A program made the position numbers and the translations under genes. Shown in pieces: positions 1 to 64,000 of a stretch of 64,000 nt of DNA; within the stretch, counting starts at the first letter, position 1, and each line of letters starts with the position of its first letter. Under the pieces are notes generated by a model. That model was not told where the DNA came from. It was given only the letters and a program-made list of their open reading frames with translations, and did not search any database. Origin of the DNA: Albula goreensis (Eukaryota > Chordata > Actinopteri > Albuliformes > Albulidae); contig CM040748.1 in the NCBI GenBank assembly GCA_022829145.1, positions 22,959,501-23,023,500 on the forward strand. Reading direction: 5' to 3'.

Positions 1-7
1 TTCTCAC

Positions 8-2584
8 TTAGAAGGCCTCATGTCGGTCTGCGGCTCCGTAACTTTGTCCACAAACTTCCCAAAGCCGATAGTGTAATTGTCCGACAGTTTGCCCACAAGG
101 TTAGCTGCCAAGGAAACAGAACATAATTAATAATAATAATAATAATAATAATCATCATCATCATTATCATCATAATAATAACAGTAAACAGATATTGCAA
201 AGCCTTACAATAAAGACACAAATCTGCAAATTACTTTGATTTTCTGATTCCACAATTTCTTTCACAAAGAAAATAACATTGCACTGAGATATACTTGCAG
301 TTACACATTTACTAGAATGCTCATATATTTAAAATATATTTGCAGTGTATTCCATTTCCATGGTAACATACCCAGCTTATCCCCCATCCTCTTCAGGTTG
401 TCAAGATCGTCTGACATGGAGTTGGAGAAGTCCATAAGGATGTAAAGGTCGAGAGGGCCCCGGGTAGGCTCAAACACATGCATGTCCACATCGTGCTCCT
501 CTCCTGGGGCTAGGCGCATTCTCATGAGCTGAGGGGCCACTTGTGACTGACTCAACTTTACATTGATCTGTTTATTCTGCAGGAGCCCAAGCGAAGAAAC
601 AGTTTTTAAATCAGCCTTGAATACCCTCTTTTCGTTGTTATCAAAAATGCTCTATAAACAAAATGTACCGTCATAATTAGGAGACTGGCAGGGTCACACC
701 ATACTGACACTGCATGCACCATTTTCTGCACAGTAATGACCTATTATAATCACCTATAAGCAGTAGGCGATTGGAGGGGGGATGAGAGGAGATGCCATCC
801 TCCTTGTTAGCAAAATAACCAAAATGTTTCCGCCTTGTAAACCTGCCATCCCCATTTTACATGTGTGTGTGTTGGTTGGTGGTGTGGGGGCAGGGGGGTG
901 CTCCCATTGGGCCATCCTCCCTGATAAAAATTAATAAATCGCCAACTGCCTATAAGGATATACTGACTAGTTGTGCACAGAGTTTTACTTTTAAGTACAA
1001 GTGACTCAAAGATTTGGACAAATGACTACATTTGCTGTGGAGACAAAAACATTTTTTATTGGTTCGAACAAGTCAGTGATTTCGGAGCTCAGTGTACCTC
1101 TTCCCTGATGCATTAAGGATCCATTAAGGATCAGCCATGGGGATAAACTGTCACCCACTCACCCGCTCTATTTTCATCTCACTCTCAACCGTCATAGTGG
1201 TTATGCAGCCATTGTCAATAAGGTTGTCATACAGGTCACAGCGGGGAGCATCAAAGACCTGTGTTCAAACATGACACAGATACAGGCAGAGGGTAAGCCA
1301 GACAGAAGACTGACAGATAAGCCCACATTATACAGAAAACTTGCTACACTTGGTCATCCATTTAGCTATACTGCTATAGCATTATCTTACCTATTTTAAA
1401 TAGAATTGTGGAATATTATTCTATAACTACAGCTGATGTTCACAGGCCATCAAAATAGCTGGCAGACATGCAGTGCCCGAGGGCAAACAATACTTGTATT
1501 AATAGATGAGATAACTGTCATTCTCATGTAACCATGCTCATTATCATGCAGTCCAGTAATCATAGTCATGCAGTCTAACCTCATCTGAGCAGTAGGAGCA
1601 GCCTTTACCAGACTGGATGCATACGGAGCAGCTGGAGTCTTTAGCAGCCTGGCAGCGATTGACTGAGGGGAGGGAGGAACATGAGACACAGAGACACTGA
1701 CACAACAGGGAACCACAATTCTGGAAAAAACCCAGAATTTCCACATTTAATGTCTATCCACTACTGTTTTTTTATTATGAAAAGCAGAGAATGTGATGTA
1801 TGTAGCTGGCATAGCCAAAAATAAAAAGATATCTCAAAAAAGACAAACTTATTAGGGAATTAGAGAAACTATTTGATTATTATGGTTTATTGCATAACAC
1901 ATTCTTTAGACACAAGGTGTTTGGAAAAATGTTTGTAATGCACTGATGATGCAAGCTTTCTATTCATCTGCCAAAACATTGAATTGTGAAAACAATTATT
2001 TTCGTGATGCACAGGGCAAAGGCCACTACCCGCTCTGCCATATTGAGGCCACAGTTTACATAGGCTCACCAAGGCAAAAGAGTGGCTAAGTCTGTGAGAC
2101 TCATTAGTGTCAGTCAGAAGTAACCTCCCTTGGTCAACAGGGCAACTGCAGGCTCATGAGCTAGTCTTCCTACTACATGTTGGCTCTGACAGCATAGAAA
2201 ATATATTGTATGTGGGGTCCTGTATAATATGGTGTCATTTCTGAAGTGTAAATGATAGCAAAAAAAAGATGCAGCATGAATCAGAGGAGTCAGAGGTGCA
2301 GCTGCAGTCTCCTAACTCTGTGGGGGAGGTAGGCAGTAAGACTAAATGAATATTTAAATTCTGGAAAGGTGGAGAAGAATTTTTTTTTGAAACAGACATA
2401 CAAGGGTGTTTCACGCTGGCAATATTTGTTATGAGTGATGTATATAATGTAGATAATATGTAATGAGAGGGGAACCATGGGCAGTGAAATAGAGGGAAGT
2501 ATTACCTTTTTCGGCTTGGGTAGTGGTCCAGAAGAGAGTTAGAAAGACCATCCACAAAGAGAGATATAAAGCCCATCTCCCCAT
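8..2584 (-). CDS. itgb4: Integrin beta-4, N-terminal part (five coding exons; gene continues past the left edge)
   Basis: Integrin beta-4 pairs with alpha-6 in hemidesmosomes and binds laminin. Coding exons in gene order are 2506-2584, 1580-1662, 1163-1258, 372-576 and 8-104. All have GT/AG boundaries and the phases join, giving about 186 residues. Exon 1 encodes a signal peptide ([14 protein letters not shown] start, residues 1 to about 24). Exon 2 is a Cys-rich PSI segment ([14 protein letters not shown]). Exons 4 and 5 enter the beta-I domain, with the MIDAS motif DFSNS inside [20 protein letters not shown] and then [13 protein letters not shown]. These stretches match ITGB4 rather than other beta integrins, from memory of the human protein. 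The start is the ATG at 2584-2582: it lies in frame with the hydrophobic leader and just after an acceptor at 2592, so a non-coding exon probably lies upstream. No break is seen. The calf, transmembrane and cytoplasmic parts are outside the window. Confidence 0.93.
126..181. repeat. AAT/ATC trinucleotide microsatellite
   Basis: A run of TAA units passes into ATC units and back to ATA. It lies in the ITGB4 intron between 105 and 371. A short ORF across it only encodes a methionine/isoleucine string. Confidence 0.9.
577..2505 (-). other. ITGB4 introns between its first coding exons
   Basis: The three introns longer than 300 bases here (577-1162, 1259-1579 and 1663-2505) hold ordinary AT-rich sequence. 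I see no further exon, element or RNA gene in them. Confidence 0.6.
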
Positions 2585-2947
2585 CTCCCTCCTGAAACAA
2601 AAGACAGCGCAGTGTCTTTTATATAAACTGACAACGCCTGGATACCCTTACACTGATGGGCACCAGGAACACACTTCACAAACACTGAGAAAAACAGTCC
2701 AATATACAGAGATGATTTACCCTTTATACCTCTGGATCACAAACATACAAACAAACAAGGGATATAGAGGATACACATGCTGTGAACACATCTGCCATTA
2801 ATTTCATATATTTAGAATCTTAAATCTGGGTTAGGAACATTCCTCTGTGCATCAGGTCTGAATTCTGCAAATTGAAATTTATTTCTTTTGTCACAGAAAA
2901 AAATAAATGTCAATATTTGACATCCAGATGAATCCAAGGATGACATA

Positions 2948-3025
2948 CAGTACCAGTCAAAAGTTTGGACACGCTTTCCCATTCACGTCAATGAGAAAGT
3001 GTGTCCAAACTTTTGACTGGTACTG
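2948..3025. mobile_element. Tc1-like palindromic miniature element
   Basis: A 78-bp near-perfect palindrome starts with CAGTACCAGTCAAAAGTTTG and ends with its reverse complement. It is flanked on each side by TA (2946-2947 and 3026-3027), the Tc1/mariner target duplication. The two 39-base arms differ at three positions. The terminal sequence is one I recognise from fish Tc1-type elements. No transposase remains, so this is two terminal repeats joined back to back. Confidence 0.8.
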
Positions 3026-3879
3026 TATGTTTGAAAGTTAAATCTGGATTGAACTATGGAAAAACATGATAACACTTGAATATTTACCATTTTCACCCCA
3101 TGTACAGATAACACAAACACAAGTCAAGATTATCTGACATGTGTGGTGTCACAGAGCTGAGTACGTTAACACTCTCTGGTGGATATCACTACAAAATTAA
3201 GCTGAAACGTGATCATAATATGCCCAGAACAGAATACAATGACATATAAATACATCAAGATTGTAATTACTATGTAATCATTACTCATTGAATCAAATAA
3301 TTACAGAAGTTGTACTAGCAGATTCCTGAAGTACATCGCTATTATTATACATTAGAAATTAAGAGTTCAGGGGGAATTTGTAGTAAGAACGTATATACAT
3401 AACTTACATAGAATTTATGTAAATTACTGAAGATCAGAAAACACCATTTAGCTAGGCTAAAATGAAAAATTAAATTAACTTAAAAAAATTAAGGTGTGCT
3501 GTTGATGAGTTGACAGCAGACCAGTGGATTGATTGGTTTCCTTGGTAAGAAAAATATTTCTATACTTACTTCACCTTAGATAATATTTTATCAAATAATT
3601 ATTCCTTATTATCATTCTTGTCACAAGAGATTACTTTAAATTCTACAGAATCCTACATAATTCAGTTCTGTGAAGCCTCGATAATTTGTACATCTCCCCA
3701 GAGAAAGTAAATAACTCCACAATATATTAAAATAATAAATAGTAATAACAATTGTTATTACTATGTTTCTACGTCTTCACCACGGAAGACATGTAACAAT
3801 TTTTTTTTTAAATTTCAATGTAATTATTATCTGTGTCCACGTGACAATTAATAAACACAACTGATTAATCTACCTCTAA

Positions 3880-4084
3880 ACATTAATTTTATTGGGACTC
3901 AAGAAAGATACCTCGACCTGTGACCTGTTAAATTTCTAGAGGGACTGAGAGACAGGCACAGAGGTAAAAAAATAAATAAATAAGGACTTCATGCCTTGAA
4001 CTTAAGCATGGCCACATCAAAGGCAGAGAGGGAGAGCTGTATCGTATTAGAGTACATGACATCAGCACCTGGGTATTCCTCCTA
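3880..4084 (-). other. Possible terminal exon of an unidentified gene
   Basis: On the minus strand a pyrimidine-rich acceptor (ACCTCTGTCTTAG) is followed at 4084 by about 32 open codons, beginning EEYPGADVMYSNTIQLSLSA and closing at a TGA near 3990. An AATAAA lies about 100 bases further on, near 3887-3892. This is the layout of a last exon. I do not recognise the peptide, I find no partner exon upstream, and 32 open codons can occur by chance. It would lie inside the putative ITGB4 first intron on the same strand. It may be spurious. Confidence 0.2.
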
Positions 4085-7000
4085 AGACAGAGGTGAAACC
4101 CGATACACTTAGCTTCCCCAGCCAGATCTAACATTTGCTGTAAAGCAAGAAAGAAAAATGCTAAATTCAGCAAACACAGAACCGGGAACAGTTTTCAATT
4201 GTTTAAAGCCAGTTTGACCCCCATATATTCAAAGTCTGGCCATTCAAAACTGTTTGGCCTCTCAAATCATAACATTAAATCTTATATATTTCACAGTCAC
4301 AAGTTACTATCTGAAAGTGGCTTTTAATGGTTTTGTCAGAGAGACATTGCTAGCTGTTTCTAGAGTTTCAACTAGGTTTTTTAATTCTTTATTCGAGTTT
4401 GCCACAATACAATTGGAGCAAATAATTGTTTTGTTTAAAACAAGGCGTTATTATATGATTGCACTTTTTAAGTTATTTTTCGTGTCCTGCAATTCTTTTT
4501 TCCCCTAGTTTTGAATATCTAATCATAACCTTACACCTTTCCCTTCACTGCAACACTCTCTGTCACTAGAAAGCTGAAGTAATAGGAAGGGTTTACAAAC
4601 ATGACTGGGCATTTTAAAAAAGGGGAAAAATTATCTTTTGGAAGAGTGTACGATCATGCTGTTTGCCAAACCATATGTGGCAGTTCTTTCCATTTGTCAA
4701 TCCAGCTGGTGAACTGCAAGGTTATGTCACCAACAGGGACGGACAAATCATAAGTGCCAGTTTACCACAGGAGTTACTACAGGTGACCCTCCCACATTGT
4801 AGCTCTCCACATCGTGGCTTTGATTTTTCACGGTTTGGAAACAAACAATTAAGTTATGGGATGACTCTCTTTTAAAATGTAATTGTCCCTTGAAACTGAC
4901 TAAGCATATGAACACTAGGACTAGACAGTGCAGAACAGCTGGAGGTGCTCGCTATGCTCATATGCTCGCTTTGCTCACCTAGAGGGACCAAAAATTTTCT
5001 CTTGCCCCTGTTTCATGTTAATGCCTTTTATGTGTCCCCCCCCAGAGAATGTCAGGTAACAAGTGGCACCAGGGCAGGCAAAGTTACAGCCAGGTTATTG
5101 GGTGTATTGCTACAGTATGCATAAAAGCCCAATATTATGCCACCCAGGCACATACTTATCCAAAAGTAACACATTCACAAATTTGAAACTCAAGGTTCTA
5201 GATAAGTCACATTGTGATCAAATTTAACCTGGCTGTTTATCTCAGCTAAAGTCCCAAAATCTGACTGGCAGATTTGCTAATAATTACTGGTTAAGGGGGC
5301 ACTTTAGATCTTCCCCCAGGACCCCCTGTACTCCTAAACCCGGTCTTGACTCTCACTCAAAGTTCTTGACTGGAGGAATTTCTATAGAGGGCGAGAGTTA
5401 CCCAGCCTACTTCAAAACAGCATGCCATCTGGGAACATACAGGAAAACTGTGACTTTACACCATATCGTGAACTTGATGGAGATTTTGCACGCACCCCCC
5501 TTGCCCATCACATAAATCACATACAGATGAGAAAAAAAGAGCACCTATTTCTCTCCCCTTTGAAAAAAATATAAAATACAACAAAGAACTCAGTGTTATA
5601 GAGCTGGGCTAAGAGAAATGAGAATGGTACAGAAACCTTTGGAGCTGGTTCGAATATACACGTGGATGTTCCAGCTTAAAGACCACACAAGGTTCCTGTA
5701 GGTAGGCTTCCTTTGTCCCAGTGACAGCAGAACTGTGACTCATGTGCATTGAAGCGCATTATTCTAGATGCTACCTCTGTATGAACAAATAGAATGCCCA
5801 GAAGGTGAACATTCCAGAGCTGGGCAGGGCCCCTCTTCCTCAGGCGTCACCAGGAAGGTGTGGGTACAGGGAAAGGGGAGTAAGGGTGGGAGTGGGTAGG
5901 ACAGCAGACGACAGCTTGAAATCGATCCATTCCACTGCACACCTGGACCACCTCGCCTTAACCCCGCCTCAACTTCTACATAAATAACTGGTATCAAGGA
6001 TACAAGAAAAATAAACAACCATTTATGGTTCCTTTGCATTTGACAGGTGTTCATAATTTTTTTTTTTTTTTTTTTACACCAGGATCATATGGTCAGTACT
6101 GTCACAGTACTGAAATATCTCGTGCACCATGGAAATAAAACAGATGTTTGAAGTTATTCTGTAAAATGGTTGAATATTTCTAGTTAGGAAAGAACATAAA
6201 GCTTCTACAGAAACAGGATTTAGCTTTGAAATGTGGGGTTGATCATATCTGTTCTTGTATTTACTTATAACTACAGCTGTGATTGCATTATATAAACTGT
6301 TTATGTCATCTGGCATTTTATACTGATTTCTCAATAAAGTCACAAATGGCAGCTTAAGACTATTCTCGCATTGGTATATGAAACACTTACGAGATAACTA
6401 GTGTTGTTGTACATGTTTAGTTAGCTATGTAAACCTGTAAACAAACCAGCCCTCCATGACCTGAGCTGCCCACACTTGTTCTAAGTAAATCAGCTCCAAC
6501 TATTGATGGAGGTGGGTTCTTTGCAGGGAGTTGAAGCTAAATTGCACATTGACACTGTCATCTGCCATCTCAAAATGTCACAACTTAACAGTGAACAAAT
6601 GTCTCATTTATTGCAGATGCTTGCTGTCTACATCAACATCTCCCTCCTGTCTCAGTGCACAAATTCATCCCAACACATTTCAATCCTTAAACCCACTATA
6701 CCATAACCTTTGATACTATCTCCAAATATCCTACTTTCATATTGTACCCTGTAAAAACTGCATAACACCGGGTGTGGAATTCCCCAAAAGTTACACACCC
6801 ATAATACATATGCCATATCAGCTGACTATGTTCATTCCTGTGCTTTAAAAATGCAATATCGATGAACAAGGAAAATTACACAAGGAGAAATTGACCAGAA
6901 ATAAATGAACAGCACAAGAACAGAAAACTGGAGTTTTACCAAAGAACAACGTAATAATAAAAATCATCAGATTTTTAAGGTAGAAACCATGATGTCAAGT

Positions 7001-8384
7001 GTATTAAATTAAAAGGCAGTTGACACATAAAAGATTTTTTCCCATTAAACCCATTGGTATTCATTAATCAGTAAAATACATTCTGTTGTGCTTGCTGGGT
7101 GATTTGTTAATAGCACCAGCGGCCATATGAATAAATAGAACTAACGAAACAGACGGACTGGACTTCATCACATTCAGAAATGTCCCTGCACTCTTCTCCA
7201 GCCCCTGAGGAGAATTCCAACACAGTATGTTAACTACAGTTTTCATGCAGCAATCGGTTAGGGGGATCAGGCAGAGAACTATAGAACAGAACAAGAGTGC
7301 TGTAGTTGATTGAAAAGCAATGAAAAGCAGGTGACAAAAGTTGAGTTTGCGAGTTTGAGATATTCACATTCTTTCTGTCATTTATATGGCACAGAAAATA
7401 TATTATATTCTACCTCTGTCATATATATCTGACAGGCCTCTCCCAGCAGTGACCCCAGAAGCAGACACACTCACACACTTGCATAAACACAAGTGACCAA
7501 GCATACACAAACCAACAAGACAAGCCTGAATGTTCAGATAGAGTGAGAGAAAATAAAGGACAAGTTGAATATTTTGTCCTTGAATTTACAGATTTAAGAG
7601 CTCACAAACCTCTTAATGCTTGGGTTCCCAATCCTGGTCCCAAAGTCCAAACAAAAACCTGAGAAAAGGAGTAAATCCCTTATCTTTTCCTTTCAAACTT
7701 CTGAAAAAACAAGGGCGATGTATCCAATATCCACCTGTGTCTTTCAAATGAACTTTCTTTCACCCAGCCCCCCTCTGAGATTTTTTCTTCTTCTTCACAG
7801 GAACCTTACACAAAAGAGAAAATGTACTCCTTGTTTTTAGTCCTTCTTTCTTGCCGTTCTGCACTGCCCCTTCAATGATCAAATATTGACTTTTATCCCC
7901 TTCAGCCTCTGAGCGGATCTGAGTGCCTGTGCATGTATGCGTGTGTGGCGGTGTCTTGAACCGTGGGAGACTCGGAGAGAAGTGCAATCTGGAGAGCAGG
8001 CAGCGTGAGTGTGCACTGTTATTTGACCCCTCCCACAACTTGCACTCACGTGTTTCTTTAACACAGGTGAGCAGCCCTCCCCTTTCACTCTCTCTCCCTT
8101 TACAGCATTCAGAAATTAAAACTGGCAGACACCTCCCTGCTTTCCTCCTCCCCTCCCTCCTGCATTCCCCCAACTGTTGTTCACCTGTGTGAGCTTGAGA
8201 CCAGCAGGCTTTAACTTTGGCCCTTGAACTTGCACAATGAGTTGTGGCAGAAAGGCCCTGCTTCCACAGTGCAGAGGCACAGGCCTGTTCTCAGAGTCAG
8301 AGATTGAAACACAAATTCAGGCCTGCAGTTCTTGTGAGCACACACAAGAAGAGTTTCTCTCTTAGATGTGCAGCCACTCTTTCT

Positions 8385-8413
8385 ATCTCTCTCTCTCTCA
8401 CACACACACACAC
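8385..8413. repeat. CT/CA microsatellite
   Basis: A (TC)n run passes directly into (CA)n. Confidence 0.85.
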
Positions 8414-11002
8414 ATTATCTCTCTCACACTCACAGCTCCTGAGCTGCACACGCAGACCTGTTTAGTCAGTGAGGTAGAAAACAGGGCAGCAGAGAGCAGT
8501 GCATTCCAGGGCAGTGGGGTCTGAGTCTTGCCAGCACACACAGCCATGCTACACCCTGCTCTTTGGGAGTGACCTGTTTTGGGCTTGTCCACAGGTCTCT
8601 CATTCTCCCTGAAGGAGGGATCCAGGTTGGTCCAGAAAACCAACCAGAAGCAATCTAAGCTTAATATTTCATCAGAGATCTTATGTTTTTGTTTCATACT
8701 CTACAGCTGATGCAAAAAAAACAGTTCAAGAGTTACAGCTCCTGGAAGGCAAAAATAAAATATTATAGTGTAGCAGCACCAAAGAGAAGAAGTGATAAGG
8801 AAATAATTACCACAGATGGCCTCACTTCTTAAATCTCAACACTCAGTCTTCATAATTCAGCTGTAAACCTATCTACCCACCATGAAAGGACCTGGTCAGA
8901 ACCATTAAGCTCAAGGCCTCTGCATGTCTATCATGCCATTTACCATGGAAAATCCTTCAGTTCCCGCTATTTAACTTTCTATCCACTGATGAGGAGTTGA
9001 ACTTTCCCTGTAGGATGAGGCCTCCAGTAGGAGAGCTACACCCAACTCTGACATCCTCACTCCAGACATGCAGCGGTCAAGGGAATATCAGAGATCAGAG
9101 GAACTGCACCTCCCAGACACAGACTGCAATGCCTGCGACACAATGAGCGTGCATGAGTCAGAGGTTAAATGATCATTTCCTTTAAAAATACTGGATCTAA
9201 ATCTGTAATTAAACCAAAAAAACCTGACAAGAATAAAGCCATGCGCCCTGACCAGGGATTTATTTTCCATAGCAGAACAATGATGATATCAACAGACCTC
9301 TCCTCTCCGACTTTTAGTAACAATGGAACGAAAAATCGTTAATCAGATGCTTTTCTCAGATGCTCATGCTTTTTATCACACATAAAAATGAAAACTAAAA
9401 CAAAGAAATAAATTGAATACTGAATATGAAGATCAGTTGTTTACATGTTTTGGTACATATGGCTCAAGATGTTTCGTCTTCACAATCCCAATGTTTGTTT
9501 TGTGTGTGTGTCACACCTTTAAAGACAACGCACTGGTCCCAATCTGAAGGTATTTGGTGATAAAAAAATGATATGTTCATGTGTGGTCTTTCATGTTTTA
9601 TTAGTTTATAATTGTTCCATGAGATAAGCATCATTAATTAACCCACATCATTTGTCATCATTTGTATGGGTGTGAGTGTTTTTTGATTTGATAGAACTTA
9701 CCATTTAGGAAATGGTTAAATGACAGAAAGAGTGAGGGAGAGTGAGAGAGGATATTCTAAGACACAAAAAAGAACACATTTGATGGTTGATTGTTCTTTC
9801 CCAGAACACCTGAGAAATGCCCTCATGTGTAAGAAAAGCAGGTGAGAATGTAACACTGGCCACTGCTGCCCCTGAGGCCTTTCTAACTCTAACTAAGTCA
9901 CTCTAGTTGTGCCATTTAGGTTCACGGGCCCAATGTTGACTCTACACTTTTAAACCACAATACTGCACTGTAACTTTGCTATCTGCACATTGACTCAAAA
10001 TCACATATTATATGCCTGCTAGTTCACGAAGAGATGACAGTGAGATCAAAGCATTATTTGCAGCGTGTCTTTTGGCTGTTGTGTTTAAGTTTCAAACCAC
10101 ACCCCTGATGGCAGTCACGCTGTGCACTGCTGCGGTTGAGATATGCAACATGTAGTACTCATCAACGAGCAGACATGGCAGAGGTGCTCCTTGATACTGA
10201 AGGCGGCAGGAAATCCTAACAGAGTCGTATTTATCATGTATCGTACCAAAACCACCAAAATACCGGAAAGCTAATAAACTAGAATTATCGATCATCCCAC
10301 TCCAGTGCAAAAAGGTTCCCTTTATGCAATGCGAAGCTCAGACTGTTATGTGTTTCACACACAGTCTGTGGAGAGCACAAAATAACACATGACAACTGCC
10401 AGAATCCCCGTCTGCAGCATTCGGGAATTGCTTGACAACACAAAAATACATATTTATATGTTCAGCAATCAAACCATATGACAAAGTAAGCATAGGAATC
10501 GATTGCTAAAAATCTCTGACGCGTGGGAACACACTACAATTTTTATCAAATTAAAAAAAAATGTAAAAAACGTCGACAAGTAAAACGTCTCAGAAAATCG
10601 AAAATCAATCTTTTCGAGCAGGTGCATGCCAGTACACTATGATAAAAGACGACTCATTGCCGGCTGTGTACCACTTGCTCAACGCAAAACGGCATACCAA
10701 CAAAACGGGAAAAGGACTTTGGACTTGAACTTTAAAAAATAAATGATAAAAGTACCTGAACTTGTGGAGATCAGATGAAATAGTCTTTATTCCACTTTTA
10801 AATTAAAGTTCTGATTCATTTTAATGTATATGCCGTTCGACTGAGGACATTGTGGAAAAAATGCCAAATGTCTTCAATAATACAATACCTTGAGGTTCAT
10901 AAACCACATTATACATTAAACCATTCTATTCCTGTATAATTCACACTTAATTCAAGGTGTTTACACTTCCCGAACGTTCACAAATACATGCAAATAACTT
11001 AC

Positions 11003-11250
11003 TTCAGTTGGAGGACGACTGAATCAGTTATTTCTTTGTATCTTTTCCTTCCTGACGAACTCTTGCATGTGTTGCTTTTTGGAAAAGCATTGCGGTAGGC
11101 GAAAAATGTAGTTAGGTCCTATTTCAGTGTGACATGCGGCGCAACTTTTTGAAGCAACATAAAAGTCTGTACAAACTTTTCAGGCGTCCACTTTCCCTCT
11201 CAGTCCTAATTCTCTCGCGCGCTCTCTGCGGCCCCTTGCGCTCTTGAGCC
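11003..11250 (-). promoter_or_regulatory. Candidate promoter and non-coding first exon (possibly ITGB4)
   Basis: This is a local CpG-rich patch (CTCTCGCGCGCTCTCTGCGG and GC-box-like GAGCGGGG on the minus strand) in otherwise AT-rich DNA. Reading minus, it ends in a consensus donor, CTGAA|GTAAGT, at 11003/11002. The next acceptor that fits a known gene on this strand is at 2592, just before the ITGB4 ATG. A non-coding ITGB4 exon 1 is therefore the simplest reading. The exon carries a small upstream ORF (ATG CTT TTC CAA ... TAA, 20 codons). The transcription start is not determined, and assignment to ITGB4 is inference. Confidence 0.35.
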
Positions 11251-11259
11251 CCGCTCCCA

Positions 11260-14200
11260 AGAATTTCCATGACAATCGCTCACGTTCTTAGATCACTGAA
11301 CCTATTCAGTCGTTTTTGTAAAGCTGCGTTTTGGTGGCCTGAAAGACACAACTTCCCAAACTGGTTTCGACAGACAATGATGAGGGATAACAAAAGCAAT
11401 GAACACAAAATAAAAGGAAACAAATATATTAAAATAAAATGGAGGAGGGAATAAATCTTCCAAGATTATTAACGCAGTTTTATATAATAATATTGTATAA
11501 ATAAAAAGTCGGCGTTTTTTTTTTACTAGGAAACCTTGAGTCTGTCTGGTCCCTAAATTACCTTCCTGTCAATTACCGTTTGATTCGTTTTACGGCATGT
11601 GATAATGTAATAATATATATCATTTATAACATGTTGAGGTGTATCAGGTTGCATTAAATAACTGAACAAAGAAAAATGCGAATAATGCATGGGAACATCT
11701 ATGTGTGCCACAGTAATCTGGGTTGAGATTTAAGAAAATCAATTAGGTCACTGACATGAGACGAGCCATATGGAAATATTTTATAATTTGTGCAGAGGCT
11801 GAATCAAGTTTTGTTTCTTAAAGCAAACATTTTCTAAGAATTGGAAGAAAACATCTTCTTTATTGTTTTTTCATTTCTATTGGCTATTAAGTAGTACAAC
11901 TTTTGACAATGTTTCAGTCTTTAACTCTTTGTCTTCTGGGTCATGGTTCATTGCGGTTATTACTGAGGACATGAAACATTGCGCAAACCTGGGCCATCTT
12001 CAAAGACTTATTACAAGATAATATGAATAGCTCTGTGACCAGTAATGTAATCAATGAACTGTAGTTGAATAAGAGTTAACATACATCCGCTCACTCTACA
12101 GTTGTCCTGAGTAAGACATGTGTCACAGTGCTCAGGATGAATAAGCTGTAGGGGTGCGGCCTGTGGGGCCAGGGCCTGTTCAGCATGCTCTGGGTGCGTC
12201 ATGATTCACCCATAGCTCCTCCAGGGCCAAGTTTTTGTGAGGGCAGGGCAGGGCAGGGCAGGGATTTAGATACATAGAAACGCGTTCAATCATCACAGCC
12301 TGCAGGCACTGAAAAGCCTAAACCTAACAGAGCTGACAAAGATCTGCCAAAGTAACGGTAGATCAGGCACAAGGAAAAGGCTGACTGATCCCATCTGTAG
12401 ATGTGATGCACATCCACAGATGCAACACAGTATCACTGGTCCTTGTGCACTAGTGTGAAGGAAGTCACATCCTTTAACAGGATGCCTTCCATAGTAATGT
12501 TTTGGGAAGACTCCCACCTGACATTAGCCACCAACTAGAAGCATTAGTGAGAGTGGTGTGCAAATATATGAGATGTAACAAGTAAGCAGTGAAGTTCTGG
12601 AAAGCATGGGTGAGAGTTCACCATTTAAAGGCCACTCCACCACCAGGACTGAATGAGATGGTATGATATTTGCTGCTAGCCTATGGAGAACAAAGGTTCA
12701 AAACAAGAAGAAAAAATACTTCCATTCACCTTCAACTTGGTCATTTTTACTCAAGTGAGATTTCATCATTTTGTGATTTTCTTTTCATTCACATGTGTCC
12801 TGAGGGCAGCACAATGGAAAGCTGCTTGATTATACCTCTCAGGCCTTAAATACTGCCTGTCAAACAGACACCTCCAATAAAACCCTACATTCCTGACAGT
12901 GCAGGATGAGGTCCTTTACAAGCTGACAGGCTGCAAAGGGTATCCCACCAGACCAAGCAAACACAAGGAATGCCTTTCTCTCTCCATTTACCCTTTGTAT
13001 TTGGTCACTGTGGACACCTGTCCTTCAGCATTGGAGATCTGTCAATCACCAACATTATTGAACAAATAAGATAACACACCAGAATAAAAAAAAACCAATT
13101 TATCTAAATCAGTGTCACTAGTGGCTTGATAACTCTGCCGATTTTTGGTCTCATGAGATTTCATTCTCCTGGCATTAGCGCAGTGTTCACTGCTTGGATA
13201 TTCCAGCATCTTTTTCAGTAAATGTATGTGTATTTCCTTGTTGTAAACTTGATGTCCTCCTGTGTATAGGGGATGATTTGGCCTGTGCCAGTGGCCTCTT
13301 GCCGTCCATACAAACCACACACCATCACTCCAGACACTGTGCTCAATGGGCTTAATTCAGCAACGCTGACACAGCGCTCAAATTGTACACCACAACAGCC
13401 AGTCAGTGACGAATCAGTCGGCAGATTTACAGGTCAGGCTGATCTGTTGAGTTCAAAACCACCAAGAGACACGGGTCTGAGCAACGCTGGCCACACCTCC
13501 ATCACTGGGTGCTCCAGCACAGGCACAGGCACGCCCATGTCAAACCGCTTAAGGCTGTGAACATGGCCATCACTAACAGGCTGACATGAAACCATAGAGG
13601 AAAACCAGAGCATCATTTACGAGTTTAAGAAAATCAGATGATACTGTATGTTTGTGTGTAATGTGTAGGATACTGACACCAAGTTTTACCTCTTCAATTT
13701 TTGATTCCACATTATTTGTGATGAAACCTCACCAAGTGACAAAAACATGAAATAACAAACACTGATGTTGAGTACACAGCCTGTCACAAAATTGTACTGT
13801 TCTGTCTCGATCCTTTTGTCTGAATTCAGAGCAGGTGCTGGAAGTATGCACATGACTCACCTTGGCTCCCTTTGGCACTTCAGAAGTCAGCCCATGTCTT
13901 ATCATTTGGGTTATACTGGAACCAGATGTGCAGATAGCAGCAACGGAGAGAGAGTAAATCAGTTTCCCACCTGGTCAACACATGCAGTTTCAAGCTGCAG
14001 GAGACCAAAGTGCCAAGCATTCTTCTCTATTTATCCATATTAAATCATACAGGTCAGAACACAAGAACCAAAGGACCACTGATATTTCTTTATTTTAATC
14101 CCTTATACAAGCTTTAAAAGAAATCCCCAAAATATGCAGCAATTCGATCAACTGGATGCCATAATGTCCCTAAAAATTCCTTTCTATCTTTACCTTTATG

Positions 14201-14767
14201 ATTTATTCCATATAAAACTTAGAGATTGATATTAAAATTGACATCCATGCCCAACTTAACTGGTCTCCATGGAAACATTACAAAACCTTGAAATTTTGCT
14301 GGATGATGCTGATCTCCAACCAAGAAAAAACACCATTGTTACCAGTATTGACCTGAAATGTCCAAGATAAAAATTTCTATTAAAAACAGGTGCTTAGAGT
14401 GAATACATTTTTTAAATTCAAGCAAGATATCACTCCTCTAGAGCTTTGTGCTTCTAAGCCTTGGATAAAAAATGACAAAATAATGGTAGAGACCACTTTG
14501 TGTGACGTGGAGCAAGGCATGGCTTTTGCTATGGACATAATGAGAAACCAATGCCTTCAGGATGAAATGGTTACCAAGTCGACCTTCCTAGCCATTTGCT
14601 TCATAGAATGTGTTTGACTATCAACACCCCTGGAACACAACAACCAGAGCAACCAGAACAGACATGATTGGTTAGGAAGGGGGAATGCTGGGAATATGGT
14701 ATATGACAAATTACCAAAAAAACAGACTAAAACAAAAAAGTCAGTTGTAAAGAAGATATGGAGTTCT
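11260..14767. other. Region between ITGB4 and SAP30BP
   Basis: I see no supported gene. A short GGCAG array lies at 12241-12263. A GC-richer block at about 13360-13620 is open on both strands but matches nothing I know. A splice-bounded 57-base stretch at 13860-13916 (minus) is open in one frame but isolated. Confidence 0.5.
12241..12263. repeat. GGCAG pentanucleotide array
   Basis: Four tandem copies of GGGCA/GGCAG plus a partial copy. Confidence 0.85.
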
Positions 14768-14773
14768 TTTATT
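14768..14773 (-). terminator. Candidate SAP30BP poly(A) signal
   Basis: AATAAA on the minus strand, about 790 bases past the SAP30BP stop codon. It is the nearest canonical hexamer I found. A second lies at 14089-14094, so the true 3' end is not certain. Confidence 0.4.
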
Positions 14774-15561
14774 TCCCTTACTGGTATATACATGTGTAAA
14801 AAATACTACCAAAAAAGGCCTTGCACAGGGAGTAAAATCCCAGTAACAATTAAAATGAGACAAAAAAAAACAAATTTGATTTCAAATCTTTCAAAAGGTG
14901 TCATTTTAACAGCAATTATTTCCCCACAAGCAGCCTATATCCAGTTGTGTTAGACATTTCTTCAGACATTTTGTATTCAGCTGCATGAAGAAAACATAAT
15001 AAAAAGAGGGGATCTGAGACAGCTGTGGCAGTGGATTCAACAGGCATCCAATCTCTCTATAGTAGATTCAGTCCAGAAGTGAGCCCTCTGCAAAAACGGT
15101 CAGACACTGGCTCCATGGGCCAATAAAATAACAAAAATATAAACAACCACTGAGAAACAAAACTACATAGAAAAGTAATGGAACCATGATGGTAGCCATT
15201 GGTAAATGGTTTAACCTTCCACTTCCATAGATTCCTGAGCAGACACAAGTTCAACCAGATTATTCTGATGATGCACCAGTCTATTATTCAGTCAGTACAA
15301 CCTGTGAACCAGACAGTGGGACCCATCGGTGCCAACGGAGCCAAATTAAAGAACAAACTGAGTACACTACACTTAAAAAGAGGACAAGTGGGGTGGACTG
15401 GGAGGGGGGGCATGGAGAAGTAGCATTGCAGGTGGAGATAGAAGTGTTCCATGAGCATCTTCGTGCTTGGGTAGCAGAGGTGGCCATCATTAGGCCTGCC
15501 CTCCACACATGCTGCCCACTCGGACACCTTCTTGCACTCCCCTCCTGCCCCTTCCACCATC

Positions 15562-18500
15562 TCACTGCTTGGCCTTCTTGAGGATGGTGCCAACCGCAGA
15601 GATGACTGTGGTCTTGGTGCCGCTGGCTGTGGTGGTGACCGAGACAACGCCGGGTAGAGTGGCTGTGGTGGTCAGTAGCGCCGGTTGGGCCAGGGTCACC
15701 GGGACAGCAGAGTCCCATTTACTCTTCCTCTTCTGGGCTTCTGCAGGGAATGAGAGCAGAGAGACACATTAAACTAGGAGTCTCCTGAGAGGGGGGTGCT
15801 GCAAATGCAGGCTTTCATTTTTACCAAAACACCTACTTGAACTAATCAACCAGTCAAGATTGATCAATACTTTGTTGTGATATTACAAAAGTCTGCAACA
15901 AAACAAACAAGTAACAGATAGGTTGGACCCTGGCAATAGAAAATGACATTTCTATACAGCACTGAATAATAGTGACCAACAGATTATTCAATCACAGATC
16001 AAAAAAAGACTAGGAACTTCTAGACTTAAAAACAAGGACACCAACTGGGGCTTCATCTGTACAATGCTGACTTGCAAGACTGTCAGTATGTTAAGTGATT
16101 AATAGGAGTGGAGACTGAGGATGGTACAGGATGTGCTCATACCTGTTGCTGTGGTGCTGGTGGTGTTGGTGGTGGGGGCTGCAGCATTGGTGGTTGTGCC
16201 TTTCTTGGTGCCCGTCACAAACTCGATCTGAAACAAACATGTCAGTGGTAGCCATGGAAATTAAAGTGTGTGACTCAAAGCCCTCTCCAATTTATCCCTC
16301 TCAGCACATGTTCTTGTCAATCCTGGCAGCCAAAAATCTCATTCATGGCCTGTGAGAACTTGCATTCATCCACCCCTTCTTTGATTACTGCAGTGCACAC
16401 CTTTCTTTCAGGCGGCTTCCAATGAAGCCCGGTAATGACTTTTCATGACTTGCTCTGGAGTAAGCTTCTTTTTTTTTTTATCTGCATCCTACAACCGCAC
16501 CCATTTTCCACACCCTTCAGTTTAATAAGAATCGCAATGACGGCACACAGCACTAAGAGTTGTTAAAACATGCTATCAGATGGGCACACATACATTTTTA
16601 TATTGCAGATGAGATGGGAATAAATTTGAAGTTAACAGAAGTTGTTTAAACTTGTACTTTCCCATCCATGAATTAGGAGAGAAGGGGGAATCCAGTTAAA
16701 GAGAGGGTGTGGAGGACTGGGAACAAAAAGCTAGCATGGAGCAACACAACTCATAATTCTTTTAACACTCATCTTACATGATACATATACTCAGGAGATC
16801 AACTGATAGTACTATGGTGTTTTGAAAAGTAAACTCATAATCAAGAAATGAACACACAAGTTCTTTCAAGGCAAGCAATTGCGATTTGTGCAGTATAAAC
16901 AGCTCATCTAATTTCACAGTGTTTTCTAAAAGAGATGCTAAAGCGCTTATGTTCAGGTGAATGGGGAAGGGCCACTTGGGGCTCACCTTGGTCCTTTCTT
17001 TTTTAGCTTTCTCCAGCTTGTCCATCTCCACCTTCTGAGCTTTAGCTGGAGGGTAAGACAGAGAAACATACTGAATAAAACCACACTGCTGCAGGGCTAT
17101 AAATGGGGCAAGTTGCAGCCAATGAAAGGAAGTGAGATGACCATGAAAACAGCAACAGATTAATGTATAAAACAAAGGATGACTTGAGTACCATACCTAG
17201 GGCTTCATAGTAAGAGTCCTCAGACCAGCCATGTGGATCGAACATGTCCTAAGGCAAAAGGAGAGACAAATTCAATCAGCATGCTTTGCTTTATATCTTA
17301 ACATAACTGAAAGTCATCTTGGTACTCTGATAAAATCCTGTTCTACCACAATCCTTAACAGAAGGTGGCCATTTACATCCATCACAGACACAGAGGTCCC
17401 CTACAGAAGCCTAAGCCTTTTTTTGATTAACATTAAATGTCAATGCAAAAAAACATATTCAGTTGCTTGGGTCATTCAGAGAGAGTATTAATCAGCTTGT
17501 GGAGAAATAATTGCCTCAGGGTGTAGCAATTAATTTTCAACACTCCTACTTTAAAGATGTAATCCTATATAAGCTGTGCACTTCTTTCACACTTACATTT
17601 CTGTTCACATTCCATCAGAGGCTAATATTATAGGTGTGCATGACTATTACTGTAATGCCAGAAGACAAAGGTCACATTAGAAGACTCAGCTATCAATTCC
17701 TCCCTGAAAAATAACCAGTGACGCTGATAGTACAGACTTCATTTTATGGTACCCCTGAAACAATTCTGTCTTTCCGAAAATAGGTCCCTTCAGCCTATTG
17801 TAAATCTTGTTCTATAAAACAGCTGATGTAAAAAAAGTGGGAGTTTCAGGATTGACTGGGTGTGTCTGGTAACGTCTAATTGAAAATTATTGAAGTCAAC
17901 AGCATGCTTGCTTATCTGGCCAATATTCTTTCCAACAGCAAACTAAAGATCCATTGTTAAAATGCATATTACAACTCAGAGTCAGCCAGCAGTGGCAAAG
18001 AGATCAGAGAAGTGGAGCAGGATCAGGGAAGAGAAGCCATACATGTATAACATAGTAAATGTAAACATTCAGTAGGATGTAGCAGCACTATTAATTCAAC
18101 TTCCTGACCATAACTCAATAACTAAACTATACTGACTCACCCATCATCACAATAAATACCTAAGAAAACAGGAGGCAGTCATCAGCATGTAATTATTTTT
18201 AAAGAGGGATTCCTCATTAAAAATCTCAAATTAAGATAATAAATTAATGCACCTATTAGAACTGTGCTTTAAAAGTTCTTTTATCATGCAACAACAAAAA
18301 ATATTCATTTCAGTTGTGGGGGTATTTCATCAGCTTTTCCAGAATGAGGAATGTGCTACCATACTGATCTGTCAAGTAAGAGTAAATTCAGAATTTCAGT
18401 TGCCATATAACCATATAATCAAACATACAAGTGCACTGATCAAAAATAACATTTCTAGGAACCACCAGAGGACATCATGAATATGAGAATGGCCAGCAGT

Positions 18501-21500
18501 GATTTAGGCAATTATTTAGGCATCATATTTAGTGAAGAGAAAAGTTTCACTCCTTAATAACACTGTCCAATTGAAAGTAGATAACATCAATACTCACCTT
18601 TGGATAATTGGTTCCAAGCTCATCAATGCCACAAAACTGGATCAGTTTCTCATAAATGCTGTAAATACACACAGAGTCAATGACAAATAGCAGAGCTGTC
18701 ATTAAATAACAGAACTTCCATAATTCCTTCATCAGCACAACTAACCTACTTCCACTCAGCAGTATCCTGGCCATTCACTTTGTTGACAGAGGTGGCATAA
18801 ACGTGTCATTAATGATGTCCTTCATTTCATAAAATTCAGTTGGCAATATTTTTCTCTGGCCAAACCATATGCTAATTATCTGGATGATTTCATTGACATT
18901 TGCATTCTTTGAAAGGTAAGAAGGTAATTGTAACTGCAATGCTATTAATGCACATAAGCCATTACTTGCATTGAAAACATTAATTTAAAAAATGAAAAAT
19001 CATTAAAACATAGTTTAATTCTCATATCACCCTTGCTAATGAGACCTCCTCTGGGGTATATTAAGCATAATCAAGAATATGATGCAAACAAGGCAAACAG
19101 GTGACACACCTAGGGTTGCGGAACTCCTTCTTCTTCTGGATGTGGCTGTTTGTGTCAAAGTCACCATGCAGTTTGCGCTCATAAAGTTTCTGGATCTTTT
19201 CCTGTCAAAACAGTAACTCAAGTGTAAGCCTCTGCACCAGCATACTGTACCACCCGGGGTCCGAGGCTCTCTGCTATGTAACCTTCCTGGCTGTATGCCT
19301 GTTCTCTCTTTTCTAAGCATGTCTCTAGGTCTCTTTGACCATCTGTCGGTACAGTGTCCGTCTTTCTGTGCATTAAAGAGGAGGATGGCTCATGGTCAGA
19401 TTGTGAACGAGGCTGACCCTAGCACCACTGCACACTGGGAGCACAGGGCCCTGAATGGGGTCATTGTTCGACCGCCATTTCTGATACCTGGGGGCAGTAT
19501 TTGACAACCAGGCTCAACAGAGACCCCTGAAACTGGCATGGGCCCAAGCCTAATCTGTCTTTCTACTCACTCTGTTGCTCTCAATAATAAATGAGAGGAC
19601 AAGATGGATGGGAGATGGCAATTCCAAATGTATATCTGCTCAAAAAGGGTCATTATACAAAGATGTGAGGAGAAAAATGTGTGAGAGGAGTGAAAGAGAC
19701 TGCCAGGCAAATAACAGGAAACTGTACAGTCAGAAACTTTGTTGCACCAAGCAAAGTTGCGCTGTCTGTGCCATAACAACGAAATGTTTCTATTTGGAAA
19801 ACTGGAGCCCAGCCCTTCCTCTGCAGAGGGGCAGTTATTGGGCTTTAGGGGCAGGATGTTAGTCATAAAGTGGCCGACAAAAGAGCAGAGACCAGTGTGG
19901 GCCCTGCTGCACCAGAGGTGTGCGTTTCTCCCACAACCAGCCAAACCCGCCTCAGAGAACACCTCCACAGCTGAGCAGGGGAGGCAACGTCTTACTCATT
20001 TATTGTGGACAGTGCTGCAGGGTGGTTAAAAAAAATGTAGATTTGCAACCTGTTTTTCTTTTCGGACACTGTGAAAAGTATCCTGTGTCACAAAAGAAAA
20101 TAATTCTATATGCATAAAAAGTTATGTGTGAGCACAGGAGTAGTGAAGGCACTGAAGGAGTCAATGGAATAACATGCCAAAGACTCACCTGGAACATTGC
20201 ATAAAATTACATAAAATTGACAAAAAACGTCTGGTGACTAGTACTGACGATTCACTCTGGATTCCGCCAAAGCTTACTGTATGAGGTCATCAACAACAAA
20301 AAGTTACATAGTCAACAAAATCTAATACATCGTCCTTGGCCCAGGTTTGGCATAAAGGGCTTTTATGGCAGTGAATGGAAAATGAATATTCATGTGTAGC
20401 TGAAGCTATAGACTGTGGGGGCAATTTGCAGAATCTAGAAGAGCATAGTGTAAAATGTAGCTACAGTTGTTACAAATGCAATACTATCAAAGACATTTTA
20501 AAATATTAACTTTCAAGCAAAAATGAATAAACTTTATGCTCTTCCAAGTCTAAGGATTCTTCCAAGACACCAATGACACCATTGTCTTGAGACATGACCA
20601 TGGCAATTCAACCAGAGGATTGGCTCGAAGTTCACTACGCTTAACCATATGCATCAAGCTCTTGGCGAACCAACAAGGAACCAAAATGCTGGGTGCTGAC
20701 TACAGCATTTTTTCATGATTAAAAAAAAATAAAAAGTGTCCTACAGTAGGGCTAGATTTATGATCAGTTGTTCAAAAATTCTACAGGACATTTTCCAAGG
20801 GATTGTTGTTGTTCTGCTTATCTGACAATACAGGATTTTGGCTCAGTGTTCAAATGTGTCAGAGAACTGAGAGTGCCCGTTTACTACCTAGAAACCATTG
20901 TGTTTTCCAGCCTCCCAGGGATCTGTGTGAGCAGTTCCGCACTGCCAAATCTGCCTCCAGCTAAAATACCCAAGCAGACGCAGACACACACGCCCAAACA
21001 AAGACCTCTTTCCTTCTTTAGCTGGGAAAACAATTTTGAGAATGAATTTTGTTTCAATTGTTGTAATATTCTAGAACTAAAGCGATGGGAGCCATTTTTA
21101 AGGTAATGCAATGATTATGTGCTTTGCCAAAAACAGGAAGTGGAAACTTCCTTGCAAATGACACAATTACCCTCAGATATCTCCTGTGACTTTGATTTTC
21201 CTTGTCTGCCGCAGTGTTTATCATGTGGCTACCTGGATCAATGAATGACTGAGAGAAGCAATGGAATGTGCCAGGAGACAGACAGCTGAGCAATAAAAGC
21301 TCAAAAGCATCAATTATACAAATAAAGCCTTGATTATAGTCAGGTTTAAAAAAAAAAAAAAAAAAAATATTCAAGGAACAGTCAGCCATTTGGACAATGT
21401 TAACCACCAAGAAATTACCCACTACGACCGTGTTCAAATTAGAATATCTATTTTACAGCTAGGGCTTTGATTATGAATAAAATTAACTACAAAATTCATC

Positions 21501-22308
21501 AAAATCTAAAAAATTCAGGCAGGTCACGAGTTGATAATGTTCCCACTGATACATGTACCAGGACTTTATCAATTCTTTTGGGCTCTAGCCCAGCGGAACA
21601 GACCAAGATGCATTAGGGGCAGACTCATGTCCCTCCCTAACCTACTTCCCTGGGAGAGGCTAGGAAAGTGTGTGGATGGACAGTGCTCACCTGCAGGTGG
21701 TTGGAACAACGTCCTGGTGGCTCAGGGGGAATCCGGATTTCATCTGGAGACATATTCCTGACAGTTTCTGAAAACTGGGCTGGAGGCAACAGAAAAGTAA
21801 CACATTCAGTCCTGTGCACAGTTTTACGACATTTCAGTCAGTATGGAAATATATACAATATAAAACCAATGCAAAGACAACCAGAAGTGCTTAGCAAACT
21901 GGGGTGCTTTAATGCATATTTGGTTATGGTGGTAATGAACAGAAATATTGATTAATAGTTTAAAAAAATCAACATTTAGGATGGGGAAACACATGGGTTT
22001 TTGCCAGGTTCTTTCACAACTGTTATCCTGAAAGGAAAAAGGTTTGGAATGAGGAGGTCTCAGCCCCACCCCAGGCTGGGTGTGTCGGGGCTTGTGCTGG
22101 GGGGAAGGAAGCTCTGCTTGTGCTGTTTTCTTCTGTTCTGTCATGTTCCTGACTGCAGCACTGTCAGTAATATACGTCATTCTGCATTCCCATCTGTTAA
22201 GCCATATTTTGTACCCCCCTCCCCTTTCTGACAGATGGGGGAAATCTCCATCCCCGTCCCCTGTATTAGCTCCCCTTCATATTTGTGTGTGAGTGTGTCT
22301 GAGAGTGT

Positions 22309-22359
<51 letters not shown>

Positions 22360-25300
22360 ATGTGTGGCAGGGTGGAGTTGGGTTTTAAGATAGTAAAGGC
22401 TACTTGGTAAATTATTTGTCTGTTATCTATATTACATTCAAAGCAGATATCCTCATCAACCTTCTCCAGGCATCCAAAAACATTCCAGCACAAACTGGCT
22501 AACATCAAAACAAATGCATCGTCAGCATCTCTCTCTGCTGTGGCTAAGGTAAACATGTCTGTAAATTGCAAAGATATCCACCAGGACAGAGTGTGTCAGC
22601 TGGCATTTCTGGGCATTTACCACATGCTTGAGGTGGAAAACAAGAAACTTTAAAGGCAAAAAATGTGTTTAATATGGTAAGGTTTATCTACAATTACTTC
22701 ATAAAATCCACCATTTAAGTGAAACACAGTTCACCTGTGTAAATGAACGAGCGAGTCAAAAGTTTTTTTTAAATCATACATTCCTCTCCATGAAAGAAAG
22801 AAAATATAATTTTAGATTTGAAGATTTTAGCCAGGTAAGTTAATAAGAATGGTTTCCTTGGCAAAAAACAGCGGCTTTAAGTACAATTTTCTGTGGAATT
22901 TTCCAATAGTCCTATTAGGATATTCTGTAAAGCTGTGGGGGGGAAGGGAACCTCCAAAATGGAATCTACTTAAAATGCATGCATGCAATATTCTGCTCCA
23001 TGCACACAAAACATTCCAGCCCAAACAAGTAGGCGCTGACCCCAGTGTTCTGCCTCCTCCCCTCCCCTCAGGCTGTTCAAGTGCCTTCACTCAGGTAGTC
23101 ACGGCTGAAATCTTTGGACCTGCCCCTGCCCTCCTCAGCCTCGCCCTCTCCTGGCTCATTGCCCACAGACACACCCGAGAGCCGGCTTCATGCAGGAGAG
23201 CTGAGGGAATAACACTGCCTGCAGGATATGAAATACCCCCGTCTTTCTCTCTGTCTCTAAACCTGACCAGGCAAGTCGGACCACTCCAGCTGACATACAG
23301 CACATTCCCAGCCTCAAATACAAAGCAAAAGACACACTCACTGTGTCCGTCCAAGGCCGTGCTGAGAATGGTCTGATAGACCGATCAGATTTATTTCCTT
23401 GTGATTGCTCTTGAAAAGAAGAGCCTTTCCTTATGCAAGTCGTTAAATATTAAAATAAAATAACTTTATGCAACTACAAACACAGCTGACTCACACACGA
23501 GTAAACACTTTCCCCAACTCAGCTGAACTTATCAATTCACCGTAGTGACCTTATCCTCCTCAGGAGACACAACCTTCTTGAGAGGAGAAATCTGTATTCT
23601 TTAATTAACTCCTCTCTTCTGCCAATTTCAGGAATGTGACAAAACCAGGAGTATTAAACATAACTCTGGAATAAAATAAATTCAAACTCTTTATACTGAC
23701 ACAAGTCTGAAAAAGAATCACAGTCCTGCAACTTTCAAATATAGGGATCATAGAAAGTAAAGGAAGGAGTTCATTTCAGGAAACCATCTCAAGCACAGAA
23801 TGGTAAGAGGAAGACATTTCTATCAAGCCTGAGGAAAGATTCCCCTGCTTCATGCACAGACAAGGGGAAAGGGTTATGTGCTATAAAATAAGCTTTTGTC
23901 AGAAAACAGGAAAATGAGTTCAAACAATTCCTCACATTTCTTGCATGTACAACTCAGCCAATTGCCTGGTTCACCTCCAGCAGACCAGAGGGACTCTTGC
24001 AAAACGTTTGACCCCAACAAAAATTCTAATCCTTTGATCTCTTCACAGAGTTCAAGGAGACCATATTATAAACAACAGCCAACTGAATCAGTTTTAATTT
24101 ACAGATAAATGAATGCACACTGTTGGGGAAAGTAAAGTGGAACAAATTATTCAGTATCCCTGCACATCCACTACATTTTTCCTCTACACCTGAATTTTTG
24201 ACAGAAGGACTCAAGATTTTGTTACATGCAGCTGTACCATATGCCTTTACTTCATGTGCCACCCACAGGTCTGCTGAAATTATTTTAATTAAAAAAAAAA
24301 ACACTTGCACAGGTCTTGTACAATTCAGACATAGGAAATCAGAAAGTCAGGTAATTTCAAATGTGATAACTGAACCAAAACATTTGATCACTTATGAACC
24401 AGGGATTGAAATGCCATGTGGACATCAGAAAGTCAACAAAAACACACAACTGAGTGACCATACTGATTCAGCGTAATTTTACCGGTGCCTGTTGGTAAAT
24501 TAACTGACCATTTCTACATGAAGGGCATAAAAAAGGAACACCACCAATACTGATCTAGGTGCATTCAAATGACAAAATGAAATGGTCTTTTGGAAGAACA
24601 ATGTAATACAGACGTCCGAATGACATACGCCACTGTCTGTATGTGGGACTTCTGCTTCTGGATGGTCCTGGTTGCTGTGCAGGCCTCCTGCCAGTTTGGG
24701 GTGAGAGTGGGGCATAATGGGATGGGCCTGGGTGGTGGTGCATGTTTCCACACTGCCCATTAGCACTGTGACAATGTCCTCCCACACGGGACACACAGGC
24801 AGCCAGGCCAGACAGACTGACCACAGGCGCTAACACACACCAATGAAAAGACAGAAAAATGCCCAAATCAGCACTGCCTTTGTGTGTCCCAAACAAAGCA
24901 GATCTTCAAGATCCTCTCTCTAGACCTTTACAAGAAAATTCCAACATTTTACTCCCTCTTTGTGTTTGGTGCATCAAATTAAACAGAAATTCATCCCCTC
25001 AGCCCCTCCCCAATCCACATTCCATTTCTCTGACTGTCATGAAAGCCAAGCTGAGCATAAAGGCAAAACTGCTTCCCTTTTATGTTTTTTATGCGTCTTC
25101 CTTTTTTAGTGCAGGAAATCGCACTATCCCTTTGAAAAACATACTGGACTCATGCAGATTCCAAAAGGGCCTGAGCCAACCAAAGAAACTGGAGATCTAG
25201 TTCCTGGATTCTAATTTAATCCAACTCTCATATGTTCATTGGCAATTTAAAAAATTACATGGCATGTACAAGAAAAAAAAAAAAAGACAGGTAACAACTC

Positions 25301-28300
25301 GCAACTCGGCATCGTGTTGCCCAGACAGCAGTGTTAGGAACAGCGGCAGGAACACTACAGCTGTAACCTTTAAAGAGGTTATAAAGTCTGATGTGACTGA
25401 TCAGCCATGGCATTACACATCAGGTAAAACACAGTTTCCAGCTCTTGGCTGACAGGTGGTAACCACAGAGGCCCAGTGACTGGTGGTGATTCAGAGCTGT
25501 CTGGTAATCTCACATCTAGCTGGCGAAGCACAAGCATGATCCACTGCACCACTCCTCTTCCTGCCTGTTCAGCTGGCCTCCAGGTAAGCTCTGAGCAGCC
25601 CTGGTGCACTACCCTCCCCACACTCAAACACACACCCCTCCAGTTTCCGGCATCCACACCTCTGCACCAACGCCCTGCTCAATAGCTTCAGCAAATTCAA
25701 CTACAGCACACGCCTCTGAGGAGCCCCCAGCACTGAACAGCTGGCTGGGTAATCATTCACAAATACAAAAACAGCTGAGATAGCCAGCCTTTGTCAACCA
25801 TGTGAGACAGGGCAGGATGAAGGCAACTTCCTGTAGCACCTTTGGATCCTGCATCTTTGAGCATGGCTCAAGGCAAGACAATGGCCTCACTGTGCTCTTA
25901 TCAGGCCAAGAGGACAGCCATCATCATGTTGTGCTACTCTAGTCATAAATTAAACATACTGTCACACACACAGAGAAACATACCCACAGAGGATCTGATA
26001 CACCTCCCTGGAGTCAAGAGTACAGACAGAAAGCAGCTCAAACAGTGCAGCCACTCACCAACCAGCTCATTGGGGTCCCTCTTCTCACTCTCCGAAATGT
26101 CCTGGAACAAAATACAGTGAAGACAAGGATTTCATTAGCAAACAACAAGCGTAACGATGGATTACCCCACTAAGAGGAATGTGTTAAGTTAATAAGTGAA
26201 TGGTTACAATATGTCACCAGTGATGACACAGAAAAAAATATGGTCTGTATCCTTGTATGGATACAGACCATATGAAAGCAGTGTGTGAAAGCAGCAGTCG
26301 CAACACAGTTCTGCAGTCACAAAGGTCATAAAACCTCAAAACCATCTAATAACAAACATGCTGATGAATGCAGGGGTGGAAATAATGCTGCCGATGCATA
26401 GCAGTTAGACCTGGTCCAGTTAGTTCTAGAAGCAGGGTCAGTGTTTCAGAGGAACCTGGTTAGAGCACAGAGTACCCATTCCCTGCTGGTGGCATATGAA
26501 GCTATATTTTTATTTCTATTTAATTTCCCTTTGTCTAATCAGATAGCTCAACAGAGAATATACAGATCTCTTACAGTGATGACCTGGGACCTGGCCAGAT
26601 GTGGGGATCCAGATTTTCTAGAGAATTAACTGAGGCACTGGGGTTAAAGATCATGCTTGTTAGAAGACTTTTATGGGATCTTTAACGATCACAGAAAGTC
26701 AGGGAATCAGTTAAACAAGTAATTCAATGGGCATCATATTCGACAGTACAAAGCACAGGGCACTGGATTTATTTCTTTCGTCCAGATGGAAGAGTGCCCC
26801 CTACTGGCCTAAAATAACCTTTTCCCACCAGACTTGTTTCCCAGGTGGTGTCCTATCGAAGTGCTATGAATCTGATGCCGTTTTTCAGAAGTTTGACATT
26901 AGAGGGGTTTAAGGTAGTATGTGTGCTGACATCCTTGTGTGCAGCAAAACCTGGAATGGCTCAAACTGCTATGCATTATGAATGCTGCTCCCACATCTAA
27001 ATAAGCAAAAGATAAACTGTTTATTCAGATGTTTCCAAAGCCTGAAAGATAATCATATTTAACCACACCATAGTAACCATTATGTGGGCCTGAGAATACA
27101 GCTTTGGAGGTTATGGATGAGGAGTCAAGAGCAGATGGCATTCCGCTGTTGTAAATGATGTAGTTAATGTTGAATTGAGGAGGTGGTGCAACACTGCTAC
27201 ACTCAAGCAGATATACTGTAGTATAATGGTTAGGGAGTTGGTGCTGTAACTTGGAGGCTGCAGGTTTGATTCACAGTTTTAAGGGTACTGTCATTATACC
27301 CTTAAACAATGTATTTCACCTGAATTGTGAAATTTTCAGTAAATATCCAACTGTATAAATAGATAGTGTGTAAATGCAACATTAAACTCGTTCCGGATAA
27401 AAGCATTTGCTAAATGCCTACATGTGCATGTAATGTTAATATGTCATTAGTAAAAATGTTATTTTTGTTAAAATTCAAAGTTATCTTAGTAACATTAAAA
27501 TGGACACCATGACAGAACATAGCAAAAATACCCAACATAGTAAATATTAAGTCTGTGCAAGGACAACATGAAGAGATGGAGATGGCCCTAAATACATCCG
27601 AACTGTACTGTCTTTACATTAAAAACATGCTGACTTTGATCACATGACATACAGCTAGCCTCACTATGATGTCACACTGTGAGTCACTGAGATTTCATGA
27701 AACAGCTAGAACCTTTAGGAGTGCACAGATTCTCACAGCATGAATAAGCAGTGGTTTGACATTGTGACCTACAGAGTCCAGAGGTGCCATTTCCCAGGTC
27801 ACCGAACATTCTGCACCCATCTTAACCCATGGCTCTTTCTCCATTGATGCAGTCCCATCTGAGCTATAGCCAAATATCAGGGCACAGAGGTGTAAGACCT
27901 TTGGGTTAAGTATATCTCTTAATGTGGCTGGCTGCCCTTCCTTAATTCATAAATTACTATTCACTAACATTTTAACTTGTACTTACTGTGTGTCTACTTT
28001 GGCTAGCAACTGCCATATGTCTATTATATATGTAGACATACATAGTGACTGCCAGCTAAAGTATTTACAGTAGGTGTCAAAATCACTACTAGGAAGATAG
28101 AGGAATCAACTACTAGGAAGATAGAGTTCAAGATAGAAAAAAGTCTGTCGATTATACAATTGGCCAGTCTTTCTAGTGTGTCCAGTCAGCAGTGTGAAGT
28201 GCAGGATATGTCCAGTAACCATAGACGTCCATTGAAGAAAAGAGACACACTAGAGGCCACACTTTAACTACAGTTTGCAGTTGTTTCAAAACACCTGAAA

Positions 28301-29944
28301 TTTGACATCAATCAAACATCTAATCTTACCCTCCCAGATGTTACAGTCCATAGCTGATCCTATTTTTGTCCCCAGTACACCCTTTGCCACCAAAAATAAA
28401 CAAATTATGAATTATAATCTCATGGATGTTCTTGGATTTGTATGTGCATTTAAATTAGCATATGCATCTTTCACCTGTTCAAGCCTTACTTGGCAGTACA
28501 AAATGTTTCACAAACACAACTCACAATAGTGAAAAATACAACACAAAAACAACTCACAGATGCCTTTACCAGATACATATGGCACTGTATGTACAGAGAG
28601 CATGGGGAAAGTGTAATTTTACCAGTATTGTAAGAACTTGCCCAATTCAAAATGAATAACTACTCATTATCATAGCAAGCTACTGTCTGTGGTTATGTTG
28701 CTTGCATATGCACAAGGTATCTCAACATCTGAGACGGTGCAATTTAGCTTAGCAGCCTGTGAGCATTCGCTTTGGGATGAGGTGTTAGGGGCTTTGCTTC
28801 TACAGCTCAAGGGCCGGCAGCTCCAACCTTGCTGAGTAATAGGGGTGGATCCTCCCATTTCTCAGGTACAGTTCTTGTTCATATAAGTGCAGAGTAGAAA
28901 TCCCTGGGTGGCAGAACAAGTTGCGACTAGGTGTCACTGTAACAAGCAAGTGATGAACGCAAAGGAACAGATTAAATAATGGCTCAAAGCTATGTGTTCA
29001 TACAGTACACCATTTAAACACATCTGACTGATTGCAAAATATTCTTGGTGAATATTTAGTTTACAGAATAAATTTCAATGGCTAAGCAAATAAATGGGTA
29101 CTATGTTTTGAATGTTAAACCATGTTGGGGCTTGTTGATGCATTTTTAGATGCGTCTTGTGCCGCAGTGTAATCACTGCTCAGAGTACATCTCATGTTGT
29201 TGCAGCCTGCAAAATAACACAGAAGCAAGCTAATCCTTTGGTTAGTTCTGTTACCATGTTATTCTTGTTCACATTACTTGATGCAGGTAGCTACTGCAAG
29301 CTATTTATCATTGTCACAGCCTATAATTTTACAGTTGATTTAGGTGGCTATGCCTATAATTCAGGGAACAGCTGAGCAGGTAATTGGCAACTGTTTCTGC
29401 AACAGACACAGATACAGTGCATGGAAAAGAAAATATACCTCAAAATCGGGATGTAATATGGCCATGCAAAAAGTATGATCAGCAAAAGGCACAACTGGAA
29501 ATAGTTTTTGGGCTGAGTCAAAAATGTGTTATTCACAAAAAACACCTATAGTTAATAAGTCTGCTAGTTACTAGGTCCATCACCATCAGACCTGTACTCT
29601 GACCTCATTTCACCTCTGCATGGTCAGAAAATCAAATTACCTTTTGCCTCCCTGGGTTTTAAAACAATCAGGTTACTGATCAAGAAAGTTTTTGCATGTA
29701 TTCTCACAAATAGCTAAGGAATCTAGTTCTGTTGTCCTACAAGGGGGAACAAGTTCTCAGTGTACAATAAAGACTCTGGATCAGTCTTAGACAACAAACT
29801 ATGCAGGGGTGGGGGAAGGGTGAGCAGTGCTATTCTAAATCGGTTGCCTTTCCATGCCAAGACTCTGGGCATCACATGGGTTCAGCAGAGAGAAACAGTG
29901 CTCCTATTCACCCTCTTTCACTCTCTCTCACACACACAAACACA

Positions 29945-29978
<34 letters not shown>

Positions 29979-30003
29979 ACACAGACACACACAGACACAC
30001 ACA

Positions 30004-30044
<41 letters not shown>

Positions 30045-33000
30045 TCAGAATGCCACATAATACTGCCACCGTGTTACCTAGCAACTGAGGGCACATCCAA
30101 GCATTGTCCTGGAGGGGAGGGAGAAGGGGAAGTACCAAGTGCCTGAGCATAAAGGGGAGGCAAAGGAAGGGTTGGGGTGGTGGTGGGTTACGTAGGAGGA
30201 GGAGAAGGGGAGATGTACAGTAAATCAGAAAAACAAATGGCTTTTGGGCAGCAGACTGCCAGGACCTTCAATAAGGTTTCATTCTCCCATGAAAGACAAG
30301 CACATCAATACAGCACACAATTCTGCAAAAACTGCCTGCGTTCCGCAGTACTGCCTCTTCACTGCCAGGGAGAAATGAGGTGGGGTGGGGTGTACTGCAG
30401 GGGCTCTCTTTTTTCTCCCACAACCCAACATATCACAGTGTACTCCAAAATGTGAAAAGAACCCTGTAAGCATGGGCTCTCTTTCCCCACTGTCTCAGGC
30501 TTCTCCCCATAAGCAGAGGAAAAGCATAACGACACCAGCCAAAGAAAACTGGAGCTGGTACAGAGTAGTTTGTTTTTGCACCTCTTTTAACACAGCACTG
30601 CTGTTTCTACACATAACATCATGACGTGGGGTGGGGTGTGGTGCTGCCATTTTCATGGGTTGACAAAACAGGCACAAGAATGACATGCACACACCTGCAG
30701 GGGAGCGTGTGAGAGGGGGTAAGGAAACCTCCATTTTGCCAAACTGTGCTATAAAAATATACACTAGAGCTTATTATTTAAGAATGAATAAAATTCTGAA
30801 CACATTTAGCTAGCTGCCAACTTAAACTGAATGCATTTACAACGGACCTCAGATCCTCATTCGCATTAGTATTACTGCTCTCACTCTCAGACAGTTAAGG
30901 GTTTTAAACAAAAACTGTATCCCCAGAAGACAGGATCCATGTACGTTTGAAACTACAAAGCAGAATCCCAGAGCTGCTCTGGATTTCACGCCAACTCTTT
31001 TGTTTGTTTATCAGGTTTCAGGCCAAGAGATAGGATACATCCTTGCAGAGGAAGTTGGTATCTCGGAAATGTATGGGACTCAATAGAATGGTGTCACAAA
31101 CCTGGCACAGAATTCCACTGGACAGCCGGGAGGGATTGAGCTGTTTATTCTGACTCATCAGCACCTTCTTAACAGTGAAAGCAGTACAAGTGACACATTC
31201 AGATATTTTTCCTGAGAATGAACAACATGTGCAATGAGGTGCAATGTTCAGATGGGGACACAAAACACTTTGAAAATGCAACACAAAACTGGAAAATGCT
31301 TTTACTCCCTGGGTCAGGAAGCAAGGCATGCTATATTCCCTGACAGAGCAGCATGTATAAATCAGGGTTGTGCAATCGCTCACCCCATTTCTTAATCGCT
31401 TACAGCAATAAACCTTCGTGGGTGTGTTTCCAATGCCAGAGCAAGGATTTTACCAGACTCGGAGCTTGTGTTTCTTTAACCCCTGAGGTTTCTTTTATTT
31501 GTGTTAAATAAACTTGAACCCTAGGCCTTAAAAAAACACACAAAAAACATACAAGAGCCACAATTCTTCCCGCGCTATTCTCCTCATGTTTATTTCCAAT
31601 GTGAACAATCTCACACAATAGAAGCATGAAATGAGAGCCACGTGCTGATATGTTAGGCGCGGCACTCTTTACATCTGGTGCACGTATCAGAGAAGGAGAA
31701 CAGGTGGTACTTGGCCCAGCCTAAGGCTGCTTGTGCTTGTCCTTTTCTCTGGGTTCACACAAGGAAGCAGCCCAACTGGACACAGTGTGCTTACAAATAG
31801 ATACTATTAACTTGCCATAAGAGTCAGAAATAAACATCAAGCCAACCATGAAATAACCTCAAACACAACAGGGCACTGAGCTCCTGAGCCTCCAGAGTCA
31901 AACGAAGCCCACCCAAATAATCAGCCATGCCTCCATCCAACAAAAACAAGCTGAGGTCAGGAGGGCTGCAGACAAACCCACAGCAGCCAAACAGTTACTG
32001 CCAGCCAGGCCTGTACAAACACAACCCCTCCCTGATAAAGATGCAATAGCCTTCCACAACAGAAGCAAGTGCTAGTTAGTCTCATTTCCAGGCACTTAAG
32101 TTCTGATACAGCGTTTGGATGACTTCATTAACTTTTCTGGCCTTGGCTTCCTGAAAACTAATCAGTGTCAGTGGATTTCTAAAGGTGGATTATGTTGGCT
32201 CGGGAAACAACATTTCATTCAGTCCTGAGACTCATGAGCCTGTTCGCATGAGAACAATCCGCACTCAGAACAAACTAGCCACAGGATTATTAGCATTTCA
32301 CATCCCCAGAAGATGGGCACTGTTCTACTTCTGAAAAGCAGTGGGTCTTGTGGTTATAAGCCTGACACATGAGGCTACAACAACAACCCTTGTGGCCCAG
32401 CCCTCCCCTCCTGCCAGCCATCTTCTAACTTCTGGTCCTTCCAACCACTACTGAGGACTACTGCGCCCTCTGGACACTACAGAGGACTGCTGCACCCTGC
32501 AGCCACTACAAAGGACTACTGTGCCCTATGGTCACAACAAAGGATCACTGCGCCCTCTGGACAATACAGAGGACTACTGCGCTCTCCGGCCACAGCAAAG
32601 GACAACTGCACCCTACTGCGCTCTCCGGCCACAGCAAAGGACTACTGCACCCTAATGCGGCCTCCGGCCACAGCAAAGGACTACTGCACCCTACTGCGCC
32701 CTCCGGCCACAGCAAAGGACTACTGCACCCTACTGCACCCTCCGGCCACAGCAAAGGACTACTGCACCCTACAGCACCCTCCGGCCACAGCAAAGGACTA
32801 CTGCACCCTACTGCACCCTCCGGCCACAGCAAAGGACTACTGCACCCTACTGCAGCAAAGGACTACTCCCCTACTGCACCCTCCGCCACAAAGGACTACA
32901 AAGGACTACTGCACCCTACTGCACCCTCCGGCCACAGCAAAGGACTACTGCACCCTACTGCACCCTCCGGCCACAGCAAAGGACTACTGCGCCCTCCGGC

Positions 33001-36000
33001 CACTAGACTCAATAACTTCATCCAATGTAGTGTAAACATCAAAATCTGACATTTCACATATTATACATGTATAAACTTAATGTAACAACACAAAATTGAA
33101 TTCAGAGATTGTACAGAAACGCAGCTAATGAAACACACAGCAAGTCTACAAACCACTATCATGATATTGTCCTTTGACTGAAAAAGCTGTTTTCATATGA
33201 TAAAGAGGTGACATTATCTTGTTCATCTATACTGTACTTGCAGCCTGTACACTAAGAGGTAACTTAAACAAAGCAGAAAACTGTATGTATGTGCACATAT
33301 CATTTACCTACACACTTAAATATTTTCACATATAGTACATGTCTATGTGTAGCCAAACTAAATTATTCCATAAAAACCATCCTGGCAAACAAATATCTTT
33401 TAACCTTTGCAAACACAACACCATGCAATGCAAGGAAAGTATTTTTCCCAAATACTTCTCCTAATCAGCCTTTTACTACAGTCTAATGGTAGAATGTTTC
33501 TTCCATTTCCCTGAAACTCAGGCTGAAAATGAAATATGAAGCTCTGCTGCATGAGATTACAGTTACACTTTCAAATGCTCCGGTTGCTATCCTTGAAAAT
33601 GGCCACCAGAAGATTGTTCAGACCTAATCCAAGGGCTCCATCTAGTGGAGTAATGTGCATTCTTCCCTCTTAAAAGTGCCTCCAGGATTTTGCTACTTCC
33701 CATATTTCTTCACCCCCATCTTTTTCCCGACTGGGAGCCTCAAACAAGGGGGTTCAAATACCTTAAAATCATCTTGGTCTCCCCCCTCAGGGTCTGATTC
33801 GTCCTCTTCCTATAAAGACAAGAATGCAAATGGTTAACACCACAGGAGGGGGTGGGGTTACTACACATAAAGCGGAGTCAAAAAATCTCCAAATGCAGTA
33901 CAGACCTTTTTGTCCACATGAACACTAAACATTGAAATGGTACACGCTACAAAGGATTCAGCTGAACAGGTGCAGGTAAAAGCAAAAATTGTCTCAACGG
34001 CACCAAACTCCCAAACATGCATTTATTTATATTGTAAAGAAAATGTATGATATTCCAATACCACTATATACATTTGATCTTACTTAGACAGTCAGGGGCC
34101 TGAAGTTCCATGAATTTTCTGAATTTACACAAAACGTACGACACACACAAGTGCAGGCACACACAGAAGAACAGAGGACATACATCAGAGAGAATATGAT
34201 GCACTACAAACCCTCCGGTAGAGCATCTTCACACCATGTTACAACAAAACATTTGTGCTGTATATGCAGGAAAAATACTGAAACACAATGCACCACATAC
34301 ATCTGGTCTTCCTGCATTCTGTCTCAACAAATGCAAATTAACTCTCTGTAAAAGTGCTCCCTTTCCCATGCATTTTGTCAAGATACATCATGCATCCTCA
34401 TACATGGCACCCACGCAGCACCGCACATTCCTGCATCAGCAGCTACTAATATATGCAGGAGTATTCTACTGTAGTTTCAACTACACACCAAAAATGAAAT
34501 GCCCAATACTGTACAACCCAGATTTCAAAAACATCTAGTCATCCTCCTTTTTTGCTGGACTGCAGCACTTATTGCTTCATTTTTCATGACATGACAAAAA
34601 ATAAAGCCAGCAGTCTGAAAAATGTTGCTGAATTCAAGTGCTAGGCACCAGCACAGCTCCTCAGTAGCTCCCACACTCCAGAGACCATCTGAAATATGCC
34701 TAAACAGCTCCAATGCAGCCATCTGTAATGCTCAGTCACTACAAAAACTGACCTCAGTAAGAAAATTGAAAGATACGACAGAACATGTGCAACCCTGACC
34801 TGATGATTGAATTTGATGCATTTTCTACAAATTGGGTGAGGTGCAAGGACACAATCCATATTAAATTAAAATGTGCATTTTTTGCATTCAAGCAAAGGAT
34901 ACGACACAATCTCAAAACGATCTTTCTTCCAGCAGAACCGAGTTCAGATCTGTTATTACTTACTGCCTGCAACGGCCACAACACTGCATTAATAAAACGT
35001 ACTAAATTCATCACCAGGTCCAGCTCAAGACTATGTACTTCCTGCTAAAATGGAAAAAGTCACAAGGTCAGAGAGGTTTTCGACAAATAAAAAGCTTTAT
35101 TTGAAAGGCCAAAAGGGAGTCATACCTCAGCAAACTGTATCCAACTCAGCCGTAACATTTCAAGCATAGACACCAATACAGAGATTGTAAATAGGTGTAG
35201 CCTGCATCTAACTGGTGATTTCTAAACATTTTACTTAGATAAGTAAAGAAGAAAGCATTTTCTTCTAGGGTTAGAGATTTTATTTTCTCATCACTTCCAC
35301 ATTCTGATCAGGAAAAATCACATAAGGAAGAGACGAAAACAGCTTTCAGCCCTCACAGGAACGTCTCTTATGTAATCAGGCACCTTACAGAATGCTCACA
35401 GCCTGGCCAGCCTGGGCCCATTACTAAGCCCCTTAGTAGATAAGTGAGAGAGAATCATAAACTGTGCATGCCCTTTATCATGCACAAGTCTATGAGGCAT
35501 AAACAGAATGAGATTATGTACACAATTCAGCATGAGAAAATGGGTATCAGCTCAACACTGGCCCAATTTCTGTCTCCACATAGCTGTATCCTTTGTTTCC
35601 ATAAGACCAAAGTTTCAGTATTTACCAATTCTCTGTCCAACCCCTTCCTCAGAATTCTCTAGTTATTGATTCAATATGAATAAAAAAGATTCTCACTCCA
35701 ATGGTGACCATTACACATATTGTATCTCATTGCTTAAACTGCTAGTCATAATTAGTTGAATAATTCTGCTAAAAAAAAAAGCTAATTAACAAAAAGTCCT
35801 GTTACTTCAGTATTTGTGACATAGCAAATGATGACTACCTGCAGATGTGCACAAATGAAGTCACCTTTTTTCTGCAATTGTTGGCACAAAATGCCTGTGA
35901 GAAACTGCAGCAAGATGAAAGAAAAATGAGGTGACTTCCACAGTGTAGAAAGGAAGGGAAAGAGTCATAATGATCAGGGTCTTCACATACTGCTTGTGTG

Positions 36001-38588
36001 ATACAATCAGACTGGATCAAATCATAACTGACAACAGCCAGACTCCACAAATGTGACAGTCCCTGGTAATATGAAGTATGTGGAATTAAAACCATGTCCT
36101 GCATCTGAAACTGAGATATAACTGACACTAGTTATTGTTGATGGCTACGTTGGTTATGTGCTGAATAACAACCATGCGGCACAATTTTAAAAGGAAATAT
36201 GCCAAATGTGGATTGGGTTTAGTAATGAGTCAAATGTCTATCTGTTCCATTTTGACAGCATGCAGTAGGTAATGAACCCCAAGCCCCACTTAGGAGGCTA
36301 GTAACTATGCACCTGACTGCCTTCTCACTCCAATGTAATACACCTCTGCCCAACGAACAGGACTACTACTTCTGATGACTCAGATGATAGAGAGCAGAGG
36401 TGGGTCATGTGAGTGGTACCCAGAAATAAGATTTCACATTTATTTTACGTGTTTATACACAGCCATGACACTACAATTTTGCTTTATGATTAGGTCCTTT
36501 CTTTTAATCCATTTTAGATATTAGGTGAATTCTTCTGATGTGCAGCACTGCAACACCATTTTTGTGGGCATATGATAAGGAATATGTTTCCATACATACT
36601 TATAACAACATTTTCATACTAGAAGAGATATGGCAATTGATCATCGTAAGTCAGCCTATTTCCTGTCTTAACACTAAGCTGCATACAGTACATAAAGTCT
36701 TTTATAATTATTAAAATAGCTACAATTGTATAAAAAGTACCTGTAAACTATTGCTTATTTATTATTTATGTTTTGGTACTTGAGAAGCTAGTTTGACAGG
36801 GCAGCCTCTACCAGTGTGACATGTAAAGGTGACGTAATTTCAACACGCTACAGTTTTGTCACACTGAGGATAACAGGAGTTGGCTACTGCTCTAGTAGCC
36901 ATTATTTCATATAAGGACATAGGTAGGGTAGAAATGGAGGGTGCATGGTGACATCTGAGCTAAGCCGCCACCACATTCAAGGACCGGCCAACGTACAGCT
37001 GGCACCGGCAGACAGCAGAAGCTGCTTACCTATAGGTGTTCAATGGTGTATGACCAAACACAAACAAACCTAGTGTCTAAAAGGTGAAATTACAACCCAT
37101 TCTTCACTGCTTGTCACAATTATTATTGGCATGGCGGGATTCTCTGATTTGCTTTTTTCCCCCCAGTACCTTCCATACAATGAAACGGAACAGTGTGTTC
37201 ATTTTTTACTTAATCTAGATCTACAAAAGGCTACCATTCTGTTTTGTCTGGATTAGCAGAAACTACTACACTCCCAAACAGGACACCATGCTACTCCTTT
37301 GATTGTAATTCACTCAATATATGTTGGAGAGACACAATAACTTTGACCAATAACCAAGAAAAGGTCATTGAGGATGTCCAAAGCCCAGAAAAAGTCTAAC
37401 TCACCGAATTCCTGGAGCTATCCCTGCTGTCCTCATCTCCAGAGCCTTTGTCCTCACCCTCCTCCATCCGGGTAGCATCGCCCTCCCAGTAGTCAGCCGA
37501 CACAAGCCCACCATGGCCCTCTGAAACACAGTATGTTCTTTCTCAGAGCTTTAACACTACACATAATCCATGAACTTGTCAGAACATTCTCTAAAACAGA
37601 AAATAAAAGCAAGTTTGGCTCACTGGTTACAAAGAGATAAATATCCAAATAGCTATACTTTTCATTTCACCCATCCTTTTCATAGATGGGTACCAAAGAG
37701 CCTCTACACGCATGTAATCAGCAAATCAAAAAGTCATGTAATATTACTCAGTCTTTGATGAAACCAGCAAATGTTTACATCTATTCAATAGATTTCTCAA
37801 TGGTGCGTTAAACTATTACAGTAATATACCAAGACCCCGCGTTATTAACATCACAGCCAGGTGCAAATATCAGACAGGTGCAACGTTGATATACCACCAA
37901 CCATTCAACACTTCTCCAGGAAATGAATGTCACAACGTTTAAACCTAATTTAATTTAATTCACAACAAAGATTAAATACGGTGGCAGTTTTCAATGGTTA
38001 ACGGCTTTAATGGTTCAATAACGTAAATACCTCCTTCACACCAAAGAATGGAATTAACCTTACCAGGTAACAACAGTTGTGACTAGCTCGCTAAAGTCGT
38101 CTACGGTTACGTTATGTACCTACGAGCCATAGCCGTCAAGACATTTCAACGTTGTTCTTCATTGACAGTAAATCAAGGTATTGCAATCAACAAGAGGAAT
38201 CCTCTAAGTTATATACTGAAGTAAGATAAGGTGACGTACATAAATAAACTAAATGAATTGTTAATTTTCTGGCCTTACTTGAGAGCCGACCAACCAAGCG
38301 AGTTCGGTAGTTTGCTACAGCTTGGTTGATTGCTAATTTAATGTTAACTTAGCTAACTAGCTATCGGTAACTGGCTAGTAGCAGATTGCTTTCATGTGAC
38401 AGGCCAAGCCCCGAACGCTTAGCCGCAAAGATGAAGACAAACCATATTATTTTTTGGTTTTACATGCATTACATGCAGATGGCTGTGGTTTAACTCGTAC
38501 CTGTTTCCCCGGTATCTGCATCGGAATCCGGGTCTGAATCGTAAACCGCCAGCGACGACAGGGGTACACTTTTCTTTCCGCTCGCCAT
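15562..38588 (-). CDS. sap30bp: SAP30-binding protein (HCNGP family), complete, 11 coding exons
   Basis: SAP30BP is a nuclear protein reported to bind SAP30 of the Sin3 corepressor and to partner the splicing factor RBM17. Exons in gene order are 38501-38588, 37405-37520, 33762-33809, 26059-26101, 21691-21779, 19110-19201, 18598-18658, 17197-17248, 16987-17045, 16143-16227 and 15562-15740. All are GT/AG, and they sum to 912 bases (303 residues plus stop; human about 308). The N-terminus reads MASGKKSVPLSSLAVYDSD. Residues 16-98 are acidic. The HCNGP core covers roughly 99-216 (NMSPDEIRIPPEPPGRCSNH, IYEKLIQFCGIDELGTNYPK, DMFDPHGWSEDSYYEAL). A Thr-rich linker follows, then KRKSKWDS (Trp253), which looks like a UHM-ligand motif, and the tail ISAVGTILKKAKQ. 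Exon 5 must use the acceptor at 21780; the AG five bases further on would break the frame. The start ATG has G at -3 and +4. No lesion is seen. Confidence 0.96.
15741..18597 (-). other. SAP30BP short 3' introns
   Basis: The introns at 15741-16142, 16228-16986, 17046-17196 and 17249-18597 contain no recognisable element or extra exon. Confidence 0.6.
19202..21690 (-). other. SAP30BP intron 5
   Basis: No gene is recognised. A poly-A run lies at 21348-21367. ORFs at about 19567-20029 overlap on both strands and match no family I know. Confidence 0.55.
21780..26058 (-). other. SAP30BP intron 4
   Basis: The intron contains a GA microsatellite (22309-22356). A 175-codon plus-strand ORF at 22849-23376 has no recognisable domain. 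No RNA gene or transposon is seen. Confidence 0.55.
22309..22356. repeat. GA dinucleotide microsatellite
   Basis: About 46 bases of uninterrupted (GA)n within SAP30BP intron 4. Confidence 0.92.
26238..26273. repeat. Perfect 15-bp inverted repeat (hairpin)
   Basis: ATATGGTCTGTATCC is followed by a 6-base loop (TTGTAT) and the exact complement GGATACAGACCATAT. No TA-flanked transposon ends are obvious. Confidence 0.85.
26425..26700 (-). repeat. Dispersed repeat fragment, fish SINE/LINE-tail type
   Basis: Read on the minus strand, this stretch has CTTTCTGTGATCGTTAAAGA followed by TCCCAT, then CCAGTGCCTCAG and ACATCTGGCCA. The same words occur at 40500-40745 (plus). They resemble a widespread fish repeat remembered as 'gtcctgac...cattaaagatccca'. 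The family is not fixed and the boundaries are approximate. Confidence 0.4.
27219..27442 (+). mobile_element. tRNA-derived SINE
   Basis: The left end resembles a tRNA with A-box (TATAATGGTTAGGGAGTTGG) and B-box (CAGGTTTGATTC) words about 35 bases apart. The right end has GGATAAAAGCATTTGCTAAA followed by TGCCTA and a TGTAATG-rich tail, typical of fish SINEs. It is inserted antisense to SAP30BP. Target duplications were not resolved, so the limits are approximate. Confidence 0.7.
27984..28076. repeat. Imperfect palindrome, MITE-like
   Basis: The left half (ACTTACTGTGTGTCTACTTT...) and the reverse complement of the right half (ACCTACTGTAAATACTTTAG...) align over about 45 bases, with roughly three quarters identity by eye. 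This is probably a decayed inverted-repeat element of unknown family. Confidence 0.4.
28087..28128. repeat. Short tandem direct repeat
   Basis: ACTACTAGGAAGATAGAG occurs twice with a 6-base spacer. It looks like a local duplication. Confidence 0.75.
29930..30041. repeat. AC microsatellite with 10-bp higher-order period
   Basis: The (AC)n array is interrupted at regular 10-base steps by AG, giving four ACACACACAG units in the middle between purer AC flanks. It lies in SAP30BP intron 3. ORFs across it encode only His/Thr or Cys/Val strings. Confidence 0.92.
32440..33004. repeat. Minisatellite with a 29-bp to 39-bp unit switch
   Basis: Successive AGGAC words start at 32454, 32483, 32512, 32541, 32570 and 32599 (period 29), then at 32638, 32677 and 32716 (period 39). 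The longer unit equals the shorter plus a 10-base internal duplication of the type TACTGCACCC. About ten 39-base units follow, with a rearranged zone near 32850-32910. Because 39 is a multiple of 3, the array stays open in several frames (173 codons on plus, 95 on minus). Those ORFs are products of the repeat, not genes. It lies in SAP30BP intron 3. Confidence 0.93.
33810..38500 (-). other. SAP30BP introns 2 and 1
   Basis: Between exon 3 and exon 2 (33810-37404) and between exon 2 and exon 1 (37521-38500) I see no further exon, element or RNA gene. Confidence 0.6.
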
Positions 38589-38760
38589 TACTGTTACGAG
38601 TCGCACAACGACAGTGTCATTAGGTGATTGTAATGCGCATGCTCTTTGGCCTGCTTGCGAAAGTTGTGAGTCATAAAGAAGCGACATATCAACTACCATA
38701 ATCAAATGAGGAGTCAGTGGAGTCTAGTGAGGTTGAGGGGAAACGTATGCGAGCACGTCC
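38589..38760 (-). promoter_or_regulatory. SAP30BP promoter and 5' leader region
   Basis: The 170 bases upstream of the SAP30BP ATG are richer in CpG than the surroundings and have no TATA box, as expected for a broadly expressed gene. In-frame ATGs lie upstream (at 38705, 38699 and 38687), but SAP30BP homology starts only at the ATG at 38588. Confidence 0.4.
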
Positions 38761-39384
38761 TTCTTAAACCACCTAATCATTCTGTAGGATACAATGTGAC
38801 ACACATCTCAACCTACATTAGCCGAAGATATTAATATTTTTTTATTTAATGATAATTACTAACAACTAATAGTATGGCTTTTTGTACAATAAAAATCTTT
38901 TTTCTTTATCAGTTAATGTCTGCCACAGGCAAGGTTTTTGGATTTTCTGTAAATAAATTAATTCACTGGTGGTGTTCTCCAATTTCCCTCCCATTTTTTA
39001 AATTATCATAACTTGCTTGCAATGTTGGGCAATTCCATGGAGTAAATATTTCATCTGATCTGCTTGCAACAGAACAGTTGCCCCTTTGTTCTTCAACAGA
39101 AAGGATTGATAAGACCCCTAATTAATTCTAACGGCTGCAGTGAATGGAAAAAATTAAAGGGGTCCATAGCGTAACTCATTTTGTCAAGATAATAGAAAAA
39201 AAAGTATGAGCATACCACTTTCATAGCCAAGTACATGCATTGGAATCTCAACTTGTGTAATGTCAATGTTTCACTTCGACAAATAAACAATATTAAGAAC
39301 TCTATGTGACTAGAGTTTTAGGCAATATAGTGCAATAATCAGATGTTCTGGAAAAAAAAAACATTTTTTTGGCATTTAAAGGAT

Positions 39385-39390
39385 TTTATT
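39385..39390 (-). terminator. Candidate SMIM6 poly(A) signal
   Basis: AATAAA on the minus strand, about 530 bases past the SMIM6 stop and about 800 bases upstream of the SAP30BP start. It fits the end of the SMIM6 transcript. Confidence 0.5.
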
Positions 39391-39919
39391 ATGCCAACAA
39401 TATGAAAAACATTAACTTTTCAAATTTTGTTCTTGTTCCTCTTGTGGATCACGCTTAATATTACTGTATGATCTGGACTAGCTCTTTGCTGAATACACTG
39501 GTACAGATAGATTTGACAATAGTTTACTTGAGTCATGGACATTCTTATTTAGTTTTGATTACATATGACAGAATGGATGGCAAGCGAAATGCCATCCAAT
39601 GCAGGCACACAATTATGTGACAGCAGCTGATGAAAGTTGAATACTGTTGGCACAGCTCATAGGAGTAACACAGATCCTTCTACAATGGTTTAGGATACAA
39701 GCAGTATTAATCATATGTGGTTCACCTGAGCAGGAAATACAACACCTTCAGGTCAGTCTTCAGGTTTGTCAAGCTTTAGATGAAGTCCTGTTATGTGCTT
39801 GGTCATGTATGATTAAAGTAATGTCTATATGACACTGGTGGTGTCCAAGGTATCCAAGGTATCCTTGTGCATAGCTCCTGTTCAGGACACCAGCGGACAC
39901 TGCAGGTGCAGTGGGGTAT

Positions 39920-40134
39920 TTAGAGCACCCTGTTCCTATCCCTCTTCTTTCTGCTGGCAGTGCAGCATCCATAAATCAAAGCAAAGAGCAGCAGGGCTAG
40001 GAACCCTGCCAGGAAGGCTGCTATGACAACTGCACCACCCAATGCCCAGGGCTCAACCTGCATCCGATGCAGAGCCCACTCCCCCCACTCCTGCACTGTG
40101 CCATCCTGGCCAGGTGGCTCTGGTCCACTGGAGG

Positions 40135-40175
<41 letters not shown>

Positions 40176-41131
40176 GACAGAGAGAAAGAGAGAGAAAATT
40201 AAATAAAGCTACATAACTGAGGTGAGAAGGAGTGGGATTTTGTTCATTAAGCTATGGTATTTGAACAGTTAAACGTAATTTTGAATATTATATATACCTT
40301 ATTTGAGGTTTCACACCCCTTCTCTGGAAAATGTGATGGAGCCTACTTTGGAGTCTCCTCCTAGAGCCTCCTTTGGAATGTTTGTAGCTAAAATTAATGT
40401 GGATTTAGCTCCAGGTGAAATGTAATTGGGGGGAGGGGGACATCCTATCATGCAGTATTACTATTTTGAAAGATACTGATCACTTCCCACCCTGAATCCT
40501 TCAGATGTCAGGAAACTCCAGTGCCTCAGCACAGTGATGTCAGTGTAGTGCTGTTGGAGGTGCTGTTCTTTAGGTGACACAACTGAGGTCCTGACCCACA
40601 GTGGACATTAAAGATCCCATTGTTCATTAAAACATCCTTGTCAAATTCCCATAACAATCTGACTATTTACATCTGGCCACCTAAATAACCCTATATGTAA
40701 TGTAACCCCTTGAAATCCCTATCCACATTGAATCCTCAGGTCTTCATTGCAAAGGAGTTGAATTCTCAGTTCACCTAACCTGGTTAAGTAAAGGATGAAT
40801 GAAAAAAATTAGTCTCTTCTAGTCCGCATAGTTCACATGCTCAGCTTTGGACCTTGGTAAGAGCTTGTGGTACATTTTTGAAAGTAGAAAAAATATGGAG
40901 GAAATTGAATGATTTATTTTTTTTAGTTTTTCTCAGTAAAACTGAAGAGCTATAAGTCGTAAATATGCACAGGAAGCGTTATATAGTGTACTGCTTTACA
41001 TTGATATTCATATATTTTTTCTTGCCAACTGTTTTATATGAGTTTCAAAAAACATCCAGTTTTATATGACTTTCATTATATTAAAACATTAAACCTTGTG
41101 CTCATTCATTTACTCACCTCTCAATGGTCAT
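39920..41131 (-). CDS. smim6: SMIM6/endoregulin-like membrane micropeptide (two exons, 73 residues)
   Basis: Mammalian SMIM6 (endoregulin) is a single-span ER micropeptide that inhibits the SERCA calcium pump. Exon 1 codes from 41131 to 41118 (ATG ACC ATT GAG AG, donor GTGAGTAA). Exon 2 is 40127-39920 (acceptor CCTCCAG, stop TAA). The split Ser codon AG|T joins exactly, giving 222 bases. The protein has a polar N-terminus with two Trp (EWGEW, residues 18-22), then EPWALGGAVVIAAFL, one membrane span at about residues 34-58 (ending LLLFALIYG), and a basic tail TASRKKRDRN. The pattern PWxxGGxAVI...LLLFAxxYG matches human SMIM6 as I remember it. Its position between SMIM5 and SAP30BP in the same direction is that of the human locus. 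The ATG has A at -3. The human tail is acidic, so the basic tail differs. SERCA binding is inferred from the family. Confidence 0.85.
40139..40196. repeat. GA microsatellite beside a splice acceptor
   Basis: (GA)n on plus equals a (TC)n tract on the SMIM6 sense strand. It lies next to the exon 2 acceptor and may serve as an extended polypyrimidine tract. Confidence 0.9.
40500..40745 (+). repeat. Dispersed repeat fragment related to 26425-26700
   Basis: It contains CCAGTGCCTCAG, GGTCCTGACCCACAGTGGAC, ATTAAAGATCCCAT and ACATCTGGCCACCTAAATAA. These words are shared with the minus-oriented copy in SAP30BP intron 3. The boundaries are approximate. Confidence 0.45.
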
Positions 41132-42559
41132 GTTGCTCGTGCTCTGTGAGTGTTGTACAACTGTATGTATGTGGAGGTGAAGGAGAGAGGCGGTGGCTGT
41201 GCAGTCATATAGTTCACATACAGTTCACAGAGTGGTGCAGCCCCACTTCCACATTCCTCGCTGTAACTGCTCAGGTGGTGCTGAATGAGTTGTCCTTTTC
41301 AGAGTCTCCACAATCTGTGCCAATCTCTTCTGAGCCTGTCTGTCTCCTGGATTTGGATTCACTCAGGTTATGAAGGTCTATTCAATCAAGGGTTGTGTCT
41401 GTTTCGGCTGTGAGCGTTTCTGCTGTGCACCAGGAAAAGGGACTTGAGTTAATGTTTACCAATAATATTGACATAGTCATAGGTGAGGCTGGGCTGTTTT
41501 GTTTAGCTAAAGAATAAAGGGACACGTACACAGTTCACACTCAACTTTTACCAGTAACACAGAAGGCATACTGAGTTATTATTGGTCTATATGTCTATAT
41601 GTTATGTTGGAGAAGTTTATGTTTATTTTCAAAATCATGGCATTTAGAGTGCTTTGTCACTGTCTAACACAATGTTTACAGAGATTTAAAAACAAGGATT
41701 TAAAATATTCATATGTTCAAAACCATTTTCAAAGGTTTTGTTTGCATGTATTTGATTGTATTTTCCTTAAATTTAATGAGAAAAATAAAATCTAAAAATG
41801 ATTCCCAAGTTTGGGGGACCAAATATGAAGAGCAGTATAATGAATCACATTTGTTGTTAAATTAAAAAATCTTTATTTGCACTTAGTAATCACAATATAA
41901 AGCTAAGCCAATATGCACTCTTCCATCAACATTCACCAAAACATCTGAGAAGAATATCTGGCATAAACTGCACATGTTGACACGTACACGTCCTCATACG
42001 TACGTAGTTGCACAAATAAAATATGCTCTATAATTTTAGGTAGACAGACAAGCAGATATTGACAAGCTAATACTATACACAGTACAGAAGACACAGGGAA
42101 ATCCAGCAATTCCTGATTCATTCATTGTATTGTAAAAGTCCAGGCAAAATGTGTTCGCTGTGGCTATGAAATATGTTCATTCCAGTTGTGCGGAAACAGT
42201 CTTGACACAATACTATTTTATTGCATGTATGTTACTTTCATAAGTGACTAGGGTCTGTTTTGCTAGTTGCTCTTTTGATTTGTTAAGATTTGCTGCCAGT
42301 TCCTTTCCTCTGAAGCTGGACCTTGAGGTCTGTCTCTCTCTGGACTATTCCACCTTTCCCTAATCATATCTAGTACTTGTGACCATAATTAAAAGTAGGC
42401 AATTCTTTGGGGTTAAAAATCCTTCATGTCACTCTGATCACAGGGCAGTCTTTGTTACATTGTAGCTGCAGAAATTGGTAGCTTTCTTTCTACTGCTTAA
42501 AGATTAGCCCTCAAAAGTCAAATTTTCCTGACATTCCATCTATGAACAGCAGAGGGCAG
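41132..42559 (-). other. SMIM6 upstream region / space before SMIM5
   Basis: This stretch should hold the SMIM6 5' leader and promoter, including a possible acceptor (ACATACATACAG) about 30 bases before the ATG. No TATA box or clear first exon is visible. AATAAA hexamers on minus near 41871 and at 42217-42222 could end a longer SMIM5 transcript. Confidence 0.4.
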
Positions 42560-42579
42560 GCACTGTCCTTGATGCAGTA

Positions 42580-42585
42580 TTTATT
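42580..42585 (-). terminator. Candidate SMIM5 poly(A) signal
   Basis: AATAAA (minus), about 650 bases past the SMIM5 stop, the nearest canonical hexamer. Confidence 0.4.
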
Positions 42586-42699
42586 GGATTCACTTGGCTT
42601 TGGAGTTTCAAAGTATGGAAATCAATTCCCATTTCAGATTATTACAGATTGTTTTCAGTGTTTCTAAGCAGAAACAGAAAGCAGTTTGACACCCCTCAG

Positions 42700-42860
42700 C
42701 AGAGTAACTTCAATTCTTCAATGCCTTCAATTCAGGCTAAGTTCATTGCACAGGCGTACAACAGTGGTGTCCCATGTGGGAATCAAACCATTTCACTACA
42801 CCACTGCTATGAATCCTCCATGCTCTACCATGGACCGGACCAGCCGGTGACATTCCTCCT
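42700..42860 (-). repeat. Possible tRNA-derived SINE fragment
   Basis: On minus, TGGTAGAGCATGG (A-box-like) precedes GGTTTGATTCCCACATGGGA (B-box-like) by about 45 bases, the spacing of a tRNA promoter. The cloverleaf is not intact and no tail was recognised. The site lies in the probable SMIM5 3' untranslated region. Confidence 0.4.
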
Positions 42861-43238
42861 GGTAGCATGTAGGCATACATGCAGCCTCTGAAAACGCATT
42901 GTGTTTTGGCTGTCTGTGCACAGATTGCCCATGTGTGCTTTCATATAAAAGTATGCATAGGTAAAGAATTACCAAGGAGCTATCTGTAATTCCTTAGTGT
43001 TTCTCATGCTTTCCGTTCTGTAATGTCCGAGGTGGGCTCCAGCGAAAATGATCACACACACAAGCTGACACGCAAATATGCACACATACACTCATACACA
43101 TGGTCCAAACACACCCACACTGGTCCAAATGGATAAGGAGGCCTGTGGTGAGAGGCAGGGGGGTTCTGCTTATCCTTCAGCCGGAGACCTTCCTGCCCTC
43201 AGAGCGGGTGCAGAGGCTGGACCCGGGCAGCCTGGTAC

Positions 43239-44021
43239 TTAGGCTTTGCCACAGCAGCAGCAGTGTATACAGGACAGTACAATCATGAGCAGAAAGGTGG
43301 CTGCAAGAGAAAATACAAGAGTGTCAATGATTACAGCTTTCTGCTCCTGAAGTTGGCAGGTGAGGTTACTGCTGGATGTCAATTAGTTAGGTAGAGCTCG
43401 GGTGGTGAAAATTGGGGAAAAATGTGGCTAAAACCAAAAATAAAAAAAGGAGCAGTTGTTCAAAATATCTAATGTTTCGACGAAAAGAGTGTGTTTTGCC
43501 TGTTAAACTGATTTGAGACAAAAAACGCAGCACCCTAGGAAATGAAAGAGGATACACACAGTGCTCAATAGTCCGCACAATCCTATTCAAGTAAATTCAC
43601 TTGCCTAAAGAATATAGAAAGATATATAAGCTATAAAGATATTTACAGAACAGGAAAAGGCTAAATTAATGCATAGAAGTACACAACACTTTCCTCAGAG
43701 TCAGGCATTCAGCCTGAAGTGAGCTTGAGAATTGTGATTCTGAAGGAAATCCACAGACATACAGGGTTGTGTGGGGCTGAGATGTGTGCGAAAAAAAAAA
43801 AAAGCTCAGGAATGCTGTCTCTGAATCAACCTCATAACTGGGCGTTTTTGTAACTACTAGGGAGTCAACTGCATGTCCCCCTCCACCCCTCCCTGCGGCT
43901 CACCAATGAAGAGTATGAGGACGAGGAATGCTCCAAGCTCCAGTGGGTTGGCTTGAGGTAGGCCCTGCAGCTTGGTCCACACCTTATGAAGCAGCTCCAG
44001 CACTTCTTCTCTGGCATCCAT
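43239..44021 (-). CDS. smim5: SMIM5 small integral membrane protein (two exons, 59 residues)
   Basis: Exon 1 codes from 44021 to 43904 (donor GTGAGC) and exon 2 from 43300 to 43239 (acceptor CTTGCAG, stop TAA). The split codon G|CC gives Ala40 inside the membrane span. The peptide starts MDAREEVLELLHKVWTKLQG as an amphipathic helix. LPQANPLELG follows, then a single hydrophobic span at about 27-51, and it ends CIHCCCCGKA. The Cys cluster at 50 and 53-56 is a plausible palmitoylation site. Human SMIM5 shares LQRLPQAEPVEI and a CSCCC cluster, from memory. An ATG nine codons upstream is in frame but lies across a better acceptor (TTTACAG, ending at 44037), so Met at 44021 is preferred and a 5' non-coding exon is likely. 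The function of SMIM5 is not established. Confidence 0.88.
43301..43903 (-). other. SMIM5 intron
   Basis: This phase-1 intron of 603 bases contains nothing recognisable apart from a short poly-A near 43791-43804. Confidence 0.75.
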
Positions 44022-45473
44022 ATTGGAATATTTGAGCTGTAAATGCAATGGAAATTCAGCTTTACTGTGTGTCCATGTGAATGGTGCTAATACACACAGT
44101 TAAATGAGACTTGGCTAAAGTAGTCTGTAACAATGTGAGTTACTAAAGATGTACCTTTTTCATGTGGAAGAGCGACATTTGAAAATTGATTGGAATACCT
44201 CTCTTGTTCCCTATCATTGTTGCCCTTAGTTGTAGAAACTACCAAAGTTGGTCATATATTGAGCAGAGCACTCTCCTTACATATCTCTTTCAGAGGAGAA
44301 GCATTCCACTGAAGAGACTAGGCCATAGACCGCCTGTTTGACTGGCTGCGTAGTTAAATTAATTTCATACAGACACCTTTGGCTTCCTGCCTGCCCATGT
44401 TCCTCTTTTAATTTGCAGCATTGCTGCCAGAAGACAGACAGCCATGTGTTCAATCAACATTTGTCCTTAACAATGACAATGTACTGTTAAATGTATTTTT
44501 GTATTTATTTTGCTGAAACTTATTATGTTTCAGTTCACATGGTAAGGCTGTACTTACAAACCTTTTCTCTGTTTTTTTTTCTCCTCAGTCTGTTGTATGT
44601 TCCCTTAATCATGTCTGCAGAACTTCCTTGAAGTACACAAATGAAAATGTAAAAAAATGGGAGTGGGGCTGAAAGAATGATCACAGGGGCCAAAATAAAG
44701 TGCTTTTAAGTGAGAATACATTTAAGTGAAGGGGAAATGTAGATCCCAGGTCACAGAAACACACAAGCAAGCATGTACAGTATGTCCTCTGGTTTATCAC
44801 AGACATGTATTACTTTGTAAAGCCCTGACTAATAGGTCACCAGAGACCCAGATTCTGACACAGGCATGACAGAAAATCAAAAAATGGATTTAATATATCC
44901 ATAGCTAATTCATGCAGCAATTTACATTCTTATTTCAAACGTTTTGAGTTTTGCCAGCTTGATCTGAACGACAAAGCCTGAAAAGCATTCGGTTGCACAG
45001 TAGGAGTCTTCCACCCGGCACTGAATCTGAGACAGCCCACTCTTCACTGTCTGGTGTGCGCCACATGGTGTGTTCCTCATGCTCGTACCCGAGGGTTACT
45101 GTCTTATTGTGGCTGCGCTGAATTGCGCAAGACCAAACCATTGGTATTTGGCAGAGCAAACAAGCATCTTTTCTCAGACTCTTTGTGCTTGCATGTTGGT
45201 GTCAGTTGTGCGAAGTGTCACAACAGAAGTGAGAGTTGGTAGAGGCAGTGCAGTGCCTGAATACTGTATGTAGGGTGTAGGATGTAGGCAGCGATGGAGG
45301 CCAACGTTTGGGGAAGCTATTTTTCCACCAGATTCTTCCCTCAGCAGACGAGTGAAAGAAAAACAATCCAGCTAGTTAACTTTATCTCCTTAGGCTTATT
45401 GTAGGTGTTGCCAATGTTGGAGGGTGTGTTTAGAGTATATGCAAAATTTCTAAAAAACAGGCCAAACAAAATA

Positions 45474-45686
45474 CAAGGTGTGGCTATTAAATAATGAGAC
45501 CAATGCTCAAGAAACACACGTCTACTTCAAGCATTGAGTGACAGCGAACTGAAGACACGAGCAGATTGAAACTTTTAGGGGTTGTTTATGCCTGCCCATT
45601 GGTCAATGTATTCCACATGGTTCATGCATGTACGCTGTGGTTTGATTTACGTAAGCCCAGTCTTGTTATTTAATAGCCACACCTTG
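45474..45686. mobile_element. Mariner-like MITE (213 bp)
   Basis: The ends are perfect inverted repeats of 21 bases, starting CAAGGTGTGGCTATTAAATA, flanked by TA at 45472-45473 and 45687-45688. There is no transposase; the interior is about 170 bases of unrelated sequence. The TA duplication and end sequence point to the Tc1/mariner superfamily. The exact identity of the ends suggests a fairly recent insertion. Confidence 0.85.
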
Positions 45687-47989
45687 TACAATTGCCAGAG
45701 AGTGAGTGTGAGTAAAACACAAAATATTTCTTTTGTGCACATGCACATTTTATTGGATGTATGCAATATGGTCTCTCACCAGCTGAGCGAGCCTTATTGT
45801 TTTTTAACTCCTGCAGAAGGACCCTGGTTGTGCTTGTTCGGTTTGTAACATGCAGTAGTTTAATTATAAACTTCCCCAACTATTTAGGGATTGGCATTTC
45901 AGTGAGTCCCGTCATTGCAGCAGCTGTGTAGTGACTCCCTGTTCTAGGGTGGTGCCAGTCAGTGTGAATAATTCAGTGGGTGGACTGTTGGCAGCTACCT
46001 TGCAGACAGACACCTACAAATCAGCGTAGACTCCAGTGACGTTGACATCTAGTGATGTAAAACTGACTGGCCACATCCGGAACTGAAGGTTGCCCAGCAC
46101 ATTTTCTCACAGAAAAAGCCTATACTTGCAAAGTGCTACAGTGTCCCAGCAGTGGGGCAAGGGCTCTATAATGCCAACGGTACTTTTCGGCCCCTTGCCC
46201 TGACGCTGTAGCTGCAATTGTGAGGTTAAAAACCCATCCAACCAACTAAATCAACCCTCAGGAATCTAGGAGGCTCTTAGGCAACACATACAAAAAAATC
46301 TGTCCTAGAAGATATTTCTCAGACCCTCTGCGAGAGATTTGATCAGGAATGGAGTCAGGACTGCAGAAGCAGTGACCCTTGTGTTTTCTAAATGTGCTTG
46401 CAGGGCAGTGAGAAAAGGACTTCTCCCCTGTGGAACATGGATAGCTCTCAAAATGAGCAGGGTCAGTTTTAATAGTTTTAATTTAGCTTTTTTCCCATTG
46501 TGCTAGAAGACGTTTCAATGGTGTGTATGATTTTGCGTGATACGTCTGTTGATCATTTCCAGTCAGGCAGCTTGGTATGTTTTTGACTCTATGTATATGT
46601 TAGGAATTTTGAACTCTTTAGTATAATGTATAATGTAGTAGGTCACTAAAGCAGCAAAGACACCTTGTTTTGCCTGATCTTCACTGCAATACTTGCTATG
46701 TGCATGTGTTTTCCAGATTCATTTGTATATGGTGGTGAGGGTGTTTTGGTTGTTTGATGCTTGTTAGTGTGTTTGTGTGCGTGTGTGTGTGCATGAGATA
46801 ATAAATGTATGGTTGTCTGTAAATGTGTGTGTGTCTCTGAGTGTGTGTCTGAATCAGAGTGTGCAGAGAAGCCTGGAATTTGGAACTCTCCAGCTGATTG
46901 TCACAGTGTAGTTCCACAGAGCAAAGGCATGTAGGAGCCACCTGTCAGGGTAACCACAGTGTGCCTGGCCCAGCTTTTCTTCTCCCTCTCCCTCTATCTA
47001 TGTGATCTCTCCCTCTCTGCCCCTTTGTTTTTCACACACACAAAGCAAACCCTGAAGGCAGAAATCTGCTAATCTTCCACACTGCATGTTCACTTAACAC
47101 CAACATCTGTTGCTCCCAGGTTTCAATGCTATTTTCTTGAGTTGTTTCTATTTTCTAAAGTTTTGTCAATGGCAGGGTAAATTTTGCTTCACATTTCATG
47201 CCCCTTGCTCTTACACTCTCACATACACATTTAAAAACATTTACGGTTCGACCCATAAACACTCTCCCCCTCTCTCTCAACCATTTTCTAAAACTTTCAT
47301 TAGCACCCAGCTGATATTCATAACACTGCTGTCAGAAGTTGCGCAACAAATCCAATATAGAGCAAACTCATAGACAGTCTGAAGGAAGCATTGCTCACAC
47401 AAAATATCTTCTTACCTGTGAAAGCTTGTGCCTATTTTTATTTTTATTTTTTTTTAATGTTGGAGAACGATGATAAAGTTAGCTTTGACAACTTTTCTCT
47501 GTGCAGGGTCTGAATTGTTTTGCTGTTAGCAGAGTTCAGCAGTCAACTGACATTTCACAGAAACAACTGACAAAAACTCACTCGACAAAAGTGATCTGTT
47601 GAGGTTGTTTTTTCTTTTTTTAAAAAAAGAAGACTTTTGAGCTCTGTTTTTCTTGCTGACACACTCCACTCCTTTGTGTTCTTTTTCTTCTCTCTTGCAA
47701 TCTTTTTCTGTTCTTCATTTGATCAGCCTCACCCACTTCTGAATAGCTTTGGAGCACATTCTTACAGCTGATTTAAGCCATGCTGCAGAGACTGTGATAA
47801 AAGTGTTGCTTGTGGTCCCGTTTTCTCACTGAGGAGAAAGTTCTGTAGTCTTTCACTCCACTCTCAGTTTTACTTCTGTACATGTCCCCACACTCTTCTA
47901 CTGTGAACTGCTCCGTGCCTTGCTCTCTCGCTCTCTCTCTCTAGGAGCCAGCTGCTCCTGACGGTCTGCCCCCCTTTTTTTTGTTTCTG

Positions 47990-48003
47990 GTCACCATGGC
48001 GAC
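47990..48003. promoter_or_regulatory. Palindromic RFX-type X-box
   Basis: GTCACC-AT-GGCGAC consists of two inverted GTNRCC half-sites with a 2-base spacer, the form bound by RFX factors. On minus it lies upstream of a possible non-coding exon ending AAATCAGCT|GTAAGA near 47.77 kb. It could therefore belong to a distal SMIM5 promoter. The link to a gene is inference. Confidence 0.45.
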
Positions 48004-48628
48004 CGGGTTTCCTTTTACAGCAGGAGGAGCAGGGAGGGGGGCTTAGGGGTGGGAATCTGAGTGTGTATATGTGTGCTTCAGAGGTGGCTGGTCTGGTTGT
48101 CTGCCAGCTGACACAGAAGCTTTCTTACTCAAGAATATGTGCATCTGAGCTTGCATAAAATGCTATAGCCATATAACATGTATGTCTGCCCAGTTTAAGT
48201 GTTTTTACTTTTCAGGCAGGGTGTGGTGGAGTGTAGCTTGCAGATAGCCAGCCACAAGAAGAAAAATGTAAAAATAACAACAGACTGATAAGTGGTGCAA
48301 TGTTTTCACCGGATTACTGTTCTAAAATACAACAGAGAGAATAGTGCATTCTCTTATTCCTCTTTGTTCCCTCTGCTGGGGAATAGAAATTATGTGACAT
48401 TTAGTGGAAAGAAAAGTAAGATTTAAGAATAGGAGAAAGAGGATAGAGGCTTGTGTTTTTGCTGTTTTTGTTGTTCCACCTGTGGAGTAGATCTCAGGGC
48501 TGAATGCAGACAGTGTAGAGTTTCTGTGTCATATTTCCAGTAAAGTAGGCCAAATACATGGCTCTCCCTGCTTTGTGCATATACAGGGATGAGCTCCCAA
48601 TACCAGGCAAGGAGAATAGATCTGTGAG

Positions 48629-48631
<3 letters not shown>

Positions 48632-48665
<34 letters not shown>

Positions 48666-48706
48666 CTCTCTGTCAGACACAGACAGAGAGAGAGAGAGAG
48701 AGAGAA
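48632..48706. repeat. GT then GA compound microsatellite
   Basis: (GT)n at about 48632-48656 is followed by mixed GA/CA sequence and (GA)n at about 48684-48706. Confidence 0.9.
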
Positions 48707-51700
48707 AACAAAGAGGAAGAAGCAGTGTGTTTGGAAAAACAATTTGAGAACTTCAATAGAGTGACAGAATGTAAATGCAAAATAGGTGGGTTTAACAATT
48801 AACAGGGGAAACAAAAAAAAGTAGCAAGAGTTGAAATTCTTGTGGATAAATGGATCATTTTCCATTGTTTTAACATTTTTTCTTTGAAAGGTGGTAGACT
48901 CCCTAAGGATTTTTAAAATGAAGACATCTTCAGGAATATCTCCACTGCCTGCACATCTGAGGGTGTTTTTACAGGGTTTTAAAAAGTTTTTTTTTTTTAC
49001 AGGTTTTTAAAATGGTGCAGCATTCCACAGCAGTCAATTGTGTTTTCCCTACCAGCTTCACCGTCCTCACCATCTCGTCACCACACAAAACCTGTTAGGT
49101 TTGATTTCCGGCTTGTTGCTTAACAGTGTATGCTCTTACAGCATATAAATACATCTGTAAACATTGACAGGTTCAGTTCTGTGGATACTTCTTTCCACTA
49201 TATTCTATTCAAAATGTCGTTTCGGCATGTCATTTATATCTGCTTAATGTTTGTCATTATTGTGAATTTCATATATTTTTTCCTAGTTTAATTAATATGA
49301 AGACTAAAAAATGTCTCATGTATTTTATTTCCACTTACCTAAGCACTTTGAACATTTGGGTGTATAAGGTGCTATACCAAGTTATCTTTTTTGCTTGGCT
49401 GTGATAATGAGCTGAGCTGTGCTTTCGGCACTTCACACAACTGGTCAGACTGGAAAAATAGGCACCTGATGCAGAGGGATATGATAGGTATAACATCTCT
49501 CTTCCTGGCTGATAGTATGGCTGGGGAAGCACTACCTTTGTAGGGTCACTGGCCACACTCACTGGCATATGCAGAATTTGATTTTGAATTCTGACCCCGC
49601 ACTGAGAGCACAGTGTCACCCAACAATCAAACCCAAACAAAAACATTCTATCATTAGGGGGAAAAAAGCTTTATTTTTTATATTAATTATGGCTAAAGTG
49701 GACTGCAAAGCCATCCAAGCCCTTTGTCTACAGGGCTGTACTGTCACACTGTACGCTAGTGTTCGTACTGCATAGTCAGTCTTTCTGTAGTTCTGTGCGC
49801 TTTTGCAGGCTTCCATAATGATAAACTGACACCCACTTCTCCACTTCCATCATCAGATCCCTGTCACTATCTAAAAATAGGTGAGGTGTGAATCTGTAAA
49901 TGTCAGCATAAAAAAATGAGTGCTCGTAATTAAGTAGTCACCCGTGTAGTGTAGGCTGCCTTTCACACCACTGTTAATCACAGTCTCAGCTTAATTTAAA
50001 ACCCAGACTGATCAGCTAAAGTAAAAAAACAAATCTTTTTTCCTGTGATGTCAAATGTGGCCGTAAGCATGGTAGTTGAAAAACAAAATGTGTATATAAC
50101 ATTTGTATGAAATTGTTATCTACAGAAATCAATACAATAAATAAAACAATAAATCAATCAATCACTATTTTTGTAAAATGCCATTTACAAATAGGTTGTA
50201 TCACAGCACTTCACTGTAGTTTTACAGAGCAATCAAACAACCAGAAAAACCCAACAGAGGCAAACTCATCTCCTGGGAAATGGATGGTGTCATATCATCT
50301 GATGGAACTTTAACAGTGCTGTATAGTATTTAACTGCTATGTGTGGAATATCATGTATTATAATGTGAGCATTGTATTATCATCACTGTTTTTTCATTGG
50401 TACTGATTTGCTGGCAAATACTGGATGGCTTTGCCCTGAAGTAAACACTCTGCACTGTGCTACACCATTCATTTTCATGGTACACAAAACTGTTCAACTG
50501 TGAGTTAGGCTATTTTCACTCTGCGGTCCTCTAGCTTGTTCTGCATAACCATTCCTATTCTGTAATCTGATACTTTCTGAACCTCTGACGCATTGTCAAG
50601 CAAGTTGAGCTCAGCCTAGCTCCAGCAGAGTGATCTGGAGAATGAATGTGCATTTTGAGAGGGTGGGGTGTGTGTAAGTGTGGTGCGTGCGTGTGTGTGT
50701 CTGTGGGAGGATTTGGGGTGGAGCAAGATAAAGGCTGTCTTTGTGCAGGTGGCTGTGGACTTGGTCTGGGCTGCACAATGTTCCCTGTGTGTAGGTCTGG
50801 TCTATGTTTTGGCTGTTCTGAGCTTTGCAGGGATAGTGCTATTGCTAGTGGGGACATTTACAGAACAAGTGCTTATGTTCACTTCACCATATGTCCCTTT
50901 GTCCCTGGTGTGCACTTCACTTTTCAGACCAGACATGCACCACTAGGGACTGTGGGTCCGGAAATTTTCTTCTTCCTGCAGTCCAGTCAGAACAAAATAT
51001 AGCAGCAAACCCCAATGCCACAACAAGGCTTCATAGACCAAGAAGAACAGGGACCTGCTGCATAAGCCCTTGACTAAACATTAATACAGACACTATCAAT
51101 GTTTTCTTTCACTGCCCCCGTTGAATGTGTTGGAAGGTCTCTTAAAATATCACTCCAGTTCCAGTTTGGTACTCAAAGATGAGTTGGCGATTGAGGTTCA
51201 TTTTCAGATCTTTTTTGATCTTTTTGATAAGTCTTGTGTCTGTCCAGCAGAGGATCAAATCAAGGTTGCCCCCAAGATTGTAATACTCATGGATTTGCCC
51301 TTTTTTGTGAAATTGTGTCACTTTCAGTGATAAGTCCTTGTTCTGGGTCCGTGTGGACACTGAAGACTTGCAAAGCACCTTGTCCTCTGGCTGACTGACA
51401 GACTGGGGTGGCTGGTACTTCCTGTCTTCGCTGCAGGGGCACCGCCGTGTGGAGCCATGCAGATGGAGGGTCAGAGGCACCGACAACAGAAGAGCCTAAT
51501 TCAGAGCAGCTACTCTTTACAGACCTGAAACAGCTGTGCTTCAAAGCCTGAGTTATGAACAACAACATCTTGAGAGCATCATCAGGGGGGTTTTTGCAAT
51601 GCAAATGATTTTTTTTTCTGTGGAGGAAAGAAAAATGTCAGGTTTCTCTCTCCTCTGTGTACTGATGAAAGGTTAATGGGAAACACATGTTTTTTTTGGT

Positions 51701-54700
51701 GTATTACAGCCTCTGCTTTCAAAACAGCCAGGAAATTACAGCAGGGGAAATAGCACTACTTTTGTAAAAACAGGTCAGGAGTGAAAGCCTAGCACACCTA
51801 GCAAAAATATTTTATTCTAAAATATCCTGTAGCACAATGAAAATGTACTTTTTAGAGATACAGTTACATTGGATTGGTTTAATAAACAAAACTTATATTT
51901 GAGCTATGTTTTATCATAAATGCCCATGATTTTTTAATGTCGATTGCAAAACATGTATACTTTATACACATTGTTTACAATATGGTACATATTGATTACA
52001 ATAAGCATGTGTCACTACTGTGTGTATCAATGACAAAAACTGGTTTTGGAAATGGGGTTTTCGCTTTTGTGAACACCATGCACTAGGGATGAAGGAGTAC
52101 TGCCAAGTTTTCTGACCCCAAATAGACCAGACACAAAGCTTTACTGTGCGCTTGTACGATAGGCATAGGGTCAGTCACTTGGATTTGGAAGTCTGTGACT
52201 CATGTAAGAAAATAGACACTTGGTTAGTACATCCTAACTTTAATCATCTGTTTTAATAGCTTTGTGTGCATGTCTTCTGTTCCAAACCACTGTTAAAAAC
52301 ATCAGTTAAGAAATGTACATATTTGAAAGTAGAATTCATACATTTTAATCACACCTATGACTAATGTTATTCCTTTGTTCATTGAAGCCAACAAATTCTT
52401 AGTAACAAAAACACAATTATTATATTTTTTAGTTGATTGACAAGTTGGGAGATCAATATATCAAACAAACATAAAATGACATACAAACAAATGTAAATGG
52501 TAAAGAGAAGTAAGTTGCTGTAGCTCAGTTAATGGGCTTCAACAAAAAAATCTGGACATAGTGACAAAACAGGTTCTAAATGGTAACAGATTTCACAATA
52601 ATACCTTTCACACCCAACAATTAAATTTCAAATGACACTATCTTACAAAAGGACTGATTTATACAATAATAAAATTAGTCTGTTTAAAGTTCTAATGTCC
52701 TTTTATAATGACCCCATCGGTTGCTGTGTGAATAGAACGGCAGAGACAAAAGCTTGCAGTTCAAAGTTGCTGTGCGCTCTCTGCAGAAAAGGTACAAACG
52801 TGAAACCCCATGCTTCTGTGTGACAAAGGTAATGGGTTTTACCCATAATCCTCTCAAGAGAATATTGAGGAGGATTGCAGATCTTTGACCTTTGTCCTTT
52901 CAATCATGATAACACTATCTAAAACTAATCACAGGACACTATAGCCTCTGTCTCCTAAAGTGTTTTTAGTAATAAGATGAAATCATGTTAAATATTAATG
53001 TATGTCATTCCCTGATGAACATACAGGAGACAGGAGGCAGACAAGTTTACACTGACAACTGCTGGTGAATGAGGGGTAATTTCTGCCTCAATTCCTTAAA
53101 TGCTTGGCTGCACTGTGCTCTGAGTGCGAGCCCCTAGACTGCAAGAGAGAAATGATTTTCGCTTAAATAAAACAGGTACCTTGTTTTGACACATTGACCC
53201 TCGGTGCAACAACAGTAACAGTAAATCAGTATGATTGTCTTGTAAAATAAGATAGCTTAGTTTCATTGGATTTGTGTACATGAATAAAAAATTGTGTATT
53301 TCAAGACTCACTTCCTGTTCACCACACATTAATTCTTATTCAGCTCAGTTAGAGATTTTCATGAGAAAAATAGTTCTTATTGTTTGTTGTAGGAACAAAT
53401 AGAAATACATTGCCCATGCTGAATTTATTATAATCAGATTTGTTTATCATATTGTGTTTGTCGTGTGTAATTACGGCCACTACACCCCTTCGGATGACTA
53501 AACCATGATATGTCCTCAATTATGCTCCTAAAATCCCGTTGTGGAATTAGTAAAAAAAGGAAGCACCATAAATGCTACTATGCAAATAAAATAAAATATG
53601 GCCCTTAATATAACCAAGGAATTTATTTCAGATACAAAAATAAGTTTGTAAACAGCACCATCTGGCGGTGTTTGTGAGGACATTGAAAATGAGGCATATT
53701 TCTCTGCATGGCTGTTACAGGTTTTGGACCATTGATAGATGGGAATAATCTCGTTGTATTATTGTTGCATTATTTTACAAACTGTCTAATCCACATCCAC
53801 TCACAAGGCTTTATGGGACATAAATCCATGTCACAAACTAATTCATTCAAGGGCCCATGTTTTGCAGAATTACAGTACATTACAGAGGGACATCTTGCAA
53901 AGGATTTAGCCTTAAGAGAAATACACAACATGCAAGAAATAAAGAAACGTTACATTAATTCATGTCGTTTATTTGTTAATTAGCCATAAAATGCACGTTT
54001 GCGTCATAATTCCTTATGTACGTAGAATAGCAGCTGGCTACATCAAATTACAATTAATTACGTCATGTTGGCTTATACTTTTTAAGTATCGCCTTCAAGA
54101 CGCCTATGTAGTGTGGATTTGAAGATTTTGTTTTAGATGTTTTTCCAAGGTTTCTCCCGACTGACATATCTAATTGTCTAATTCAATTTAGGGTCAATTT
54201 AACCTTTACCAACCCGTACTTGTTCCTTACTGGATTTTGAGCCGTAACCAAATTAATCATGCAATCTGAGAAAGACATTTTATTTGACAGTATATTTACT
54301 ATGTTCCAGGCCACCCCAGCTGAGCAATATCTGTTACCTACTGTGAAATCTTTTCAAGCTTGTGATGTATTACTATTTTAAAAATATAAATATACTCTAT
54401 AAAGTATTTCCGCAGTGTTACTTGAAACAGTATATGTAACCGACTGGCTCTTTTGATAAGCAGTGCGTGTAAAATATGAACAAGTGCACGCTACCCTAAT
54501 TGCACAAGCTAGTGGCCAAACGAACTCAATGTCTTGAGCCCTAACTCCTGTCTGATGTGAAACATAATTATAGCTTGTTCAAGACAGTTCATATGTATAT
54601 ATGGATCAATGTTGTGCACGTTTTACGTGATCTATTAGATAATGGTATTAATGTTGATATTTACACAGAGCGGAAATTGCTGTCTTAGTAGGCAACTGTC

Positions 54701-55319
54701 TGTTGTCATGTTGGTCAACAAACCTCTCTGCGCCACTCAGTGTAACCATTTTGAAGGAGTGATTTGCTTGATTAACCTCTCTCTCCGCTTGGATGAATTA
54801 TTGACTCTCTGCGACTGTAAGAAGGGAGGGGGATCAGCCACGTCCATACAGAAAGAGCGCCTTGGCAGAGAGCGAGAGAAATGAAGATATGAATACTGCA
54901 AAGCAAGGTGTCCGAACAATTTTGTGGATGAGAGTTAGTTGTGTGACATCAGTTGAATGCGCACTTAAACCAAAGAGGCTTACATATCCTTTCTTAAATC
55001 AACAGCAAAGAAACATAATTATCCAGTTGGCACCACTGTATTGAGCTGTCCCGTGCGCTTAAAACGAACCCCCACAGCAAGTCAGACGAAAATGAGCTAT
55101 TTGCGTTTAAATTTCTGGTAGTATTGATTTTGGTCACTTGTTGTACATAGTTTCATTTGGATTCATCTGTTCGGTATCAGATCTTGTAATTTCAAAAACA
55201 ATTCATCCTGCTTTTGCGTTTGGATTTGATATCGGTAAATCCGCTGGGTATTCGACAGTCTTGGTTTTATTTTATTTCTGTATCTACATAAATTGAACTG
55301 AACCTCACATATTGAGTTT

Positions 55320-55517
55320 GGGGACAGGACCGCGGGATTTTTGCAGATGAAGACGATTTGCTAACGGAGGAGCAGCACCATTGTAGGCTAACGTTACTGT
55401 CGTCTTCAGTGAAGAAGTGCTCCTCCTCCCCAGACCGGCGGTAGCGGGACAGTGGTTGCGTGAGTGTTTGTATGGTGGGCCGGCGTGCTGCTGCTCCTGC
55501 GGGTAATTCGGGTCTAG
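55320..55517 (+). promoter_or_regulatory. CDR2L 5' leader / promoter with overlapping upstream ORF
   Basis: A CpG-rich stretch lies immediately before the CDR2L start. It carries a 5-codon upstream ORF (ATG AAG ACG ATT TGC TAA, near 55347). A second upstream ORF runs from ATG 55472 to TGA 55547-55549, 25 codons in another frame, and passes over both candidate CDR2L start codons. No TATA box is seen and the transcription start is not determined. Confidence 0.5.

Positions 55518-64000
<8,483 letters not shown>

Follow-up and report, generated by a model that had tools for sequence, protein, structure and literature searches.

The locus examined here raises the question of whether a relative of SMIM6, the gene for endoregulin, is encoded in this DNA and, if so, whether the action of mammalian endoregulin on SERCA can be carried over to its product. 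The window analysed was a stretch of 64,000 nucleotides of Albula goreensis DNA. An earlier note on it had proposed a 73-residue frame built from two exons, with a split Ser codon, consensus splice sites and a single membrane span, and all of these were confirmed from the letters. The proposed gene comprises the following features:

41128..41208, minus strand: upstream open reading frame of 26 codons, its TGA overlapping the proposed start codon (ATGA)
41118..41131, minus strand: proposed first coding exon, 14 nt, ATGACCATTGAGAG, from ATG to donor, encoding MTIE and two bases of Ser5
40128..41117, minus strand: proposed intron, 990 nt, GT-AG
39920..40127, minus strand: second coding exon with TAA stop, containing an SMIM6-like PWxxGG motif, a membrane span and a basic tail
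39385..39390, minus strand: possible polyadenylation signal, the first AATAAA downstream of the stop

When ATGACCATTGAGAG (41131-41118, minus strand) was joined to 40127-39920, one open frame of 73 codons plus a stop was obtained, and the product (MTIES...RVL) has 73 residues. The Ser5 codon is divided between the exons as AG and T. The donor reads GAG/gtgagt and the acceptor cctccag/T, with 40127 as the first base of the second exon. The protein contains one hydrophobic span, residues 37-57, with PWALGG before it and GCCTASRKKRDRNRVL after it. Going upstream in the same frame, a stop codon is met 96 nt before the proposed ATG. The GC content of the second exon was 57.7%, the 98.7th percentile of stretches of the same size in the window. 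Between the stop codon and the AATAAA lies a variant, AGTAAA, at 39528.

A CT microsatellite (40138-40195; 29 copies, 89% matches) supplies the bulk of the acceptor's polypyrimidine tract. Its length may therefore vary, and such variation may affect the splicing of SMIM6.

All comparisons with human proteins used assumed sequences of those proteins. Candidate residues 31-63 aligned ungapped with human SMIM6, with 14 of 33 positions identical. The score of this core was reached by none of 20,000 region-wise shuffles, which permuted the residues of the motif, of the span and of the tail each among themselves, and 14 identities were reached by one of the 20,000; for the membrane span alone, the score was reached by 8 of 20,000. 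In a search with the human query and without composition correction, the second exon was the top match of the whole window (42% identity over 33 aa, E 1.25e-6). With composition-based statistics, it was not among the best five matches, the top one (E 0.45) lying in an exon of SMIM5. The N-terminal 30 residues showed no similarity to human SMIM6 (score reached by 4,281 of 5,000 shuffles); similarity in this part is not known to be a defining feature of SMIM6. In searches of a structure database by sequence, the lowest E values were 1.3 with the candidate as query and 0.87 with human SMIM6, and a scan of prokaryote contigs for relatives gave 333 stretches that fit the pattern, none of which was confirmed.

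The genes around the second exon were located on the minus strand as follows:

43239..44021, minus strand: SMIM5, read as 59 aa from coding exons 44021-43904 and 43300-43239, PF15831 at 61 bits
15565..38582, minus strand: SAP30BP exons, eight tblastn rows with human SAP30BP

SMIM5 (44021-43239) thus lies upstream of the second exon and the SAP30BP exons (38582 to 15565) downstream. Six of the SAP30BP rows, between 15565 and 21780, had E values from 5e-19 to 9e-7. The first-exon match at 38582-38514, the nearest to SMIM6, was weak (64%, E 0.021), as was the match at 26104-26000 (35%, E 0.040). A Pfam scan of four single SAP30BP frames gave none past the cut-off, with 17045-17248 touching HCNGP at E 0.29. 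An integrin beta exon was found on the minus strand at the far left of the window (Pfam Integrin_beta, 37.2 bits), which we take to be ITGB4, and a CDR2L-like exon on the plus strand at 62492-62665. The human gene order is presumably SMIM5, SMIM6, SAP30BP, ITGB4. The position beside SMIM5 and SAP30BP that had been put forward was thus borne out, with all three genes on the minus strand and with the nearest SAP30BP match weak (E 0.021). PMC7449091 places SAP30BP at 17q25.1 and gives RECQL5, SMIM6, ITGB4 and SMIM5 as the other eQTL genes of an SAP30BP-associated SNP, a sharing that shows nearness, not order. A tandem array at 32440-32995 (CTACTGCACCCTCCGGCCACAGCAAAGGA...) has repeat units of roughly 29, 58 and 39 bases, and several of its reading frames are open.

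Because the PWxxGG motif and the membrane-span core are combined with a shared strand and close neighbourhood with SMIM5 and SAP30BP, the locus is probably a fish SMIM6 orthologue, and the earlier identification from the motif and span core was supported (14 of 33 identical, 0 of 20,000 shuffles reaching the score). In human SMIM6 as in the candidate, a membrane span comes after the PWxxGG motif, and both genes sit between SMIM5 and SAP30BP, in human by the presumed order given above. They differ in the N-terminus, which is longer in the candidate and unlike that of the human protein, and in the tail, which is basic (+5) in the candidate and acidic (-5) in the human protein, with the predicted orientation reversed. 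Apart from one difference of interest that can be put to the test, the candidate would be an unremarkable orthologue. A frameshifted acidic tail was considered and rejected: the frame continuing ...MDAALPAERRGIGTGCSKYPTA... is unlike the human tail, and so is the other frame, which, read by eye, stops at ...HCQQKEEG with a net charge of -1. In PMC10199267, human SMIM6/endoregulin (P0DI80) is given with 62 aa and the mouse protein (Q3U0I6) with 56 aa.

Without composition correction, the neighbouring SMIM5 of the window matched the second exon (36% over 33 aa, E 6.8e-5), at a score reached by 2 of 3,000 shuffles; with composition-based statistics, the second exon was not among the best five matches of the SMIM5 query. 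The Pfam family PF15831 (SMIM5_18_22) matched the candidate at 21.7 bits over columns 17-53 and human SMIM6 at 28.2 bits over columns 19-52, both below the curated cut-off of 29.3, whereas the SMIM5 of the window reached 61 bits over columns 2-53. The candidate also gave weak Pfam matches to DUF4605 (E 0.035) and, at E 0.25, to a plant cysteine-rich domain, which were discounted because neither reached the cut-off. The candidate and SMIM5 share the 33-residue similarity through the span and the cysteines after it, and their charge runs the same way, though more weakly in SMIM5 (N-terminus -2, tail +1 as read). The span of SMIM5 is interrupted by a phase-1 intron, whereas that of the candidate is uninterrupted. 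From this likeness, the candidate and SMIM5 seem to be related by an old tandem event, with SMIM5 an apparent paralogue. An SMIM6 relative is thereby placed in this window and tied to its neighbour.

Several other readings of the locus were weighed; they overlap and are not mutually exclusive, so that their probabilities do not add up to one. That the frame is open by chance, with no gene present, is barely credible. Six of the 207 stop-to-stop frames of at least 68 aa in the window reach the candidate's level of hydrophobicity, the candidate included, and segments resembling the start exon occur near 92 of 3,352 arbitrary positions; all five of the other 206 frames that are equally hydrophobic, however, carry a simple-repeat run, and the core homology lies far outside the shuffles. 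It is also quite improbable that the gene is an SMIM5/SMIM22-like paralogue at the SMIM6 position and not a one-to-one orthologue of endoregulin. The PF15831 match, the similarity to the SMIM5 of the window, and tail cysteines and basic residues like those of SMIM5 and SMIM22 speak for such a paralogue. Against this, human SMIM6 scores 80 with the candidate, compared to 67 for the SMIM5 of the window, and PWxxGG is common to the candidate and human SMIM6.

The choice of the coding start was more evenly balanced. Start-exon candidates were defined as phase-compatible segments from an ATG to a donor of at least 4 bits within 3.2 kb upstream, with an assumed donor matrix, and six were found. The donor of the chosen exon scored 11.3 bits, compared to 5.3 for the next, and its ATG carries A at -3. 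Of 3,352 arbitrary positions taken from both strands, 92 had an ATG-to-donor segment with an equal or better donor in the preceding 1.2 kb, so the start exon is plausible but falls short of proof. A smaller but appreciable chance is given to the same gene having another first coding exon or start, either a further upstream exon or the internal Met27, which is in frame and would yield a 47-residue product. The lack of similarity between the N-terminal 30 residues and human SMIM6 is in keeping with such a start, as is the reliance of a 14-nt coding exon on splice signals; the lead of the chosen donor over the runner-up and the weak context of Met27 (C at -3 and C at +4) argue against it. The 14-base start exon of the earlier note therefore stood as the best splice candidate found, whereas homology lent it no support, and the splice signals moderately favour it as the true coding start. 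Splicing of the first coding exon of SMIM5 to the second exon was rejected, since the SMIM5 donor is in phase 1 and the exon needs phase 2. The 26-codon frame (41208-41128, minus strand) counts as an upstream open reading frame if the transcript begins upstream of it.

The basic tail pointed out earlier proved real in the sequence. The net charges of the candidate were -5 in the N-terminus and +5 in the tail, compared to -3 and -5 in human SMIM6; up to 15 residues from the span, the corresponding values were 0 and +5, and -2 and -5. Under the positive-inside rule, an acidic N-terminus and a basic tail predict a luminal N-terminus and a cytosolic tail. By the charge rule alone, the candidate would thus be inserted the other way round from human endoregulin, for which PMC8396278 describes 62 aa with a cytoplasmic part (1-25), a predicted span (26-48) and a luminal tail (49-62).

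The product would be a micropeptide some 73 residues long that crosses the membrane once, with a hydrophobic helix (residues 37-57) that may pack against a partner inside the membrane. Judged by charge, its acidic N-terminus would lie in the lumen and its tail in the cytosol. By comparison with known motifs, two membrane-adjacent cysteines beside the basic stretch of the tail may be S-acylated, and the overlapping R-x-R motifs (in the R-D-R-N-R stretch) may act as an arginine-type ER retention signal. AlphaFold2, run on the second-exon frame alone as one sequence, gave a mean pLDDT of 77.4, with a long helix at model residues 29-69, corresponding to 32-72 in the numbering of the full 73 residues, as well as a short helix at 13-24. 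This model adds little beyond a helical span.

The SERCA regulins PLN, SLN, MLN, ALN and DWORF are single-span micropeptides like the candidate, yet none of the five resembles it beyond shuffles. Their scores were reached by 2,294 (PLN), 2,889 (SLN), 2,278 (MLN), 330 (DWORF) and 1,708 (ALN) of 3,000 shuffles, so that even DWORF, the best of the five, did not stand out. Residues 37-56 contain no polar residue, with the register to PLN Asn34 uncertain; according to PMC8087094, published and automatic alignments disagree on the register to PLN. Given the opposite tail charge and the orientation that it suggests, the function of the mammalian protein, which slows a calcium pump, should not be taken for granted in the candidate. 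The reading as a SERCA regulator in the earlier note thus rests on inheritance from the mammalian protein, and drew no support from the regulin comparison, from residues 37-56 or from the charge pattern, which predicts the reverse orientation. SERCA inhibition would be possible by descent only, unsupported by the sequence features tested, and is considered rather unlikely.

Equally doubtful is the more specific alternative that the orthologue inhibits SERCA as mammalian endoregulin does, with a cytosolic N-terminus, a luminal tail and the tail charge as a harmless change. The homology of the membrane span to SMIM6 is in its favour, and human ELN lowers the Vmax of SERCA in reconstitution (3.1 vs 4.0, as stated in PMC8396278). 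It is opposed by a tail of +5 where the human tail is -5, by the alignment of the human span residue Thr33 with Ala45 in a stretch devoid of polar residues, and by the failure of any of the five regulins to stand out from shuffles. Conversely, the orientation of SMIM6 might differ between vertebrates, the ancestral form, seen here, having an SMIM5-like cytosolic basic tail, and SERCA regulation having arisen only toward mammals as the tail became acidic and the peptide reversed its orientation; this is more speculative still. The charge reversal offers a direct test of whether the action of endoregulin on SERCA is ancient or later. No paper in the open-licence literature searched named both endoregulin and teleost, and four there name SMIM6 and zebrafish; an annotation or description of SMIM6 from fish in other sources is quite possible.

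A minor observation concerned the end of SMIM5 (43239-43300, minus strand), which as read terminates in CCCCGKA and a stop, while in another frame, read by eye, it runs on as KYQAARVQPLHPL. This continuation resembles the human SMIM5 tail. SMIM5 may have been shortened by a difference of a single base close to the AAA at 43247-43245, whether real or from the assembly.
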